DNA from: Alphaproteobacteria bacterium
GTDB lineage: Bacteria > Pseudomonadota > Alphaproteobacteria > Rhizobiales > Rhizobiaceae
Assembly (NCBI GenBank): GCA_024742485.1
Contig: JANSYK010000002.1
Location: 1,054,001 to 1,118,000, forward strand
Direction: 5' to 3'
Length of the DNA stretch: 64,000 nucleotides
Part shown: positions 1 through 64,000 of the stretch, piece by piece
Layout of the letters: every line of letters begins with the position of its first letter
How positions within the stretch are numbered: the first letter of the stretch is position 1
Position numbers and translations under genes: made by a program
Notes under the pieces: model-generated
The model's input: only the letters and a program-made list of their open reading frames with translations
The model's database searches: none
Told to the model about the DNA's origin: nothing

Positions 1-2
1 TT

Positions 3-314
3 GTCGATTCGCTTCAACCGGCTGATTTCGTGATCGAAAAGGTCGCCTATTCGGCCTTCTACCAAACCCGGCTGGAGTACATCATGCGGGCCGTCGACAT
101 TGACCGGCTGATCGTCGGTGGGATTGTCACCAATGGCGGTGTGGCCTCGACGCTGCGGGATGCGCATCTGCGGAACATCGAAACCGTCATGCTCACCGAC
201 GGATGCGCTGCCTTCCGGCAGGATGTGCATGATGCGACCCTCCTTTCGCTGGGGACGGTGACCCGTCAAATGCAATGCAACGACGCATTGACATGGTTGG
301 AGGATTCGGCATGA
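3..314 (+). CDS. Isochorismatase-fold hydrolase, C-terminal part (gene starts outside window)
   Basis: The reading frame is open from the window edge and ends at TGA 312-314, leaving about 103 residues of a roughly 200-residue family. The visible part has the family core: a beta strand (DRLIVGGIVT), the cis-peptide/nucleophile loop and the following helix (STLRDA), then a late strand (VMLTDGCAAF) and a QDVHDATL helix. In cysteine hydrolases of this family the loop normally reads TNxCV with the catalytic Cys; here it reads TNGGV, so the nucleophile is Gly. True isochorismatases also lack that Cys, so the enzyme may be isochorismatase-like or altered rather than a nicotinamidase-type amidase. 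Its stop overlaps the next ATG (ATGA), which implies an operon with the two genes downstream. The substrate cannot be told. Confidence 0.85.
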   Translation, partial: VDSLQPADFVIEKVAYSAFYQTRLEYIMRAVDIDRLIVGGIVTNGGVASTLRDAHLRNIETVMLTDGCAAFRQDVHDATLLSLGTVTRQMQCNDALTWLEDSA

Positions 315-1174
315 GCATTCGCGAGCGCATTGCCAAAAGAGATATTCTGATTGCCCCCGGCGTCTATGACGGTCTGACAGCCTCGCTGGCCGAAGCGGCA
401 GGATTCGAGTCGCTCTATCTGAGCGGGGCGGCGGTCGCCTATACCCGGTTGGGACGGCCGGATATCGGGCTGACATCGGTTACCGAAATGGCAGAAACGA
501 TGACGCTGATCGCCGACCGGACAGCGCTGCCGGTGATCATCGATGCGGATACGGGATTTGGCAATGCGTTGAACGCCCAGCGCACAATGCGCCTTTACGA
601 GCGTGCCGGTGCCTCCGCCCTGCAGGTCGAGGATCAGACCTATCCGAAGCGCTGCGGTCACCTTGCCGACAAGTCGCTGATTTCGACAGGCGAAATGACC
701 GGCAAGGTCCGGGCGATGGCAGATGCCCGTCACTCTGAGGACACGCTGATCATCGCTCGCACCGATGCCGTGGCCGTTGAAGGTTTTCAGGCGGCGATCG
801 ATCGGGCGGAATCCTATCTGGAAGCCGGTGCCGATGTCCTGTTCATCGAGGCACCGCAATCGCGCGAGCAGATGAACGCCATCAGCATGCAATTCGATGG
901 TCGTGCGCCGCTGCTCGCCAATATGGTGGAAGGTGGTGCGACACCGATCAGCAGCGCTGCGGATTTGCAGGATCAGGGGTTTTCCATCGTCATTTTCCCT
1001 GGCGGTATTGTCCGGGCCCTGGCCCATACTGCACAGGCCTATTATCAAAGCCTGCATGCGCATGGCAGCAATCGGCCCTTCGCTGACCGGATGTTCGACT
1101 TTCCCGGACTGAACGAAGTGATCGGAACGAAGGAAATGCTCGCCAAGGGCGCTGAATATGACGCAAAGGAATAG
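311..1174 (+). CDS. Isocitrate lyase/PEP mutase family enzyme (2-methylisocitrate lyase-like)
   Basis: A 287-residue protein of the ICL/PEPM superfamily, which cleaves or forms C-C or P-C bonds next to carboxylates with Mg2+. It shows the family landmarks: an N-terminal APGVYDGLTASLAEAAGF strand-helix, LYLSGAA, the metal-binding DADTGFGNALN loop, the VEDQTYPKRCGH lid with the lyase Cys, then IIARTDAVAVEG and a C-terminal FPGG segment. KRCGH is the signature of lyases such as PrpB and dimethylmalate lyase rather than of phosphonomutases. The ATG at 311 overlaps the previous stop. An in-frame ATG 36 bases earlier is possible but would overlap more and has no better ribosome site. The next gene overlaps its 3' end by 17 bases. 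The substrate is probably a substituted malate or isocitrate (inference). Confidence 0.88.
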   Translation: MSIRERIAKRDILIAPGVYDGLTASLAEAAGFESLYLSGAAVAYTRLGRPDIGLTSVTEMAETMTLIADRTALPVIIDADTGFGNALNAQRTMRLYERAGASALQVEDQTYPKRCGHLADKSLISTGEMTGKVRAMADARHSEDTLIIARTDAVAVEGFQAAIDRAESYLEAGADVLFIEAPQSREQMNAISMQFDGRAPLLANMVEGGATPISSAADLQDQGFSIVIFPGGIVRALAHTAQAYYQSLHAHGSNRPFADRMFDFPGLNEVIGTKEMLAKGAEYDAKE

Positions 1175-2543
1175 CCCGGTCGCGCCTCCGCCCGAGTGTT
1201 TCGATCTCGACAGTGAAACGCTCATCATCGGCGCTGGCGCTTGCGGATTGATTGCCGCGCTTTCTGCAAGGGAAAGCGGACAGGAAGTGCTGGTCATCGA
1301 AGCCGATCCGGTTCCCAGCGGCTCGACGGCACTATCGGCCGGCCTGATTCCGGCTGCGGGCACGAAAATCCAGAAGTCGGCCGGCATCACGGACGATGCC
1401 CGGCTGTTTGCACAGGATATCCAGGCCAAGGCCCACAACGAAAACGAACAGGCTCTGGTCGACACCCTGACCGAAAATGCAGCGCCGCTCATAGACTGGT
1501 TGATGGACCATCACGGACTGCCCTTCTCTCTGGTCAGTGATTTCGACTATCCCGGCCACAGCCGGCGGCGCATGCATGGTCTGCCGAGCCGATCGGGCGC
1601 CGAACTGATTGACGCGCTGCGTGCGGCCTGTGAAGAGGAGCAGATAGACATCATCTGCGAGCGCCGCGCCGGGTTGCTCTTTCATGAGAACGGCGTCGTT
1701 CGCGGTGTTGGCGTCCTGCGCCCGGACGGTGTCCGCGAAACCATCGGCTGCAGGAAACTGATCCTGGCGTGCAATGGTTTTGGTGGCAACCGTGAACTCG
1801 TCAGTGAGCACATGCCCGACATCAAAGGCGGGCTCTGGTTCGGACATGACGGCAATCGTGGAGAGGCTGTGCATTGGGGACAGGCCCTTGGTGCCGAATT
1901 GCGTCATCTCGGCGCCTATCAGGGCCATGGTAATGTGGCCCATCCACACGGCATCTTGATCAGTTGGGCGGTGATCACCGAGGGCGGGATTCAGGTCAAC
2001 CGTCTGGGGCAGAGGTTCTGGAATGAATCCCAGGGCTACTCAGAGGCCGCACGGGCGGTGCTGTCGCAGCCGGGTGGTGAAGCCTTCGCCATCTTCGATG
2101 CCCGCATGGCCGATACAGCCCGCCAATTCGAGGATTTCAAGCGTGCCGAGGCCGCTGGAGCGATCCGCACGAACGACACGATCAGTGGACTGGCGCGCGA
2201 TCTCGGGTTGCCCGCGGACAATCTGATGCAAACCATTGCCGGAATTCCGGCAGAAGGACGGGATGCGTTCGGACGCGCATTTTCCAATGGAGGCCTGCAG
2301 GCGCCCTATTGCGGTGTGCGGGTAACCGGTGCGCTGTTTCACACGCAAGGTGGCCTGAGAACGGATGCTGAGGCACGTGTTCTGGACAAGACCGGCGCGC
2401 CGTTTGCAAACCTGTTTGCCGGCGGAGGGGCTGCCTGCGGTGTATCCGGCCGGTCCGACGGCGGATATCTTTCCGGTAATGGCCTGCTGAGTGCAGCCGT
2501 GCTTGGCTGGTTGGCGGGCAAGGCACTAACCGAATCCGGCTGA
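1158..2543 (+). CDS. FAD-binding dehydrogenase (fumarate reductase/KstD/TcuA superfamily)
   Basis: A 461-residue flavoprotein of the FAD_binding_2 type. Residues about 22-45 carry the Rossmann dinucleotide motif GAGACG followed by an acidic strand end (LVIEAD), then a GS/TALSAG flavin loop. The C-terminus has the usual second FAD segment (NLFAGGGAACGVSG, then GGYLSGNGLLSAAVLG). Relatives reduce or desaturate dicarboxylates and steroids; at this length it is closer to tricarballylate or fumarate-type enzymes than to 3-ketosteroid dehydrogenases, but the substrate is unknown. It overlaps the lyase gene by 17 bases, so the three genes are probably translationally coupled. Its last 18 bases overlap the 3' end of the convergent regulator gene. 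Confidence 0.87.
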   Translation: MTQRNSPVAPPPECFDLDSETLIIGAGACGLIAALSARESGQEVLVIEADPVPSGSTALSAGLIPAAGTKIQKSAGITDDARLFAQDIQAKAHNENEQALVDTLTENAAPLIDWLMDHHGLPFSLVSDFDYPGHSRRRMHGLPSRSGAELIDALRAACEEEQIDIICERRAGLLFHENGVVRGVGVLRPDGVRETIGCRKLILACNGFGGNRELVSEHMPDIKGGLWFGHDGNRGEAVHWGQALGAELRHLGAYQGHGNVAHPHGILISWAVITEGGIQVNRLGQRFWNESQGYSEAARAVLSQPGGEAFAIFDARMADTARQFEDFKRAEAAGAIRTNDTISGLARDLGLPADNLMQTIAGIPAEGRDAFGRAFSNGGLQAPYCGVRVTGALFHTQGGLRTDAEARVLDKTGAPFANLFAGGGAACGVSGRSDGGYLSGNGLLSAAVLGWLAGKALTESG

Positions 2544-5500
2544 TACCAGATCCTGCCGGGCCTGTCGGGCAAACGCCCAGGCATTCTGCCCTTCCGCGAT
2601 ATCAGATGCCCTTTCTAGGCAATCTGCGGCGGTCTCCGCATGTTCGCCGCCTTTGGCAAGCAGCAGTCGGGCCTTTGTCCGCAGCAGTTCCGCATCGCTT
2701 AGCGCCACGCCCTTCTTTCTTGAAACAGTCAAGGCCTGTTCGATCATGGCGAGGCCGCCATCGATGTTGCCGGTCGCGGCCCGCATCTCGGCAGCGGCCG
2801 GCACCAGCAAAACCTCAGCCGTCGTTTTGGTCAGCCGGTCGGCTGCGTCGAGGGCCGCGGTGAAATCGTTTTGCGGTGCGCCCCTTCCGGCCAGTCGCCA
2901 CCCTGCCCAACTGCGAAGGAAGGTGGCAATGTCCGCATAGTCCACAAATCCGTGCTCATCGGCGAGGCCCGAAAGCTGATCGCACAATTCGGCCAGCGCC
3001 TCTGGCTCGTCACGCAGAAACCGGACTTTGGCCAGAAACATCTGGGCGTGGGCGATGCTTGTCGGATGGTTTACAGCGCGTGCATGGTCCAGAGCCAGCT
3101 GCGCTTCGGTCAGCGCAGTTTCGGCATCGCCCTTGATCCAATGGGCGATTGCGCCATGGCTGATGGCGCAGGCACGGGGGTCGTGACCGGCGAACTGGGC
3201 GGCGTCGCCATGGTCGGGACATTGCCGATAAAGCGCATCGCTCGCAGTGGTCAGCGTCAGCACGTCGTCGAGGCGGCCTTGGGCGAGCCGCGTCGCCCAG
3301 CAGGCATGATCGGCCTGCAACAAAAGTGTCGGTTCGCCGGATTCGCGTGCGGTTTCGGCCATTCTGTGGGTCAGCTCGACAGCCTGTGGAAAGGCGTCCC
3401 GGGTTTCGGAATTGTGGTGCAGGCCCCATTGGGCAATGAATTTGTCACGCTTGGCGCCAAGCCATACCGCCAGCGCTTCGGCACGGGCATAGATTGCGCG
3501 GACCCGGTCCGAGCCGATTCCTTCGGCGGCAACCAGGGCAACGCCGAGGGCGAGAGACAGTTCCAGCTCTCGCCACTGTCGGTCGATGCTGTCCGGCACT
3601 TCGGGAATCAATTCCAGCGCAGCTTCGAAATAGCGGACAGCCGAGCGGTTTGCCGCGCGGAAGATGGCTGCACGGCCGGTTTCCTGCCAATAGGGAATGG
3701 CGCGAGCCGGCGCCGCTGCCTTCGTCCAGTGCTCGGCAAGCCTTGCCGCGTTGTCGGCACCGGTCTTCATGCCATCGGCCTCGAGGGCTTCGGCGATGCG
3801 CTTGTGGATTTCGCGCCGTCGGTCGCTGTGCAAGCCCGCATAGGCAACCTCGTGGGTCACGGCATGTTTGAAGAAGATCCGGGTTTCCGGTTCAAGCGAA
3901 TCCTGCCGCAGGAGATCGGCCGCCAGCAGCTTCTCGAGTGCCGATTGCAGCGCCTCCTCCGGCAAATCGGACAGGGCGGTCAAAAGGCGGAGGCGCGTTT
4001 CCGGACCAATGGCCGCGCAGGTTTCCAGCACGTCCTTTTCGCGCGGTTCCATTCGGTCAATCCGCGCCGCCAGGATTTCCTGGATGGATTCGGGAACTTT
4101 CGGCGTCTCAGCGACCGGCGACTTGCCCAATCGATACACCCCGCGCGTGCCCTCGAGAGCGCCGCTTTCGACCAATGAGGTGACGTACTCTTCCACGAAG
4201 AGGGGATTACCGCCGGCGCGCTCTGCGACAGCCCGCCGGATCGGATCGAGGTCCGGAGACGAACCGATCAATCCGTCCAGCATTTCGCTTTCCGCATCGG
4301 CTGACAGCGCGTCGAGCCTGCGATGGGTAAAGGCCGGGAGGCCCTGGAATGCCGCGCTGTATTCCGGCCGGTAATTCAGCAAGGCGAGGATGCGGCTCGA
4401 TGGCACGGCCGGCAGTATCGCATTGAGCGCGCCTTCGCTGCGCGGATCGATCCAATGCAGGTCCTCGATCACCAGGGCGACCGGCCTGCGCGCAGCTTCC
4501 AGTGCCAGCAAACGTCGCAATGCGTCTTCAATACGGCTGAGCCGCCGTGCCGGTGCCAGCGCGCGAAACTGATCGTCTTCGATCGGCAGGTACAGGAGCG
4601 TGGAAAGTGGCGCGATCAGGTCTTGTGCGTCGCCGAATTCGGACAGACGGTCGATCAGTTTTGACTTAGCGTGGTCGGCATCATCGTCGGCGGCAATCGA
4701 AAAATGCTCGCTCAGCATGCGTGTTGCACCGCGGAAAGGCGTGGCCTCACCTCGCGGGGCGGCGGCCTTCAGGATCAGCCATTCATCCGATGGCAGTTCG
4801 GTCAGGAACTCGTGAAACAGCCTCGACTTTCCAATCCCGGCTTCCCCGGAAAAAGCGAGAATGCGCCCGTGGCCGGCGCGAACTTCTTCGGCACTTTCGC
4901 GCAGCAGGGCCAATTCGAGCCGACGGCTGACATAATGGCTCAATCCTCGTTCGGCGATCTGGCGCAGCCGCGCTTCGTCCTGGACGATTTCCTCGAGTTC
5001 ATACACGGTTTGATGGGCGATGGAGGCCGGAGCGGTGTCCGGGCCAAGCAGCTCAACCTGCACCGCGCCGGCGGCGCGCAAACGTGTTGTATCATCCAGC
5101 CAGACACGGCCTGGCGGCGTTGCCGCGAGAATTTCGGCAGCAGTCGACAGCGGCAGTCCTGACAGATTGGGAGGGTGGTCGCCACCGCTGGGGCGCTGCA
5201 CCACCTCACCGCTGCTCAACGCGGCTCTCAGAGTATGACCAATGTCCGCTTCGGCCAGGAGCGCCAGCGCCGCTGCGGCTGCACGAGGGGCAGGATTTTC
5301 GATGGAAGTCGGCACGCCGAAGGCAACAACCATCAAATCATTCAAACGGTCCGTAACCGTGCCGCCAAACCGTCCCGTCACTGCGGCTGTGCGCTCCGCC
5401 AGTGCATCGATTATGCGTTCGGTCGCTTCCGGACCGTCACGCGCCACCTCGGCGACTGCTGGCCCCATATCAACCATCAAAATTGTGACTCGTTTGACTT

Positions 5501-5882
5501 CCGCTCGCGCAACCAATGTGGCCGATGGGAGTGGTTCCGGTTCGACCGGCTCCTCGGTGGGGACCTCGTGCGACACAACAGGTTCCGAGCGGACTCGAAG
5601 CCGGTATCCGGCCCGATGCACCGTCTCGACGATTTTTGGCGCCCGCGCACTGTCCTTGAATGCCCGGCGCAATTCGGCGATGGCGTGGGTCAGAACTTCC
5701 TCGCCAACCGTTACACCAGCCCACACCTGGTCGAGCAGTTCCGTTCGGCTGACCACCTGGCCACTGGCCTGATCAAGCGCCGTCAAAACACCCATCGCCT
5801 TCGGCGACAGGCGGGTTGTGGATGTGCCGTCGCTGACCTCGCGGGACAGCGGATCGATACACCAGGCACCCAATTTGAACAT
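2526..5882 (-). CDS. Winged-helix / cyclase-like / AAA ATPase / TPR giant regulator
   Basis: A 1118-residue multidomain protein. Residues 1-100 form an OmpR-type winged-helix DNA-binding domain (LSPKAMGVLTAL, then HAIAELRRAF and HRAGYRL). Residues about 125-270 resemble a class III nucleotide cyclase domain but look degenerate: one metal Asp (MVDM) is clear, while the usual GDG turn reads LNDL. Residues about 310-600 are a signalling ATPase with Walker A GEAGIGKSRL and Walker B VALVIEDLHW. The rest (about 650-1118) is helical, TPR-like. Such fusions act as transcription activators sensing cofactors through the ATPase/TPR part. The start is firm: AAGGAGATG lies 8 bases upstream of the ATG. It is transcribed away from the peroxiredoxin gene, which is a plausible target (inference). 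Confidence 0.85.
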   Translation of the reverse strand: MFKLGAWCIDPLSREVSDGTSTTRLSPKAMGVLTALDQASGQVVSRTELLDQVWAGVTVGEEVLTHAIAELRRAFKDSARAPKIVETVHRAGYRLRVRSEPVVSHEVPTEEPVEPEPLPSATLVARAEVKRVTILMVDMGPAVAEVARDGPEATERIIDALAERTAAVTGRFGGTVTDRLNDLMVVAFGVPTSIENPAPRAAAAALALLAEADIGHTLRAALSSGEVVQRPSGGDHPPNLSGLPLSTAAEILAATPPGRVWLDDTTRLRAAGAVQVELLGPDTAPASIAHQTVYELEEIVQDEARLRQIAERGLSHYVSRRLELALLRESAEEVRAGHGRILAFSGEAGIGKSRLFHEFLTELPSDEWLILKAAAPRGEATPFRGATRMLSEHFSIAADDDADHAKSKLIDRLSEFGDAQDLIAPLSTLLYLPIEDDQFRALAPARRLSRIEDALRRLLALEAARRPVALVIEDLHWIDPRSEGALNAILPAVPSSRILALLNYRPEYSAAFQGLPAFTHRRLDALSADAESEMLDGLIGSSPDLDPIRRAVAERAGGNPLFVEEYVTSLVESGALEGTRGVYRLGKSPVAETPKVPESIQEILAARIDRMEPREKDVLETCAAIGPETRLRLLTALSDLPEEALQSALEKLLAADLLRQDSLEPETRIFFKHAVTHEVAYAGLHSDRRREIHKRIAEALEADGMKTGADNAARLAEHWTKAAAPARAIPYWQETGRAAIFRAANRSAVRYFEAALELIPEVPDSIDRQWRELELSLALGVALVAAEGIGSDRVRAIYARAEALAVWLGAKRDKFIAQWGLHHNSETRDAFPQAVELTHRMAETARESGEPTLLLQADHACWATRLAQGRLDDVLTLTTASDALYRQCPDHGDAAQFAGHDPRACAISHGAIAHWIKGDAETALTEAQLALDHARAVNHPTSIAHAQMFLAKVRFLRDEPEALAELCDQLSGLADEHGFVDYADIATFLRSWAGWRLAGRGAPQNDFTAALDAADRLTKTTAEVLLVPAAAEMRAATGNIDGGLAMIEQALTVSRKKGVALSDAELLRTKARLLLAKGGEHAETAADCLERASDIAEGQNAWAFARQARQDLVSAGFG

Positions 5883-6022
5883 GAATTACATCTCCTTCAG
5901 AAAAACGGTCGATTTCCTTCAGGTCTGCGCATGCCGCTTCGAATTAGGGATGGACATGTCGCCGGGGTCTTCGTGCGTCATCCCATAGCGGCTTGTTCCT
6001 ATAGCACAACAAAAAAGGAAAA

Positions 6023-6682
6023 ATGATCATGAGACTTGGAGATATTGCTCCCGACTTTTCCGCAGACACCACACAGGGACGTATCTCGTTCCATGAATGG
6101 TGCGGTGAGTCCTGGTGTCTGTTCTTCAGCCACCCGAAGGACTTCACGCCGGTCTGCACCACCGAACTGGGCGCGATGGCGCGGGCTCTGCCGGAATTCG
6201 AGCGCCGGGGCGTCAAGGTTATCGGGCTCGGTATGGACCCGGTCGCCGACCACATCGCCTGGTCGGCCGATATCGAGGAGACCCAGGGTGCGGCACCGAC
6301 CTATCCGATTATCGCCGATACGGATCTGTCGATCGCCAAACTCTACAACATGCTGCCGGCCGATGCCGGTGACAGTTCCGACGGTCGCACGGCCTCGGAC
6401 AATTACACTGTACGCAGTGTCTTCATCATCTCGCCCGACAAACGGATCCAACTGATGATGACCTATCCGATGAGTTCGGGCCGCAGCATCGAGGAATTGC
6501 TGCGTGTCATCGATTCCATCATGCTGACGGCTCTCCACAAGGTCGGCACACCGGCCGGGTGGCATCCGGGTGATGAGGTGATGATCCTGCCGTCGGTTTC
6601 CGACGAGGAGGCCAGAACGCGATTCCCCGACGGTTGGCTCGCACCCAAACCCTATTTGCGGATCGTCGAACAGCCCTCCTGA
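6023..6682 (+). CDS. 1-Cys peroxiredoxin (Prx6-type)
   Basis: A 219-residue AhpC/TSA-family peroxidase that reduces H2O2 and alkyl hydroperoxides. The peroxidatic Cys45 sits in the standard PVCTTE motif after FFSHPKDFT. Length and C-terminal layout (long arm with NYTVRSVFIISPDKRI and WHPGDEV) match the Prx6 class, in which no resolving Cys is needed. The start at 6023 has AAAAAGGAAA in front; ATG 6029 is a second possibility. It is divergent from the large winged-helix/ATPase regulator (140-bp spacer) and is followed after 38 bases by a secreted protein gene. A role in oxidative defence is established for the family; regulation by the neighbour is inference. Confidence 0.93.
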   Translation: MIMRLGDIAPDFSADTTQGRISFHEWCGESWCLFFSHPKDFTPVCTTELGAMARALPEFERRGVKVIGLGMDPVADHIAWSADIEETQGAAPTYPIIADTDLSIAKLYNMLPADAGDSSDGRTASDNYTVRSVFIISPDKRIQLMMTYPMSSGRSIEELLRVIDSIMLTALHKVGTPAGWHPGDEVMILPSVSDEEARTRFPDGWLAPKPYLRIVEQPS

Positions 6683-6720
6683 CCACCGCTCAATTCAGTT
6701 GCAAACTTGGAGAAAAAATC

Positions 6721-7443
6721 ATGAAACCAGGAACACCATTTAATCGGTCGGCCACCAGCCCGAAAATCATTGCGCCTGCCCGGCGGGTTGCACCGCTGAA
6801 ACTGCCGTGGCGCCGCCGGGTTGCGCGGCGATCCATGATCGCGGCCGTGACGCTCGGCCTTGGCTCGATCTGTGCGGAAGCAGCGCAGATGCAGCATGTC
6901 GATGTCATGACCCATGCTTCGCAAGGGGAAGTCAAACTCGTGAAGGAAGGTGGTGCACGGCTGGTTCGCTCGGCTGATGGAATTTTCGTCAATCTGGAGG
7001 CCGAGCAGCTGAAGCCGAACCACGCCTACACAATGTGGGTCGTTGCGATCAATGCGCCGAACAGGTGCAGCGCCGATCCCTGCCCCGGCTCGGATGTCAT
7101 GCAGAAGGCTGACCATGTCGAGGCCGATCTTGGTTACGGCGATGGCGCTGTCGCCGGCGATGACGGCAAGGCCCGGTTCGCAGCCTTTCAACCGGCCGGC
7201 GCGATGCCGCATTCGTGGTTCGGTCGTGGTCTGACGAATCTCGCCGGTGAAATCCATCTGGTCATTCGCGACCATGGTCCACTTGTCGAGGGCCGGGAAG
7301 CCGACATGCTTGCCACATTCCGCGAAGGCTGCAATGCCGAAAGCGTGCCGGACACGCTTCCCGGTACAGCCCGCGGCAATGGGCATGAGGGTGACTATCC
7401 CTGCGCCAACATCCAGGCCGCAATTTTTGAACCGCTTGAATGA
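6721..7443 (+). CDS. Secreted protein of unknown function
   Basis: A 240-residue protein. The ATG at 6721 is preceded by TTGGAGAAAAAATC, a better start than an ATG 87 bases upstream inside the peroxiredoxin gene. The N-terminus is basic (RRRVARRS) followed by a hydrophobic stretch ending CAEAAQ, which looks like a signal peptide with possible Tat character. The mature part has two Cys close together (NRCSADPC) and two more near the end (EGCN, YPCAN), suggesting disulfides, and strands such as VNLEAEQLKPNHAYTMWVV that suggest a beta-sandwich. I do not recognise the family. It lies 38 bases after the peroxiredoxin and is followed by a strong hairpin, so the two probably form one transcript. Confidence 0.75.
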   Translation: MKPGTPFNRSATSPKIIAPARRVAPLKLPWRRRVARRSMIAAVTLGLGSICAEAAQMQHVDVMTHASQGEVKLVKEGGARLVRSADGIFVNLEAEQLKPNHAYTMWVVAINAPNRCSADPCPGSDVMQKADHVEADLGYGDGAVAGDDGKARFAAFQPAGAMPHSWFGRGLTNLAGEIHLVIRDHGPLVEGREADMLATFREGCNAESVPDTLPGTARGNGHEGDYPCANIQAAIFEPLE

Positions 7444-7449
7444 GACCTG

Positions 7450-7479
7450 CCCTCGTGCCCCGGCTGCGGGGCACGAGGG
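7450..7479 (+). terminator. Strong hairpin after the secreted-protein gene
   Basis: A perfect 13-bp GC-rich stem (ccctcgtgccccg and its complement) closes a 4-base loop (gctg). It starts 6 bases after the stop of the secreted protein and ends 28 bases before the DUF1127 start. Only a short T-poor tail follows, so it may be a partial terminator, a processing site or an mRNA stabiliser. Confidence 0.6.
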
Positions 7480-7507
7480 TTGGCCCGATCATAAGGAAAC
7501 CAGTACG

Positions 7508-7666
7508 ATGAAAATATGGGACCGGATCGCCGGAATCGGACAGACCCGTCGGCGACGCTTCCTGTTGCGCGAATTGCCGGAGCACACGCTCAGGGATATC
7601 GGCCTCGATCCGGAGCGCGCACGGCGCGATCAACGCTGTTTGCACCGCGACATCGGCCGAATGTGA
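7508..7666 (+). CDS. DUF1127 micro-protein
   Basis: A 52-residue, Arg-rich protein that fits the DUF1127 (YjiS-like) family: the core reads LRELPEHTLRDIGLDPERAR, matching the family pattern L-x-x-L-x-D-x-x-L-x-D-I-G-L. The ATG at 7508 follows ATAAGGAAACC. DUF1127 proteins are abundant in alphaproteobacteria; those studied affect small-RNA turnover and phosphate or stress responses, probably by binding RNA. A strong hairpin lies just upstream, and a GNAT gene begins 17 bases downstream. Confidence 0.85.
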   Translation: MKIWDRIAGIGQTRRRRFLLRELPEHTLRDIGLDPERARRDQRCLHRDIGRM

Positions 7667-7683
7667 AATCGAAGGAAGAGGTC

Positions 7684-8172
7684 ATGATCACATTGTTGCC
7701 TGTCGACCCTACTGTCCATGGTGCACGCATCGGCCAATGGATGGCGAGTGCCCATGTGTCAAAATGGTGGGGTGATCCCGATGGAAGACTGGACGACCTC
7801 AGGGCTACCGGTTCGGACAATCACGCCATGATCGCCCTGGACGGCAAACCGATCGGATATCTGCGATGGGAAATGGTCGACCCGGCAGCATTGGCGTCCG
7901 TGGGGCTGCACGCCATTCCAGCCCGGTCGATCGACATTGATATCTTTATCGGGGAGCCGGCGGAGGCCGGCCGGGGCGCTGGTCCCGCAGCATTGGAACT
8001 GCTGTTTGCGCGCCTGCGTGAAACAACGGACGCGCCGCTTGCGGGACTGTGCACGTCGGTCAACAATCATCGCGCCCATGCAGCGTTCAAAAAAGCCCGC
8101 TGCACACAACTGACCGAATTTGATGATCCGGTCTTTGGGCCGTGTCTTGTTTTTGTGCGTCACCTCCGGTGA
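7684..8172 (+). CDS. GNAT acetyltransferase (AAC(6')-like)
   Basis: A 162-residue protein resembling the aminoglycoside 6'-N-acetyltransferase/siderophore-type GNAT group. The N-terminus has HVSKWWGDPDGRLDDL, typical of this subgroup. The fold then shows IGYLRWEMVD, IDIDIFIGEP and a G-rich acetyl-CoA loop (AGRGAGPAAL), and ends with NNHRAHAAFKKAR. The ATG at 7684 is preceded by GAAGGAAGAGG. It is the last gene before a convergent sulfatase. The natural substrate is unknown; antibiotic acetylation is possible but cannot be claimed. Confidence 0.82.
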   Translation: MITLLPVDPTVHGARIGQWMASAHVSKWWGDPDGRLDDLRATGSDNHAMIALDGKPIGYLRWEMVDPAALASVGLHAIPARSIDIDIFIGEPAEAGRGAGPAALELLFARLRETTDAPLAGLCTSVNNHRAHAAFKKARCTQLTEFDDPVFGPCLVFVRHLR

Positions 8173-8190
8173 CGGGATGTCCCGCGGAGG
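8163..8190 (+). terminator. Compound hairpin at the end of the GNAT gene
   Basis: CCTCCG at 8163-8168 pairs with CGGAGG at 8185-8190, and inside it CGGGA pairs with TCCCG. It overlaps the GNAT stop codon and lies between two convergent genes. There is no T-run, so its role as a terminator is tentative. Confidence 0.4.
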
Positions 8191-8211
8191 CATTGACCGA
8201 CCATATTCGGT

Positions 8212-9783
8212 TCACGCGCGATAGGCCGGTAGTGGAGACCGGTCCTGCAAGGCAATCATGCGTCGAAGCATGAGATCCGTCACGCGGTGCTGGGCATCAG
8301 CGACTGATGGTTCACCGTAGAGATTATCCAGTTCGAGCGGATCGGCCTGGAGATCATAGAACTCATGCCAGTCCTCTCCTTCCCGCAATGACATGCGGTA
8401 TTGATCCGTGACAATTGTGCGGATTCGTTGCGGCCTGTCGAAGCCGGTCATGGCACGCTGGCTGTCCTCTTCGACGATAATCGCCTCGGGTGCTTTTGTG
8501 GACAGGAGGTCCCGTCCCTGTAACCCATTGAATGGCTGGATACCCGCCCGCGCCAGGATCGTGGCCGAGATATCAATGCTCGATCCAAGGCCCGCTTCAA
8601 CCGCGCCTGCTCTTTGGCGGGTCGGATCGTTCCAGATGAACGGAACTCGAATAACGCCCTGATAATGCAGCAGCAACTTGAGCATGAGACCATGATCGCC
8701 CATGTAGTCGCCGTGATCGGTGGTGAAGACCACCACCGTATTGTCCGCCAATCCTGATGCTTCCAGCTGAGCAAGAACCCGGCCGATAGCATCATCGATC
8801 ATGGTGATCGATCCGTAGGTGAGGGCGGTCAACGCTCGCGCCTCGTCCTCCGTCACGGTAAAGGGATTCTGGTTGTCGCGTGGATCGGTCCCGTCCGTCA
8901 TCGCCTTGTGCATGGCATGGATCGGGGGCAGGTCGCCTTTGCCGAACGATGCAGGCAGGGGAATGTCACTCGGGTCGTACATGTCCCAGTAACGACCCGG
9001 TGGCGTAAAGGGATGATGCGGATCGGGAAAGGACATCTGCAGGAAGAATGGCGCGTCTCCCGATGCTTGATCCCTCAGCCAGTCCTGTGCACGCTCTGCA
9101 ATCCAGCTTGTTGAATAAAGCGCCTCCGGTACGGCAGTTCGCCAGGCCTGTGGAGCGGAGATCCGGTTGTCGGGAAGGGCATTTTCCGGTCCGATCAGCC
9201 CGTCGAAACCGGGGTCCTGTTCGCGAGCCCACAGCAAGTAATCGCCGGAGGCGGCATCCCCATGATCGGCGGCAACTTCCACATGCTCGAAACCGTAAAA
9301 ATCATCGTCTATTCGCTCTGCCAGCGGTCGGTCCCATTTTGAGACAAGCTCAAGATCATAATCGCTCGAATGTCGGTTGCGTTTATGAGCATCGCGCAAT
9401 TCGCGGCGTGGCGTCCTAAGTTTCGGGTCCGGCTGATATTGATTCGTTGCCGGCAGGCCGGTGAACCCCTGCAGATGTGATTTTCCGATCAGCCCGGTGC
9501 GGTAGCCCGCGTCCTTCAGCAACTCAACAAATGTGGTGTGGTCACGCGACAGCGGAATGCCGTTGTGACGGGCGCCATGCACCGACGACATTCGTCCGGT
9601 CATGATGGATGCGCGGTTTGGCATGCAGATCGGGTTGGCCACATAGAATCGGTCCCAGCGCGTACCGGTGCCGGCGATACGGTCGATATGCGGCGTCTGC
9701 ACGATCGTGTTTCCGTAGCATCCAAGGTGATCTGCGCGGTGTTGATCGGTGATGATGAAGAGGAAGTTCGGTTGCTTGTTCAC
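8212..9783 (-). CDS. Type I sulfatase (arylsulfatase/choline-sulfatase family)
   Basis: A 523-residue sulfatase. It starts with the typical metal-site strand NFLFIITDQHRADHLGCYGN. The sulfatase signature CMPNRASIMTGR places Cys53, the residue converted to formylglycine, and Arg57. A second metal site appears as TTDHGDYMGDHG. No signal peptide is visible, so it is probably cytoplasmic, as in choline-sulfatase and phosphonate monoesterase relatives. Its start overlaps the stop of the TRAP permease gene by 4 bases, so both belong to one operon with the TAXI binding protein. This suggests that a sulfate ester is imported and desulfated inside the cell (inference). No formylglycine-generating enzyme is in the window. 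Confidence 0.9.
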   Translation of the reverse strand: MNKQPNFLFIITDQHRADHLGCYGNTIVQTPHIDRIAGTGTRWDRFYVANPICMPNRASIMTGRMSSVHGARHNGIPLSRDHTTFVELLKDAGYRTGLIGKSHLQGFTGLPATNQYQPDPKLRTPRRELRDAHKRNRHSSDYDLELVSKWDRPLAERIDDDFYGFEHVEVAADHGDAASGDYLLWAREQDPGFDGLIGPENALPDNRISAPQAWRTAVPEALYSTSWIAERAQDWLRDQASGDAPFFLQMSFPDPHHPFTPPGRYWDMYDPSDIPLPASFGKGDLPPIHAMHKAMTDGTDPRDNQNPFTVTEDEARALTALTYGSITMIDDAIGRVLAQLEASGLADNTVVVFTTDHGDYMGDHGLMLKLLLHYQGVIRVPFIWNDPTRQRAGAVEAGLGSSIDISATILARAGIQPFNGLQGRDLLSTKAPEAIIVEEDSQRAMTGFDRPQRIRTIVTDQYRMSLREGEDWHEFYDLQADPLELDNLYGEPSVADAQHRVTDLMLRRMIALQDRSPLPAYRA

Positions 9784-11705
9784 AATGCGGTCCCTCCGAC
9801 CGGCTGCTGCGGCGCGCCTCGTCTAACATCCCACGCGATCAGGGCGATACCAAGTGCGATCGCCGGGAGTTGGATCACTGGGCTGATAGTGAGCATCGCA
9901 ATGGCACAGGCGAAGCGCAAAATCACCTCGGCCCAGCTCAACCGACCACGGTCATGGGCCGAAAGTGCCGATGAAAACAGCCAGATACAGAACAGGGTGC
10001 GTGCGATGATCCAAACGAAGGGCCAGAGGTGAAACTCTTCGACGATCAGGATTGTCGGATAGAATGCGAAGATGAACGGAATGATGAATTTCGACATGCC
10101 GAGCCGGAACGCCATGAATGACGTCATCAGCGGATTTGCCCCGGCTATCGGCGCGGCCGCATAGGCGGCGATCGCAACCGGTGGCGTCAGGGACGAGGCA
10201 ACTCCATAATAGAAGACGAACATGTGAGCCGTCAGCATGGAGATCCCCAGCGCCTGGATGGCCGGTCCCATGACCAGAATGATGATGAGATAGGCCGGCA
10301 ATGTGGGCATGCCCATGCCGAGCACCAGCGCTCCGATCATTGCGACCAGCAGCGCTGAAAACAGGCTCTCGCCGCGCACGGATGCAATGACATTCGCCAG
10401 TTTCAGACCGAGTCCGGTCGTGTCCAGCGAGCCCACAAGGATTCCGATGGCCGCAATGGCGATCAGCAGCGTTGCGCCCGAACTGCTTCCCCCGATGAAG
10501 GAACGCCAGACCCGCATCGGGTTGGAACGAACCTTGGGATTGATCACGGACAGAACCAGCAGGATGACCACGGCGTAGAAACCGGCGGCGGATGTCGAAA
10601 GACCCATCAGCAGTGAAATGACCACAGTCGCGATCGGGCCCAGAAACAATACCGAGTTGATCAGGTCGACCGGCGTAATCTTGTCGTCTGTGGTCATCGG
10701 CTGGACTTCGATGCCTTGCCGTCGCGCTTCGACGGTCACGGCGGCAAACAGGCTGAAATAGTAAAAGAGCGCCGGCAACAAAGCCGCAACGATGATGTTC
10801 AGATATCCGGCACCGGTCAGATCGGCCATGACCAGGGCCGCAGCCCCCATGATGGGCGGCATGATCTGTCCGCCGGAAGAGGCTGTTGCTTCGATCCCGG
10901 CGGCGAAGGTCGGGGAAAAGCCGCGTTTCTTGATCATCGGAATGGTGAACGTGCCGGTGCCGACAATATTGGCGACCGTGCTGCCGGACATGGTGCCGAA
11001 GAGCGACGAGGCCAGGATGGCCGCGTGGGCGGGACCGCCGCGCGTCCGCCTGGTTGCCAGAAAGGCGAATTTCAGCAGCGTATCCCCGGCGCCCGTGCCT
11101 TCGAGGAGGGCGCCGAAGATGATGAAAATGAAAACGGTCGACAACACGATATTGGTAATCGAGCCGAATACGCCCTTGTTGGTATTGTACCAGAGAGCCT
11201 CGGCGATTTCCCTGAGGGAAAAGCCGGAATGCTGAAGAATGCCGGGCAAGTCCTGTCCGAACAGGAGATACAGGACAGCCAGCGTCCCAACCGAGAACAG
11301 CCCCCAGCCCCAGAGCCGACGCGTCAACTCAAGGAAGACAATGAGCCCTGCCAATGCCGGCCAGGCGTCCGCATTGGTCACGTCATAGAGCGCCGTTTCC
11401 ATTTCCGTCTGCACATAAAGAAAGGACCAGATTGACCAGACACCGGCGATAATGAGGGCAGCATCCAGAAACACGTGTCCCAGCGCCAGCGTTTGGCTCA
11501 TCTGTTTCGAGCTGCGGGTCTTGCGTGCGACCGCAACGCCGACAATGAGCGCCAGCGTGAATCCGCCGGCCCGATGCAGCTTGGGGTCCAGCAGGCCGAT
11601 TCCGGAACTGTAGAGTGCCATCGCTCCAAGCATGGCGCAGGCAAGCACCGATGCCCATGTCAGGACTTTGGTCGTGAAAATGGATGCGCGAACGGTGTCG
11701 GTCAT
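9780..11705 (-). CDS. TRAP transporter fused permease (DctQM-like, TAXI class)
   Basis: A 641-residue integral membrane protein in which the small (Q) and large (M) TRAP subunits are fused, as is usual for TAXI-type systems. N-terminal hydrophobic segments are followed by the DctM-like domain, with characteristic segments such as GTMSGSTVANIVGTGTFTIP, GGQIMPPIMGAAA and GMGMPTLPAYLI. It should drive Na+- or H+-coupled uptake of a substrate delivered by the adjacent TAXI protein. The gene is preceded by GAGGGGCCGAC near its ATG, follows the binding-protein gene by 67 bases and overlaps the sulfatase by 4 bases. Confidence 0.9.
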   Translation of the reverse strand: MTDTVRASIFTTKVLTWASVLACAMLGAMALYSSGIGLLDPKLHRAGGFTLALIVGVAVARKTRSSKQMSQTLALGHVFLDAALIIAGVWSIWSFLYVQTEMETALYDVTNADAWPALAGLIVFLELTRRLWGWGLFSVGTLAVLYLLFGQDLPGILQHSGFSLREIAEALWYNTNKGVFGSITNIVLSTVFIFIIFGALLEGTGAGDTLLKFAFLATRRTRGGPAHAAILASSLFGTMSGSTVANIVGTGTFTIPMIKKRGFSPTFAAGIEATASSGGQIMPPIMGAAALVMADLTGAGYLNIIVAALLPALFYYFSLFAAVTVEARRQGIEVQPMTTDDKITPVDLINSVLFLGPIATVVISLLMGLSTSAAGFYAVVILLVLSVINPKVRSNPMRVWRSFIGGSSSGATLLIAIAAIGILVGSLDTTGLGLKLANVIASVRGESLFSALLVAMIGALVLGMGMPTLPAYLIIILVMGPAIQALGISMLTAHMFVFYYGVASSLTPPVAIAAYAAAPIAGANPLMTSFMAFRLGMSKFIIPFIFAFYPTILIVEEFHLWPFVWIIARTLFCIWLFSSALSAHDRGRLSWAEVILRFACAIAMLTISPVIQLPAIALGIALIAWDVRRGAPQQPVGGTAL

Positions 11706-11772
11706 GTCGGCCCCTCAAAAAAGCGTGTATGGGACCTGGCACGTCATGGATCATGCCGGGTCCGGCTCACAG

Positions 11773-12777
11773 TCAGGGTCGAATGGCGTCCGGTACGTCA
11801 AAGCCGGCTTCATCATAGTAGCGCAGCGCGCCAGGATGCAGCGGAACGTTGACGGCGGTAAAAGCCGTATCCTTGGTGACATCCCGCAGGAAGAAAGCAG
11901 TGGCCTGGACATCATCGATGTTTTCCCAGAAGGCCTTTGTCGCGCGGTAGACGACGTCCTCATCCGCACCTGCATGGGTGCCCACGAACTGGAAGAACCC
12001 AAGCGCGGTGATATCGCCTTCCGTCATTTGTCCCTTGTAGAGGCCACCATCAAAGACCGCCATGCCGCGGCCCGGACGTCCGAACAGCGCCTTCATTGCT
12101 TCGCTGTCGCGTGCTTCGTCCGGAATGGAAAGAACACGGAACTCGCCTGAAAGGCCGAATTGTTCGATATTGGCCGAACCCACTTCTGCCGGACGGACCA
12201 TCATGTCGATCTTGCCATCGGCAAGCGCCGCATAGCCTTCACCCCAGGACAGCCGAACCGCCGTGTAGTCCTTGCCGGCCTCATAGCCGGTGATGATCTT
12301 GATCAAGGCTTCGGATGTCGCGGAGGCGGAGCCAGCAGGAGGACCGGTGAAGACGGTCTTTCCCTTGATGTCGTCCCAGCTCTCGATCCCGGAGCCCGAC
12401 AAGGTCACCGGATGGTAGGCACCGGCCTTGAAACCCAAAATGGCCCGCAGGTTCTTGGCAAGTTCCGGCGCGTCCTCGATCTTCTCATACATGCGTTTGC
12501 GACCGGCCATCAGATTAACCAGAGACGGAACGGACGAGAAGAAAGCGATCTCGCCCTTTGCGCCCTTGAGCATCGATTTGGTCAAAGTCTGTCCGGCGTT
12601 CACCTGGATGGTGACATTTTCCTTCCCGGCCTGATTGGCGAAGGCCACGAACATTGTGTGCACAGGATCGCCGACCCCGGCTGTTTCACCCTTGAAGACC
12701 TCGGCACCCGCTACGCTGCTGATGCAGAGCGAAACGCTTGTGAATGCGGCCAGCGCCGCTGTTTTTAAATCAATCAT
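11773..12777 (-). CDS. TAXI-family TRAP substrate-binding protein
   Basis: A 334-residue periplasmic binding protein. The start at 12777 is set by GGGAGGATCAC directly upstream and by the signal peptide that follows (LAAFTSVSLCISSVAGAEV); longer in-frame starts would run into the divergent LysR gene. Family features include the early substrate-loop region (GDPVHTMFVAFANQAGK), FTGPPAGSASATSEAL and AVRLSWGEGYAALADGKID. It supplies the fused permease downstream. Expression is probably governed by the divergent LysR regulator through the inverted repeat in the 88-bp spacer. Confidence 0.9.
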   Translation of the reverse strand: MIDLKTAALAAFTSVSLCISSVAGAEVFKGETAGVGDPVHTMFVAFANQAGKENVTIQVNAGQTLTKSMLKGAKGEIAFFSSVPSLVNLMAGRKRMYEKIEDAPELAKNLRAILGFKAGAYHPVTLSGSGIESWDDIKGKTVFTGPPAGSASATSEALIKIITGYEAGKDYTAVRLSWGEGYAALADGKIDMMVRPAEVGSANIEQFGLSGEFRVLSIPDEARDSEAMKALFGRPGRGMAVFDGGLYKGQMTEGDITALGFFQFVGTHAGADEDVVYRATKAFWENIDDVQATAFFLRDVTKDTAFTAVNVPLHPGALRYYDEAGFDVPDAIRP

Positions 12778-12802
12778 GTGATCCTCCCAGCTTGATCGCT
12801 CC

Positions 12803-12855
12803 AATCTATGCAGCAATTCATATAAAATATAATGCAATCTTTCTCTGCATAGATT
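12803..12855. promoter_or_regulatory. Inverted-repeat operator between the TAXI operon and its LysR gene
   Basis: An exact 11-bp inverted repeat, aatctatgcag at 12803-12813 and ctgcatagatt at 12845-12855, encloses an AT-rich 31-bp core in the 88-bp divergent spacer. Position and size fit a pair of LysR half-sites serving both promoters. Binding is inferred. Confidence 0.55.
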
Positions 12856-12865
12856 ACAATCTGGT

Positions 12866-13777
12866 ATGTATATCGATCCCCGACATCTCGCCCAGCTATC
12901 CATGATTGTGGAGGCGGGGTCCTTCCAGGCGGCCGCCGACCGGATCGGTCTCAGCCAGCCGGCGCTCAGCAGAAACATGCGCACCCTGGAACATCGCATC
13001 GGTGCACCTGTCTTTGACCGCAGCAGCCGACGGGCCATGCCAACCGATCTCGGACTGAGATTGGCCCAAAACGGTCTCGCGATCAGGGTGGCGGAGGAAC
13101 AGGCCGGAAAATACTCCGAACGGGTCTCGTCGGGAGCTGCCGGGCAATTGCGCATCGGTGCCCCACCCATCATTGCCGGGCAATTCCTGACCAGTCGCAT
13201 TTGCCGGTTTCTGATCGATCGGCCGGATTGCAAGGTCGATGTCCGGGTGGGCCTTGTGCATGAATTGCGCACCATGCTGGAGCGGGCGCAGATCGATCTG
13301 GTCATCGGACCGCGCGATCTGGCGGACCGTGTTGCTGAATCGCATTTCGTTCCATTGGCCGATGATCGCGTGGGGATCCTCTGCCGAGCCGATCATGACC
13401 TGCTGGCGCGGGAGACAATTCAACTGACGGATCTTGAACAGCAGCATTGGGTCGCCCATTCGCGCGGCAGCATGCTGCGCCAACAGACGGAAGGGGCACT
13501 GATTGCCTTGGGATTGGAAAGGATCAATATCACCGTCGAGACGGATTCCATTCAATCCGTGCTTGAAATCGTCGGGTCAACGGACCTGATATCGACCATG
13601 CCGCGTGAAACGACCCGCCCCTATCTGGCCGACAGGCTGACATTCCTGGCATTCGACCACCCTCAATTCCACCGCCCCATCGGCGCGATACGCCGTACCA
13701 GCGCCCCGACGAACCGCGCTGTCGATGAATTTGTCAATGTATTGAAATCCGAGACACCGGCAATCGACCCGATTTGA
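12866..13777 (+). CDS. LysR-family transcriptional regulator
   Basis: A 303-residue LysR protein. The N-terminal helix-turn-helix is clear (LSMIVEAGSFQAAADRIGLSQPALSRNMRTLE), followed by the effector-binding domain from about residue 90 (GQLRIGAPPIIAG, then DLVIGPRDLA). It is divergent from the TAXI/TRAP/sulfatase operon with an 88-bp spacer holding an 11-bp inverted repeat, the usual arrangement for a LysR regulator and its target. The inducer would be the imported compound or its desulfated product (inference). Confidence 0.93.
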   Translation: MYIDPRHLAQLSMIVEAGSFQAAADRIGLSQPALSRNMRTLEHRIGAPVFDRSSRRAMPTDLGLRLAQNGLAIRVAEEQAGKYSERVSSGAAGQLRIGAPPIIAGQFLTSRICRFLIDRPDCKVDVRVGLVHELRTMLERAQIDLVIGPRDLADRVAESHFVPLADDRVGILCRADHDLLARETIQLTDLEQQHWVAHSRGSMLRQQTEGALIALGLERINITVETDSIQSVLEIVGSTDLISTMPRETTRPYLADRLTFLAFDHPQFHRPIGAIRRTSAPTNRAVDEFVNVLKSETPAIDPI

Positions 13778-13835
13778 TGCCGACAGTCATGCCGGCATCG
13801 GTATCAATGCAGATGTCGTGGTGACCTGATTTGCC

Positions 13836-14354
13836 CTAGCGAGAACGCTTTCGCTCGGCGGTCGGCTGAAAGGCCAACTTCGAATGATAGGTGCAATAGG
13901 GATCCGTGTCGTCGCAATCGACGCCGCAAAAATAGAAGTCCTCCTGCATCGGATCGCCAATCGGCCATTTGCATGTTTTTTCCGTCAGTTCGGTCAGCGG
14001 CAACCGACGCGAAATCGGCACGACAACGTCCTCGATCGGGCGCATGTCGATTTCTGCGATGGCATCGGCCAGCACGTCATGCTTCAGTGCTGTCGCGCCG
14101 CTGCTGCGCGGTGTCGAACGCGGTGCGGAACTGCGCCCGCCATATCCGCCGCTGCGTGGTGCCGATGCGACCCGCTTGCTGCGCCCGCCACTGGAGCCGC
14201 CGGATTTTGCCCGGCCCGGGAGATTGAGGCGGTGCACTTTTCCAATAACTGCGTTACGGCTGACGCCGCCCAGTTCCGCTGCAATCTGGCTCGCGCTCAG
14301 TCCATCGGCCCAAAGCTTGGTCAACCTTTCGACGCGCTCATCAGTCCAGCTCAT
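13836..14354 (-). CDS. gcrA: GcrA cell-cycle regulator
   Basis: A 172-residue GcrA protein. The diagnostic N-terminal DNA-binding domain is present: MSWTDERVERLTKLWADG, then SASQIAAELGGVSRNAVIGK and VHRLNLPGR. A basic Ser/Gly-rich linker separates it from the C-terminal part, which has Cys residues (KTCKWPIGDP, then FCGVDC and YCTYH) and is the sigma-70-interacting domain in Caulobacter. GcrA recruits sigma-70 polymerase to promoters carrying CcrM-methylated GANTC sites. The upstream region contains an unusual cluster of such sites, 150-186 bases before its start. Confidence 0.95.
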   Translation of the reverse strand: MSWTDERVERLTKLWADGLSASQIAAELGGVSRNAVIGKVHRLNLPGRAKSGGSSGGRSKRVASAPRSGGYGGRSSAPRSTPRSSGATALKHDVLADAIAEIDMRPIEDVVVPISRRLPLTELTEKTCKWPIGDPMQEDFYFCGVDCDDTDPYCTYHSKLAFQPTAERKRSR

Positions 14355-14503
14355 AGTCCAAAACCCCTGTCATTCAAATGCGGGGCGGCGGACTCCTTCA
14401 ACGGGTTCCGAATGTTCAATCGAAACCGGTCTTCTCAAAGAGCTAAAGGTTACTAGGTCCGCCGCATGCAGTCCAATATGTGCCTGTAACGTAGTGTTCG
14501 CGG

Positions 14504-14540
14504 GACTCGGTGACAAGAGTCGCGGGATTCAACCGGAATC
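14504..14540. promoter_or_regulatory. GANTC (CcrM) site cluster in the gcrA-argD spacer
   Basis: The 413-bp divergent spacer (14355-14767) holds GACTC at 14504, GAGTC at 14517, GATTC at 14526 and GAATC at 14536: four CcrM methylation sites in 37 bases, covering all four N variants. A fifth, GACTC, lies at 14391. GANTC should occur about once per 256 bases by chance. GcrA acts at methylated GANTC promoters, so the cluster may tie gcrA or argD transcription to the methylation state of the replicating chromosome. Beyond this I see no coding sequence in the spacer. Confidence 0.5.
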
Positions 14541-14767
14541 CTTTTTCGAGTTTTTCCCCAACTTGAAGGGAAATTTCCACTTTTCCTGGAAATCGGGGCC
14601 TAATTCGATCGGTCTCGCCGATTGGTGCCGGATGTTGATTGACAAAGGCTGTCGGTATATGGATAGCGGACAATGGCTGCCTTTTGGGGCGGCTATTTAT
14701 TTTTTTGGCCCGGATTAACCGGGTCATCCATCTCCGTCGCCAAGCCACGACAGTTGGGAGAACAGCG

Positions 14768-15955
14768 ATGTCCAAAGGTGCATCACTCTATGGAACCTAC
14801 AACCGCATCCCGCTTCGGTTCGAACGCGGCGAAGGCGTATGGTTGGTTGACGAGGACGGGAACCGATATCTGGATTTCGCCGCCGGCATTGCCGTAAACT
14901 CCCTTGGCCATGCCCATCCGCATTTGGTCGAGGCGCTGAAGGACCAGGCCGACAAGCTGTGGCATGTCTCCAATCTCTACGAGATACCCGGACAATCCAG
15001 ACTGGGAGACCGGCTCACGGAGGCGACATTTGCTGACCGGGCCTTCTTTACCAATTCCGGAGCCGAGGCCCTGGAATGCGCGATCAAGACAGCGCGTCGT
15101 TATCACTATGTGAACGGTGACGGGGCGCGGGTCGATATCATCACGATCGAAGGGGCCTTTCACGGCCGGACCCTGGCAACCATCGCTGCCGGAGGCCAGG
15201 AGAAATACCTGGAGGGTTTCGGGCCGAAAGCGCCGGGCTTCAAACAGGTGCCCTTCGCCGATCTCGACGCGATGAAAGAGGCCGTCGACGAACAGACGGC
15301 CGCCATACTGGTCGAGCCTCTGCAGGGCGAAGGCGGCATTCGCGAACTGTCCGTCGAGTGGCTGAAAAATCTCCGCGCACTGTGTGACGATCATGGGGTG
15401 TTGCTGCTATTGGACGAGGTTCAGTGTGGCGTCGGCCGCACCGGTAGGCTGTTTGCCCATGAATGGGCGGGCATCACGCCCGACATCATGGCGGTGGCAA
15501 AGGGCATCGGCGGAGGCTTTCCCTTCGGCGTTTGCCTTGCCACCGAAGAGGCGGCAAAGGGCATGACTCCCGGTACCCACGGCACCACCTATGGCGGCAA
15601 TCCGCTGGCCATGTCCGTCGGCAACGCAGTGCTCGATGTCATTCTGGAAGAGGGCTTCCTGCAGCATGTTCGTGATGTCGGTCTCGTCTTTGCGCAGGGC
15701 CTAGCGGCCATTGCCGATCAGTATCCGGACGTTATCGAGGAAGTGCGCGGCACTGGCCTCATGCTCGGCGTCAGATGCAAATGCCCCAATATCGACCTAT
15801 TGGTCGCCATGCGTGATCAGCAGCTTCTCGGCGCGCCGGCCGGCGACAATGTGGTGCGTCTGCTGCCGCCATTGATGACCACCGCCGAAGAAGCCCGTGA
15901 GGGATTGAGCCGATTGGAAGCTGCGGCCGCTGATGTGTCGGCGCGCTCCGGTTGA
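14768..15955 (+). CDS. argD: Acetylornithine (succinyldiaminopimelate) aminotransferase
   Basis: A 395-residue class III PLP aminotransferase. The ATG at 14768 is preceded by GTTGGGAGAACAGCG; an earlier in-frame start adds 43 residues with no counterpart in the family. Seen are [20 protein letters not shown] at the N-terminus, [30 protein letters not shown], and the PLP-lysine region [12 protein letters not shown]. ArgD converts N-acetylglutamate semialdehyde to acetylornithine and can serve lysine synthesis. argF follows 57 bases downstream and then hslO, an order common in Rhizobiales, which supports ArgD over other class III members. Confidence 0.93.
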
Positions 15956-16012
15956 TGCAAAGGACAAGCGGCCGGACTTTCTGATCCCGTCGCAACAACA
16001 AGGAAATTCCAG

Positions 16013-16939
16013 ATGACTTCGAATGGCGGGCCTCGTCATTTTCTCGATCTATCGGCCGTTGCGTCGGATGAATTGCGCGCCATCATGGACCATGCCCACA
16101 CGCGCAAGGCTGCAACAAAGGATGGCAGCGCCGACCGGCCTCTTTCGGGCAAGATGCTGGCGATGATTTTCGAAAAGCCGTCGACACGCACCCGTGTGTC
16201 CTTCGATGTCGGCATGCGGCAACTGGGCGGTGAGACCATTCTGCTCTCCGGCCGCGAAATGCAGCTCGGTCGGGCTGAATCCATCGCCGATACGGCGCGC
16301 GTGCTGTCACGCTATGTCGACGCCATCATGATCCGCACGACCGATCATCGCCGGCTGACCGAACTGGCCGAACACGCAACGGTGCCGGTAATCAACGGTC
16401 TGACAGATGATACCCATCCCTGCCAGATCATGGCCGATGTCATGACCTTCGAGCAGCATCGCGGCTCGATGACCGGAAAGAGGGTTTCCTGGGTTGGCGA
16501 CGGCAACAATGTGCTGCATTCCCTTTTGGAAGGAGCCGGGCGGTTCGGCTATGGCATCAATATCGCCGTGCCGGAGGGCTCTGAACCGGCGGAATCCTAT
16601 CTGCGCTGGGCGCGAGAGCAGGGTGCTGAGGTGATGGTCACAAGGGATCCCGATACGGCGGTTACCGGGTCCGATTGCGTGGTGACGGATACCTGGGTGT
16701 CCATGGGCCAGGAACAGCGGGCTCGAGGGCACAATGTTTTCAAGCCCTATCAGGTCAATACGCAACTGATGGAAAAGGCCGATCCGCAGGCATTGTTCAT
16801 GCATTGCCTTCCCGCCCATCGCGGCGAGGAAGTGACAGATGAGGTGATAGACGGGCCGCAATCGGTCGTTTTCGATGAGGCGGAAAACCGGCTCCACGCG
16901 CAAAAGGCCATCCTGGCCTGGTGTTTTGACAAAATTTAG
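16013..16939 (+). CDS. argF: Ornithine carbamoyltransferase
   Basis: A 308-residue transcarbamylase that makes citrulline from ornithine and carbamoyl phosphate. The carbamoyl-phosphate motif STRTRVSF, the central HPCQ segment, and the ornithine/catalytic [11 protein letters not shown] motif are all present, as is DTWVSMGQE. The length is normal. The ATG at 16013 follows AAGGAAATTCC. It sits between argD and hslO in the same direction and is probably cotranscribed with argD. A short inverted repeat (gcgctt/aagcgc) overlaps its stop but has no T-run. Confidence 0.96.
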
Positions 16940-16980
16940 CGCTTCGGGCATCGCAAGCGCATATACGGGCTGCCGCATCC

Positions 16981-17979
16981 ATGACGACTGAAGACTACAA
17001 TCTTGGCGAGATAGGCTATGCAGGCGACGATCAGGTCGTTCCGTTTCAGGTGGAAGGCCTCGATGCACGAGGCCGCGCCGTTCAGCTTGGACCCATGCTC
17101 GACACCATTTTGGGCCGTCACGATTATCCCGAGCCGGTGGCTCGGCTGTTGGCGGAAGCAATCACGCTGACGGTACTGCTTGGGACCTCCCTTAAATTCG
17201 ATGGCAAATTCATCGTGCAGACACAGGGTGACGGGCCCGTCGATCTGCTGGTCGCCGATTTCACGACACCCGACAGTCTGCGCGCCTATGCCCGTTTTGA
17301 TGACAAATTATTGGCTGAAGCCGTGGCCGAAGGCCGGCTGGAGCCACATGAATTGCTCGGTACCGGCGTTCTGGCCTTCACCATCGACCAGGGCAGTCAC
17401 ATGCAGCGCTATCAGGGCATTGTTGAGCTCACCGGAGCGACTTTGGAAGAAATCGCCCGCGCCTATTTCCGGCAATCCGAGCAGATCCCAACCGAAGTGC
17501 GCCTTGCGGCGGCCCAGCTTTACGCGCGCGATGCCGCCGGCACGACCGGTCATCATTGGAGGGCCGGCGGGGTGGTGTTGCAGTTTTTGCCCGAATCCGA
17601 GGAGCGTATACGGCAGACCGACCTTCCGGGCGGTGATATTCCGGACGATCTCGATGAGGATGATGACGGCGACGACGAAGATGAGGATTGGGTGGAAGCC
17701 AAGGCACTGATGGAAACCATCGGTGACGATGAGCTGACAGATCCCCAGGTCGGCTCCGAGAGGCTGCTGTACCGTCTGTTCCATGAACGCGGCGTCCGGG
17801 TGTTCGATCCGGTTGCCGTGCAGGACAATTGCACCTGCTCTCGCGAAAAGATCCGCTCGGTTCTGGATGGATTTGACGAACAGGAAATCGAAGAGAGCAT
17901 CGAGGACGGAAAAATCTCCGTCAAATGCGAATTCTGCTCCACTGACTACGTCTTCGATCCGGGTGAATTGGACAGCTGA
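16981..17979 (+). CDS. hslO: Hsp33 redox-regulated chaperone
   Basis: A 332-residue Hsp33. The N-terminal domain is typical (GRHDYPEPVARLLAEAITL, FKGKF-like LKFDGKFIVQTQGDGPVDLLV). The C-terminal redox switch has all four zinc cysteines: Cys284 and Cys286 (NCTCS) and Cys316 and Cys319 (KCEFC). Oxidation of these releases zinc and turns on holdase activity. An acidic insert (DDLDEDDDGDDEDED) lies before the switch region. It follows argF by 41 bases; the argD-argF-hslO order is familiar in Rhizobiales. Confidence 0.95.
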   Translation: MTTEDYNLGEIGYAGDDQVVPFQVEGLDARGRAVQLGPMLDTILGRHDYPEPVARLLAEAITLTVLLGTSLKFDGKFIVQTQGDGPVDLLVADFTTPDSLRAYARFDDKLLAEAVAEGRLEPHELLGTGVLAFTIDQGSHMQRYQGIVELTGATLEEIARAYFRQSEQIPTEVRLAAAQLYARDAAGTTGHHWRAGGVVLQFLPESEERIRQTDLPGGDIPDDLDEDDDGDDEDEDWVEAKALMETIGDDELTDPQVGSERLLYRLFHERGVRVFDPVAVQDNCTCSREKIRSVLDGFDEQEIEESIEDGKISVKCEFCSTDYVFDPGELDS

Positions 17980-18118
17980 AACGCCGATCACCATGTGCTG
18001 AAGAGCCTCGTAGCGGTCGAAATGGCCAGCCCCGGTTGAAGCCAGGGTCGATGATCTGTAACCTGTCAGTGTTTCTGGTCGTGGGGATCGGCCACATCGC
18101 GTTGGGGTATCAGTCAGT

Positions 18119-19381
18119 ATGTGTTGCATTGAAGTTGAACGGCTGCGCGCCGCAGCTATGGGGGTGGTGAAGCCCGCGGCCTCCTCTGCATTTGTTGTTG
18201 GACTGTTGGCCGCTTCGGCATTGTATTATCCTGCCGAGCCCGCAATGGCCGAAAGCCGGCTGATAACAACCGATGCGGTGTCGACAGTATTTCAGTTTGG
18301 CCATGTTTCCGGCGAACATTATGCCGACAAGGCCTTCGCTGTCAGAAGCATTGAAAATCGGTGTCGAGACCGGCCGCAGACCAACAATGCACAGGCCGAA
18401 TTTATCAGTTTTCTCGGCGGACGAATGTCGGCAGAGGACTTTGCCAAGATGTGCCGCCGCGCATTGGACCGTGAAAGACAGGTTCGGGAGATTGACCGGG
18501 AACTGCTGAAAACAGGGATCGTTCTGGGTGATGTTCGCCCAAAAACAGCACCGCCATTTGGAGATATCTCGGGCGACCCGAAATTGGTCAACAACGGTAC
18601 GGCGGTCGGGTTTGATATCGGTACGACGGATGTCACGGTGACAAGGGGTCCAGGCACCGGCCTTGAACCAGGTGCAGAAAACTTCTTTGTTCAAGACAAA
18701 TGGGAATTCAAAAAGTGGTCGGCCAACATAGGAATTCGGGATGAGGAGTTCGGACCGCAACCGGCACCCGTCAAGACCTGGATTGGTGTTGGCGCAGGAT
18801 TCGACCTGTTGGCGCGGGATGTCATTCAACTCAACGGATTCAACCAATTTCTCAAAACCGGGACCGCAGAATATGCTGCGTTGGAATTCGGGATTGAAAA
18901 GCGGCTCTCCGGTCACCTCAACCTGATCGGCTCCTTCACCTTGCAGCGCAACGCTGTCGATATCAAAAGCCTTGGCAACAACCCGCCGGCTGTCGGTTCC
19001 CTGCCGCTGGGCGGAGACATCGAAACATGGAGCCTGGCACCGCGCATCGGACTGTCCTACGACGTTGTGCGGAACGGGAAAACACGCATGGTTCCGTGGG
19101 CCATGGTGGGCGCTGGCGTCGCATTTCAGGATCTCAATGCCACGAATAGTGGCGCAACCGTGTTGAGCGGCAACAAGACGACTGCGATGGTGACATTTGC
19201 GGGAGGTATCAAATTTCCCGTCAATGAACGCGTCAGTGTCGGGGTCAATGGGTTTGTGAACTGGTTCGACGGATTCAACGTCTCTGCCGGGCCAGGCGTC
19301 AATGCCGCCATGGCTTCACGAACCGAGGTAGGCGGCTACATATCTTTGGATATCAAGAACCCCTTCGGAACAGGGTACTGA
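18119..19381 (+). CDS. Probable outer-membrane beta-barrel protein
   Basis: A 420-residue protein with an N-terminal signal sequence (SAFVVGLLAASALYYPAEPAMAES). A 100-residue region with charged helices follows (MSAEDFAKMCRRALDRERQVREI). The C-terminal half has alternating hydrophobic strands with Gly turns, such as TWIGVGAGFDLLA, YAALEFGIEKRLSGHLNLIGSF, VPWAMVGAGVAFQDL and VSVGVNGFVNWF, which resemble porin-like barrels. The end is GYISLDIKNPFGTGY, with a terminal aromatic residue as expected of barrel proteins. The start at 18119 could also be an ATG 39 bases later. Family not recognised; no operon partner is evident. Confidence 0.65.
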   Translation: MCCIEVERLRAAAMGVVKPAASSAFVVGLLAASALYYPAEPAMAESRLITTDAVSTVFQFGHVSGEHYADKAFAVRSIENRCRDRPQTNNAQAEFISFLGGRMSAEDFAKMCRRALDRERQVREIDRELLKTGIVLGDVRPKTAPPFGDISGDPKLVNNGTAVGFDIGTTDVTVTRGPGTGLEPGAENFFVQDKWEFKKWSANIGIRDEEFGPQPAPVKTWIGVGAGFDLLARDVIQLNGFNQFLKTGTAEYAALEFGIEKRLSGHLNLIGSFTLQRNAVDIKSLGNNPPAVGSLPLGGDIETWSLAPRIGLSYDVVRNGKTRMVPWAMVGAGVAFQDLNATNSGATVLSGNKTTAMVTFAGGIKFPVNERVSVGVNGFVNWFDGFNVSAGPGVNAAMASRTEVGGYISLDIKNPFGTGY

Positions 19382-19515
19382 TCGTTTCTCAGACCGGAAC
19401 ACACGCTTCCCGACGGTCGATCAGCTTGGCGGCCTTTTGATAAAAGTTGGCGCTGAGATGGCGCGCGCCTCCTGATCGGAATTTTACGTTCGCGCCTTTG
19501 GCAATTGCTACCTGC

Positions 19516-20538
19516 TCATAGGCCGCTCGCGTAGGGTGAGAGCCAGTCGGCGTATTTGTCGGCCAGTTGTTGTGCTCGTCCGCTGTCCGCCAGGATGAGG
19601 TCGACGCCACCATCATAGGGCGCGAATATTGACGGAGCCTCGTTGGCCGATACCCACAAGACACCGGTATCAGCGTCAGCGGCGATTTTGGCGAGCAAAT
19701 CCTCAAACAGCGGGGGCTCCCAGTTGCACCGCTTTACATAGGCTACGATTTCGGCCGGCTCTATGGGTTCGTCTTGGCGGAACCAGGCAAGACCGGGCTT
19801 GAGTGAATATGTTTCGACCGCATCATCTTCTATCGGCGGCGCTTCCAGGTATCTGTTGGCAATCATCCAGCAAGGCGTTCCTGACCCGAGAACCTCTTCG
19901 GCCAGTCTGATGCTACGACGGACAATCTCCCGGTTTTCTTCGTCCGTCTCGGCATACCGCTTGGATTCGGGAAGGGAATGAAACCGAACCCAGCGCTCGG
20001 CAAAGATCTGCCGCAAAAAATCGGCCGTCGGTTCGTGTCCACCAAAATGACGCCACCAGAACGTGCCGAACGCGATGGCGGTTTGGGCGTCTGCCTGATC
20101 CGGTTGGGCCGCAAGGTTCCGGCTCTTGGCAGCTTCAAGCAGAAGTGCCTGCATGCGCGGCGATATCACGAAATCATTATAGGGAATGAAGCTCTCGTCA
20201 TCGATGCAGGACCAGGCCCAGACTGACCAGGCATGCAAGTACCAGTGCGCTTTCAATCGGTCTTCGACTTTTTGCCAAATCGGGGTCGCCAGATAATCCG
20301 GATCACCATCGCCGGCTGACGCAAGGATCAGTTCCATCAAAAGGAACTTCTCATCATCATCCAGTTCAGCGTTGTCATAGAGTTCGAGGAATTCAGCAAT
20401 CCGGTCAAAGTCCTGAAATCTCCGTTCCCAATCCTGGATGTCGGGATGGTCGGACAATCCCAGCCGACGAGAAAGGGATGCTCTTGCCGCAGGTGTTTCA
20501 AAACGTTCCGGCGGGATTTCGAGATTTGAAAAGCTCAT
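19516..20538 (-). CDS. Hypothetical protein with possible immunity-type C-terminal domain
   Basis: A 340-residue, acidic, soluble protein without signal peptide. The first 250 residues are helical and Trp-rich (HAWSVWAWSCIDDESFIPYNDFV). The C-terminal 90 residues (WEPPLFEDLLAKIA, then IFAPYDGGVDLILAD and DKYADWLS) resemble a small domain that I associate with DUF3885-like and immunity-type proteins: a strand pair, a PYDGG turn and a closing DWLS helix. That link is from memory of the pattern, not a search. It starts 49 bases after the secreted Cys-rich gene on the same strand and is divergent from the large zinc-ribbon protein. If that protein is a toxin, this is a candidate immunity or accessory gene. 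Confidence 0.6.
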   Translation of the reverse strand: MSFSNLEIPPERFETPAARASLSRRLGLSDHPDIQDWERRFQDFDRIAEFLELYDNAELDDDEKFLLMELILASAGDGDPDYLATPIWQKVEDRLKAHWYLHAWSVWAWSCIDDESFIPYNDFVISPRMQALLLEAAKSRNLAAQPDQADAQTAIAFGTFWWRHFGGHEPTADFLRQIFAERWVRFHSLPESKRYAETDEENREIVRRSIRLAEEVLGSGTPCWMIANRYLEAPPIEDDAVETYSLKPGLAWFRQDEPIEPAEIVAYVKRCNWEPPLFEDLLAKIAADADTGVLWVSANEAPSIFAPYDGGVDLILADSGRAQQLADKYADWLSPYASGL

Positions 20539-20587
20539 GTATTACAGGGTCTCCCAAGGGGCGAGGGCAACAGGAATGCGGCCCGGA

Positions 20588-21070
20588 TCATCTCTCTTCG
20601 GGAACGATGATGCGGCAGTTTTCAGTGTTTTTTTCACACTCTGACATGGCGTGACGGATTGCGTCTTCCAGCACATCATGGCTTGCATTGCTGAAGCCAC
20701 AGCTTTGTTCACCAAGCGCGAACGCCACCGGCTGTTGAACTTCGCCGCGCGACATGCGCACGTACGCTGTTTTGCAGTATTCGCCATCTTCCATGTTGCT
20801 GAACTTGTATCCAGTCGTTGCCAGTCGAGCGAAGATTGAAGTCCGGTCTTCGTCGAGCAAATTGGAGGGCAGGACGGTCCGAACGCCCTTGTCCGGATCG
20901 TCCGCCTGTTCATCAGCCTGATGGATGCAAAATCCCTGATAATGAAGCCGGTATCCCGCAGGGCATTCTTCAGCAGACACGGCTTGGCCGGTCGTTCCAA
21001 GCAAGACAATGGCAGCGCCGATCACCACACCGGCGGTAATCGCAAGGTGTGGGGACAGCGCGTCACCCAT
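20588..21070 (-). CDS. Secreted six-cysteine protein, unknown
   Basis: A 160-residue protein from the ATG at 21070. The N-terminus is a plausible signal peptide (AITAGVVIGAAIVLLGTTGQAVSAEEC), cleaved after VSA. The mature part has six Cys (EECPAGY, GFCIHQ, EYCKTAY, EQSCGF, SECEKN, ENCRII), suggesting three disulfides. The C-terminus forms a helix (HDVLEDAIRHAMSECEK). Upstream in-frame ATG and TTG starts lack a ribosome site; the chosen start has GGAG, though 12 bases away. The family is not recognised. It is probably cotranscribed with the 340-residue gene downstream and lies divergently from the zinc-ribbon operon, 238 bases away. Confidence 0.65.
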   Translation of the reverse strand: MGDALSPHLAITAGVVIGAAIVLLGTTGQAVSAEECPAGYRLHYQGFCIHQADEQADDPDKGVRTVLPSNLLDEDRTSIFARLATTGYKFSNMEDGEYCKTAYVRMSRGEVQQPVAFALGEQSCGFSNASHDVLEDAIRHAMSECEKNTENCRIIVPEER

Positions 21071-21308
21071 GATTTCGCTTGCTCTCCGATTGAGACCGGT
21101 GTCTCTTTTTCCTTGAATTCCCATCATCGGACACAATGCAACGGAACATGTCCATGAGCAATACGCCGTTCAGGTCCGCTTGGGACAGAACGGCCTGTCA
21201 CACCGCCTATACCGCGATAAAGAGTTATTGTGTTGATTTGTCGTCCAATACGTCCAACACTGGAGGCAGGTGGGGGCAGACAAATTATGACTGACGTTCA
21301 GGCACACA

Positions 21309-24300
21309 ATGGCTGAATGCGAAGGTTGCGGGAGCAATAACGCTGCTGGCGTTCAGTTCTGTACGAAATGCGGACGAGTCCTGTCCGCCGGCCGGAAAAA
21401 GCCGAAGCCGGCCTCGTCGGATGCCAAGACGGGCGATTTCGCGCAGGATGATATCTTCTCGGACATGTTTGCAGGCGTTGCAAACGGCCGTCAGAGGGAG
21501 ACGAACAAGCCCGATCGCCCTGATGCAGGCCAGGCGGAAAACACGCAGAATTCCGTTTCGGGAACCGACCAGAGACCGACCTCGTCAACCCATTCAGAGG
21601 GACAAACACGCGCCGACGTCATCAGAAGCGTCGCCAGATCAGCAGCGAAAGCAATCGCCAAAAGCGTTGCTCTGAGCGCGGCGGTCCTCGGTCCCGGATT
21701 CATACTGTTGGTCATGGGGATCACCATACCGGGCATGATCTGGTTGTTCTGTGGCTCCTTTGGGCTGATGGCCTGGACCTATCGACGACCCTGGCGTCTT
21801 GGAATGATCAGTTGCCTGACGCCGCCGCTTGCCGCCGCGGCCTGCTATGCCGTCCAGCTCACTCTATTTGGAGACGCCGCTCCGCCGGGTTTGCTGATTG
21901 CAGCCGCCGTCGCCATTGGTATTGCCATTGGTTACTGGCGGGCGCAAACCCATGAAGTCAAACCGGATTCCGGTGGGATCGTCGCCGAGCGGACAATCGG
22001 CTATCTCATCGTCTGGGTGGTGGCCTACGGGATCACGCAGGCGATGGGACTGGTCGCGCTGAATGAGCTGGCAATCCGTGGTGGTCTCATCACCGGTGCC
22101 TTTTCGACGGCCATGCTGGTGATGGTGAGTGTGGTCATATGGCGTCGTTACACGATCCTGAAAGCCGTATCCGGGATCGCCGTCATCTACATATGTACTG
22201 GGTTTTTGGTTGCGGATGCGCAGGCTGCTGAACGGTTTTGCTGGGAACGCGTGCCCGGCCCGAAATACGCCGTGCATATCGGGGACAATGTCAATCTGCA
22301 TGCCTGTCTCAATTCGGGCAGCTGCGAGACTGGTGGCCGGCTGCCAAACGCGTCTTTTATGGTGACAATCGGCCGAAGTGCAGGCAGCAACGGTTCTTTG
22401 TCTCGTGCTGACATTTCGAACCATATCTGCAAGGTGATCAGGTCACAGTTTCAGCCGGTCGCTCAAAATCAACCAACGCCCAGCCGAAGCGGTGGTGGAC
22501 TGACGGTCAACACACCGCTTTGCTGGATGGGCATTTCAGACGGCTACATTGGCCCGGCTATCGACAGATCAACCGATGACCCCGGTTGCGACTTTGTCGG
22601 TTCCTGCCGCGAGGTCATTGGTCGTACCGGATCAGACCTTGGCGTTGACCTGCGCAACCCAAATACCGGCAATGTGAGCCGTTGGAGTTTGGAGGAGGGC
22701 ATCTGTTCCCAATTGGGCAATGCGCAGACCGGCATTGTGCAGTCTGGCGGCGAAGCCGAAATTGATGATGTTGCAAGAGCCACCGCGATTGTCGCGACGG
22801 TTCTGGTTGCCGCCGGGATCGCGGTTCACGTGGCGCAGGCGATCGCCATTGCGATTGCCAATGCGCTGCAATCCGGAGTCCAGCTCACCGCCGAGGAGAT
22901 TCAGCGGGCGGTCACCGACGCGCTGCTCAGCCGGTCCGACAAGGATGGACCCGGTAGTCGGGATACCGGCGATGCGCACAGCGCCGACGATCCGGATATC
23001 AATCGGCCCCCCAATGTAACGATGACGGAACGCGTGCGACCGTCACAGACCGGCCGAGACTCTGCACAATCGCATCCAGAGGCGCGTGAGCCGACATCGG
23101 ACCAGACCGACACGGAACCGAATGCACCTCCGAATGTCAGTTTTTCGGATCGTGTGAGACCACCAACTCCTGTCTACGATTCCGATGGCACCGCCTTCAG
23201 GACCAATGAAAAGGGTGAATATTGGGTTCCGGACGAAAACGGAAACTGGGATTGGCGTTCAAAGGCACAGGCTGATGAAGCCGCAACCCATCGGGCGCAG
23301 ACCGCCCAGCAGAATCAGCAACAGGAAAGCGAACCAGAAGCAGAATCACCACAAGGAGAAACCGCGCAATCCGATCAAAATGAAGAAGAAAACGCAGATA
23401 AACCTGGACAGACCGAAGCGGCCACCGCTCACTCCGAACCCGAACCCGAACCCGAACCCGAACCCGAACCCGAACCCGAACCCGAACCCGAACCCGAACC
23501 CGAACCCGAGAAGCCTGCGCCGGACCAAGCACAGCCTGGCTTCGCTGGCCGTATCTGGGAACGTTTCGGACAGGGTATCGCGGATGTGGGGTCCGAAATT
23601 GGCCAAGTCGTGACCGACGCGAACAACAACCCGTGGGATGCCAACCTGTATTGGGCCGGCTCTTGGATCGGTGGGATGAGCCAGGATGTCCATGGTTTGC
23701 TCAAGGCCCCGGGAGATGCAGGGAGGATTCTGGGCGAAACGATCATCGAAACAGGAAAATCTGCCACCAGCGCTCTGGGTGATGCACTGAAGGACCCGCG
23801 TATAATTGGCGAAACGATGGCGGGAACCGGAACTGGCCTGCGCAATCTTGGTGAAAGCGCACTGGATGTTACGAGTGCAACTGCGCGGGCCGGACGCGAC
23901 ATCTGGAACGATCCGGATTTGCGCAACGACATGCTGGACGGCATGAACCAAACAGTCAATGACATCAGTCAGACCATCGGTGACACCCTTTCCGATCCGG
24001 ACAAGGTTGTCGACGGACTGAAGATTGTCACCGGTGCGGAAAATCTCGGAAACGCCCTGGATCATGAGCGATCTGTGCTTCAGCGAATGGGTGAGCTTGG
24101 AATGGGGTTGGCCGGACTCTACGGCACGCTGTCCGGTTTGCAGGGCGGCGCGCAATGGGTACGTGGTGGGGCATCAGGTGTCGTGAATCGAGTGGCGGGC
24201 GCCGGCTCATCCATGTTTGATGATGCGGCCCGAGCGGGCGCGCAAAGTGGTGATGAGCTCGCAGCGGCCGTATCCGGCTCTGCCGACGAACTGGCGGGTA

Positions 24301-25310
24301 CTCTCGACGAAGGCCTTCAGTCCGTGACCGCCACGGATGACCTGGCGGGTGGCGCCGGGGCTGCTCTGGTCGATGATGAATTGAATGTGGGCGGACAGGT
24401 GGCGGGCTCTGCTGATGAGACGGTTGGCGTCACAAACCTCGACGATGGCATGGTGCCACCGGATGGAAATGATTTCCCCGCCAATCCCCCATTGGATGAC
24501 CCGCCACCAGTGAACCCGGCTGACGATCTGCCGCCGGCTGGACCGGCTGACGAGATCGTTGAGCACGCCGATGATGCCGCGGCTGGTGCTGATGATACTG
24601 CAGAAGCCGCTGATGAAGTTGCGGAAGGTGCCGATGAAGCTGCACAGGGTGCAGATGAAATCGCCGGTGGGGCTGATGAAGCGGCAGGAGGTGCGGATGA
24701 TGCGGCAGGGGGTGCGCCGGGTCCGGCGCCTGAACTCATCCCGACAACCTGGCAGACCAATCATCCGACTGGAATGTTGCAACTGGGGGGAATGGATTGC
24801 GCTGAAACGGTCGGGCGCCGGCTCATGATGGAACTCGGTGTCGGCGTCAATGACGACATCATCGGTGCTGCCGTTGCCCAGAACCGCGGCGCAACCGGCG
24901 GTATCGCCGGTGCGCGATATGAAAGCTTCTTCTCAGAGCTGGGTTTTCAGACGCGAAAATTGCCCGTTCATGACACGGGGACCGCCAAACAGAAGGTGGA
25001 AGCGTTGGGGCGGATTCTGGAGGCAAGACCGAATTCGAGAATTGTAGTCGATTTGGGCATGCCGGGAATGACCGAAGCGCATTCAGGCGTGATCGATACC
25101 GTTGAAACGGTGATGACCGAGGGGCTCAATGGGCTGGAAGAAGTCTACTATCTTCACATCCGGGAACCGAGCCTGGGCACAAGGATGAGGGTTCCGATGT
25201 CATCTATTGACGGCGGCCCCTCTCTGAAGGACGCCGCCGGAAATGTCATTCCGACCCAAGCCGGCCGGTTGAGGGTCAATTGGTGGAACAGCTATCTGGT
25301 CAGCGCATGA
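21309..25310 (+). CDS. Giant zinc-ribbon membrane protein with C-terminal papain/C39-like domain
   Basis: A 1333-residue multidomain protein. Residues 4-21 are a zinc ribbon (Cys4, 7, 18, 21). About six hydrophobic segments fill residues 118-307. Two similar Cys modules follow (from about 311 and 405, each starting CW, with GSC in the middle and an IC near the end). Another hydrophobic stretch is at about 490-520. Then come twin PPNV-x-RVRP motifs, an EP hexanucleotide repeat (710-733), a helical region (about 745-990), and an Ala/Asp/Gly repeat linker (about 1079-1136). The last 190 residues look like a papain/C39-type cysteine peptidase or toxin domain: Cys1164 (GGMDCAETVG) and His1258 (EAHSGVIDT). 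The layout resembles polymorphic toxins (inference). Two more zinc-ribbon genes follow. Confidence 0.75.
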   Translation: MAECEGCGSNNAAGVQFCTKCGRVLSAGRKKPKPASSDAKTGDFAQDDIFSDMFAGVANGRQRETNKPDRPDAGQAENTQNSVSGTDQRPTSSTHSEGQTRADVIRSVARSAAKAIAKSVALSAAVLGPGFILLVMGITIPGMIWLFCGSFGLMAWTYRRPWRLGMISCLTPPLAAAACYAVQLTLFGDAAPPGLLIAAAVAIGIAIGYWRAQTHEVKPDSGGIVAERTIGYLIVWVVAYGITQAMGLVALNELAIRGGLITGAFSTAMLVMVSVVIWRRYTILKAVSGIAVIYICTGFLVADAQAAERFCWERVPGPKYAVHIGDNVNLHACLNSGSCETGGRLPNASFMVTIGRSAGSNGSLSRADISNHICKVIRSQFQPVAQNQPTPSRSGGGLTVNTPLCWMGISDGYIGPAIDRSTDDPGCDFVGSCREVIGRTGSDLGVDLRNPNTGNVSRWSLEEGICSQLGNAQTGIVQSGGEAEIDDVARATAIVATVLVAAGIAVHVAQAIAIAIANALQSGVQLTAEEIQRAVTDALLSRSDKDGPGSRDTGDAHSADDPDINRPPNVTMTERVRPSQTGRDSAQSHPEAREPTSDQTDTEPNAPPNVSFSDRVRPPTPVYDSDGTAFRTNEKGEYWVPDENGNWDWRSKAQADEAATHRAQTAQQNQQQESEPEAESPQGETAQSDQNEEENADKPGQTEAATAHSEPEPEPEPEPEPEPEPEPEPEPEPEKPAPDQAQPGFAGRIWERFGQGIADVGSEIGQVVTDANNNPWDANLYWAGSWIGGMSQDVHGLLKAPGDAGRILGETIIETGKSATSALGDALKDPRIIGETMAGTGTGLRNLGESALDVTSATARAGRDIWNDPDLRNDMLDGMNQTVNDISQTIGDTLSDPDKVVDGLKIVTGAENLGNALDHERSVLQRMGELGMGLAGLYGTLSGLQGGAQWVRGGASGVVNRVAGAGSSMFDDAARAGAQSGDELAAAVSGSADELAGTLDEGLQSVTATDDLAGGAGAALVDDELNVGGQVAGSADETVGVTNLDDGMVPPDGNDFPANPPLDDPPPVNPADDLPPAGPADEIVEHADDAAAGADDTAEAADEVAEGADEAAQGADEIAGGADEAAGGADDAAGGAPGPAPELIPTTWQTNHPTGMLQLGGMDCAETVGRRLMMELGVGVNDDIIGAAVAQNRGATGGIAGARYESFFSELGFQTRKLPVHDTGTAKQKVEALGRILEARPNSRIVVDLGMPGMTEAHSGVIDTVETVMTEGLNGLEEVYYLHIREPSLGTRMRVPMSSIDGGPSLKDAAGNVIPTQAGRLRVNWWNSYLVSA
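23436..23507 (+). repeat. Hexanucleotide tandem repeat (gaaccc)x12
   Basis: Twelve perfect copies of gaaccc encode an uninterrupted (Glu-Pro)12 tract within the giant zinc-ribbon protein. Units are identical at the DNA level, so the tract is recent or prone to slippage; changes in copy number keep the frame and would vary the linker length. Confidence 0.95.
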
Positions 25311-25382
25311 CCCCGTGCAGGACGCAAAGTAGAAACATATGCTATTGAATTTGCTTTTTTTATTCCAGTCGAGGCACTAGAA

Positions 25383-26561
25383 ATGACCAGCGAAACAGGC
25401 GCCAATGACACATATTTTCGCTTTCAGGTCAGCGAGAGCGATTTCCCGCATCTGGTTCATGAGCTTTTCAATGGCGCCATCGACCCGAAATCGCCGATTG
25501 CATCCATCACAACCGAGCGGGGTCGGCAAAGCGGGACGGCTTCGGCACAATTGTCCGGACTGACGGTTAGTGAACAGGTTGCCACTGCCGTGAACATTCT
25601 GGCGGCACCCGATCTGATCATGAATTGCAGAACGGGAGGGGGCGTGCCCACCGGATATCTCAGCGCCTGCCATGCAAAATCGGTCAATCCGGATGCCTTT
25701 GCTGTTGTGACGCCATCATTCGAACGCGCGTTCATGGTGACCCTCTTTGAGGATCAGCAGCAATTTCTGACCGCATGGATTGCGGCAAATGCATCTGCCG
25801 CAGATACAGCCGTTGTCAATCTGATTTCATCAAAGATGCGATATGAATCGCTGGTCTACATATTTCATGCGATCGATCTGTACCGGCGCACAACGATGCA
25901 AAATCTGCTGCAGCACAGTGCCGACACATCTCCCACAATATCGGTTGATGAATTCACCGGCTCGCTGGGCAGCTCGACAAAAAGTGGTGACCTTCGCTGG
26001 CTGGTTCCCTGTTTCCTGGCCCTGACACCGGGTCTCGATCAATACGCCTTTCAAGGCGATATCACCCATGTGGAGGAACTGACCCGGCGGGACGTGCTTT
26101 ATGTTGAAGAGGAAGACGGCACACCAACCGAAACACTGACATATGGCGATGTCGGCCGGTCGCTCGGTATCGAATTTCACCGCAGCTGGCTGTCGGCGGC
26201 GGGGTATGAAACCAGCGTGCGAACATCACGTGGATGGCGGTCAACCGGACGTGCATTCCTGGCGCCAACCAGCCTGTGCAATCATCTGTTCAGCGTTAGC
26301 GGGTCAGCGAGTGAGGCCTTTGTCGATCATGCGGCCTTGTCTCGTGACGATCTTGCCGATGTGCTCGCACAGCAATTGCAGAGAACCGGCGAAGCCGTGT
26401 CAGATGCGAATGACAAAGCGGACGAAAACGCCGCAGCCGCTGTCGAGAAAGGCAACAGTAATCCGGCTCCGAAATTCTGCAACCAGTGCGGCAACGCCCT
26501 GTCGACCGGCAAAAAATTCTGCACGGCGTGCGGTGCGCCGGTCGATATCCAAACTGCATAA
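25383..26561 (+). CDS. Unknown protein with C-terminal zinc ribbon
   Basis: A 392-residue soluble protein that starts 72 bases after the giant gene. Residues 1-330 form an alpha/beta domain I do not recognise, for instance DFPHLVHELFNGAIDP, AVVTPSFERAFMVTLFEDQ and LRWLVPCFLAL. A charged, Ala-rich linker (about 335-360) leads to a C-terminal zinc ribbon with Cys366, 369, 380 and 383 (KFCNQCGN, KKFCTACGAP). Ribbon spacing is the same as in the genes on either side. Size and lone-domain layout would fit a secretion chaperone or adaptor, as EspG does for ESX substrates, but that is a guess. The start has GAGG 9 bases upstream. Confidence 0.75.
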   Translation: MTSETGANDTYFRFQVSESDFPHLVHELFNGAIDPKSPIASITTERGRQSGTASAQLSGLTVSEQVATAVNILAAPDLIMNCRTGGGVPTGYLSACHAKSVNPDAFAVVTPSFERAFMVTLFEDQQQFLTAWIAANASAADTAVVNLISSKMRYESLVYIFHAIDLYRRTTMQNLLQHSADTSPTISVDEFTGSLGSSTKSGDLRWLVPCFLALTPGLDQYAFQGDITHVEELTRRDVLYVEEEDGTPTETLTYGDVGRSLGIEFHRSWLSAAGYETSVRTSRGWRSTGRAFLAPTSLCNHLFSVSGSASEAFVDHAALSRDDLADVLAQQLQRTGEAVSDANDKADENAAAAVEKGNSNPAPKFCNQCGNALSTGKKFCTACGAPVDIQTA

Positions 26562-26574
26562 CGGGAACAATAAC

Positions 26575-27087
26575 ATGGCCAACAATTGTGCGAACTGTGG
26601 TGCGCCGCTGGGACCGGACGATCGCTTCTGCGGAGAATGCGGAACCGAGGTTCTGGCCGCATCCGCGTCCGAGCCGGATGTGGTGAATGGTGAGATCATC
26701 CAGGAACAAACTGGAACGCTCAATGATCTGGTGCACCAGATCCAGATGCTGATGGATGTTTCGACACCATGGGACAAAATCATCATCGATCTTCCCGACA
26801 GCGGCGACTTCCTCCAGTTCGCATTTGCGGAAAATGTGATGCAGCTGGATTTCCCGCTGGTCACACCGGAGCAAAAAGCCCGCACGGCTGAAGCGTTCAA
26901 TGTACTGACCGCGTTGGATTTGTTGCCATTCGTGGTTGAAGCGGCCGGCGGAGAAAAGGTCTTGGTTTGCGACCTGGAAGGCACGCCGCAGAAGAATGCC
27001 GAAATGACGCTCCGTATCGCAACGGATCTCTATGGCAGTTCCAATTTGAGCACGGCGAACTTCACGCTGATGGGACCACAACCATAG
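26575..27087 (+). CDS. Small zinc-ribbon protein with chaperone-like domain
   Basis: A 170-residue protein. The N-terminus is a zinc ribbon (Cys5, 8, 19, 22; NNCANCGAP, DRFCGECGTE). Residues about 45-165 form a compact alpha/beta domain (LNDLVHQIQMLMDV, FLQFAFAENVMQLDFPLVTP, KVLVCDLEGTP) whose strand pattern recalls YbjN/type III-chaperone-like folds; this is only a suggestion. The ATG at 26575 is preceded by CGGGAACAATAAC, 13 bases after the previous stop, so it is in the same operon. The shared ribbon suggests that all three proteins bind a common partner or each other. Confidence 0.75.
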   Translation: MANNCANCGAPLGPDDRFCGECGTEVLAASASEPDVVNGEIIQEQTGTLNDLVHQIQMLMDVSTPWDKIIIDLPDSGDFLQFAFAENVMQLDFPLVTPEQKARTAEAFNVLTALDLLPFVVEAAGGEKVLVCDLEGTPQKNAEMTLRIATDLYGSSNLSTANFTLMGPQP

Positions 27088-27248
27088 AGCCTCCATCCAC
27101 TTGGGGCCGCTGTGACCTGGACGGCAATTGAAGTTGTGCCCGATTCAATTGACCCGTTCGGAGCTGCCATCGTTACATTTTGGTACAATTCGGAAACCAA
27201 GATTATCTGGCAAGAGTGGCCGTGCTCACTATATGATCGGAGGTGATC

Positions 27249-27329
27249 ATGACAGGAAACACCAATACTTTGGTTTACCGGTTGTTTTATAACCGGAAAA
27301 TCAGGCCGATACAGGCGGGAACATGCTGA
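27249..27329 (+). CDS. 26-residue leader ORF upstream of RND efflux operon
   Basis: ATG 27249 is preceded directly by GGAGGTGATC, which matches the 16S rRNA 3' end over ten bases with GGAGG at optimal spacing. The ORF encodes 26 residues and stops with TGA at 27327-27329, overlapping the start of the membrane-fusion protein gene (ATG 27323), so translation of the two would be coupled. Inside it, ccggtt at 27278-27283 and aaccgg at 27291-27296 form a hairpin. Its ribosome site is stronger than that of the efflux gene itself. A regulatory leader is the likely role; expression is unproven. Confidence 0.5.
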   Translation: MTGNTNTLVYRLFYNRKIRPIQAGTC

Positions 27330-28810
27330 AGTCGATCCATGACGAAACGGAGGCGGAAACGCCATCCGCACCGGAGGAGCTTCAACGTCCGGTCGAAAGT
27401 CCGTCGCGCGTCAGGCGCGGTGGACGTGTTGTGATTCAAACCATCCTGATGCTGGCGGTCCTGGGTGCTTCCTACGGTGTGATGAACCGGCTGATCGACA
27501 CAAAGCCCGAACGGGCCGCACGAAACTTCCGGCCGACCGCCTACACGGTTGAATCGGTCGTCGTTGATGCCGCGAGCAATCGTCCGCAATTGCGGCTTTT
27601 CGGCGAGGTCCAGGCGGCACGGTTTGTCGAGTTGCGGCCGCTGGTCAATGGCGAGATCATCGCCGTCAATCCCTCCCTCAAGGCCGGCTCCGATGTGTCA
27701 CAAGGCGACGTGCTGATCGAGATCGACGCGTTCAACTATCGCGGCGCGTTGGCCGAGGCCCGCGCCAATTTGGCTCAGGCAAAGGCCACACTGGTCGAGA
27801 CCGAGGCGCGGATAACTGCCGAGCGGGACCAGCTTGCCGCAGCAGAAATGCAACTGACGCTGGCCGAGAGCGATCTGGGCCGCGCCGAATCCCTGGTCAG
27901 CAGCGGAACGCTGACCGAAAAGCAGGTCGAGGACCGACGCCTGATTGTCTCGCAACGCGAGCAGGCGGTCAGTCAGCGGCGCAACAATCAGCTGATCGAG
28001 GAAGCCCGGCGCGAACAGCAGATCGCCAATCTCGACAGCCTGACCTGGAAGGTTCAGCAGGCGGAGCGCAATCTTGAAAACACGGTTCTGAAATCACCCT
28101 TTACCGGCGTGATCAACTCCGCCGGTGCCGAGGTCGGTCGCTATGTCAGCAGCAGTGACGTCGTCGCCTCGGTCTATGATGATGAGGCGCTTGAAGTGCG
28201 CTTCACGCTGACCGATGCGCAATATGGACGAATATCGGCCGATACAGATCCCCTGATCGGGCGCGACATCGAGGTCATCTGGGTGGTCGGCCAAAGCAGT
28301 TATACCTATTTCGGCCAAATCGACCGCATCGGTGCGGAGATCGCATCGACCCGTGGCGGCGTGGAGGTGGTTGCGCGGCTGGATCCGACACGCGCCCAGG
28401 TCCAGTTGCGACCGGGAGCCTTTGTCGAAATCGATGTTCCCGATCGGCTCTATGCGGCATCCTATCGCGTGCCCGAGACAGCCCTGTATGACGGTTCCGC
28501 GGTTTTCGTCATCGAAGATGGACAACTTGCCCGTCGTGAGGTCGAGGTGGCGGCGTTTGATGGCGAAGACGTCATCATTGCATCCGGCCTCGAACCAGGG
28601 GATGCGGTGATGACCACCCATCTGACACAGGCCGACAATGGCGTGCGGGTTCGCGGACCGCTTTCCGGCGAAACACAACGCTCAGGCCCGCGTTCCGCCG
28701 GCAGCGACGCGAGCAATCCGCAACAGGCGGGTGGGCGCACCGGCGGAAGGCCGCAGGGTGATGCGCAACGCGCAGGTGCCCGTACCGCCGGCGGGGCCGG
28801 AGGCAACTGA
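27323..28810 (+). CDS. RND efflux periplasmic adaptor (membrane fusion protein)
   Basis: A 495-residue HlyD/AcrA-type adaptor. One transmembrane segment lies at about residues 37-58 (VIQTILMLAVLGASYGVM). The biotinyl-lipoyl half-motifs (VELRPLVNGEIIAV, then VLKSPFTGVI) surround a long coiled-coil hairpin (residues about 150-250, with EARANLAQAKATLVE and ERDQLAAAEMQL). The beta-barrel and membrane-proximal parts follow (VRFTLTDAQYG, LYDGSAVFVIEDG). The last 50 residues are Gly/Arg/Ala-rich and disordered. It is the first full gene of a two-gene pump operon; the transporter's GTG start lies 1 base after its stop. No outer-membrane channel gene is nearby. Confidence 0.92.
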   Translation: MLKSIHDETEAETPSAPEELQRPVESPSRVRRGGRVVIQTILMLAVLGASYGVMNRLIDTKPERAARNFRPTAYTVESVVVDAASNRPQLRLFGEVQAARFVELRPLVNGEIIAVNPSLKAGSDVSQGDVLIEIDAFNYRGALAEARANLAQAKATLVETEARITAERDQLAAAEMQLTLAESDLGRAESLVSSGTLTEKQVEDRRLIVSQREQAVSQRRNNQLIEEARREQQIANLDSLTWKVQQAERNLENTVLKSPFTGVINSAGAEVGRYVSSSDVVASVYDDEALEVRFTLTDAQYGRISADTDPLIGRDIEVIWVVGQSSYTYFGQIDRIGAEIASTRGGVEVVARLDPTRAQVQLRPGAFVEIDVPDRLYAASYRVPETALYDGSAVFVIEDGQLARREVEVAAFDGEDVIIASGLEPGDAVMTTHLTQADNGVRVRGPLSGETQRSGPRSAGSDASNPQQAGGRTGGRPQGDAQRAGARTAGGAGGN

Positions 28811-28811
28811 A

Positions 28812-31800
28812 GTGGCGGAGAGCGGCGTCAGGCGGGTGATGGAAAATGCCGCGGACACGATCAGTGGCTCCGGAGGGCTCGTCAGGACCTTCATACGCCA
28901 CCCCAACGCTGCCAATCTGCTGATGATGCTGATGATCCTGATGGGTGTCTTCAGCATCCTGAAAATCAATACCCAGTTCTTTCCTTCTGTCGACCGGCCG
29001 AACATCAATATTTCGCTGAGCTGGTCGGGTGCCAGCGCCGAAGACATCGAACGCAATATGCTGGCGATCGTGGAACCGGAGGTGCGCTTTACCGAAGGTG
29101 TCGACGAGATGACGTCGACCGCGCGCGAGGGGTCGGGATCCATCCGTCTGGAGTTCGAAGACGGCACCGACATGCAGCGGGCACTCTCGGAAGTCGAAAC
29201 GGCGGTCAAGTCGATCAGCACGCTGCCCGAAGATGCCGAGACGCCGACTGTTTCCAAAGCAAGTTTTTTTGATCGCGTGGCAAGTCTGTCGGTCGGCGGT
29301 ACGGCGTCTGAACAGGTCAAGCGTGACTGGGCCAAGCGCATCCGCGATGATCTGATTGCCCGTGGTATCGACAAGGTCGATTTTACCGCTCTGCGCGACC
29401 AGGAATTGCAGGTCGATGTTCCGGAACGCGAACTGCGACGTCTCGGACTGACGATTTCGGATGTCGCGGGCGCAGTGACGGCGAACAGCAAGGACCTGCC
29501 ATCCGGCAGCATCGGTGGTGCGGTCGAGCGTCAATTGCGCTCGCTTGCCGATGCCGAGACCCGGCAGACGTTGGGAAGCATCGAAGTCCTTGCTTTTCCG
29601 ACCGGTGAAAAGGTGCTTCTCGGCGACATCGCCGACATTCAGGACAGTTTCGACCAGGATGCGACCCGGGGGTTTGCTGGCGGCGATGTTGCCATCGAAA
29701 TCGACGTGAGGCGGGCAGCATCCGCCGATACGTTGCGTACGGCGCGGATCCTGGACGACTATCTGGAAGAAATCCGGCCACAACTGCCCGACAATATCGA
29801 GCTCAACACCTATGAAGTGGCATCCGATGCGCTGTTCGAGCGGATCATGCTGCTGGTCAAGAACGGCGTTGGCGGCCTTGTCCTGGTGATCGGGATCCTG
29901 TTCGTGTTTCTCAACAGCCGGATTGCCTTCTGGGTGGCGGCGGGGATTCCCGTCGCGCTGCTGGCGACAGTGGGCTTCATGTTCATCTCCGGCCAGTCGA
30001 TCAACATGATTTCGCTCTTCGGACTGATCATGATGCTTGGCATCATCGTTGACGATGCGATCGTTGTCGGGGAACACACCAACACCCGGCTCGAAATGGG
30101 CGACAGTCCTGCAGATGCGGCCGAAAACGGGGTCGGGATGATGCTCAAGCCGGTCATGGCGGCCATGGCAACGACCCTTGCCGCTTTCGCACCGATGCTT
30201 TTGATCACTGGCACCATCGGCCAGATCATGGGTGTTCTGCCACTGGTTGTCATTGCGGTCATCATCGCCAGCCTTTTGGAATGTTTTTATGTTTTGCCCG
30301 GCCATCTTGCCCATGCGCTCGAAGGCCAGAAATCGCCCCGCTGGTCCTATTGGCGGCAGTTCTTCTTCGCTTTCGTGCTGGTGGTCGCTGCAACAGCCGC
30401 GGCCGCACCGTTCTCTCCGATTGAAGCCAGACTGTCCGACGACGGATTTCTGCGCACAGCGCTGGACGGATTTACCGCGCAGGCCATGCCGGTGCAGATG
30501 ATTGCCGTGGCCGGGCTGGCCCTGCTGATCGCGACGGCGCTTGAAGCAGCGATCCTCTGGCTGCGCCGCAAGGCTGCAAGCGGCGGCTCGGCGGGCGACA
30601 CGACGGACGTCCGGGAAAGCCGATTCCGTATCTGGTTCGATCGTAATTTCGGCCGGTTCCGCGATGGCCCCTTCAATCGCTTTGTGACGCTGTCCTATCG
30701 CTGGCGTTATGTGACCATCAGCATCGCAGTCGGTTTGACGCTGATCCTTGTTGTGGGCCTCATCCAGGGAAAACGCGTCGAGTTCGTCTTCTTCCCATCG
30801 CCCGAAGCTGAAAACATCCGGGGCAATGTGTCCTTCATGGCCGGCTTGCCCGAGGAACAGGCGCTGGAGGCCATCTCCCGGATCGAAGGAGCGTTTCGAA
30901 CGGTCGAGCAGGAACTGACCGGCGGCGACGAGGAACTGGCCAATTCGATCTTCGTCATGTTCAGCAAGGCCAGCCGCTTTGGCGGCACCAGCGCTACCAT
31001 CAAGGTGCAACTGACATCTTCGGAAGTGCGGACAGTCCGTACGCCGGATATCGTACGAGCGTGGTCGCGTGCGGTGCCCGGGATTCCCGGCGTTTCAAGG
31101 TTCTCTGTCTTCCAGTCCAGAGGTGGCCCTCCCGGGCGCGACATTGATGTTGAACTGAGCGGTGACCGGATTTCCGACCTGAAGGCGGCTGCTTCCGAAA
31201 TCATACCGATTCTCGGATCCGTATCGGGTGTATCAGGCGTCGATGACAATCTGCCCTACGGCAAACCGGAGCTGGTCATCGAAATGCTGCCGCGCGGTGC
31301 GGCGCTTGGATTTTCCGCCGAAAGCATCGGCCGCCAGTTGCGAAACGCATTTGACGGCCAAATTCCGTTCCGATTTGCTCGTGGCGATGACGAAGTGACC
31401 GTGCGTATTTCACAGATCATGCGCAGTGGCGGAACCGGAGCGTTGCGGAACTTCGAGCTGAAGAGCCCGACCGGTGAGTTCGTGCCGTTGACCGAGGTTG
31501 CGCAGCTGACCGAGCGCCAGGGTTTTGCCTATATTTCCCGCGAGGACGGAAAAACGAATATATCGGTGACCGGCGATATCGACAATGAGGTCAACACCAC
31601 AGATGGTGTGGTCGACCAGCTGGAAGAGGGTGGATTGATTGCTGAAATCGCTACCCGTTACAGTGTCGATTATGAATATGGTGGCCGGTCGCAGGAACAG
31701 CAGACGGCGTTTGCCGATCTGCAACTCGGACTGATCGTCGCTCTGTCGGTGATCTACATCATTCTGGCCTGGGTCTTTGCCAGCTATTGGCGGCCGATCG

Positions 31801-32249
31801 CGGTCATGCTGATCATACCATTTGGCATTGTCGGAGCCGTTTTCGGCCACTGGATATTGGGCATTCAGCTGACCATCTTGTCCCTGATCGGCCTGCTCGG
31901 ACTGGCCGGAATTCTGGTCAATGATTCCATTATTCTCGTGACCCGGCTGGATGAACGCCTGAAACGCGGCGAGACCCTGCAGGAGGCCGCGACGGGTGCC
32001 AGCCGTGACCGCCTCAGAGCCGTTCTTTTGACCTCGTTGACAACCATTGGCGGCCTGCTGCCCTTGTTGTTCGAACGCAGCCTGCAGGCGCAATTCCTGA
32101 TGCCAATGGCCGTCACGATTGTCTTTGGCCTGGCGATGGCAACGCTGCTGGTCCTGTTCCTCGTGCCGGCGCTGGTCGGCATCGGCAACGACATCCGAAA
32201 TGCTTTCATCGCAGTCTTCGGACACCAGCCTCGGCAGCGGTCGGCTTGA
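28812..32249 (+). CDS. RND efflux transporter permease
   Basis: A 1145-residue RND pump of the AcrB/HAE type. The GTG at 28812 is chosen because GGAGG lies 8 bases upstream and the adaptor gene ends just before; an ATG at 28839 is an alternative. TM1 is preceded by FIRHPNAANLLMML. Transmembrane segment 4 carries the proton-relay pair (IIVDDAIVVGEH), and the second half ends with GILVNDSIILVTRLDERL and SLTTIGGLLPLL. A hydrophobic insert at about residues 510-600 with two extra membrane segments (FFFAFVLVVAATAAAA, MIAVAGLALLIATALEAA) makes it longer than typical. Substrates unknown; drug or metabolite export is the family role. Confidence 0.92.
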   Translation: MAESGVRRVMENAADTISGSGGLVRTFIRHPNAANLLMMLMILMGVFSILKINTQFFPSVDRPNINISLSWSGASAEDIERNMLAIVEPEVRFTEGVDEMTSTAREGSGSIRLEFEDGTDMQRALSEVETAVKSISTLPEDAETPTVSKASFFDRVASLSVGGTASEQVKRDWAKRIRDDLIARGIDKVDFTALRDQELQVDVPERELRRLGLTISDVAGAVTANSKDLPSGSIGGAVERQLRSLADAETRQTLGSIEVLAFPTGEKVLLGDIADIQDSFDQDATRGFAGGDVAIEIDVRRAASADTLRTARILDDYLEEIRPQLPDNIELNTYEVASDALFERIMLLVKNGVGGLVLVIGILFVFLNSRIAFWVAAGIPVALLATVGFMFISGQSINMISLFGLIMMLGIIVDDAIVVGEHTNTRLEMGDSPADAAENGVGMMLKPVMAAMATTLAAFAPMLLITGTIGQIMGVLPLVVIAVIIASLLECFYVLPGHLAHALEGQKSPRWSYWRQFFFAFVLVVAATAAAAPFSPIEARLSDDGFLRTALDGFTAQAMPVQMIAVAGLALLIATALEAAILWLRRKAASGGSAGDTTDVRESRFRIWFDRNFGRFRDGPFNRFVTLSYRWRYVTISIAVGLTLILVVGLIQGKRVEFVFFPSPEAENIRGNVSFMAGLPEEQALEAISRIEGAFRTVEQELTGGDEELANSIFVMFSKASRFGGTSATIKVQLTSSEVRTVRTPDIVRAWSRAVPGIPGVSRFSVFQSRGGPPGRDIDVELSGDRISDLKAAASEIIPILGSVSGVSGVDDNLPYGKPELVIEMLPRGAALGFSAESIGRQLRNAFDGQIPFRFARGDDEVTVRISQIMRSGGTGALRNFELKSPTGEFVPLTEVAQLTERQGFAYISREDGKTNISVTGDIDNEVNTTDGVVDQLEEGGLIAEIATRYSVDYEYGGRSQEQQTAFADLQLGLIVALSVIYIILAWVFASYWRPIAVMLIIPFGIVGAVFGHWILGIQLTILSLIGLLGLAGILVNDSIILVTRLDERLKRGETLQEAATGASRDRLRAVLLTSLTTIGGLLPLLFERSLQAQFLMPMAVTIVFGLAMATLLVLFLVPALVGIGNDIRNAFIAVFGHQPRQRSA

Positions 32250-32315
32250 TAACTCCGGTTTCCGTTTTCATTCGCGCATTTGGGAATTGCCGGGTTCATT
32301 GAAACCTGAATGGCT

Positions 32316-33773
32316 CTACGTTCGCCAGAACCGTGGCAGGAACAACACCATAATGGTGAACAGTTCCAACCGGCCGAGCAGCATGCCGGCGGCCAGAACC
32401 CATTTGGCCGCGTCGGGCAGCGGTGCGTAATTGCCGGCCGGACCGATGACGGTGCCAAGACCCGGCCCGACATTGGATATGGCCGATCCGGCGCCCGACA
32501 GTGCAGTGGTGGTATCGAGACCGATCACGATCAACGCCATGGCGATTGCGCCGAAACTGACCACGTAAAGAAACATGAAGCTCATAACCGAAGCGATGAC
32601 GCGATAGTCGATCGGACGCCCGTTGAATTTCGGCCGGAAGATGCCGTGCGGATACATCACCTGGCTGATGTGCTGGCGAACGGCCTGAAACAGCACCTGG
32701 AATCGGAAAATCTTGATGCCGCAGGAGGTCGATCCGGCGCATCCGCCAATGAACATGATCACAAAGAAAAAGGAGATGGCATGCGGTCCCCACAGGCCGT
32801 AATCGGTCGTCGCATAGCCTGTTCCGGTGGTGATGGAGACAACGTTGAACGCGGCAAAGCGCAGACCGTCAAGGCCCAGATGATGATCGCCGGAATGGGC
32901 CATCAACCACGCGATAATGGTCGCGATGAGCAACAGGCCGATAAAGACCCGCACCTGGGAATCCAGGAAGATCGGCCGGACCCGGCCCTGCAGCATCTGC
33001 ACATAGAGGATGAACGGGATTGATCCGAGGATCATGAACACGGTGGTGATCCAGTCGATGGCCGCGCTGTTATAGTATCCGATGGATTGGTCCTTGGTCG
33101 AAAAACCGCCCGTGGCAACGGTCGTCATCGCATGGATGACCGCATCATCAATCGGCATGCCGGCAGACAGAAACAGGATGCAGCACAATCCGGTAAACCC
33201 GATGAACACCAGCGTGATGGAGCTGGATATCTGTGTCGCACGCGGCAGGATTTTCTCGGCCGTATCAAAGGCTTCGGCCTTGAACAGCTGCATGCCGCCG
33301 ATCTGCAGCATCGGCAGGACGGCAATGGCCATGACGATGATACCGAGGCCTCCGAGCCATTGCAGCAATCCGCGCCAGAAGAGAATTCCCGGCGGCGTGG
33401 AATCGAGATTGCTGATCACCGTTGCTCCGGTCGTGGTCAGACCCGACATGGATTCGAAGAAGGCGTCGGTGTAGCTCGGCACCACACCGGACCAGATGAA
33501 CGGCAGGGCGCCAAAGGCCACAAGTGCGACCCAGGACACGACGGTCATCAAAAGCGCCTGCCGGGTCGAAAGCCCCTTGGGGACGCCGCGCGTGGCGGCA
33601 AACAGGGAAAGCCCGATGAGCGTGGTCAGCATCGACGAGGCGGCGAAAACGATCCAGTCCTGGTTGCCGGCCGCCAGATCGACGATCGCCGGCAACAACA
33701 TCGCGAGGCCCAGCGTTGTAATCAGGATGCCCGCGACCAGGATGACCGGGCGGAAATCAAGGGCACGGTTCAA
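32316..33773 (-). CDS. TrkH-family K+ uptake protein
   Basis: A 485-residue Trk/Ktr/HKT-type cation channel subunit with four repeated pore units. Diagnostic segments are [33 protein letters not shown] (first selectivity filter), [23 protein letters not shown], and later filters [25 protein letters not shown] and [13 protein letters not shown]. It works with a TrkA-type regulator, absent here. Its start overlaps the stop of apaG by 4 bases. It converges on the RND gene with 66 bases between and no clear terminator. Confidence 0.92.
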
Positions 33774-34162
33774 TTAAGAGTTCTCGCCATTCCCGGGACA
33801 TCCAGCGAGAATGCCGGAATGTCGACCAGGAATGATCCGCCGTCCTGGCGTTCCATCCGGTATGTGCCGACCATGACGCCGGAAGGCGTATCAAGCGGAC
33901 AGCCCGAGGAATAGGAAAAACTCTCGCCGGGATCGAGCACCGGTTGCTCGCCCACCACGCCTTCGCCCCTGACCTCGTCGACCTGTCCCGTGGCATCGGT
34001 GATGTGCCAGTAGCGATCGCGCAACTGCACCGTTTCATCCGACTCGTTGACAATGACGATCCGGTATCCCCAGACATAGCGACGGTCTTCGGGCTCCGAT
34101 TGCTCTTCAAGATAAAAGGGTTCAACCGTGATCTCGATATCATGTGTCCGCGCTCGGTACAT
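33770..34162 (-). CDS. apaG: ApaG protein (DUF525)
   Basis: A 130-residue single-domain ApaG: an immunoglobulin-like beta sandwich. Family hallmarks are [69 protein letters not shown] in fragments of the usual order. The start at 34162 has AAGGAA upstream; a longer form adds 21 unrelated residues. ApaG has been linked to Co2+ resistance and Ap4A metabolism. In many Rhizobiales apaG lies near metZ and dcd; here 10 kb separates it from metZ. Confidence 0.93.
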
Positions 34163-34392
34163 GATGGTCTGGTTCCTTGTCGCCGGCAGTGTTCGCTTTC
34201 GCCTGTATAAATCATACTGAAACAAAGGGGAATCCGGTTTTCATCCCATTGCGCTGTCAATCCGGCGCAATTGGTGGGTTGCGTTTCAAGTGATACTGAC
34301 ACGATTGTGAGAAATGATGGCTTTCGAACGCCTGGGAAAGTTGTATGAGAGCATTCGTGGAGACCTGGCCTGGGTCCATATGAGGGTTAGCG

Positions 34393-35004
34393 ATGCTTGA
34401 TGGCGCCGTTCGAAAAATGATCGACCCGACGCTTGACGCCGCCGGACGGCGGATTGCCGCGGTCGGTATTTCGGCCAATGCCGTGACGATCACCGGATGC
34501 GTGATCGGTCTGGCCGCTGCATTCGCGATCTGGCAGCAGGCCTATCTTGTCGGATTGTTCCTGATTTTGCTCAGCCGTCTGTGTGACGGCCTTGATGGAT
34601 CCGTGGCCAGGGCAACCGAAATCACTGATTTTGGCGGCTATCTGGATATTGTGCTGGATTTTGTCTTTTACGGCGCGATTCCGCTCGGATTTATCCTTGC
34701 CGATCCGATCAACAACGGTGTTGCCGGTGGAGTGCTGATCTTCTCTTTTTACATCACCGGCTCGACCTTTCTGGCCTATGCCATCATGGCAGAGCGTCAC
34801 AATATGCAAAGCACGGTACGCGGCGTGAAATCGCTCTATTTTACCACCGGACTGGCCGAGGGCACAGAAACCATTCTGGTCCTGTGCGCCTTTTGCCTGT
34901 TTCCGGCACATTTTTCAGTCATTGCCTATGTCTTTGCCGCCATCTGCTTCTACACCGCCCTGTCGCGCATCATCCTGGCGGGGCGCGTCTTCGAGCAGCG
35001 TTGA
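34393..35004 (+). CDS. CDP-alcohol phosphatidyltransferase family protein
   Basis: A 203-residue membrane enzyme that transfers a phosphatidyl or related group from CDP-diacylglycerol (or a CDP-alcohol) to an alcohol. The full catalytic signature D-x2-DG-x2-AR-x8-G-x3-D-x3-D is present as DGLDGSVAR...GGYLDIVLD at about residues 62-86. Hydrophobic segments on both sides fit the six-helix fold. The acceptor alcohol cannot be deduced. It is preceded by a 230-bp spacer divergent from apaG and followed by a hemolysin III family gene 58 bases later. Confidence 0.87.
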   Translation: MLDGAVRKMIDPTLDAAGRRIAAVGISANAVTITGCVIGLAAAFAIWQQAYLVGLFLILLSRLCDGLDGSVARATEITDFGGYLDIVLDFVFYGAIPLGFILADPINNGVAGGVLIFSFYITGSTFLAYAIMAERHNMQSTVRGVKSLYFTTGLAEGTETILVLCAFCLFPAHFSVIAYVFAAICFYTALSRIILAGRVFEQR

Positions 35005-35062
35005 GGTGCTCGGACCTTCCTGATGGCTCCCGGCCGACAATTCGTATAGGGTGCGGACAATC

Positions 35063-35713
35063 ATGACACATCACGATTTCCCGCAATACAGCGTATCGGA
35101 GCGGATGGCCGACGGTGTCGTCCATGTTCTTAGCATCGGTGCCAGCCTGGCCGGAGTAATCGCGCTCTATGTGATGGCAGCCGGATCAGTGCCCCCGGCC
35201 TCGCTCATCAGCCTGTCGATCTACGCCGTTGGCCTGTTTGCTGTTTTCTGCTTTTCGGCCGCCTATAATTTGACAGGCGTTTCCCCTATCAAGGCCCTAT
35301 TGAAACGCATCGACCAGGCGACGGTGTTTTTCAAGATCGCCTCCACCTACACGCCCTTCATGGTCATCAAACTGGCAGGATGGCCGGCTACCGGCTTTCT
35401 GGCCGTCATCTGGTCGGTGGCGACCTTCGGGATGACGACCAAGTTGTTTTTTCCGGGTCGCCTGAACAGAACGTCCTATGTGCTTTATCTGGCCCTCGGT
35501 TGGTGTGGGGTTCTGATCCTCTTCCCGTTGTTCGGTGCGCTAACCGTCCAGACCTTACTTTTGCTGCTGGCCGGCGGGATACTCTACACCGTCGGTGTTG
35601 CCTTCCATCTCAGCAAGGCGCTGCGCTATCAAAACGCGATCTGGCATGTTTTCGTGCTCGCCGGGGCGGCTTGCCACTATGCCGCCGTGATCGACGCAGT
35701 CGGTCTGGGCTGA
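35063..35713 (+). CDS. Hemolysin III family membrane protein (YqfA/PAQR-like)
   Basis: A 216-residue integral membrane protein with seven hydrophobic segments. It starts with the family pattern SVSERMADGVVHVLSIGASLAG and carries AYNLTGVSPIKALLKRIDQATVFFKIASTYTPF-type residues (in order YNL, LKRIDQA, STYTPF) and the closing WHVFVLAGAACHY. The conserved Ser/Asp/His residues correspond to the zinc site of PAQR proteins. The ATG at 35063 is preferred over the GTG 12 bases upstream. Its function in bacteria is poorly known; haemolysis should not be assumed. Confidence 0.88.
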   Translation: MTHHDFPQYSVSERMADGVVHVLSIGASLAGVIALYVMAAGSVPPASLISLSIYAVGLFAVFCFSAAYNLTGVSPIKALLKRIDQATVFFKIASTYTPFMVIKLAGWPATGFLAVIWSVATFGMTTKLFFPGRLNRTSYVLYLALGWCGVLILFPLFGALTVQTLLLLLAGGILYTVGVAFHLSKALRYQNAIWHVFVLAGAACHYAAVIDAVGLG

Positions 35714-35746
35714 CGGATCAAATCCTGGCTTCTCGGAGGCAATATC

Positions 35747-36715
35747 ATGAGCCTGTTTCCTGAAACACAGCCATTACAGTCTGGAGATTTGCCCGCCGAA
35801 GACGGCCATCTGGTCCATTGGGAGACATTCGGAACAGCATCGCGCCCCGCGATGCTTCTTCTGCACGGCGGGCCGGGTGGGGGTGTCAGGCCACGCATGC
35901 CAAGGCTGTTTGATCCCGACCGCTGGCACATCATTGCGATGGATCAGAGGGGCGCCGGGCGGTCGCGGCCGCATGCGGGCGATGATGTTGCGGCCTTGAC
36001 TGACAACACGACGGCGCATCTCATTCACGACATCGAGCGGCTGCGTGCCCGACTGTCCATAGGGCAATGGCATGTTTTCGGATCGTCCTGGGGCACCACG
36101 TTGGCGCTGGCCTATGCACAGGCCTATCCGGCGAATGTCTCCGGCCTGATCCTGGCTGCCATAGCAACAACCACCCGCAAGGAGATCGATTTTTTGTATG
36201 GCGGCGCCGGCATGTTTCTGCCGGAGGCGTTCGAAGCCTTCCAGGCCGGCGCACCGGAAGGAGCCAGTGGAGTCGGACTGGCTGCCGCCTATGGCGATCG
36301 ACTGATTTCGGCCGATCCGATCGTGCAATCCGACGCCGCGAAAGCCTGGTGTCGGTGGGAGGAATCAGTGATCGCGGTGGACCCGCGGGCAGAGCCGGCG
36401 ACGCGCTACGAAGATCCACGATTCCGGTTGGGGTTTGCCCGTGTGGTGACACATTATTTTCGCAATCTCGCCTGGCTCGATACACCGATACTCGATCGAA
36501 TGGACCGCATCGCGCATCTACCGGCGGTTCTGATCAACAGTCGGCTTGACCTTTCGGTTCCGTTTGTCGCTGCCTGGAATGTTCATCGTGCCATGCCGCA
36601 CTCGCAATTGGTTGCCATTCCCGGCTCGCTTCACGGCACGCTTTACGGGCCCTTGTCGGATGCCGTCATGTCGGCAGGTGAACAGTTTGCGAACAGCAAT
36701 GGGAGGGCAGGATAA
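35747..36715 (+). CDS. pip: Prolyl aminopeptidase (alpha/beta hydrolase)
   Basis: A 322-residue peptidase S33. The oxyanion region LLLHGGPGGG, the DQRGAGRSRPHA motif and the nucleophile elbow GSSWGTTLALAYAQ are diagnostic for proline iminopeptidase, which removes N-terminal proline. The cap domain (AAYGDRL, KAWCRWEESV) follows, then INSRLDLSVPF, where the catalytic Asp lies (LINSRLD), and the His in PGSLHGT. Usual families have GRYD at the Asp site, so this is a somewhat divergent member. Cytoplasmic; no signal peptide. The ATG at 35747 has TCGGAGGCAATATC upstream. Confidence 0.88.
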   Translation: MSLFPETQPLQSGDLPAEDGHLVHWETFGTASRPAMLLLHGGPGGGVRPRMPRLFDPDRWHIIAMDQRGAGRSRPHAGDDVAALTDNTTAHLIHDIERLRARLSIGQWHVFGSSWGTTLALAYAQAYPANVSGLILAAIATTTRKEIDFLYGGAGMFLPEAFEAFQAGAPEGASGVGLAAAYGDRLISADPIVQSDAAKAWCRWEESVIAVDPRAEPATRYEDPRFRLGFARVVTHYFRNLAWLDTPILDRMDRIAHLPAVLINSRLDLSVPFVAAWNVHRAMPHSQLVAIPGSLHGTLYGPLSDAVMSAGEQFANSNGRAG

Positions 36716-36764
36716 GGCAAGTGTGGTGGCCCAATGATGCGTGAATAGCCGTTACAACGGGAGG

Positions 36765-37301
36765 TCACAGGATCTTGTACATGATCGTCGTCGAATCGAG
36801 ACGGGCGTCCACCGGGTCAACGCAATAGCCGGGGATGATACCCGCGGTGTGGTATCCAAGCGACGTGTAGAGCGGTTCGGCATTGTCGCCAGTGCGCGTA
36901 TCAAGCGTAATGAGCGACCGCTCCAGACCTCTTGCCTGGTCCTCGATGGCCGCCATAAGTGCTCTGGCAATACCCTGCCGCCTGAAGTCCGGATGAACCA
37001 GAAGCTTGGCGATTTCCGCCCGGTGCGGCTGATTGGGCGGCGTGTCATGGTCGAGCTGTACGGAGCCGATGATCCGATCATGATGCTGCGCGATGAGAAG
37101 GATCAGGACACCTGACCGCAATCGGGGCATCACCTTTTCCCGCCAGAAGGCTTCGCTATCTTCCAGCGTGAAAGGCAGCACGAAGTTCACGCTGGCGCCC
37201 TGGATCACGCAATCATGCAGCAGTGACGCCAGCTCTATGATCTGCTTTTCGGCCAGATTGGGCTGCAATTGCTGAATCTTCATCTGTGGATCACTGTTCA
37301 T
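36765..37301 (-). CDS. GNAT-family N-acetyltransferase
   Basis: A 178-residue acetyltransferase. The acetyl-CoA site is intact: IAKLLVHPDFRRQGIARALM contains the V-x-P-x-x-R-R-x-G-I-A pattern. The strand RSLITLDTRTGDNAEPLYTSLGY closes the fold. The start at 37301 has TAGGCAG upstream; an ATG 18 bases in is an alternative. It begins 6 bases after the XRE-cupin gene ends on the same strand, so the regulator and enzyme are cotranscribed, an arrangement seen where a small XRE-cupin regulator controls its neighbour. The acetylated substrate is unknown. Confidence 0.87.
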   Translation of the reverse strand: MNSDPQMKIQQLQPNLAEKQIIELASLLHDCVIQGASVNFVLPFTLEDSEAFWREKVMPRLRSGVLILLIAQHHDRIIGSVQLDHDTPPNQPHRAEIAKLLVHPDFRRQGIARALMAAIEDQARGLERSLITLDTRTGDNAEPLYTSLGYHTAGIIPGYCVDPVDARLDSTTIMYKIL

Positions 37302-37307
37302 CGCTGC

Positions 37308-37880
37308 CTAGACCACAAACAGAAAATAGCGGGCGCTGCTGTGTGACGGTGTTGTGAAAGCGCTGCGGCCATGAAGCTGGTAGCGCAGGCAGTCACCTGG
37401 CTGAATGCGATGACGGGTCCCGTCGATTTCGACCGTCAGCAATCCCTCCACGAGCAACAAATGATGCTCAAGACCCCTGCGCGGCGGATGTTCATAGGTG
37501 ATGCTTGTATTGGCCTTGAGAACACATTCCAGCCCTTCGGCGTTCAATGGTCCCGCCGGTGGTGAAACCGAGCGCCTGAGGAACCCGGTTTCGGGATCCG
37601 TCCACACCGGTTGATCGTCCCGGCGGACAAGCGGCGTGAAATCATCCTCGACCAGATGCATCAGCCGCGACAGTGTCAGGCCGTAAGCGGCACAAAGCTT
37701 ACCAAGCACGTGCGCCGTCGGGCTGACGTCGGCGTTCTCGAGACGCGACAGGGATGCGCGGCTGACACCACTGCGTTCCGCCAGCAGATCAAGGGACCAT
37801 TGACGCTCTGTGCGAAGAGATTTGAGCCGTACAGCCATTTGGCGGTCGAACGACGTTGCCTGGGATTCGGGTTCGTTCAT
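37308..37880 (-). CDS. XRE-family regulator with C-terminal cupin
   Basis: A 190-residue repressor-type protein. The N-terminal helix-turn-helix (VRLKSLRTERQWSLDLLAERSGVSRASLSRLE) is followed by a cupin sensor domain (ITYEHPPRRGLEHHLLLVEGLLTVE, IQPGDCLRYQLHG). The start codon at 37880 lies inside a perfect 18-bp inverted repeat and has no ribosome site, so the mRNA may be leaderless; the in-frame extension upstream would run through the operator into the E1-beta gene. Autoregulation by binding this palindrome is likely. It sits between the 2-oxoacid dehydrogenase genes (upstream, same strand) and a GNAT (downstream). Confidence 0.88.
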   Translation of the reverse strand: MNEPESQATSFDRQMAVRLKSLRTERQWSLDLLAERSGVSRASLSRLENADVSPTAHVLGKLCAAYGLTLSRLMHLVEDDFTPLVRRDDQPVWTDPETGFLRRSVSPPAGPLNAEGLECVLKANTSITYEHPPRRGLEHHLLLVEGLLTVEIDGTRHRIQPGDCLRYQLHGRSAFTTPSHSSARYFLFVV

Positions 37881-37911
37881 ATTCGGGAAAATATCCCGAA
37901 TATGAACGAAC
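37871..37911. promoter_or_regulatory. Perfect 18-bp inverted repeat over the XRE-cupin start codon
   Basis: gttcgttcatattcggga (37871-37888) and its exact complement (37894-37911) flank the 5-base centre aaata. On the minus strand the right half reads into the regulator's ATG, so a dimer bound here would block transcription start or initiation of translation. The two arms are perfect over 36 positions, far beyond chance. Identity of the binding protein (its own XRE product) is inferred. Confidence 0.8.
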
Positions 37912-37932
37912 GTCAATCGGCGTCGGAGTTTG

Positions 37933-38913
37933 CTATGCCGGGTGGAGCAGGTTGCGAACGGTCTGGACGATGAGATCTTCGCTTGGAAGGTATTCTTTCT
38001 CAAGTTCACGGGCGAAAGGTGTTGGAATATCCGGGGCCGCGATTTTTCTGATCGGTGCTTTTAGGGCCGTGAATGCCCGATCGGCAGCCAAAGCAATGAC
38101 ATCATTGACCGAACTGCCGCGTCCGATGGCCTCTGACAGAACCACCAGGCGCCCGGTTTTTCGGACCGAGGCGAGAATGGTTGCCTCGTCGAGCGGAGAG
38201 ATCGTCCGCAGATCGACAACTTCGACCGAAAATCCGGACTCCTGCAAAGTGGTTGCGGCTGCGAGAGCCCGTTTGACCATCAGACCGGAGGCAACCAACG
38301 TAACGTCCGATCCGGTTCGTGCCACGGCGGCCTTTCCAAGCGGTACGACCTCACCGGCTTCCGGATCGACCTCTGCCTTTCCCGCGTGATAGAGCGCCAT
38401 GTGCTCAAGAAACAGAACCGGATTGTTGTCACGGATCGCCGACACCATCAGCCCGTGCGCATCGGCCGGATTGGAGGGCGCGACGATTTTCACGCCGGGC
38501 ATGTTGGCGAGCCATGAATGGTGGTCATAGGCGTGCCCGTGAAACGGACCGACGCCGAATTTTGCCCGCACGACCAGAGGCACGCTCTGGCTGCCGCCCG
38601 AGTAATAGTGCATGGCGCCGGCATCCAGAAACTGCTGCATGACCAGTGCAAGAAACTCCAGGAACATCAGGTCGACCACCGGCCGTTTGCCCTGCATGGC
38701 GGCCCCGACGCCGGCACCGACAAATGTGCTTTCTGAAATCGGCACGTCGATGACCCGCCCCTCGGCGCCGAACGCGTCCCAAAGCCCGGCATTCGAGCGC
38801 AGTGGACCGCCGAATTTGCCGATATCCTCGCCCATGACGAAGACATTCCGGTCGCGCACCATTTCGCGGTGAATGGCCGCGACAACAGCCTGCTGAAAGG
38901 TCATCCGGCTCAT
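37933..38913 (-). CDS. 2-oxoacid (acetoin/pyruvate-type) dehydrogenase E1 beta
   Basis: A 326-residue TPP-dependent dehydrogenase beta subunit. Conserved segments are AIHREMVRDRNVFVMGEDIGKFGG, PISESTFVGAGVGAAMQG, HSWLANMPGVKIVAPSNPADA and a C-terminal TPDIPTPFA-like AAPDIPTPFARELE. The alpha subunit gene overlaps its start by 4 bases. Together they decarboxylate a 2-oxoacid or cleave acetoin, passing the acyl group to the lipoyl protein. The set resembles both acetoin dehydrogenase (AcoAB) and pyruvate/branched-chain dehydrogenase-like E1; without acoR or acoX the substrate is uncertain. Confidence 0.9.
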   Translation of the reverse strand: MSRMTFQQAVVAAIHREMVRDRNVFVMGEDIGKFGGPLRSNAGLWDAFGAEGRVIDVPISESTFVGAGVGAAMQGKRPVVDLMFLEFLALVMQQFLDAGAMHYYSGGSQSVPLVVRAKFGVGPFHGHAYDHHSWLANMPGVKIVAPSNPADAHGLMVSAIRDNNPVLFLEHMALYHAGKAEVDPEAGEVVPLGKAAVARTGSDVTLVASGLMVKRALAAATTLQESGFSVEVVDLRTISPLDEATILASVRKTGRLVVLSEAIGRGSSVNDVIALAADRAFTALKAPIRKIAAPDIPTPFARELEKEYLPSEDLIVQTVRNLLHPA

Positions 38914-39869
38914 GGCGCAGCCTCCGCATAGACGGATCCCGGATCAAGGCCGCGGGGGTCGGGAACCGGGTCTTGCAGCGCCGCATCAAAGGCGCCCTGA
39001 ACGTCCTTCCCAATGCGTGCATCGGTTCGGGCAAGCAGATCGGCCGTTTCGACGCCCTGCTCGACCAGCAGCCTTCTGAAACGCGTGACGGGATCCTTCT
39101 CGCGCCAGCGTTCGATCTCGTGCGGATCACGGTAGTCCTCGGCATCCGAGTAAAAATGGCCGGCCACACGGTAGCTCTGGCATTCGATCAGGGTGGGACC
39201 ACCGCCCGTGCGAGCTCTGGCGACCGCTTCGTCCATCGCGTCTTTCACTGCCAGAACATCATTCCCGTCAACACGGACACCGGGCATGCCGGTCGCCGGC
39301 CCGCGGTCGACGATCCTTCCGCCGACGCCGGCCTTCAGCTCCGTTGAAATGGCGATCTGGTTGTTCTGGCACACGAAAACCATAGGCAGGTTCAGCACTG
39401 CTGCCATGTTCATGGCCTCGTGACAGTCTCCACGGCTGGAGGTCCCGTCGCCGAAAACACCCACCGCAACATCATCGCGCCGGTCCAGTTTCGACGCCAA
39501 TGCTCCGCCGGCAGCATAACCGAGCGGCGGGCCGAGCGATCCGGCATAGAGCCCGATCAAGCCGTATTCCGGTGGCCCGCAAATATCGCTGCGATGGCGG
39601 CCCGCATGATAGGACGTGCTGCGGCCAAGGCAGCCGGCCATGATGGTTCTGAGATCGGCGCCCTTGGCAAGGGCGGCTGAAACGGCGCCGCGATAATGCG
39701 GCGCGACCACGTCGCTTTTTCTCAAGCCGTGGTAAATCCCGGCGATCATGGCCTCTTCACCTTCCAGACCATGCCAGTGGCCGTCATGCTTGCCGAGCAC
39801 CTCGTCGAGGGTGCGCGTCAGCATCATCAGTTCATAGAGCTCAAGCAGGGTGCGGTTGGAGCGGCTCAT
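38910..39869 (-). CDS. 2-oxoacid (acetoin/pyruvate-type) dehydrogenase E1 alpha
   Basis: A 319-residue alpha subunit with the thiamine diphosphate motif GDGTSSRGDCHEAMNMAAVLNLPMVFVCQNN (the GDG...NN pattern) at about residues 138-168. Upstream are DVVAPHYRGAVSAALAKG and SYHAGRH, and downstream the phosphorylation-loop region YRVAGHFYSDAEDYRDPHE. It overlaps the lipoyl-protein gene by 4 bases and the beta gene by 4 bases, so a single translationally coupled operon produces the complex. E3 (dihydrolipoyl dehydrogenase) is not encoded in the window. Confidence 0.9.
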   Translation of the reverse strand: MSRSNRTLLELYELMMLTRTLDEVLGKHDGHWHGLEGEEAMIAGIYHGLRKSDVVAPHYRGAVSAALAKGADLRTIMAGCLGRSTSYHAGRHRSDICGPPEYGLIGLYAGSLGPPLGYAAGGALASKLDRRDDVAVGVFGDGTSSRGDCHEAMNMAAVLNLPMVFVCQNNQIAISTELKAGVGGRIVDRGPATGMPGVRVDGNDVLAVKDAMDEAVARARTGGGPTLIECQSYRVAGHFYSDAEDYRDPHEIERWREKDPVTRFRRLLVEQGVETADLLARTDARIGKDVQGAFDAALQDPVPDPRGLDPGSVYAEAAP

Positions 39870-40120
39870 GAATGCGGACCCCCGCTTTCGGGCTGGATGC
39901 GGGCGATTACTGCCCCGACGCGCACCTCATCATCCGCCTTTGCCAGAATGGCATCCAGGGTGCCGCTCATTTCGGCCTCGACTTCCACATTCACCTTGTC
40001 GGTCATGATTTCCACCAGAACGTCACCCTCGGTGAAGCGGTCTCCCGCGCTGAAATTCCACTGCACGATGGTCGCCTCGGTCACCCCTTCGCCGATTTCC
40101 GGTAGTTTGAAGTCGATCAT
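39866..40120 (-). CDS. Stand-alone lipoyl-domain protein
   Basis: An 84-residue single lipoyl domain. The lipoylated Lys42 lies in the canonical EIMTDKVNVEVEAE turn, and the N-terminus LPEIGEGVTEATIVQW is typical of E2 lipoyl domains. The start at 40120 is marked by GAGGAG; a longer frame adds 11 residues. It ends at GGPHS without the hinge, peripheral-subunit-binding or catalytic domains, so this E2 is split, with the catalytic core on the preceding gene. It carries acyl groups between E1, the E2 core and E3. Confidence 0.9.
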   Translation of the reverse strand: MIDFKLPEIGEGVTEATIVQWNFSAGDRFTEGDVLVEIMTDKVNVEVEAEMSGTLDAILAKADDEVRVGAVIARIQPESGGPHS

Positions 40121-40149
40121 GATGCGGTCTCCTCTAGGCGGTTGCGCCG

Positions 40150-40845
40150 TCAAAGCAGCAATTCGGGTTGATTGAGCAAATCGGCGACGGTCTGCAGAAA
40201 CGCCGTCGCGGCGGCGCCATTCAGCGCCCGGTGGTCAAAACTCAGGCTGAGCGGCAGCATGTGGCCAACGGCGATCGTGTTGTTCGTGACCACGGGCACC
40301 TGCCTGACAGACAGGGTTGCCAATATGGCCACCTGGGGCAGGGGAACGATCGGCGTAGCGTAGCGGGCCGCCGTCGATTGTCCGAGATTGGAGAGGGTGA
40401 AACTCGCACCGCGAATATCCGTGAGCTTCAGATCGCCCGCCCGCGCCTTGCGGACAAGAGCGTCGGTTGCCTCTGAAATCTGCTGGAGCGATTGACCACG
40501 AAGATTTCTCACCACCGGGGTCAGAAGGTCTCCATTGGATGTGGTGACGGCCAGACCGAGATGAACATTGCGGAAGATCTTCAGGCCCGCATCGTCAAAA
40601 TGCGCATTGAGTTCCTCGTGTTTCTCCAGCGATTTTGCCAGTGCCGAAACGAGGAAATGAGACAGGGTCGGCCGTGTCGAACGGTCATAGTTGCGATCCC
40701 TGAATTCCATCAGATCGCAGACCCGCGCGTCTCCGAATATCGTAACCGAAACGGCCTCGCCCTGACTGGCAGACAAGAACCGCCCAGCCTGTTTTTGAGC
40801 CGGTGAAAGCGGCCGAATAGAGAATTCTTTTTCTGGCACGTTCAC
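40150..40845 (-). CDS. 2-oxoacid dehydrogenase E2 catalytic core (no lipoyl domain)
   Basis: About 231 residues from a GTG at 40845 (an ATG at 40929 would add 28 atypical residues and lies within a palindrome). The protein is only the acyltransferase core: FSIRPLSPAQKQAGRFLSAS, SVTIFGDARV, GLAVTTSNGDLLTPVVRN, SFTLSNLGQS and a terminal SFDHRALNGAAATAFL. The E2 active site is normally HRxxDG; here Asp is replaced by Asn (HRALNG), while the His is kept. No lipoyl or subunit-binding domain is present. It is the first gene of the complex operon, divergent from the TRAP transporter. Confidence 0.8.
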   Translation of the reverse strand: MNVPEKEFSIRPLSPAQKQAGRFLSASQGEAVSVTIFGDARVCDLMEFRDRNYDRSTRPTLSHFLVSALAKSLEKHEELNAHFDDAGLKIFRNVHLGLAVTTSNGDLLTPVVRNLRGQSLQQISEATDALVRKARAGDLKLTDIRGASFTLSNLGQSTAARYATPIVPLPQVAILATLSVRQVPVVTNNTIAVGHMLPLSLSFDHRALNGAAATAFLQTVADLLNQPELLL

Positions 40846-40923
40846 GGGATAATCAGCCAACCTGTTGAAACATTGAAGAAATCCTCCGGTCGAAAACAGC
40901 CAGCCAAGGCTATCGACATTTTG

Positions 40924-40935
40924 TAACATTTGTTA
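40924..40935. promoter_or_regulatory. Short palindrome in the E2/TRAP divergent spacer
   Basis: taacatttgtta is a 5-bp inverted repeat with a 2-bp centre, in an AT-rich part of the spacer between the dehydrogenase operon and the DctPQM operon. Its position suits an operator for both promoters, for example of the MarR regulator encoded at the end of the TRAP operon. Small palindromes like this can occur by chance. Confidence 0.3.
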
Positions 40936-41001
40936 TTAACTGGCGACTGTCAATAGGTCATCATTGAGAAACCTGTTGCTGGGACAACCGGGAGGAAGAC
41001 A

Positions 41002-41994
41002 ATGAAATCGAATTTGAAGACGATTTGCGCGGGGGTACTGGCCGTCATGCTGGCGCTGCCAACGGCAATCTCCAGCGCCGCCGATGTGTCACTGACACTG
41101 GGTCATGTGGCGCCACCGCAAACCACCTATCAGGATGCGGCCGTGCGGTTTGCCGACAAGCTTTCGGAACTTTCGGACGGAACAATGTCCGTCAACATCG
41201 TGCCCGGCGGCGCCCTTGGCGGATTGGGTGAGCTTTGGGCACAGACGAGAACCAATGCGCTTGACCTTCACCTGATTGATATCGGCGCCCTCATCGCGAT
41301 GAAGGAAGCAAGTCCCTTTCTCGTTCTCTTCGCGCCCTACCTCTTTCGGGATCAGGACCATTTCCATTCCTATGTCCAAAGCGATGTTTTCAAGGGCATG
41401 ATGAAGGATGTCGAAGAAAAGACCGGAGTGGTCTATCTCGGTTATGTCGGCGATCGGCCGCCGCGCGTCGTGACGTCCAGGACGCCTGTGACCACGCCGG
41501 ACGATCTCAAGGGATTGAAGATCAGGACGCCACAGCACCCTTTCATCATCAACACGTTCAAAACCTGGGGGGCGGCTTCCACACCATTGGGTGCCGCGGA
41601 ACTGCTGATATCATTGAAAACCGGAGTGGTGGACGGCCAGGACAATGGTGTGATTGATTTTGTCGGTGCCGGATATGCCGACGCCAACAAGTATTTTGCA
41701 CCGATCGACTATATTCATTCCGGGATCGGCCTGTGGATGTCGCCGGAAAAATGGGCGTCCATGACGGAGCAGCAGCGGGCCTGGTTGATGGAGGCAGCTG
41801 AATATGCTGGTGTTGCCGGCCGGGACATCCATGTCGAGCAGATGAAATCAGCCTTTGAGGCATTGCAGGAAGAGGGAGTCACCGTGACCGAACCCGATCT
41901 CGAAGCCTTCCGCAGTTCCATCGAACCCATGGTCACCGGCATGGACGGAAAGGCATGGCCGGAAGGCCTTTACGCGACCATCAGCGGCCTATGA
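41002..41994 (+). CDS. TRAP transporter substrate-binding protein (DctP family)
   Basis: A 330-residue periplasmic binding protein with a signal peptide (LAVMLALPTAISSAADV). DctP-type features are LTLGHVAPPQTTYQDAAVRFADKL, IVPGGALGGLGELWAQTRTNALDLHLI, GLKIRTPQHPFIINTFKTWGA with the substrate-contact Arg, and ELLISLKTGVVDGQDNG. The ATG has GGGAGGAAGAC upstream. The two permease genes follow at once. Probable substrate is an organic acid, perhaps the one used by the divergent dehydrogenase complex (inference). Confidence 0.92.
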   Translation: MKSNLKTICAGVLAVMLALPTAISSAADVSLTLGHVAPPQTTYQDAAVRFADKLSELSDGTMSVNIVPGGALGGLGELWAQTRTNALDLHLIDIGALIAMKEASPFLVLFAPYLFRDQDHFHSYVQSDVFKGMMKDVEEKTGVVYLGYVGDRPPRVVTSRTPVTTPDDLKGLKIRTPQHPFIINTFKTWGAASTPLGAAELLISLKTGVVDGQDNGVIDFVGAGYADANKYFAPIDYIHSGIGLWMSPEKWASMTEQQRAWLMEAAEYAGVAGRDIHVEQMKSAFEALQEEGVTVTEPDLEAFRSSIEPMVTGMDGKAWPEGLYATISGL

Positions 41995-41997
41995 TCC

Positions 41998-42489
41998 ATG
42001 GTCGGTAGCGCCTTTGATCCAGACAGGATCCGGCAGGGCCTGATCAAAGGACTGGAAAGGGTTCTCGGCGCAGTGCTTGCTGCGCTGATTTCGCTGGAGG
42101 TGGTGCAGGTTTTTCTGCGCTATTTCCTTGCAGAGGGGCTCATCTGGGGTCGCGATGTTGCAACGCTTCTGCTGTTCTGTCTTGCCTGGTTCGGCGCATC
42201 GCTCGGCTGGTTGAACGGAAATCATATCGCAGTCGATCTCTTCGGCAGCGGTCGGTCCGGCAGGCAAAGAAGGGGCCTGGTTCTCAATCTCCTCATGATG
42301 GCGTTCGCAATTGCCCTTTCGGTGATGACGATACGGGCGATCGAGGCGTTTTCGTTGATCGAACTGCCTTCGCTTGGTGTGCCGGCGGCCATCAAGTTCG
42401 TGCCGATCATCATTGGCACAATGCTGCTTATCCTCGCCTCCATACTTAATCTCGCAGCCGATGCCGCAGACCAGCGGGCTTCCCGTTGA
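41998..42489 (+). CDS. TRAP transporter small permease (DctQ)
   Basis: A 163-residue four-helix membrane protein (VLGAVLAALISLEVVQVFLRYF, LIWGRDVATLLLFCLAWFGASL, and two later hydrophobic segments). The WGRDVATLLLFCLAWFGAS segment and the nearby NGNHIAVDLF match DctQ proteins, which hold the substrate-binding protein close to DctM. It starts 3 bases after the binding-protein stop, and its TGA overlaps the TTG start of the large permease gene. Confidence 0.9.
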   Translation: MVGSAFDPDRIRQGLIKGLERVLGAVLAALISLEVVQVFLRYFLAEGLIWGRDVATLLLFCLAWFGASLGWLNGNHIAVDLFGSGRSGRQRRGLVLNLLMMAFAIALSVMTIRAIEAFSLIELPSLGVPAAIKFVPIIIGTMLLILASILNLAADAADQRASR

Positions 42490-43772
42490 TTGAGATTGGC
42501 TTCACCGTCGCAGTTATGCTGGTCCTCATGCTGCTTCGCGTCCCGGTTTTCCTGGCCATGGCGTTGGCAACATTTGCCTTTGCGGCGGTGTTCAGCCCGA
42601 TGATGCAGCCGATGGTCATTGCGCAGAGTTTCATGCGCGGCCTCGACAGCAACGCATTTACCGCGATTGCGTATTTCTTTGCAGCCGGCGCCATCATGAA
42701 TGCCGGTGGCATGAGCGAACGGCTCCTGGAGCTTGCCCGCTCGCTGGTTGCGCAATTTCGCGGCGGCCTCGCGCACGCCAATATCGGCGCAAGCATGGTG
42801 TTTGCCGGCGTATCGGGATCGGCCGTTGCCGATGCGGCTGCGGTCGGATCGGTGATGGTGCCGGCCATGAAGCGCGATGGCTATAGCGGCGCCTATTCGG
42901 CCGCCGTTACCGCGACTTCGGCGACCATTGGACTGGTCATTCCACCTTCGATCCCAATGGTCGTCTTCGCGCTGTTTACACCGGCGGAAGCATCGAAACT
43001 GTTCGTAGCGGGCATTCTGCCCGGATTGCTGATGGGCGTGTTCCTGCTCATCACCTCCGTCTTCATCGCGATCCGCCGCGGCTATCCCGCCCATAGCTGG
43101 CAGGGCTGGAAGCGCGTCTGGATTGCCTTTCGTCGCAGCTTCCTGGCACTGTTGATGCCGATCCTTGTGGTGGCCGGCCTGATCGGTGGCTTTGCGACCG
43201 TGTCGGAAATCGGTGCCCTTGCAGCGCTTTATGCTGCCGCAATTTCACTGCTCGTCTACAGGGATACAACGATCCGGGCGTTCTGGAGAGCCCTGATCGC
43301 AGCCGCCGGCGACAGTGCCAAGATCTTGATTATCATTGCCATTTCAGGCGCATTTGTATGGATCTCCGCCCGGGCCGGGGTTGCCAATCAACTGGCGGAG
43401 GCGGTGACGGCGTCGCAGGTCGGTCCGACACTCGTTCTTGCTGCCATTGCAATCATCCTGCTTCTGCTGGGCACGGTGCTCGAACCGGTCACACTGCTCA
43501 TTGTCGTTGCGCCCATCATCGCGCCGGCAGCGATCCTTGCCGGTGTCGATATCACGCAACTCGGCGTGGTGGTCGTGCTGGCCTCGGCCATCGGCCTGGT
43601 GACGCCGCCCGTCGGCGTCCTTTTGTTTGTCACCAGCGCTCAGGCAGATGCTCCAATCGCCGAGGTCGTGCGGGAAAGTGCGATTTTTCTGTGCGCATTG
43701 ATCATTCTTCTGTTTTCCGTGGTTTACTGGCAGCCCCTGACCCTTTTCCTTGTCAGGATGACCGGCGTTTGA
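42486..43772 (+). CDS. TRAP transporter large permease (DctM)
   Basis: A 428-residue transporter subunit that performs Na+-coupled uptake. It has about 12 hydrophobic segments and the DctM landmarks FAAGAIMNAGGMSERLLELARSLV, GVSGSAVADAAAVGSVMVPAMKRDGYS, VIPPSIPMVVF and GLVTPPVGVLLFVTSAQAD. The start is TTG at 42486, overlapping the DctQ stop (TTGA); the next ATG is far inside, so the TTG is well supported. A MarR regulator gene follows 26 bases later. Confidence 0.92.
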   Translation: MIEIGFTVAVMLVLMLLRVPVFLAMALATFAFAAVFSPMMQPMVIAQSFMRGLDSNAFTAIAYFFAAGAIMNAGGMSERLLELARSLVAQFRGGLAHANIGASMVFAGVSGSAVADAAAVGSVMVPAMKRDGYSGAYSAAVTATSATIGLVIPPSIPMVVFALFTPAEASKLFVAGILPGLLMGVFLLITSVFIAIRRGYPAHSWQGWKRVWIAFRRSFLALLMPILVVAGLIGGFATVSEIGALAALYAAAISLLVYRDTTIRAFWRALIAAAGDSAKILIIIAISGAFVWISARAGVANQLAEAVTASQVGPTLVLAAIAIILLLLGTVLEPVTLLIVVAPIIAPAAILAGVDITQLGVVVVLASAIGLVTPPVGVLLFVTSAQADAPIAEVVRESAIFLCALIILLFSVVYWQPLTLFLVRMTGV

Positions 43773-43798
43773 GACCAACAGCGTGGCGGGAAGTGACA

Positions 43799-44257
43799 AT
43801 GGACGAGACGGAACGAACGGACAGCACAGCCGTCAGCACGCTGACATTCAGGTTGATCGTGTTGATGAATCTGGTGGTCAAACCCTTCAACGCGGTGTTT
43901 GGCGTGGAAAACAACCTGTCACTGTCGGAATGGCGTTGCATGATGTGGCTGGCGGCCCATCCCGGTGCATCGGGTCAGGATACAGCCAATGGCATCGGCA
44001 TGGACCGCATGAATGTCAGCCGCAGCCTTCGATCGATGAAATCGAAGGAATACACACGGCGCTTGCCCGGGGTGGACGACAAGAAGAAATGGCTATGGTT
44101 TCTGACCGACAACGGTTGGGCAGTCTATGACAGGATCATAGCCAGCGCAATCGACCGGGATCACACATTGGTCAAATCGCTGGATCCGGCGGAGCGTGCG
44201 GTCGTGCTGCGGTTTCTGGAATCGGCCACAGCCGAACTCAGGGCCGTGGATTCCTGA
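43799..44257 (+). CDS. MarR-family transcriptional regulator
   Basis: A 152-residue winged-helix protein: LSLSEWRCMMWLAAHPGASGQDTANGIGMDRMNVSRSLRSMKSKEY shows helices and wing in order (about residues 40-88), followed by LTDNGWAVYDRI. The ATG at 43799 has GCGGGAAGTGACA upstream. It ends the DctPQM operon and is probably a repressor responding to the transported acid; it converges on metZ with 20 bases between. A longer upstream frame overlaps the permease gene and is rejected. Confidence 0.88.
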   Translation: MDETERTDSTAVSTLTFRLIVLMNLVVKPFNAVFGVENNLSLSEWRCMMWLAAHPGASGQDTANGIGMDRMNVSRSLRSMKSKEYTRRLPGVDDKKKWLWFLTDNGWAVYDRIIASAIDRDHTLVKSLDPAERAVVLRFLESATAELRAVDS

Positions 44258-44277
44258 GCCACAGAACTCAAGCGATC

Positions 44278-45498
44278 TCATCGGATCGCCGCAAACGCCG
44301 CCCCGAGGTCCTCGATGAGGTCGTTCACATCTTCCAGTCCGGCCGACAGGCGGACCGTGCCATCGGTGATGCCGAGTTCGGCCCGGGCATCTTCCGCAAG
44401 GTTCTTGTGAGTTGTGGTCGCCGGATGGGTGATCAGGCTCTTTGCATCGCCCAGATTGTTGGAGATCTGCACGGTGCGAAGGGCATTTTCGAACGCAAAG
44501 GCTGCTGCCTTGCCGCCATCGATTTCAAAGGCGACCAGGGTTGAGCCACCGGTCATCTGTTTGGCGACAATGTCCGCCTGGGGATGATCGGCGCGGCCCG
44601 GATAGATCACTCGACGGACCATCGCCTGCTGGTCGATGAAGTCGGCAATCGTCGCCGCGCTTTCGCTTTGCTGACGCACCCGCAAGGGCAGGGTCTCCAG
44701 GCCCTTGAGCAGTGTCCAGGCATTGAATGGAGAAAGCGATGGTCCGGTATGGCGGTAGTAATCGTGCAGTTTTTCGTCGATCCAGTCCTTTGACGACAGG
44801 ATGATACCGCCCAGACACCGGCCCTGACCATCAATGTGTTTGGTCGCCGAGTAGACCACCACATGGGCGCCGAATTGAAGTGGTTTCTGGTAGAGCGGCG
44901 TCGCAAAAACATTGTCCACGACGAGACAGGCACCTGCCGCATTGGCGATGTCGGCAACACCCTGAATGTCGATGACCTCGAGTGTCGGGTTGGTCGGGCT
45001 TTCCAGGAAAAACGCCTTTGTGTTCGGTCGGACCGCCCGCTGCCAGTTGTCAAGGTCGGTTCCGTCGATCAGCGTCGTTTCAATCCCGTAGCGTGGCATC
45101 AGCGTCTCGACCACCCATCGGCAGGAGCCGAACAGCGCACGGGCAGCCACCACATGCTCGCCGGCCTTGACCTGGCACAGCAGGGCCGCAGACACCGCTG
45201 CCATGCCAGAGGCCGTTGCCCTTGCATCTTCTGCGCCTTCGAGGGCGCACATGCGTTGTTCGAACATGTCGACCGTCGGATTGGCGTAGCGCGAATAGAT
45301 GAAACCGTCATCTTCACCCTTGAAACGCGCCTCGGCGGCTTCCGCGCTGTCATAGATAAAGCCCTGGGTCAGATACATGGCCTCGGATGTTTCGCCATGA
45401 TGCGAGCGGGTTGTGCCGCTGTGAACCATCTGCGTGGCCGGACGCCAACTCGTCTTCCAGTTATCCCCGGCCTGCCCGCTCTCATTCCTGTCTGTCAT
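44278..45498 (-). CDS. metZ: O-succinylhomoserine sulfhydrylase
   Basis: A 406-residue Cys/Met-metabolism PLP enzyme that makes homocysteine from O-succinylhomoserine and sulfide. Seen are MVHSGTTRSHHGETSEAMYLTQGF, YSRYANPTVDMFEQRMCALEG, the PLP-binding VYSATKHIDGQGR with its lysine, and SPFNAWTLLKGLETL plus the C-terminal NNLGDAKSLITHPATTTH. The SAM-II riboswitch upstream supports a methionine-biosynthesis role and MetZ over cystathionine lyases. The ATG at 45498 has GGGTGA 4 bases upstream; a GTG at 45507 is an alternative start. Confidence 0.94.
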   Translation of the reverse strand: MTDRNESGQAGDNWKTSWRPATQMVHSGTTRSHHGETSEAMYLTQGFIYDSAEAAEARFKGEDDGFIYSRYANPTVDMFEQRMCALEGAEDARATASGMAAVSAALLCQVKAGEHVVAARALFGSCRWVVETLMPRYGIETTLIDGTDLDNWQRAVRPNTKAFFLESPTNPTLEVIDIQGVADIANAAGACLVVDNVFATPLYQKPLQFGAHVVVYSATKHIDGQGRCLGGIILSSKDWIDEKLHDYYRHTGPSLSPFNAWTLLKGLETLPLRVRQQSESAATIADFIDQQAMVRRVIYPGRADHPQADIVAKQMTGGSTLVAFEIDGGKAAAFAFENALRTVQISNNLGDAKSLITHPATTTHKNLAEDARAELGITDGTVRLSAGLEDVNDLIEDLGAAFAAIR

Positions 45499-45512
45499 GT
45501 CATTCACCCAAC

Positions 45513-45545
45513 AAAAAAACCGGCTGCGAATGTCGCTAGCCGGTT
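45513..45545 (-). terminator. Rho-independent terminator in the metZ leader
   Basis: On the minus strand aaccggct pairs with agccggtt around a gcg/cgc inner stem, followed by seven T. It lies 15 bases before metZ and 5 bases after the riboswitch core, the normal place for a switch-controlled terminator. Confidence 0.8.
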
Positions 45546-45548
45546 TGC

Positions 45549-45611
45549 ACCCGACCTTTTAGCGACTTGTTTAACGTGGCAGCAAGCCGGTCGGCCAAAT
45601 CACCACGGGAT
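45549..45611 (-). promoter_or_regulatory. SAM-II riboswitch upstream of metZ
   Basis: Read on the minus strand, the element contains the conserved parts in order: CGTGG-TGATTT, then CTTGCTG-CCACGTTAAACA, then GTCGCTAAAAGG. The CGTGG and CCACG strands form stem P1, and the GCTAAA segment belongs to the pseudoknot that binds S-adenosylmethionine. SAM-II occurs mainly in alphaproteobacteria in front of metA, metZ and metC-type genes. SAM binding is expected to switch off metZ. The 5' end coincides with the transcription start predicted from the promoter at 45618-45646. Confidence 0.92.
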
Positions 45612-45617
45612 AAGGTT

Positions 45618-45646
45618 TCTTTACAAGGCTGATTTCCTTGCGTCAA
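45618..45646 (-). promoter_or_regulatory. sigma-70 promoter for metZ
   Basis: TTGACG (45641-45646) and TAAAGA (45618-45623) are separated by 17 bases on the minus strand. Transcription would start about 7 bases downstream, near 45611, exactly at the 5' edge of the SAM-II riboswitch, which supports the assignment. Confidence 0.65.
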
Positions 45647-45707
45647 TCGCATCGCGCTGTATTTGATACCGCAGTTCCTTTGAGTACAACGTGGCAGGGG
45701 AGATCGT

Positions 45708-46796
45708 ATGCGCGAGGCGGGCATTCTGGCGGACCGGGAAATCGCGGCACTGTTCGATGCCGGGCGCCTTCTGGCACCCAGGCCGCTGGATGCGGACCAG
45801 ATCCAACCCGCCAGTCTCGATCTGCGCCTCGGAAGGACGGCCTACAGGGTACGTGCCAGTTTTCTGCCCGGCCCCGATCACGCTGTCGCCGACAAGCTCG
45901 ACCGCCTGAAACTGCATGAAATCGATCTGAGCAATGGCGCGGTTCTGGAGACCGGCTGTGTCTACATCGTTCCGCTTCTGGAGCATCTTGATCTGCCGGC
46001 CGGCGTTTCAGCGTCGGCCAATCCGAAAAGCTCGACCGGGCGACTGGATATTTTCACACGGGTCATGGCAGACCATACACAGGAATTTGACAAGATCCCG
46101 GAGGCCTATGGCGGGCCACTTTTCCTGGAGGTCAGCCCGCGCACGTTTCCGATCGTTGCGCGGACAGGCTCGCGCCTGTCGCAGGTCCGGTTTCGAAAGG
46201 GGTACGCCGGACTTGATGAGGCGGAATTGGCGGCACTGCACAAGAGTGACGTTCTGGTTGCCTCCGACCGTCCGAACATATCCGGGGGCGGCATTGCATT
46301 GTCGGTTGACCTCGAAGGTGGCCCGGATGGTCTTGCTGGCTATCGAGGCAAGCATCACACGGCGGTCATCGACGTCGACAGGAAGGCCGCACACGACATT
46401 CTCGATTTCTGGGAACCGATCGAGCGGCGCGGCAAGGCCGAACTGATCCTGGATCCCGATGAGTTCTATATTCTGGTCTCGCGCGAGGCGGTGCATGTAC
46501 CGCCGCTCTATGCCGCGGAGATGACGCCTTTCGATCCCCTGGTCGGGGAGTTTCGGGTTCACTATGCCGGTTTTTTTGACCCCGGCTTCGGTCACAGCAC
46601 CGCCGGCGGTTCCGGCAGCCGGGCGGTCCTGGAAGTGCGCAGTCACGAAGTGCCGTTTATTCTCGAACACGGACAGATCGTCGGCAGGCTGGTTTATGAG
46701 CACATGCTGGAACGGCCCGAAGCACTTTATGGAACCGATCTGGGCTCCAACTATCAGGCACAGGGCCTCAAACTCTCCAAGCACTTCAAATCGTAA
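45708..46796 (+). CDS. dcd: 2'-deoxycytidine 5'-triphosphate deaminase (long form)
   Basis: A 362-residue long-form Dcd-like protein of alphaproteobacteria; it would convert dCTP to dUTP for dTMP synthesis. Two dUTPase/Dcd-like halves are visible: IQPASLDLRLGRTAYRV at the start and PLLEHLDLPAGVSASANPKSSTGRLDIFTR, where the SSTGRLD segment is the conserved nucleotide-binding motif; the second half has YAAEMTPFDPLVGEFRVHYAGFFDPGFG. The ATG at 45708 has AGGGGAG upstream. It is divergent from metZ with 200 bases between, holding the riboswitch region. A hairpin with six T follows its stop. Confidence 0.9.
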   Translation: MREAGILADREIAALFDAGRLLAPRPLDADQIQPASLDLRLGRTAYRVRASFLPGPDHAVADKLDRLKLHEIDLSNGAVLETGCVYIVPLLEHLDLPAGVSASANPKSSTGRLDIFTRVMADHTQEFDKIPEAYGGPLFLEVSPRTFPIVARTGSRLSQVRFRKGYAGLDEAELAALHKSDVLVASDRPNISGGGIALSVDLEGGPDGLAGYRGKHHTAVIDVDRKAAHDILDFWEPIERRGKAELILDPDEFYILVSREAVHVPPLYAAEMTPFDPLVGEFRVHYAGFFDPGFGHSTAGGSGSRAVLEVRSHEVPFILEHGQIVGRLVYEHMLERPEALYGTDLGSNYQAQGLKLSKHFKS

Positions 46797-46797
46797 T

Positions 46798-46834
46798 CAG
46801 GCCGTGGTTCCGGTCAACCGGCCTGCTGTTTTTT
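46798..46834 (+). terminator. Terminator after dcd
   Basis: caggcc...ggtt at 46798-46809 pairs with aaccggcctg at 46816-46825 (2-base bulge), and tttttt follows at 46829-46834. It overlaps the 3' end of the convergent channel gene. Confidence 0.65.
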
Positions 46835-47602
46835 CAGCTCGGCAATATCGGCGCGCAGCGCCTTGATTTCCCCCAGGATCATTTCCTGTTCGCTCTGCAG
46901 TGCTTCACGGTCGGCTGATGCCTCCGCCTCGTGCTCGGCCTGCATGGCCGAAACGATGATACCGATAAAGAGGTTGAGCACCGTAAAGGAGGTGGCGATG
47001 ATGAACGGCACGAAAAACGCCCAGGACAGCGGGAACACTTCCATGACCGGACGGACGATGCCCATCGACCAGCTTTCCAGCGTCATGATCTGGAACAGCG
47101 AATAGGCCGAGGCCGGGATCGAGCCGAACCATTCGGGAAACGCTGCGCCGTAGAGCTTGGTCGCCATCACCGAGAACACGTAAAACACCAGCCCCAAAAG
47201 CAGTACGATCGATCCCATGCCGGGCAATGCCGACATCAGCCCGCCAACGACCCGGCGCAGCGACGGCACCATGCTGACGAGCCGCAGCACACGCAGAATG
47301 CGCAGTGCCCGCAGCACCGAAAGGCTTCCTGTCGTCGGCAAAAGTGCGATGCCAACGACGACGAAGTCGAAGATGCGCCAAGGATCCTTGACAAAATTCT
47401 GGCGATAAACCGCAATCTTGGCGGCAAGTTCGGCGACAAAGATCCAAAGGATCAGCCGGTCGATGAAATACAGCACCGGGCCGAAATGCGTGATCGCGGC
47501 CGGTACGGTTTCGAGCCCCAGCGTCACCGCATTGACGGCGATGATGATGGTGATGAACCATTCGAACTTGCGGTTTTCGAGAAGGTTTTGCAGGGCGTTC
47601 AT
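46814..47602 (-). CDS. Voltage-gated sodium channel-like ion transporter (NaChBac family)
   Basis: A 262-residue single-repeat channel with six transmembrane segments. The voltage sensor S4 is SVLRALRILRVLRLVSMVPSLRR, with Arg at every third position. The pore loop has the sodium selectivity filter TLESWSM in FQIMTLESWSMGIV, followed by S6 (FIIATSFTVLNLFIGIIVSAMQAE). The C-terminus is a coiled coil (residues about 228-260, AEASADREALQSEQEMILGEI), as in NaChBac tetramers. The start at 47602 is chosen because S1 begins just after; the ribosome site is weak. It likely carries Na+ in electrical or pH signalling. Confidence 0.88.
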   Translation of the reverse strand: MNALQNLLENRKFEWFITIIIAVNAVTLGLETVPAAITHFGPVLYFIDRLILWIFVAELAAKIAVYRQNFVKDPWRIFDFVVVGIALLPTTGSLSVLRALRILRVLRLVSMVPSLRRVVGGLMSALPGMGSIVLLLGLVFYVFSVMATKLYGAAFPEWFGSIPASAYSLFQIMTLESWSMGIVRPVMEVFPLSWAFFVPFIIATSFTVLNLFIGIIVSAMQAEHEAEASADREALQSEQEMILGEIKALRADIAELKKQQAG

Positions 47603-47702
47603 GACAGCTTCGGCTTGGATTCCGGATGACCAGCACATGGCAATGGGGCGTCTGCCTGTCAAGCCGCGCGTGACAGAAATCACTGTGTTGCCTTTGTTAT
47701 CT

Positions 47703-47770
47703 GCGGGGCCCTGGGAGGGTATGATCTTCCCAAGCTCGACGTGCGGTTTCGATTCCCGCTGCCCGCTCCA
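47703..47770 (+). pseudogene. Decayed tRNA-Gly(CCC); 3' half well preserved
   Basis: 47726-47770 matches the 3' half of a glycine tRNA: anticodon loop TTCCCAA, stem gctcg, T-arm gcggt-ttcgatt-cccgc, acceptor tgcccgc, discriminator T and CCA. The 5' half is not functional. GCGGGG at 47703 could be the old 5' acceptor strand, but the D-arm and the 5' anticodon stem are missing or wrong, and one conserved T-stem pair (G53-C61) is broken. Total length is 68 bases. It may be a decayed gene or an att-site scar of an element that integrated at a glycine tRNA. Confidence 0.7.
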
Positions 47771-47781
47771 GCCGCTGGCGG

Positions 47782-48885
47782 TCAGGCCGCTTTGGCTTTT
47801 TCCGGAAAGAGACCCGCCAGCCCGGCCTTGCTGGCCTCGCAGATGCCCCGTTCGGTGATCAGGCCGGACATAAGGTGTGACGGTGTCACGTCAAACGCAT
47901 AATTGGCGACCGGTGTGTCCTCGGGGCAGATCAGCACGCTGGTTTCCTGCCCCTGTGCGTCCTTGCCGGGCATCCATGAAATCTCGGTGCCGTCCCGTTG
48001 TTCGATCGGGATCTCCCTTATGCCGTCATCGACGGTCCAGTCGACCGTGGTGGAAGGCAGGGCCACATAGAACGGGACGCCATTGTCCCTGGCTGCCAGT
48101 GCCTTGAGATAGGTGCCGATCTTGTTGCAGACATCGCCACTGGCCGTTGTCCGGTCCGAGCCGACAATGCACAAATCGACCATGCCGTGCTGCATGACGT
48201 GCCCGCCGGCATTGTCGACAATCAGCGTGTGGTTGACACCATGGCGACCGAGTTCCCAGGCGGTCAGGGAGGCGCCCTGATTGCGGGGACGCGTCTCGTC
48301 GACCCAGACATGCACCGGCAAGCCGAGATCATGGGCTTGATAGACGGGAGACGTCGCCGTTCCCCAGTCGACGGTTGCCAGCCATCCGGCATTGCAGTGC
48401 GTCAAGATGCTGATCGGTTCTCCTGGCGCCTTCTTGGCCGCAATCTCCTTGATCAGACCCAGCCCGTGTTTGCCAATTGCATGATTTGTTTCGACGTCTT
48501 CTTCACAGATACGCGCCGCGTGTGCCCAGGCCGCATCCGCACGTTCTGCCTCCGGCAACGGTCTCAAGAGATTGGCTGTTTCGTCCAGCGCCCATCTCAG
48601 ATTGATAGCGGTGGGCCGTGTCGCGTGCAGCAGGTCGTAGGAGTCACCCAGCATCCGCGAGGAGGGGTCCTTGCGCATGGCAATGGCCACTCCATAGGCA
48701 GCCGTTGCTCCGATCAGCGGGGCACCGCGCACCTGCATGTCACGGATGGCAATGGCTGCATCTTCCAGGGTCGTCAGTTGATGCGTGACGAAACTGTGCG
48801 GCATGCGTGTCTGATCGATGATGCTGACGGTTTTTCCGTCGTCCTCTGCCCAGATGGACCGATAAGCCTTGCCGTCGATCTTCAT
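47782..48885 (-). CDS. mtnA: S-methyl-5-thioribose-1-phosphate isomerase
   Basis: A 367-residue MtnA that converts methylthioribose-1-phosphate to methylthioribulose-1-phosphate in methionine salvage. Key segments are [38 protein letters not shown] with the catalytic Cys, [18 protein letters not shown], and [20 protein letters not shown] with the catalytic Asp. The start at 48885 has GGAGGGAA upstream and overlaps the mtnK stop by 4 bases. Confidence 0.95.
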
Positions 48886-50171
48886 AGCCTGGTTCCCTCC
48901 ATTCTGATCCGTCGGGCCACTTCGCACACACCGTTCATCGACGAGAAAAGGTCACGACCAACCAGCAGCTCACGCCCCATGGAAAGCGCATTGGCCTCAC
49001 ATCGGGCGCGCAGATCCGGGTCTTCGATCGACCCCATGTCTTCCACATGGGCAAGACCGACCAGCCGCCGGATCATCTTCGCACCGGCAAAGCCCAGCGT
49101 ATCGCAAAACAGTGCCCGTAATGTATGGGTCAGGGCCTGCTCGGCCCCCGGTGCATCGTCCTGATCCTCGAAAAGCGCCCGCGGATACAGGATGCCGTCC
49201 CGCTCGCTCCGCCAGAGCGCCCGGAACCGGTCCTCGAAGACCTGCCACGTGTCGATGATCGTGGTCAGCAGCCACTCCTGATAATCGTCGCGCTCACCGG
49301 GCTTGCCCGCATGCCCGTCCTGGGAGAAATAGGCAAGGAGATAATTTGCAAAGAGCGCGCCGGTGTCGAAACCCATCGGTCCATAAAAAGCAAATTCGGG
49401 ATCGATGACCTGCGTATCATCCTGCGTGACCATGACCGAGCCGCTGTGCAGGTCGCCATGCACGAGCGCCTGGCTGCTGCTGGTGAACTTCTGCTTCATG
49501 ACCTGCACGGCCACCTTGAGATCCCGGTCCTGCCGAAGCGCCAATGCCAGCCGATCCAGTTGCGGGCTGGTCCAACTGTTCATTTCGGCGTCGTGATAGG
49601 GGTCGGTAAAGACCAGGTTCTCGGTAATGTCGCATAGCTCGACATTGTCACTGAACAGGGCGACATCCTGCTTTTTTCGAGCGGTTTCCATATGAAGGTC
49701 GGACGTGCGAAACAGCGTTTCCGCCATGAACAGACCAAGATCCCTGGCAATTTTGGGATATTCGATGCCGGCGATCAGGCCTTTGCGCAGGATAATATGG
49801 TCGGCCAGATACTCCATCGCGATCAGCGCCTTGGCTTCGTCGAAACGGTAGACCTGCGGAACGCGTGCGCCGCTCGTGCTGGTGCGGGCCTGTCGGGTCA
49901 GAGCATGATATTCGAAGTAGGAGCGTTTTAGCGGCAGCGGCCACGATTCACCGACAAGCCGCACATAGGGCAGGGCCTGTTTGATGATCATCGAGCCGAC
50001 CGGACCCTTGACGATAAAGACCAGATTGAGATTGCCGTCGCCGATCTCGACGGTTTCCATCTGATCCTGATCGCCGCCAACCCGCTCGGCGAGCTCATCG
50101 ATGCCGCTGATATAGCCCTTGATCGTGTCTGCGGAAAATGCCGTATACCCCTTCGGTGTGGTGACAGTCAT
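48882..50171 (-). CDS. mtnK: 5-methylthioribose kinase
   Basis: A 429-residue aminoglycoside-phosphotransferase-fold kinase that phosphorylates methylthioribose, the first step that feeds MtnA. The N-lobe has [14 protein letters not shown] and [10 protein letters not shown]; the catalytic loop is [13 protein letters not shown] and the metal motif [14 protein letters not shown]. The start at 50171 has GGGGAAG upstream; a longer frame adds 88 residues with no similarity to the family. mtnK-mtnA is a coupled operon of methylthioadenosine recycling, near metZ. Confidence 0.95.
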
Positions 50172-50483
50172 TGCGCTTCCCCGCTGTGCTGCCGATCTGT
50201 CTCTTGGCAATTGAGTTATCGGCTTTTGCTTCGATCCGTTACCACTAAATGCATCAGTTTGAATTATGTCAAGGTATGGTGACTTTTGACACATTGACCC
50301 TTGAAAGGGGGGTGTGGGCAGCGCGAAACGGTGCAGCTTTGTCAGCCGATGGTTCGATAGGCTGTTCCATTGGTGCATGACGCTCTGGTAAGAAGGTGCG
50401 GGTAAGGAATCGCCAAGCTCTTGGGGCTGAGGCACAGCACACCCGACACGTCAACACCGCGCCAGATGGGAACCGAGCCGTTT
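50172..50483. promoter_or_regulatory. Divergent spacer between mtnK and a binding-protein gene
   Basis: The 312 bases hold no convincing gene. On the minus strand TTGACA (50267-50272) with a weak AT-rich -10 region about 17 bases on could be the mtnK promoter. I see no SAM-type riboswitch here, in contrast to metZ. Confidence 0.35.
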
Positions 50484-51341
50484 ATGACATTGCAGACCGT
50501 CCATCGCCTTTTCCTCGTGCTCATCCTCCTGCTGTTGCCGGGCACCATGAGCGCCGTCCATGGGCAGCAGCCGGTCGCCATCCCCAACTACTGGGATCCG
50601 CGTGAACGAGTCATTTTGCCCGATTTGACGCCGCGGACGCGAATTCGGTTCCTGACGACGGCGGACTTCCCGCCGTTTAACTTCATCGACCAGCGGGATC
50701 GGGTTGCCGGCTTTCACGTCGATCTGGCCCGAGCGATCTGCAGCGAACTTGCCATTGTCGAGAAATGCCAGTTGCAGGTGTTGCCGTGGAATGAGCTGAC
50801 CAGCGCCATCACCAGCGGCCAGGGAGATGCGATCATAGCGGGGCTTGCCGTCAACAGCGACAACCGCAAACAGTTCCTGTTCACGCGCCCGTTCTTGAAG
50901 CTTCCCGCACGGTTTATCCGGCTGAAAACAACATCATTGCCAACGCAGGATTCCCAGGCCCTGGCCCAGCGCCGTGTGGGTGTGCTGGCAAAATCAGCCC
51001 ATGAGGCGCTGCTGCGGACCTATTTCCCCGATATCAAGCCGGTAACCTATGGCACCGCCGATTTCATGTTCGATGGTCTCAAAACCGGCGAAGTGGACGC
51101 CGTCTTCGGCGATGGCGTGCAACTGTCGTTCTGGCTTGGCAGCAACCGGGCCGATGATTGCTGCATCTTTTTTGACGGGCCGTATTTTGCCCCGGCCTTT
51201 CTGGGTGAGGGCCTGTCGGTGGCTGTACGCAATGACAGCCCGGATCTTGTCCAGGCGTTCGATCATGCGCTGCAGGCACTCAGCAAGAATGGCCGGCTGA
51301 AGGAGCTCTATCTGCGGTATTTTCCCAACGGACTCTACTGA
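50484..51341 (+). CDS. Periplasmic amino-acid-type substrate-binding protein (SBP_bac_3)
   Basis: A 285-residue protein of the HisJ/GlnH type. The start at 50484 gives a signal peptide (HRLFLVLILLLLPGTMSAVHG); an ATG at 50466 is possible. The binding domain has IRFLTTADFPPFNFIDQRDRVAGFHVDLARAICSEL, QGDAIIAGLAVNSDNRKQFLFTRPF, and DGLKTGEVDAVFGDG. It ends DLVQAFDHALQALSKNGRLKELYLRYF, typical of polar-amino-acid ABC systems. No permease or ATPase gene adjoins it, so it may be an orphan or work with a pump elsewhere. Confidence 0.85.
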   Translation: MTLQTVHRLFLVLILLLLPGTMSAVHGQQPVAIPNYWDPRERVILPDLTPRTRIRFLTTADFPPFNFIDQRDRVAGFHVDLARAICSELAIVEKCQLQVLPWNELTSAITSGQGDAIIAGLAVNSDNRKQFLFTRPFLKLPARFIRLKTTSLPTQDSQALAQRRVGVLAKSAHEALLRTYFPDIKPVTYGTADFMFDGLKTGEVDAVFGDGVQLSFWLGSNRADDCCIFFDGPYFAPAFLGEGLSVAVRNDSPDLVQAFDHALQALSKNGRLKELYLRYFPNGLY

Positions 51342-51414
51342 GCCGAAGCTTTTGCAGATCGTTGATATTGTTGATGCTTTCCGGTCCAACCAAACCCGTC
51401 AAACCTGACGTGCT

Positions 51415-52227
51415 CTAAAGCTTCCTGAAGGGCAGCAGAAGTGACCAGACAATGCGCGTCGGTGCACGATCGCGATAGGTCTCGAGCCCGATCTCCATCT
51501 CCTGGTGACCCAGCCGTGGCTGGGCACAATAGGTCCGGAACAGATAATCCCAGAAGGGAAAGTTGAAGCCGTAATTGCTGTCGGTTTCCGCACGGTAGCT
51601 CGAATGATGCACCCGGTGCATATCCGGTGTCACCAGGACACGCCGAAGCAGGCGATCAAGACCGAGTGGCAGTTTGGCGTTCGAATGGTTGAACATGGCC
51701 GTGCCGTTGAGCACGATCTCGAAGATCAGCACGGCGACCGCCGGTGGACCGAGGCAAAGAATGATCAGTGCCTTCCAGAACATGGACAGGACGATTTCAA
51801 GCGGATGGAACCGCAGCGCCGTCGTCAGATCGAAACCCGGGTCGGCATGGTGCATCCTGTGGATTCGCCACAGCAGCGAGATCTTGTGGCTGAGCACATG
51901 CTCCAGCCAGACCGCGAAATCCAGGATGACAAAGGCGGCAATGCCGGCAATCCATGGCGACACGTCGAAGATGTGAAACAGCCCATAGCCGTTTTCCGAA
52001 GCCCAAAGTGCGGTGCCGACCGCCGCCAGCGGAAACACCACACGCAGGGCCAGGGACGACAGCAGAAGAATGGAGATATTGGTCAGCCAGCGGCGCGCCT
52101 TGAGGGCGCCCAGCATTTCGTCGCGCTCAAGCCGCGGGCTGAGCAGCTCGAAAGCAGCCATGGACAGGAAGATCGCGGCAAAGGCCAGGAGGCGAATCAG
52201 CGGTTCGGACAGGCCCCACACTTGCAT
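51415..52227 (-). CDS. Sterol desaturase/fatty-acid hydroxylase family protein
   Basis: A 270-residue membrane di-iron enzyme. The three His boxes are visible: HVLSH, HRMHH and later HRVHHSSYR plus FNHSNAK, with the spacing of the family. Four or more hydrophobic segments surround them. The family oxidises or hydroxylates membrane lipids, carotenoids, or sterol-like molecules; the exact substrate cannot be told. It is preceded by a TerB gene 6 bases upstream on the same strand, so the two are cotranscribed. Confidence 0.88.
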   Translation of the reverse strand: MQVWGLSEPLIRLLAFAAIFLSMAAFELLSPRLERDEMLGALKARRWLTNISILLLSSLALRVVFPLAAVGTALWASENGYGLFHIFDVSPWIAGIAAFVILDFAVWLEHVLSHKISLLWRIHRMHHADPGFDLTTALRFHPLEIVLSMFWKALIILCLGPPAVAVLIFEIVLNGTAMFNHSNAKLPLGLDRLLRRVLVTPDMHRVHHSSYRAETDSNYGFNFPFWDYLFRTYCAQPRLGHQEMEIGLETYRDRAPTRIVWSLLLPFRKL

Positions 52228-52233
52228 CGCAAA

Positions 52234-52647
52234 TCAGTGGGTTCGAAAACGAGCCATCGCACCGCGTTCAATGGCGGCACAGGTCAGCTTGTCCAGCCCC
52301 AGCCGGTCGCGCAGGATCTGCAGCAGTCGCAATTCCTCCTGCTCGACATGCAGGTCGGCAGCGGCCACCTCGACGGCCAGTGAATAAGCTGTGTCATAAA
52401 GGCCCGGCGGCAGCGCGTCATGGGCGATCAGCATGACCGTGTCGAGACCGTCCTGTTCGCTCAAAATGGCGCCGCAATCACGCGAGACACGAAGCAGTCG
52501 CTCCTCCGGAAAATCATGGAAAATCGGCAATGTCCGCGTGATGTTTCCGATTTGCGCCAGCTCGGCATCCGTCATGGTTCTGTCAACGGCCGACATGGTG
52601 ACCATCACATAAATCAAGGCGTCCTGAACGGTAATCGGGGAGGTCAT
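52234..52647 (-). CDS. TerB-family protein
   Basis: A 137-residue all-helical protein of the tellurite-resistance TerB type: ALIYVMVTMSAVDRTMTDAELAQIGNI, then AYSLAVEVAAADLHVEQEELRLLQILRDRLGL, each with the paired acidic residues seen in TerB-like domains. The start at 52647 has AAAGGA 7 bases upstream; longer frames are unlikely. TerB domains bind metal ions and attach to the membrane in stress responses. Its coupling to a membrane lipid oxidase gene suggests a membrane-linked role; tellurite resistance itself needs other ter genes, absent here. Confidence 0.85.
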   Translation of the reverse strand: MTSPITVQDALIYVMVTMSAVDRTMTDAELAQIGNITRTLPIFHDFPEERLLRVSRDCGAILSEQDGLDTVMLIAHDALPPGLYDTAYSLAVEVAAADLHVEQEELRLLQILRDRLGLDKLTCAAIERGAMARFRTH

Positions 52648-52914
52648 GCAAAATCCTTTGCCATCTGCTTCCATTGGACCATGCCACGCTCTAAAACGAA
52701 GCTGACGCAGGGTCAAGCGTAACGCTGATTTCAGAGGTCAACGAGCCGTGATCCGAATGGTGATTGCAGCAAATTGACGTCCTGAACCTGCCGCCACGTT
52801 GACGTGCCCGCTGCGTCAGCATAATGCATGGCTGCAAATGGCCCAAGCTGTGGTCCAGCGTGCGGCAATTGGCCGCCGGGCATGATCGACCAAACACCAG
52901 AACCGTTCGAAAGC

Positions 52915-54585
52915 ATGATGATGAGCAACCAGCGCCCCATGAGAATCGATCTTGATGACGAGATGATTGCAGCGGCCGCCGAGGCGAAGGCCTGGCCGTT
53001 CGAGGAAGCGCGCAAACTCATCAAGCGTTTTGAGAAAACCGGAACGCCGGACACGGTTCTTTTCGAAACCGGTTATGGTCCGTCCGGTCTGCCGCATATC
53101 GGCACATTCGGCGAAGTGGCCCGTACATCGATGGTCCGCCATGCCTATCGCGTGTTGACCGGGGATGCTGTCAAAACCAAGATCCTGTGTTTCTCCGACG
53201 ACATGGACGGGTTCCGCAAAGTGCCGGAGAACCTGCCCAATCAGGAGATGATGCGGGCCCATCTGGGCAAGCCGTTGAGCCGCATACCGGATCCGTTTTC
53301 AAACGAATATCCGTCCTTCGCTGCCGCCAACAACGCCCGCCTGATGGCGTTTCTCGACCGGTTCGAGTTCGACTACGAATTCGCCTCGTCCACCGACTAT
53401 TACACAACGGGCCGGTTCGACAGCGCCCTGACGCGGATGCTGGAGGTTTATGACGATGTCATGGCCATCATTCTTCCCACCCTCGGAGAGGAGCGGCGGG
53501 CGACCTATTCACCGTTTCTGCCGGTCTGCAAGCGAACCGGCAAGGTTTTGCAGGTGGCGATGACGGCGATCGATGCGGCCGCCGGCACGATCACCTATGT
53601 CGATCCCGAAACCGGGGAATCAATTGAAACCGGCGTTACTGGCGGGCAGGTCAAGTGCCAGTGGAAAGCGGACTGGGCGCTGCGCTGGTTTGCGCTGGGC
53701 GTTGACTATGAAATGGCGGGAAAGGATCTGATCGACAGCGTGACACTGGCGTCGAAAATCTGTCGCGCACTGGGCGGCCGCCCACCGGAAGGCTTCAATT
53801 ACGAACTTTTCCTGGATGAAAACGGCCAGAAGATTTCGAAATCCCGGGGCAACGGGCTGACCATCGATGAATGGCTGACCTACGCGTCGCCGGAGAGCCT
53901 TGGCCTCTACATGTATCAAAAGCCGAAGACGGCCAAGAAACTTCATTTCGATGTGATCCCCAAGGCGGTCGACGAGTACTTCACGTTTCTGTCGGCCTAT
54001 CAGCGCCAGGACTGGAAGAGCCGGCTCGGCAATCCTGTCTGGCATATGCATGACGGCCGGCCGCCAGCCATCGAAAATCCGGTGCCATTTGCCATGCTGC
54101 TCAACCTGGTGAGCGCGTCGAACGCGCAAAACAGCGATGTCCTGTGGGGCTTCATCTCGCGTTATGCGCCGGGTGTGACCCGCCAGTCTCATCCCGAGCT
54201 CGATGAACTGGTTGGCTATGCCATTCGGTATTTCAATGATTTCGTCAAGCCGACGAAGGTCTTTCGCGCACCCGACGATGTTGAGCGACGGGCGCTGGCT
54301 TCACTCGACGAAAAGCTGGGCTCACTTTCGCCCGGCAGCGATGGTGCCGTCATTCAGGATGCCATTCTCGACGTGGCGCGGGCGATTGAGCGTTACCAGG
54401 ATCAGAAGAGAAAGAGTCCCGATGGTGGACCGGGCGTTTCGGGAACCTTTTTCCAGATGCTCTATCAGGTGCTGTTGGGACAGGATCGCGGTCCGCGTTT
54501 CGGATCCTTTGTAGCGCTTTACGGGATTGACGAGACCCGCGAGCTGATCGCTCAAGCCCTTGCGGGAAAACTGGCAGCCGCCTGA
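52915..54585 (+). CDS. lysK: Lysyl-tRNA synthetase, class I
   Basis: A 556-residue class I LysRS, the archaeal-type enzyme also used by many alphaproteobacteria and spirochetes. The HIGH motif lies in [13 protein letters not shown] and the KMSKS motif in [11 protein letters not shown]; an insertion holds [27 protein letters not shown]. It has no relation to the class II LysS fold. The start is one of three consecutive ATGs (52915, 52918, 52921); the upstream frame extension is unlike the family. No class II lysS appears in the window, so this is probably the only LysRS of the organism. Confidence 0.95.
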
Positions 54586-54611
54586 TCAACCCATGACAGC
54601 CATGGGTGTGG

Positions 54612-55301
54612 TCAGTACTGGGTACCCCTGGTTTTTCGGGGATCGGAGCCGAATACACCTTTCTGATTTTGCCGGGCGCTCTGCTCCATCTTCAGATAGC
54701 CGGATCCGGAGACCGTGCGTGCCCATCCCTGGCTGACCAGCCAGGCAGCCGGATCCTGTGTGCCGACAAAACACTGGCTGACCACCGGTTCGTCCCAGGA
54801 CCCCTCCGGCACAATGCAGGAAAGGGCGCGTCCGCGCAGGAAATTGCGAAATGCGGTTCTGGCAATAATGCCACAGGGCCAGTTGTCGCCTGTCTCGTCG
54901 GTGCAGGTTTCCAGCGGATCGAGAACGGTGATCCCTGCCAATTGCACCTGTCCCCGCTCATAGGTGATAAGACCGGGGGCCGATACATCGGGTCGGTACA
55001 GCAATGTCCGTTTTGGCGCCTTGGGTTTCGGTGGCGTCAGCGGCTGACGCGGGGCTATGCGCTCCAGTTGAACGGCGTTCTGCGCAAAAGGCTGCGCAAA
55101 CCGTTCTGGCGAAATGGGTCGTGGCGCGGAGACACGGACCTCTTCGGTGCCGCTGCTGGTCGCATCACGGTCTTGAACTGACCCGGACCGGGATGCATCC
55201 GCCGTGAAGCCGGGCGCCAAGTCATCTTGACTGGAGATCGAGCGGAAAAGGAGCAGGAGAAGAAGCACCAAAAGGGCCAGAAGGATCAGCGGGATGCGCA
55301 T
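54612..55301 (-). CDS. Membrane-anchored SNase-like (thermonuclease family) protein
   Basis: A 229-residue protein with an N-terminal transmembrane anchor (IPLILLALLVLLLLLLF), a Pro-rich linker (about residues 25-100) and a C-terminal beta-barrel domain similar to staphylococcal nuclease-type proteins: VQLAGITVLDPLETC, ARTAFRNFLRGRALSCIVPEG, SQCFVGTQDPAAWLVSQGWARTVSG and EQSARQNQKGVF. Several Arg and acidic residues of active SNase cannot be placed with certainty, so nuclease activity is unsure. It follows the S24 repressor by 8 bases, same strand. Confidence 0.72.
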   Translation of the reverse strand: MRIPLILLALLVLLLLLLFRSISSQDDLAPGFTADASRSGSVQDRDATSSGTEEVRVSAPRPISPERFAQPFAQNAVQLERIAPRQPLTPPKPKAPKRTLLYRPDVSAPGLITYERGQVQLAGITVLDPLETCTDETGDNWPCGIIARTAFRNFLRGRALSCIVPEGSWDEPVVSQCFVGTQDPAAWLVSQGWARTVSGSGYLKMEQSARQNQKGVFGSDPRKTRGTQY

Positions 55302-55309
55302 GGCCGCAC

Positions 55310-55960
55310 CTATTGGCTTGCCCAGACGATGCGGGCAATCCACTCGATCTCACCGGCATCGAAAGTTCTGTCGGGATGGTCGGGATTGAGCGATTGCAGT
55401 TCCACGACATCCACGGTCTGGCGGCGCAGTTTCTTTGCCAGAACTTCGCCTTGCTTCGTTTTGACCACGACCCGGTCGCCCGTCCGGATCTGCGCCTCCG
55501 GCTCGACGATCAATGTGTCTCCATTGCGATAAAGCGGCAACATCGAATCGCCCTGGACTTTCAGCGCATAGGTGTGCCCGGCGCTGGCTGCCGGAAGATC
55601 GACAAGATCCCAGCCATGTCCGGCCGGATAGCCGCCATCATCGAAATAGCCGCCATCACCTGCCTGCGCAAAGCCCAGAAGCGGTACCGAAGCGCTTCTT
55701 TCCGAAGGCTTTTCGACCGATTGCGTCCGTGCCGGTTCGACCAGCGCCATGAAACGCTCCATGGAACAGTCCATCGCACCCAAAATTCTGGACAGCGATT
55801 CCGTCGAAGGCCAGCGCAGCCTCCCATCGGCACTCTTGCGCTTGGATTTGTTGAAGCTGGTTGGGTCCAGCCCGGCGTGGCGCGCGAGCCCGGACACCGA
55901 CATGCCATTGTGATCAGCCAGCCGGTCAATGGCGGACCAGATTTGTGCATGGGACAGCAT
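55310..55960 (-). CDS. LexA/CI-like helix-turn-helix regulator with S24 peptidase domain
   Basis: A 216-residue repressor. The N-terminal HTH region (about 10-60) includes MSVSGLARHAGLDPTSFNKSKR. The C-terminal S24 domain has the Ala100-Gly101 cleavage pair (FAQAGDGG), the catalytic Ser139 in QGDSMLPLYRNGD and the Lys in GEVLAKKL. Cleavage on DNA damage or other stress would inactivate it, as in LexA and prophage repressors. It is encoded immediately before the SNase-like gene, so it may control that operon. No prophage genes surround it. Confidence 0.88.
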   Translation of the reverse strand: MLSHAQIWSAIDRLADHNGMSVSGLARHAGLDPTSFNKSKRKSADGRLRWPSTESLSRILGAMDCSMERFMALVEPARTQSVEKPSERSASVPLLGFAQAGDGGYFDDGGYPAGHGWDLVDLPAASAGHTYALKVQGDSMLPLYRNGDTLIVEPEAQIRTGDRVVVKTKQGEVLAKKLRRQTVDVVELQSLNPDHPDRTFDAGEIEWIARIVWASQ

Positions 55961-56221
55961 GATTGAGATTTACCTGCGTCAGCGCGCCTGTTCAAGACTC
56001 TCGATAGTGTTGGGCACCAGCGGCCGATTGGTGACCCGCAACGGTATCATCTTCCACCCGGTCGCGAATCTGACATGGATGACGATGGACAGGCACCCTG
56101 AATGACGGCCAGCAACCGTGGCAATCAAGGCGTGGCAATTGAGGCTCCTTGTGTGTCGGGATCACTTTGCAATACAGTCTCATGTCCGGCGGGAATCGCC
56201 GGACCAGGAACAGGATGACCC

Positions 56222-57148
56222 ATGGCACCGATCGTATCGATCAACAATCTGTCGAAGACCTATGAGGGCGGCCATCATGCATTGCGCGATGTCTCGCTGG
56301 ACATTGAGGAAGGAGAGATTCTGGCCTTGCTCGGCCCCAATGGCGCCGGCAAGACGACTTTGATTTCCATCATCTGCGGGATTGTGTCTCCGACCGGTGG
56401 AACGGTGACGGTTGGCGGGCATGACGTTGTCGACGACTATCGGCATGCGCGCACGCTGATCGGCCTTGTGCCGCAGGAAATAACCCTTGAACCCTTTGAA
56501 AAGGTGTTTCGCACGGTCAGTTTTTCGCGCGGCCTCTTCGGCAAACCGCCCAATTCGCAACTGATCAGCGACGTCCTTGAAAAACTATCCCTGCTTGACA
56601 AGAAAGACTCGGCCATCAATCAGCTTTCCGGCGGCATGCGGCGGCGGGTGCTGATTGCCAAGGCGCTGTCCCACGAGCCGCGTGTTCTGTTCCTTGATGA
56701 ACCGACCGCAGGTGTCGATGTGGAACTGCGCAAGAGCATGTGGAGCATCGTCCGCGACCTGAAGAAAAACGGCGTCACCATCATTTTGACCACCCACTAT
56801 ATCGAGGAGGCTGAGGCGATCGCCGACCGCATTGGCATCATCAGCGATGGACAGCTCCTGCTGGCCGAGGACAAGGAGGCGCTCATGGGGCGGCTCGGCC
56901 GCAAACAGATGCGGATCGACCTGCAAGCGCCGCTGGATGAACTTCCGGAGAATCTCTCGAACTATGAACTCGAGCGTGCCGAAGACGGAACCTATCTGAC
57001 CTATGTCTACGACACGCAGGCGGACCGTACAGGCATCACTGCGCTCCTCAATGATCTTGGTGATGCGGGTATCCGTATCCGCGATGTACAGACGCAGCAG
57101 AGCTCGCTGGAGCAGATTTTTGTCGATCTCGTGAAGGAAACACCATGA
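56222..57148 (+). CDS. ABC-2 type exporter ATP-binding protein
   Basis: A 308-residue ABC ATPase. Walker A is [10 protein letters not shown], the Q-loop VPQEITLEP, the signature [16 protein letters not shown], Walker [13 protein letters not shown], and the H-loop [17 protein letters not shown]-terminal extension of about 80 residues ([21 protein letters not shown]) is typical of drug/polysaccharide-type ABC-2 systems. The ATG at 56222 has AACAGGATGACC upstream. It overlaps the permease gene by 4 bases. Confidence 0.92.
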
Positions 57149-57906
57149 ACCTTCAGGCCGTTAAATCCATCTATATATTCGAGATGTCGCGGACATTTCG
57201 TACGCTGCTGCAAAGCATCGTTTCGCCGGTCCTGTCGACATCGCTTTATTTCGTGGTATTCGGTGCTGCCATTGGCTCTCGCATTCAGGAGGTCGATGGC
57301 GTCAGTTACGGCGCCTTTATCGTGCCCGGTCTGATTATGCTGACGGTGTTGACGCAGGCCACTTCCAACGCTGCATTCGGTATCTATTTCCCGAAATTCA
57401 TCGGCACGATATATGAACTCCTGTCGGCGCCGATCTCGTTTCTGGAAATTGTCATGGGCTATGTCGGCGCTGCAGCCACCAAGGCCCTTGCCATCGGACT
57501 GATCATCCTGCTGACGGCCGCCTTCTTCGTGGATATCCAGATCGCCCATCCGTTCTGGATGCTGACATTCCTGGTGCTGACCTGCGTCTCGTTCAGTCTA
57601 TTCGGCTTCATTCTTGGAATCTGGGCGCAGAATTTCGAGCAGTTACAGCTTGTTCCGCTGCTGGTCATTACACCGCTGGTCTTTCTGGGAGGCAGTTTCT
57701 ATTCGATTTCCATGCTGCCGCCGCTCTGGCAGAATGTGACCCTGTTCAATCCGGTCGTCTATCTGATTTCCGGCTTTCGCTGGAGCTTCTATGGCACCGC
57801 TGATGTTGCCATCGGCCTGAGTATCACCATGATCGCCCTGTTCCTGGCGATATGCCTCGGCATTATCTGGTGGATATTCAAGACCGGGTACCGGATCAAG
57901 ACCTGA
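57145..57906 (+). CDS. ABC-2 type permease
   Basis: A 253-residue membrane protein with six hydrophobic segments ([35 protein letters not shown]-like [40 protein letters not shown] and [20 protein letters not shown]). The [17 protein letters not shown] motif and [17 protein letters not shown] are the ABC-2 signature. It makes a two-component exporter with the ATPase; substrate unknown (drugs, lipids or polysaccharides for the family). Confidence 0.92.
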
Positions 57907-57909
57907 GCC

Positions 57910-58857
57910 TCAGGTGCCTGTTCCGGCGGTTCCGGTCAATTCGGCACGCGGCGGAACGCCGAATTTTCGCGAATACTCACGACTGAACTGGGTCGGGCTT
58001 TCGTATCCGACCTCGAATGCGGTGCTGGAGACCGAGAGCTGTCTGTCTCTCAGCAGGCGCCGCGCCTCCATCAGTCGAAGGTCCTTTTGATATTGCAGCG
58101 GGGTTGTTTCGGTCAGCGTCTTGAAATGCTGGTGAAAGGATGAGGGGCTCATCCCTGCAGCTCCGGCCAGTTCGCTGATGGCAAGCGGTGTCGTATAGCC
58201 CCGTCTGATCTGCTGGATTGCCTTGGCGATGCGGCTGGCGTGGCTCTCGCGGCTCAGCAACTGACGCAGGGTTGCACCATGCTGCGCCAGCAACAGGCGA
58301 AAGTGGATCTCGCGCTTGATGAGCGGCGCCATGACCTTTGCCTCGAATGGCTTCTCCACCAGCCCGAATAGCCGATCAACGGCGTCCATCAAGGCGGCAT
58401 CGGTTTCTCCGATATCAAGCGCCTTGATCTGTCTGTCTTCGAACTCCGCCTCGCCGATCTCGTCGAAAAGGCTGCGGATAACGGTCATGTCGAGCTCCAG
58501 CACAACTGCCACATAGGGAGTCTGGTCGCTGGCTTGCGTGACCCGCGAAACGATCGGCAGATCGTGGCTGACGATCAGAGACTGGCCTGCTGCAAAGCTG
58601 ACGGGACGGGCGCCGAAATAGGTTTCTTTCTCGCCCTGCAGGATCAGGCAGAGCAGTGGATTGTAGACAACTGCTTCAAAATCAGAGGGTGCACGGCTGC
58701 GCAACACTGAAAACCCCGCGATCTCCGTTGGGCTGTAATCGCTTCCATTCGACTGCCTGTCCACAAAGGAACAAATGCGCTCGATGAGATTCCGGTTCGA
58801 CACACTTCTCTCCATTGACCCTTGATCAACCACTAGCAGCAATTCGCGGCGATGCAT
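57910..58857 (-). CDS. AraC-family regulator
   Basis: A 315-residue regulator. The N-terminal AraC_N-type domain has SRAPSDFEAVVYNPLLCLILQGEKETYFG and QSLIVSHDLPIVSRV. The C-terminal double HTH starts about residue 205 (PLAISELAGAAGMSPSSFHQHFKTLTETTPLQYQKDLRLMEARRLL) and ends SVSSTAFEVGYESPTQFSREYSRKFG. It is divergent from an SDR gene (135 bases between), as in YqhC-type systems where such regulators control a neighbouring oxidoreductase. The start at 58857 is preceded by AGGAG 13 bases away; a GTG at 58869 and an ATG at 58815 are alternatives. Confidence 0.88.
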   Translation of the reverse strand: MHRRELLLVVDQGSMERSVSNRNLIERICSFVDRQSNGSDYSPTEIAGFSVLRSRAPSDFEAVVYNPLLCLILQGEKETYFGARPVSFAAGQSLIVSHDLPIVSRVTQASDQTPYVAVVLELDMTVIRSLFDEIGEAEFEDRQIKALDIGETDAALMDAVDRLFGLVEKPFEAKVMAPLIKREIHFRLLLAQHGATLRQLLSRESHASRIAKAIQQIRRGYTTPLAISELAGAAGMSPSSFHQHFKTLTETTPLQYQKDLRLMEARRLLRDRQLSVSSTAFEVGYESPTQFSREYSRKFGVPPRAELTGTAGTGT

Positions 58858-58992
58858 CGTAAAATACACACTCCTGGAGGATCAGGCAGGTCTTTCGGAG
58901 AAATCGGCAGGCGGCGCGCCGCATCACGCCCCTATATGGAGCCATAAGAAGACACCGTGCAGGTGGATGAAACCGGACACAGGGGACCGCAG

Positions 58993-59808
58993 ATGGCGAA
59001 GACGATATTGATTACGGGCGCATCCAGCGGCATTGGCCGGCAGACGGCGGTTCACTTTCAATCGAAGGGCTGGAATGTCATTGCCACCATGCGGGCGCCG
59101 GACAAGGAAACGCAACTGACCGGTGTCGACAACGTTCTGGTCGCGCGCCTCGATGTGACTGACAGTCCTTCGATCCACACGGCCATTGAACAGGGCATAG
59201 AGAACTTCGGACGCATCGATGTTCTTGTGAACAATGCGGGCTACGGCGCCTATGGGCCGTTGGAAGCCTTTCCCATGGAGAGTGTCCGCCGGCAATTCGA
59301 TACCAATGTCCTGGGATTGCTGGAGACGACACAGGCCGTGCTTCCGCATTTTCGGGCCAACGGGGCCGGGACAATCGTCAATATCAGCTCCATTGGCGGG
59401 CAGATGACCTTTCCGCTCGGTGCGCTCTACCATGGCACCAAATTCGCCGTCGAAGGGCTGTCCGAAGCGCTGCACTATGAGTTGGAAGCCATCGGCGTGA
59501 AAGTGAAGATTATCCAGCCCGGCATGATCGCCACCGACTTCGGAGGCCGGTCTTTTGACTTTCAAAGCAGCGACACCATGCCCCAGTATCAGCCGATTGT
59601 CGGAAAACTGTTCGCCCACTGGCAAAACGCCGCTGCCGCACCGTCAGGGCCTGATGTCGTGGCCGAGAAAATCTGGGAAGCCGTGACCGACGAGACCAAT
59701 ACGCTGCGCTATCGTGCCGGCGCGGATGCGGAAGACATTCTGAATGCCCGGAAATCCCAGGATGATGAGACCTTCATCGGCGCCATGAAACGGCAGATGA
59801 ACCTTTAG
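58993..59808 (+). CDS. Short-chain dehydrogenase/reductase
   Basis: A 271-residue classical SDR: NADP-binding motif GASSGIG at residues 8-14, NNAG at about 82, catalytic Ser in NISSIGG, and the YxxxK motif as YHGTKFAVEG. The ATG at 58993 is preceded by AGGGGA. The divergent AraC gene probably regulates it. A second SDR gene follows 59 bases later. The substrate is not deducible. Confidence 0.9.
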   Translation: MAKTILITGASSGIGRQTAVHFQSKGWNVIATMRAPDKETQLTGVDNVLVARLDVTDSPSIHTAIEQGIENFGRIDVLVNNAGYGAYGPLEAFPMESVRRQFDTNVLGLLETTQAVLPHFRANGAGTIVNISSIGGQMTFPLGALYHGTKFAVEGLSEALHYELEAIGVKVKIIQPGMIATDFGGRSFDFQSSDTMPQYQPIVGKLFAHWQNAAAAPSGPDVVAEKIWEAVTDETNTLRYRAGADAEDILNARKSQDDETFIGAMKRQMNL

Positions 59809-59867
59809 GAAATGGGCATTTCGTGTTTCAGTCGGGCAAATTCGTGCAAAAGTGAAAGGAGCTGTTG

Positions 59868-60710
59868 ATGTTCAGGGAAGCAGTAGCAAGGGGCGGTCTT
59901 GCCGTGGTCACCGGCGCAGCCAGCGGTCTCGGCCGCGTGTCAGCGCTGCGTTTCGCCGAAGCCGGTCTCGGCGTGGTTCTGGCGGATTTGCCGGGGGACG
60001 CGCTGAACACGGTGGAGCAGGAAGTGCGGTCCGCCGCCAACGAGGGGGCCACGGTCTTGGCGGTTCCCACAGATGTGACGGATGCGCAAGCGGTCGCCGA
60101 ACTGGCTGACAGGGCCTTTGCTGCCGGTGAAGTGGCAGTGTTGATGAACAATGCCGGGATCGGACTTCCGACCGGCAGTTGGGAACAGGCTGAAAACTGG
60201 CGGCGCGTCATCGAGGTCAACCTGTTTGGCGTCATGAACGGCGTACACGCTTTCATGCCACGCATGGTTGCGGCGGATCGACCGGCCGTCGTCGTCAACA
60301 CCGGGTCGAAACAGGGCATCACCACACCGCCCGGCAATCCTGGCTACAATGTTTCCAAGGCTGGCGTCAAAGTGCTGACCGAGGCACTTGCCCACGACCT
60401 GCGCGAAGCCGGAGCGCCGATTTCGGTGCATCTCTTCGTTCCGGGATTTGCCTATACGGGCATGATCGCCGCATTCATACCGGAAAAGCCGCCATCCGCC
60501 TGGACCAGCGAACAGACCGTTGACCATTTCATCGGCCGCATGAGCGAAGGTGATTTCTATATTCTGTGTCCCGACAATGACGTCACGCCCGAACGGGACC
60601 GGCGGCGGGTCGAATGGGCGCTTGGCGATATCATTGAAAACCGGCCGGCATTGTCACGTTGGCACCCTGACTACGCCGACGCATTCGCCAGGCATGAAAA
60701 GATGCGCTGA
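59868..60710 (+). CDS. Short-chain dehydrogenase/reductase
   Basis: A 280-residue SDR. Seen are the glycine-rich GAASGLG motif, NNAGIGLP, the catalytic Ser region VVNTGSKQGI and YNVSKAGVKVL (YxxxK). The ATG at 59868 is preceded by AAGGAG; a TTG directly before it is unlikely. The C-terminal 60 residues (SEGDFYILCPDNDVTPERDRRR) form an extension found in some bacterial SDRs. Probably in the same transcript as the SDR upstream; they share little beyond the core. Confidence 0.9.
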   Translation: MFREAVARGGLAVVTGAASGLGRVSALRFAEAGLGVVLADLPGDALNTVEQEVRSAANEGATVLAVPTDVTDAQAVAELADRAFAAGEVAVLMNNAGIGLPTGSWEQAENWRRVIEVNLFGVMNGVHAFMPRMVAADRPAVVVNTGSKQGITTPPGNPGYNVSKAGVKVLTEALAHDLREAGAPISVHLFVPGFAYTGMIAAFIPEKPPSAWTSEQTVDHFIGRMSEGDFYILCPDNDVTPERDRRRVEWALGDIIENRPALSRWHPDYADAFARHEKMR

Positions 60711-60725
60711 GGGCATCACGCCCTG

Positions 60726-61040
60726 TCAGCGATACTTATTCGCCGCCTCAAGCTCGATTGCCAGGCGGGTTTGCAGATCCGAGAGCGTCTTCAGCTCCCG
60801 CTGGCGGGCCGCCTCACTGCCCTGACGGTTGAGGCGGTCTTTGCAGGCGGCGATGTCCCGTTGCAGCAGAACGGCGGGAGGCACCGCTTTGGACTCCTTC
60901 ATCAATCGGTCGATGACGGCATCGGCCGGGTTTGTCACGTCTTCCAGCGGTTTTCCGGCGCCCGCAAGATTGTCGAATTCTCCCCGGGCCTGTGCCTCGC
61001 GGATTGCGCTTTCGATGATGGTATCAAGCGGGTGCGACAT
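60726..61040 (-). CDS. DUF1992 protein (DnaJC28-like)
   Basis: A 104-residue helical protein. The N-terminus IIESAIREAQARGEFDNLAGAGKPLE is the signature of DUF1992, found alone in bacteria and within DnaJC28 in eukaryotes. The C-terminal half is a long amphipathic helix. Its role in bacteria is unknown. It ends 15 bases from the convergent SDR. Confidence 0.9.
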   Translation of the reverse strand: MSHPLDTIIESAIREAQARGEFDNLAGAGKPLEDVTNPADAVIDRLMKESKAVPPAVLLQRDIAACKDRLNRQGSEAARQRELKTLSDLQTRLAIELEAANKYR

Positions 61041-61250
61041 CCCGGTCTTACTCCCTGGCCCGACCCAGAGATATCGGCTTCGGGTGCGACGATCAACCAG
61101 GGTGGATTCCCGATGGCCTGCCGCGCATGATCTGCAGTGGCAGTGATTTGAAACCGGAACCCGGCAGTTCTATAATTGCATGTGGCAGTAAGCTGCTGCC
61201 GGGCGTCATGGCGAGAGCCATCGTCATCATTTGGTTCGGATCGTCAGCTC

Positions 61251-61526
61251 CGAAAGCCTTTCTGGATTAAATGGAATCGTTCTGCCGAGGTATATGTGCG
61301 TCAAGATCGAGTAAATAAAACACAGGTCGGGCTGGTGGCCCGACCGAGGCTTTGTGCGAAGGCATTGGCGCACATACGCCCGACCCTTCGGGTTTGCGGT
61401 CGGCGGGCGCCGGCGGCGTCAGGATGCTCGCGAGATGCCTCCGGCATCGCGCCACGCTCCTTCCTTGCCGATCACCGCGCCGACCACAAACAGAACCGAT
61501 CCCATTTAAACCAGAAAGGCTTCAGG
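61251..61526. repeat. Hairpin-rich element bounded by 30-bp inverted repeats (MITE-like)
   Basis: The 511-bp spacer 61041-61551 contains no gene. Two near-identical sequences face each other: aagcctttctgg with ttaaatgg and atcg (from about 61255 to 61284) and its inverse at 61491-61522, differing at two bases and one indel over about 32. Between them are stems such as ggtcgggc/gcccgacc at 61325-61345, tatgtgcg/cgcacata, and gatgcc/ggcatc. A third, more divergent copy of the end sequence lies at 63511-63540. It looks like a non-coding mobile repeat or a structured RNA. Confidence 0.55.
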
Positions 61527-61551
61527 GCGATCCTTTTCGAATGGGGCAGCC

Positions 61552-62190
61552 ATGCAACAGCCAGATCCGTCCGTCCGTTTCCCGATTCCGGGAGATCCAC
61601 ACACCGCTTTTCTCAAGCCGATCGTCACCAGCCCGTTCATCGAAGTTGGAGAGTTCACCTATTACAACGACCCGGATGGTCCGGAGCACTTTGAGGCGCG
61701 CTGCGTTCTGCAGCACTTCGACCGGCTCGGCGACAGACTTGTCATTGGCAGGTTTTGCGCCTTGGCCACCGGCATCCGCTTTTTCATGAGTGGCGCCAAC
61801 CATCCGCTCGACATCTTTTCAGGCTACCCCTTCGACCAGATGGCGCAAATCTGGCAGGACAGTTTCGATGAGGACAGCCTGCTGCCGCTGGCGCGTGGCG
61901 ACATCATTGTCGGGCACGATGTGTGGATCGGCAACGGCGCGACAATCCTGCCGGGCGTGCGGATCGGCAATGGCGCAGTCGTGGCAACACAGGCAGTTGT
62001 CACGAAGAACGTGCCAGCCTACGGCATTGTCGCCGGCAATCCGGCACGGCTGCTGCGTCTTCGATTTGACGAAGAAACCATTGCTGCCCTTCAGCGCATC
62101 GCATGGTGGGATTGGACGGTTGAAAAGATCACCCGAAACATTGCTGCGATCCGCTCCAATGATGTGACTGCCATGGCTGCGGCAATGTGA
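61552..62190 (+). CDS. XAT-class hexapeptide acetyltransferase (Vat/CatB-like)
   Basis: A 212-residue left-handed beta-helix acyltransferase. FIEVGEFTYYNDPDG and VIGRFCALATGIRFFMSGANHPLD are typical of the Vat/CatB xenobiotic acetyltransferase family, including the catalytic His in GANHP; hexapeptide coils follow (DIIVGHDVWIGNGATILPGVRIGNGAVVATQAVVTKNVPAYGIVAGNPARL). Relatives acetylate streptogramin A and chloramphenicol, but many are housekeeping or unknown; resistance should not be assumed. The ribosome site is weak (GGGGCAGCC). It starts 26 bases after the MITE-like element. Confidence 0.88.
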   Translation: MQQPDPSVRFPIPGDPHTAFLKPIVTSPFIEVGEFTYYNDPDGPEHFEARCVLQHFDRLGDRLVIGRFCALATGIRFFMSGANHPLDIFSGYPFDQMAQIWQDSFDEDSLLPLARGDIIVGHDVWIGNGATILPGVRIGNGAVVATQAVVTKNVPAYGIVAGNPARLLRLRFDEETIAALQRIAWWDWTVEKITRNIAAIRSNDVTAMAAAM

Positions 62191-62498
62191 GGCAAGGGCG
62201 CAGGCGCCTGAACCGCTGCTCCCTTTTCGGTGGTCGTCAGGTTTGTCTGAATGAAATGCGGTGGGATTTCCAGCGGGTTGAGGAGAACAGTCCGGAGCCT
62301 GGCGGCGTCGCAATGACGGTGACCCGTCCCTATCGGTAAATATACCTAAAAAACCGGTACTTCTTCGCATGGCGCCAACCGGGCGCAATCGCCATCTTTT
62401 GATGAGGCCGTGAGAGCACCCCGGATCCAATTGATGGAGCCCGGTTCAATCATCGAATATCGCTTCAGATAGGTCCCGGCGCATCAAGGAGAATTCAA
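62191..62498. other. Intergenic stretch without recognised features
   Basis: About 308 bases between the acetyltransferase and the secreted-protein gene. A short AT-rich dyad (ggtaaatatacc) is at about 62335-62346, and AAGGAG at 62487-62492 is the ribosome site of the next gene. I see no gene or known RNA. Confidence 0.5.
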
Positions 62499-63467
62499 TT
62501 GGCCTATAAATCCATCACATTCAGGGCTTTGGTCGTCATGGCCATTTGCCTTTCAGTGGCACTTCTGACGGCGGTGGCTGCCCGATCGCAGACCACCGGG
62601 GGGCCGCCTGCCATGTTTGGTGAGGACGGCAGATGGAGCGTCGCGGCAGCGGGTGGCTTTCTTGGTGCGGTTGAGGGCTTGCGCGATGATCTGTTCAATG
62701 TCGCCGGGGAGGACGCAACCTGCCAGGACGAATGGCGAATCTGTCAGGACATGCAAAACGCACTCATACAAGTATACGATCACACCTATTACGTGTTCCA
62801 CTTCAATACCGACTTCAACAACAAGTGCCTGATCAGGCGGTTGAACGTTGTGCAGGCTGTGGCCAGTACCATCAACTATTGGGATGATTGGCTGCGGGAA
62901 AGGTATTTCAATCTTGGCCTCGCGGACATGGCTTTTGAAATCAGCCAATATGCCAGTTGGCCACTATGTTCCCGTGCTGGTGGAACGGGCGTAGCCGGCG
63001 GTTCCGGCGCGGGCGGCAACACAGGCGGCGGCGGATTTGGCACTGGCAGCAGCTCAGGTGGCAGTAGCGGCTCTGGCGGAGGCGGGGGCTCAGGCAGTGG
63101 CTCCGGGATAACGCTCAATGAATCGAAAGTTGCGCTTTACGCTGCCCGTGCCTGTGGAAGTGCCAATCTGGAAACAGGCAGGAACTGGTATTTCTACAAT
63201 CCGAACAACTCGCTGTCCCGCGGCAACTACTATGAACATAGTGGCTATCTTTGCGGTGATGACGGGAAAAAATTCTATATGCTGGGTGACGAATTGCTGG
63301 CATTCAGCTGTACCTCCAACTGGAGCAATTGCCAACGAAATCCCGGTAGCGATGGCACACCAAAACCGCCTTATGAGAACCAGCAATTTAACGGGAAAAC
63401 ATACACTTCGGGCATGTTTGAGTGGTCGAATTCCACCTACGCGGCCTGGGTAGTTCTTGTCGAATAG
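62499..63467 (+). CDS. Secreted protein with Gly/Ser-rich linker, unknown
   Basis: A 322-residue protein starting with TTG at 62499, with AAGGAG 7 bases upstream; no ATG gives a comparable start. The signal peptide is clear (ALVVMAICLSVALLTAVAARSQ). The first domain (about 40-160) has four Cys (DATCQDEWRICQDMQ, NKCLIRR, WPLCSRAG). A linker of about 40 Gly/Ser residues (166-205) follows, then a C-terminal domain with more Cys (ARACGSANLETG, YLCGDDGKKF, FSCTSNWSNCQRN). Domain pairing through a flexible linker suggests a surface or secreted binding protein. The family is not recognised. Confidence 0.72.
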   Translation: MAYKSITFRALVVMAICLSVALLTAVAARSQTTGGPPAMFGEDGRWSVAAAGGFLGAVEGLRDDLFNVAGEDATCQDEWRICQDMQNALIQVYDHTYYVFHFNTDFNNKCLIRRLNVVQAVASTINYWDDWLRERYFNLGLADMAFEISQYASWPLCSRAGGTGVAGGSGAGGNTGGGGFGTGSSSGGSSGSGGGGGSGSGSGITLNESKVALYAARACGSANLETGRNWYFYNPNNSLSRGNYYEHSGYLCGDDGKKFYMLGDELLAFSCTSNWSNCQRNPGSDGTPKPPYENQQFNGKTYTSGMFEWSNSTYAAWVVLVE

Positions 63468-63510
63468 GAGAGGCAAAAGGTCCGGTCGTGTCTGTCGGGA
63501 TCCGGTGGCG

Positions 63511-63540
63511 GAACCGATCCCATTGAACCCAGACAGGCTT
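63511..63540 (+). repeat. Third, divergent copy of the 61-kb end repeat
   Basis: gaaccgatcccatt, aac, ccaga and aggctt occur in the same order and spacing as in the copy at 61491-61522, with a few substitutions. It lies in the 324-bp spacer 63468-63791, which otherwise holds only the palindrome at 63606-63639. Confidence 0.5.
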
Positions 63541-63605
63541 GAGAGTCATTCAGGTTTTGACGGAATCGGCAAAGCCTGAATGTATCAATAAAATCAAAGG
63601 CCGAC

Positions 63606-63639
63606 ACCGATTCACGTTTTTGACAAAACGTGAATCGGT
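63606..63639. repeat. Perfect 15-bp palindromic hairpin
   Basis: accgattcacgtttt and its exact complement flank the loop tgac. It is in a gene-free spacer downstream of the secreted protein and upstream (on the other strand, 3') of the FadB-type gene. It could be a terminator for either gene or a dispersed intergenic palindrome. Confidence 0.6.
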
Positions 63640-63791
63640 CTGGGTGGTTGCCGGAAACGGGCCGGGGATCACATGCGTATATCCCTGTGGCGCCAGCCCA
63701 TTTCCCAATACAATCCGTTTGGGCCGCCTGTCAGCCGTTGGTGTTGTCGGCCCATTCCGGTCTTGCCGATTGGATCGGGGCCAGACTTGCT

Positions 63792-64000
63792 CTAGGCCGC
63801 CTCGCCAATACGCTCGCCAGCCCCGAAACGCCCATAGAACGTCTCGCCGTTTTTGGCCATTTCCAGAAGCAGGGGAGTCGGCTTGAAATGATTGCCGTGG
63901 CGGGTTGCCAGATCCGCGCACATGTCGACAAATGCCTGAACCCCGAGACCGTCGATATAGGACACGGCCCCGCCCGTATAGGGAGCAAATCCAAAGCCAA
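63792..64000 (-). CDS. 3-hydroxyacyl-CoA dehydrogenase/enoyl-CoA hydratase (FadB/FadJ-type), C-terminal end
   Basis: The minus-strand frame is open from the window edge to TAG at 63792-63794, giving the last 68 residues. They read GFGFAPYTGGAVSYIDGLG, then AFVDMCADLATRHGNHF, then LLLEMAKNGETFYGRFG, which is the C-terminus of multifunctional fatty-acid oxidation proteins (GFAPYTGGPLSYID and FYGRF are the conserved parts). The enzyme works in beta-oxidation. Its start lies outside the window, so FadB and FadJ cannot be told apart. Confidence 0.85.
   Translation of the reverse strand, partial: GFGFAPYTGGAVSYIDGLGVQAFVDMCADLATRHGNHFKPTPLLLEMAKNGETFYGRFGAGERIGEAA

Follow-up and report, generated by a model that had tools for sequence, protein, structure and literature searches.

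What kind of system is encoded by three consecutive genes that each carry a single zinc ribbon, the first of them specifying a giant membrane protein with a cysteine-peptidase-like end? The question is raised by a cassette in a 64,000-nucleotide stretch of Rhizobiaceae DNA, hereafter called the window. Its genes, P0001 (the giant), P0002 (the companion) and P0003, lie on the same strand, with gaps of 72 bases between the first two and 13 bases between the last two. A longer open reading frame for P0003 (26143-27087) begins within P0002, making ATG 26575 the sensible start. An earlier note on this DNA had described one CX2C-X10-CX2C ribbon per gene, N-terminal in P0001 and P0003 and C-terminal in P0002, and we confirmed these positions (Table 1). 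Of the 266 stop-to-stop frames in the whole window that span 100 residues or more, 5 contain a CX2C-X8-12-CX2C motif, and three of these five are the consecutive P0001, P0002 and P0003. The Pfam family Zn_Ribbon_1 scored above cut-off in P0002 and P0003 and below it in P0001 (E 0.0039); besides ribbons, Pfam and NCBIfam returned nothing above their cut-offs for the three proteins. A promoter and terminator scan gave no informative excess over shuffled sequence (one promoter-like site against a shuffle mean of 2.0; eight terminator-like sites against a mean of 5.0, sd 1.9).

Table 1. Features of the cassette and of the insertion that holds it, in window positions; relatives are named by genome.
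Feature	Position	Strand	Basis or remark
Accessory insertion (~9.4 kb) holding the cassette	17968..27400	.	absent at the site in 7/7 congeners
P0001, giant membrane protein, 1333 aa	21309..25310	+	ORF; homology to relatives
P0001 N-terminal zinc ribbon, C4-C21	21318..21371	+	below Pfam cut-off
P0001 6-TM module, residues 115-285	21651..22163	+	separate gene in G579, G032, G337
P0001 signal-peptide-like helix, residues 283-308, ending ADAQAAE	22155..22232	+	
P0001 duplicated four-Cys module, C311/333/339/374 and C405/427/433/466	22239..22706	+	
P0001 last hydrophobic stretch, residues 485-522	22761..22874	+	conserved in G579
P0001 W-motif linker, residues 626-680, GEYWVPDENGNW	23184..23348	+	homology to G579
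P0001 C-terminal papain/C39-like domain, residues 1151-1333	24759..25307	+	predicted structure
P0001 Cys1164 codon, predicted nucleophile near helix start	24798..24800	+	
P0001 His1258 codon, at strand start	25080..25082	+	
P0002, companion, 392 aa	25383..26561	+	body without detected homologues
P0002 C-terminal zinc ribbon, C366-C383	26478..26531	+	Pfam
P0003, 170 aa, N-terminal ribbon and further domain	26575..27087	+	
P0003 N-terminal zinc ribbon, C5-C22	26587..26640	+	Pfam

The cassette sits in accessory DNA. In all seven congeners compared, the left flank extends to the equivalent of ~17,960 and is followed by the MFP gene (in the window from ~27,400). The distance between flank and MFP gene is ~250-500 bases in six congeners and 2.5 kb in the nearest (G003), where an ankyrin-like ORF can be seen by eye. 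The window therefore carries an insertion of ~9.4 kb; its GC content is 0.568, and the flanks have 0.588 and 0.592. Matched in all eight genomes of the genus, the MFP gene (27323) is conserved flank and lies outside the island. None of the seven congeners gave a match to P0002, and G001 and G005, the two congeners among the genomes searched with the P0001 N-terminus, gave none to that region either.

Bounded by the gene at 16981-17979 and the MFP gene, this site resembles an accessory hotspot, and three further genes occupy the insertion. The first (18119-19381, + strand) encodes an outer-membrane beta-barrel-like protein by a weak Pfam match below cut-off (E 0.0012) and had no tblastn match in the site stretches of the seven congeners. 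The second (19516-20538, - strand, opposite to the cassette) encodes a DUF3885 protein (E 6e-32), a family for which a literature search returned only unrelated work. The third (20588-21136, - strand), divergent from P0001, encodes a small protein that, by eye, begins like a signal peptide and contains several Cys; it is weakly DUF4189-like (E 0.08, below cut-off) and could belong to the cassette.

Five related loci were reached by different routes. Ribbon matches led to G032 (L018), G028 (L033) and G048 (L019), and the G028 companion body was also matched by the G032 companion (E 2.8e-19). A companion profile reached G337 with E 1e-42 over the body; it gave matches in 20 of 297 genomes, of which the others examined or judged from the match table were ribbon or chance matches, and most of the remaining matches lie mainly in the ribbon columns. 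A TM profile reached G579, from another order, with E 4.5e-47 (2 of 367 genomes, including the window's own), and the updated TM profile found only that own genome in a phylum sample (1 of 309). Residues 1-527 of P0001 matched the own genome and one unrelated-looking sequence (L009 of G223, below) among 199 genomes, and plasmid searches gave no relative. Genome samples overlap between searches. The distribution of the cassette's relatives is patchy, with six distant loci known including the window. Four candidates were rejected as chance matches: L017, which overlies an mnmE-like gene in the wrong frame or strand; L059 and L032, serine dehydratase-like and regulator-like by eye; and L009 of G223 (27% over P0001 residues 60-194, E 7e-4), by eye a small unrelated-looking protein.

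The arrangement of parts differs between these loci. G579 has a 206-aa TM gene, a 1081-aa giant with a signal-peptide-like start by eye, and a 459-aa companion whose ribbon is C-terminal. G337 has a TM gene, a ribbon-TM gene, a giant, a companion with a C-terminal ribbon and a small gene. G032 opens with a TM gene and a ribbon-TM gene; next come a YkuD L,D-transpeptidase, assigned by Pfam, and the giant, then a companion whose C-terminus bears a ribbon, and finally a small ribbon gene. The giant of G028 carries a ribbon at its N-terminus and a TM region of its own, and is followed by a companion with three C-terminal ribbons; that of G048 lacks a ribbon and is followed by a gene with three. 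Linked zinc-ribbon genes, a search for which the earlier note had proposed, were found in or beside the giant at all six loci, including G337 and G579, which were found via other parts, though the count is biased because three of the five relatives were reached via ribbon matches. Two neighbourhoods hold further genes of note. The ribbon-TM protein and YkuD L,D-transpeptidase in the G032 gene row (L018:1512-3919) hint at a cell-wall link, and G028 has three more genes with a ribbon and hydrophobic stretches ~4-8 kb from its giant (L020:7383-10562).

Is P0001 one protein with a common ancestry to these giants, or a composite? Its residues 89-285 match the separate G579 TM protein at 46% identity over 197 residues (E 7e-62), and residues 120-280 match G048 at 34% over 163 columns (E 8e-16). 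Against the G032/G337 TM pair the P0001 TM region scored 35.9 (probability 62.9%), a score reached by none of 44 control stretches and none of 100 local shuffles; the best control, at 33.7, was the G048 giant, at that point unrecognised as a relative. Single-sequence comparisons of the window's TM module were weak (23.8% for G032, 2.7% for G337), and the G579 TM protein bridges the window to this pair (G579-G032, 79.3%). The G028 TM region had no match to the TM family. Further along, the last hydrophobic stretch of P0001 shares 62% identity with G579 over 34 aa (E 1e-6) and the W-motif linker 38% (E 5e-9); helix and linker together align with the G579 giant at 99.2% in hhalign (E 1.9e-19). 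The G579 linker in turn matches G028 (87.6%, E 3.5e-6) and weakly G337 (22%), and a short motif resembling that of P0001 occurs in G028, G032 and G337. Judged by these alignments, P0001 is a fusion of parts that are separate genes elsewhere.

The relatives also share parts that the window lacks in detectable form. Over 835 columns the giants of G032 and G337 reach 50% identity; G032 and G028 have ~225 residues in common (40%), and G337 and G028 align over 351 columns (28%). The companion bodies of the same three loci are homologous (E 9e-54 to 3e-15), and neither the shared giant segment nor the companion-body homology was detected in the window or in G579. This pattern over five loci suggests that the companion may contact the segment of the giant that precedes the effector.

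Homology at residues 89-285, 502-535 and 626-680 backs the P0001 reading frame, and its anatomy can be read in some detail. The earlier note counted about six membrane segments; a six-helix module is present, but hydropathy shows a richer membrane part, with ~6 helices at 115-285, a helix resembling a signal peptide at 283-308 and, at 485-522, a hydrophobic stretch of 38 residues. From gene order, the signal-peptide-like helix is probably the positional counterpart of the start of the separate G579 giant. The Cys modules that had been noticed are two four-Cys copies whose near-equal spacings, 22-6-35 and 22-6-33, point to duplication, and they are probably periplasmic.

We infer a topology with the ribbon inside, ~6 helices, the signal-peptide-like helix, the eight Cys outside, a further hydrophobic stretch and the C-terminus inside; ribbons and C-terminus are placed in the cytoplasm because the helix count is even and a signal-peptide-like helix follows. 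Charges give a hint toward a cytoplasmic C-terminus in two of the six giants: in G032 and G337, K/R residues are absent ahead of the last pre-linker helix and number three and four, respectively, beyond it. P0001, G579, G048 and G028 have no such K/R bias around that helix, and the G028 giant has a net charge of -7 after it. The giants of G032, G337 and G028 have an additional hydrophobic stretch past the linker. Alternatively, the 38-40-residue stretch of P0001 (485-522) and G579 may fold as a hairpin, leaving the C-terminus outside. The surface processing envisaged in the earlier note found no support; the anatomy hints instead at a cytoplasmic C-terminus.

What does this chassis carry? A structure model of the P0001 C-terminal domain, built from one sequence (pLDDT 62.9, pTM 0.61; 33-45 for the other four models), has a papain-like fold, with the Cys near the start of the first helix (model residue 27, helix 24-38) and the His at the start of the central strand (residue 121, strand 121-135). 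Its nearest folds are the C39 domains of peptidase-containing ABC transporters. Cys1164, the sole P0001 cysteine beyond residue 466, and His1258 are the residues originally pointed out, and the cysteine-peptidase-like fold proposed with them holds as a prediction. The domain is accordingly predicted to be a C39/papain-like cysteine protease with a putative Cys1164/His1258 pair. Its only occurrence among 199 genomes searched was in the own genome, and no homologue appeared in the plasmids, phages or viral contigs searched.

The other giants end differently. When their C-terminal parts were cut by hand where the shared regions stop, 14 of 15 pairs were dissimilar, G032 and G337 being the similar pair. 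Across the six distant loci homology was found in the TM module, last helix and linker and not over most of the length. These differing C-termini support the polymorphic-toxin-like layout first suggested for the cassette; with relatives so distant, fast divergence instead of C-terminus exchange is possible. The G048 C-terminus (L019:10888-11490, - strand) has a single Cys746 and a His784 (QCGEF, SNHVAN). A papain- or transglutaminase-type assignment of it by eye was unsupported, its best PDB sequence match being RNase T1 (E 0.15).

The searches detected no homologue for the bodies of the two small proteins. Full-length P0002 was found in one of 61 genomes (its own), with ribbon-region matches in three others; its body matched the own genome and one chance sequence among 289. 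Viral contigs held no P0002 relative, a genome-contig search gave one ribbon-only locus, and the body showed no supported relationship to the other companions in blastp, hhalign or shuffle comparisons. P0003 was found in its own genome and through ribbon-only matches in five genomes, among 199, and neither body had a match in the relatives' loci. The earlier suggestion of dedicated chaperones found no support. The P0002 body has no convincing match and the P0003 model is of low confidence (pLDDT 53.6); a YbjN- or T3SS-chaperone-like identity of P0003 had no support in hhalign, where it scored 7.1 against one YbjN sequence, below the shuffle maximum of 17.5, in a single-sequence comparison that leaves a shared fold possible. 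Searching PDB sequences with the companion profile likewise gave no support to an EspG-like impression of the companions by eye. The gene that follows the companion varies by locus (P0003; a 91-aa ribbon gene in G032; a 142-aa gene in G337), and none of the three matched a known immunity family in Pfam.

Considering how such parts could work together, we favour, at about even confidence, a membrane-tethered polymorphic effector (toxin-like) system with a cysteine-protease payload. A conserved chassis of zinc ribbon, 6-TM module, signal-peptide-like helix, periplasmic disulfide-type Cys modules, helix and W-motif linker would carry an exchangeable C-terminal domain, here the C39/papain-like cysteine protease. 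The ribbon-bearing companion may dock on the giant via ribbons, the pre-effector segment or both. A signal sensed by the periplasmic module or the membrane would release or activate the protease, which would then cleave its target, whether cellular or incoming. The modular build, the rarity and the position in an island suggest a use in conflict, with competitors or phage. More tentatively, and with less than even confidence, the loci may form a separate class of inward-facing tethered polymorphic effectors, in which a ribbon/6-TM/periplasmic-Cys/W-linker chassis with ribbon partners bears exchangeable cytoplasmic effectors, fused in the window, split in G579, G032 and G337, and in further arrangements in G048 and G028.

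The strongest competitor, which we nonetheless consider unlikely, is an exported interbacterial polymorphic toxin, in which the membrane part serves as a dedicated conduit, neighbours receive the protease after its display or extrusion, and P0002 or P0003 acts as immunity protein or chaperone. The variable C-termini of the relatives agree with it, as do the hydrophobic signal-peptide-like segments that start the G032 and G337 giants (and, by eye, that of G579); papain-like/C39-like toxins are a described class, and multi-TM PrsW has been proposed as a toxin conduit (PMC3482391, in its accessible part). However, Pfam scans of the window and relatives found no known delivery domain above cut-off and no immunity family, and the G032 and G337 charge pattern favours a cytoplasmic C-terminus. 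Less probable still is phage defence or stress-triggered self-targeting, with the giant sensing membrane or periplasmic damage and a cytoplasmic protease killing or arresting its own cell. The sensor-like membrane anatomy, the inferred cytoplasmic effector and the patchy distribution would fit, as would an accessory island whose site is nearly empty or otherwise filled in 7/7 congeners, but PADLOC run on eight proteins gave two matches at E < 0.1, both marginal and both in relatives, and P0001-P0003 had no match in PADLOC-DB 2.0.0 up to E 0.1. An ordinary housekeeping C39 leader peptidase of a peptide-export pathway ranks lowest and is very improbable: its C39-type nearest folds and the MFP/RND pair downstream speak for it, but P0001 has no ABC domain (Pfam), the MFP gene is part of the flank kept across the genus and not of the island, and the relatives' chassis have no similar C-terminus.

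The proposed membrane-tethered polymorphic effector system can be set beside its nearest known counterparts. Polymorphic toxins keep their N-termini and differ in their C-termini (PMC3482391, Zhang et al. 2012), and the cassette resembles them in its kept N-terminal parts, differing C-termini and accessory location. Those with papain-like C-termini (Tox-PLC39 and relatives) are likewise multidomain giants ending in a papain-fold peptidase, which here is predicted. Unlike them, P0001 has a zinc ribbon and 6-TM N-terminus, which is not among the trafficking modes named in the accessible part of that paper; the cassette moreover has ribbon partners, its effector may face the cytoplasm, and no immunity family was matched in Pfam. 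In PrsW-type toxin processing, too, a multi-helix membrane domain precedes exchangeable C-termini, and the same paper mentions PrsW proteins fused to Zn-ribbons as signalling forms, but the cassette has no Pfam PrsW match, and a Cys module separates its two membrane parts. The C39 domains of PCAT1 and ComA are alike in predicted fold, in the Cys near a helix start and in the His at a strand start; the P0001 domain differs in not being joined to an ABC transporter and is 10-14% identical. In contrast to the CdiA-CT toxin of Citrobacter rodentium (8ssm) and the papain-like toxin/immunity pair 9l5u, the cassette has no delivery domain, CdiA-type or other, above the Pfam cut-off. PMC12419801 and PMC7159879, in their accessible parts, describe different zinc-ribbon/membrane conflict systems.

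No system of this composition was described in the literature searched. Payload and modular logic are familiar from earlier work; a description of the chassis with ribbon partners seems to be lacking in that literature. The fused and split forms map which parts should touch, and the single Cys in the peptidase domain makes activity readily testable. If the proposal is true, a membrane chassis with ribbon partners would be an added trafficking or display mode of polymorphic toxins or, alternatively, the cassette would represent a class that faces the cytoplasm and is intermediate between toxin and defence systems.
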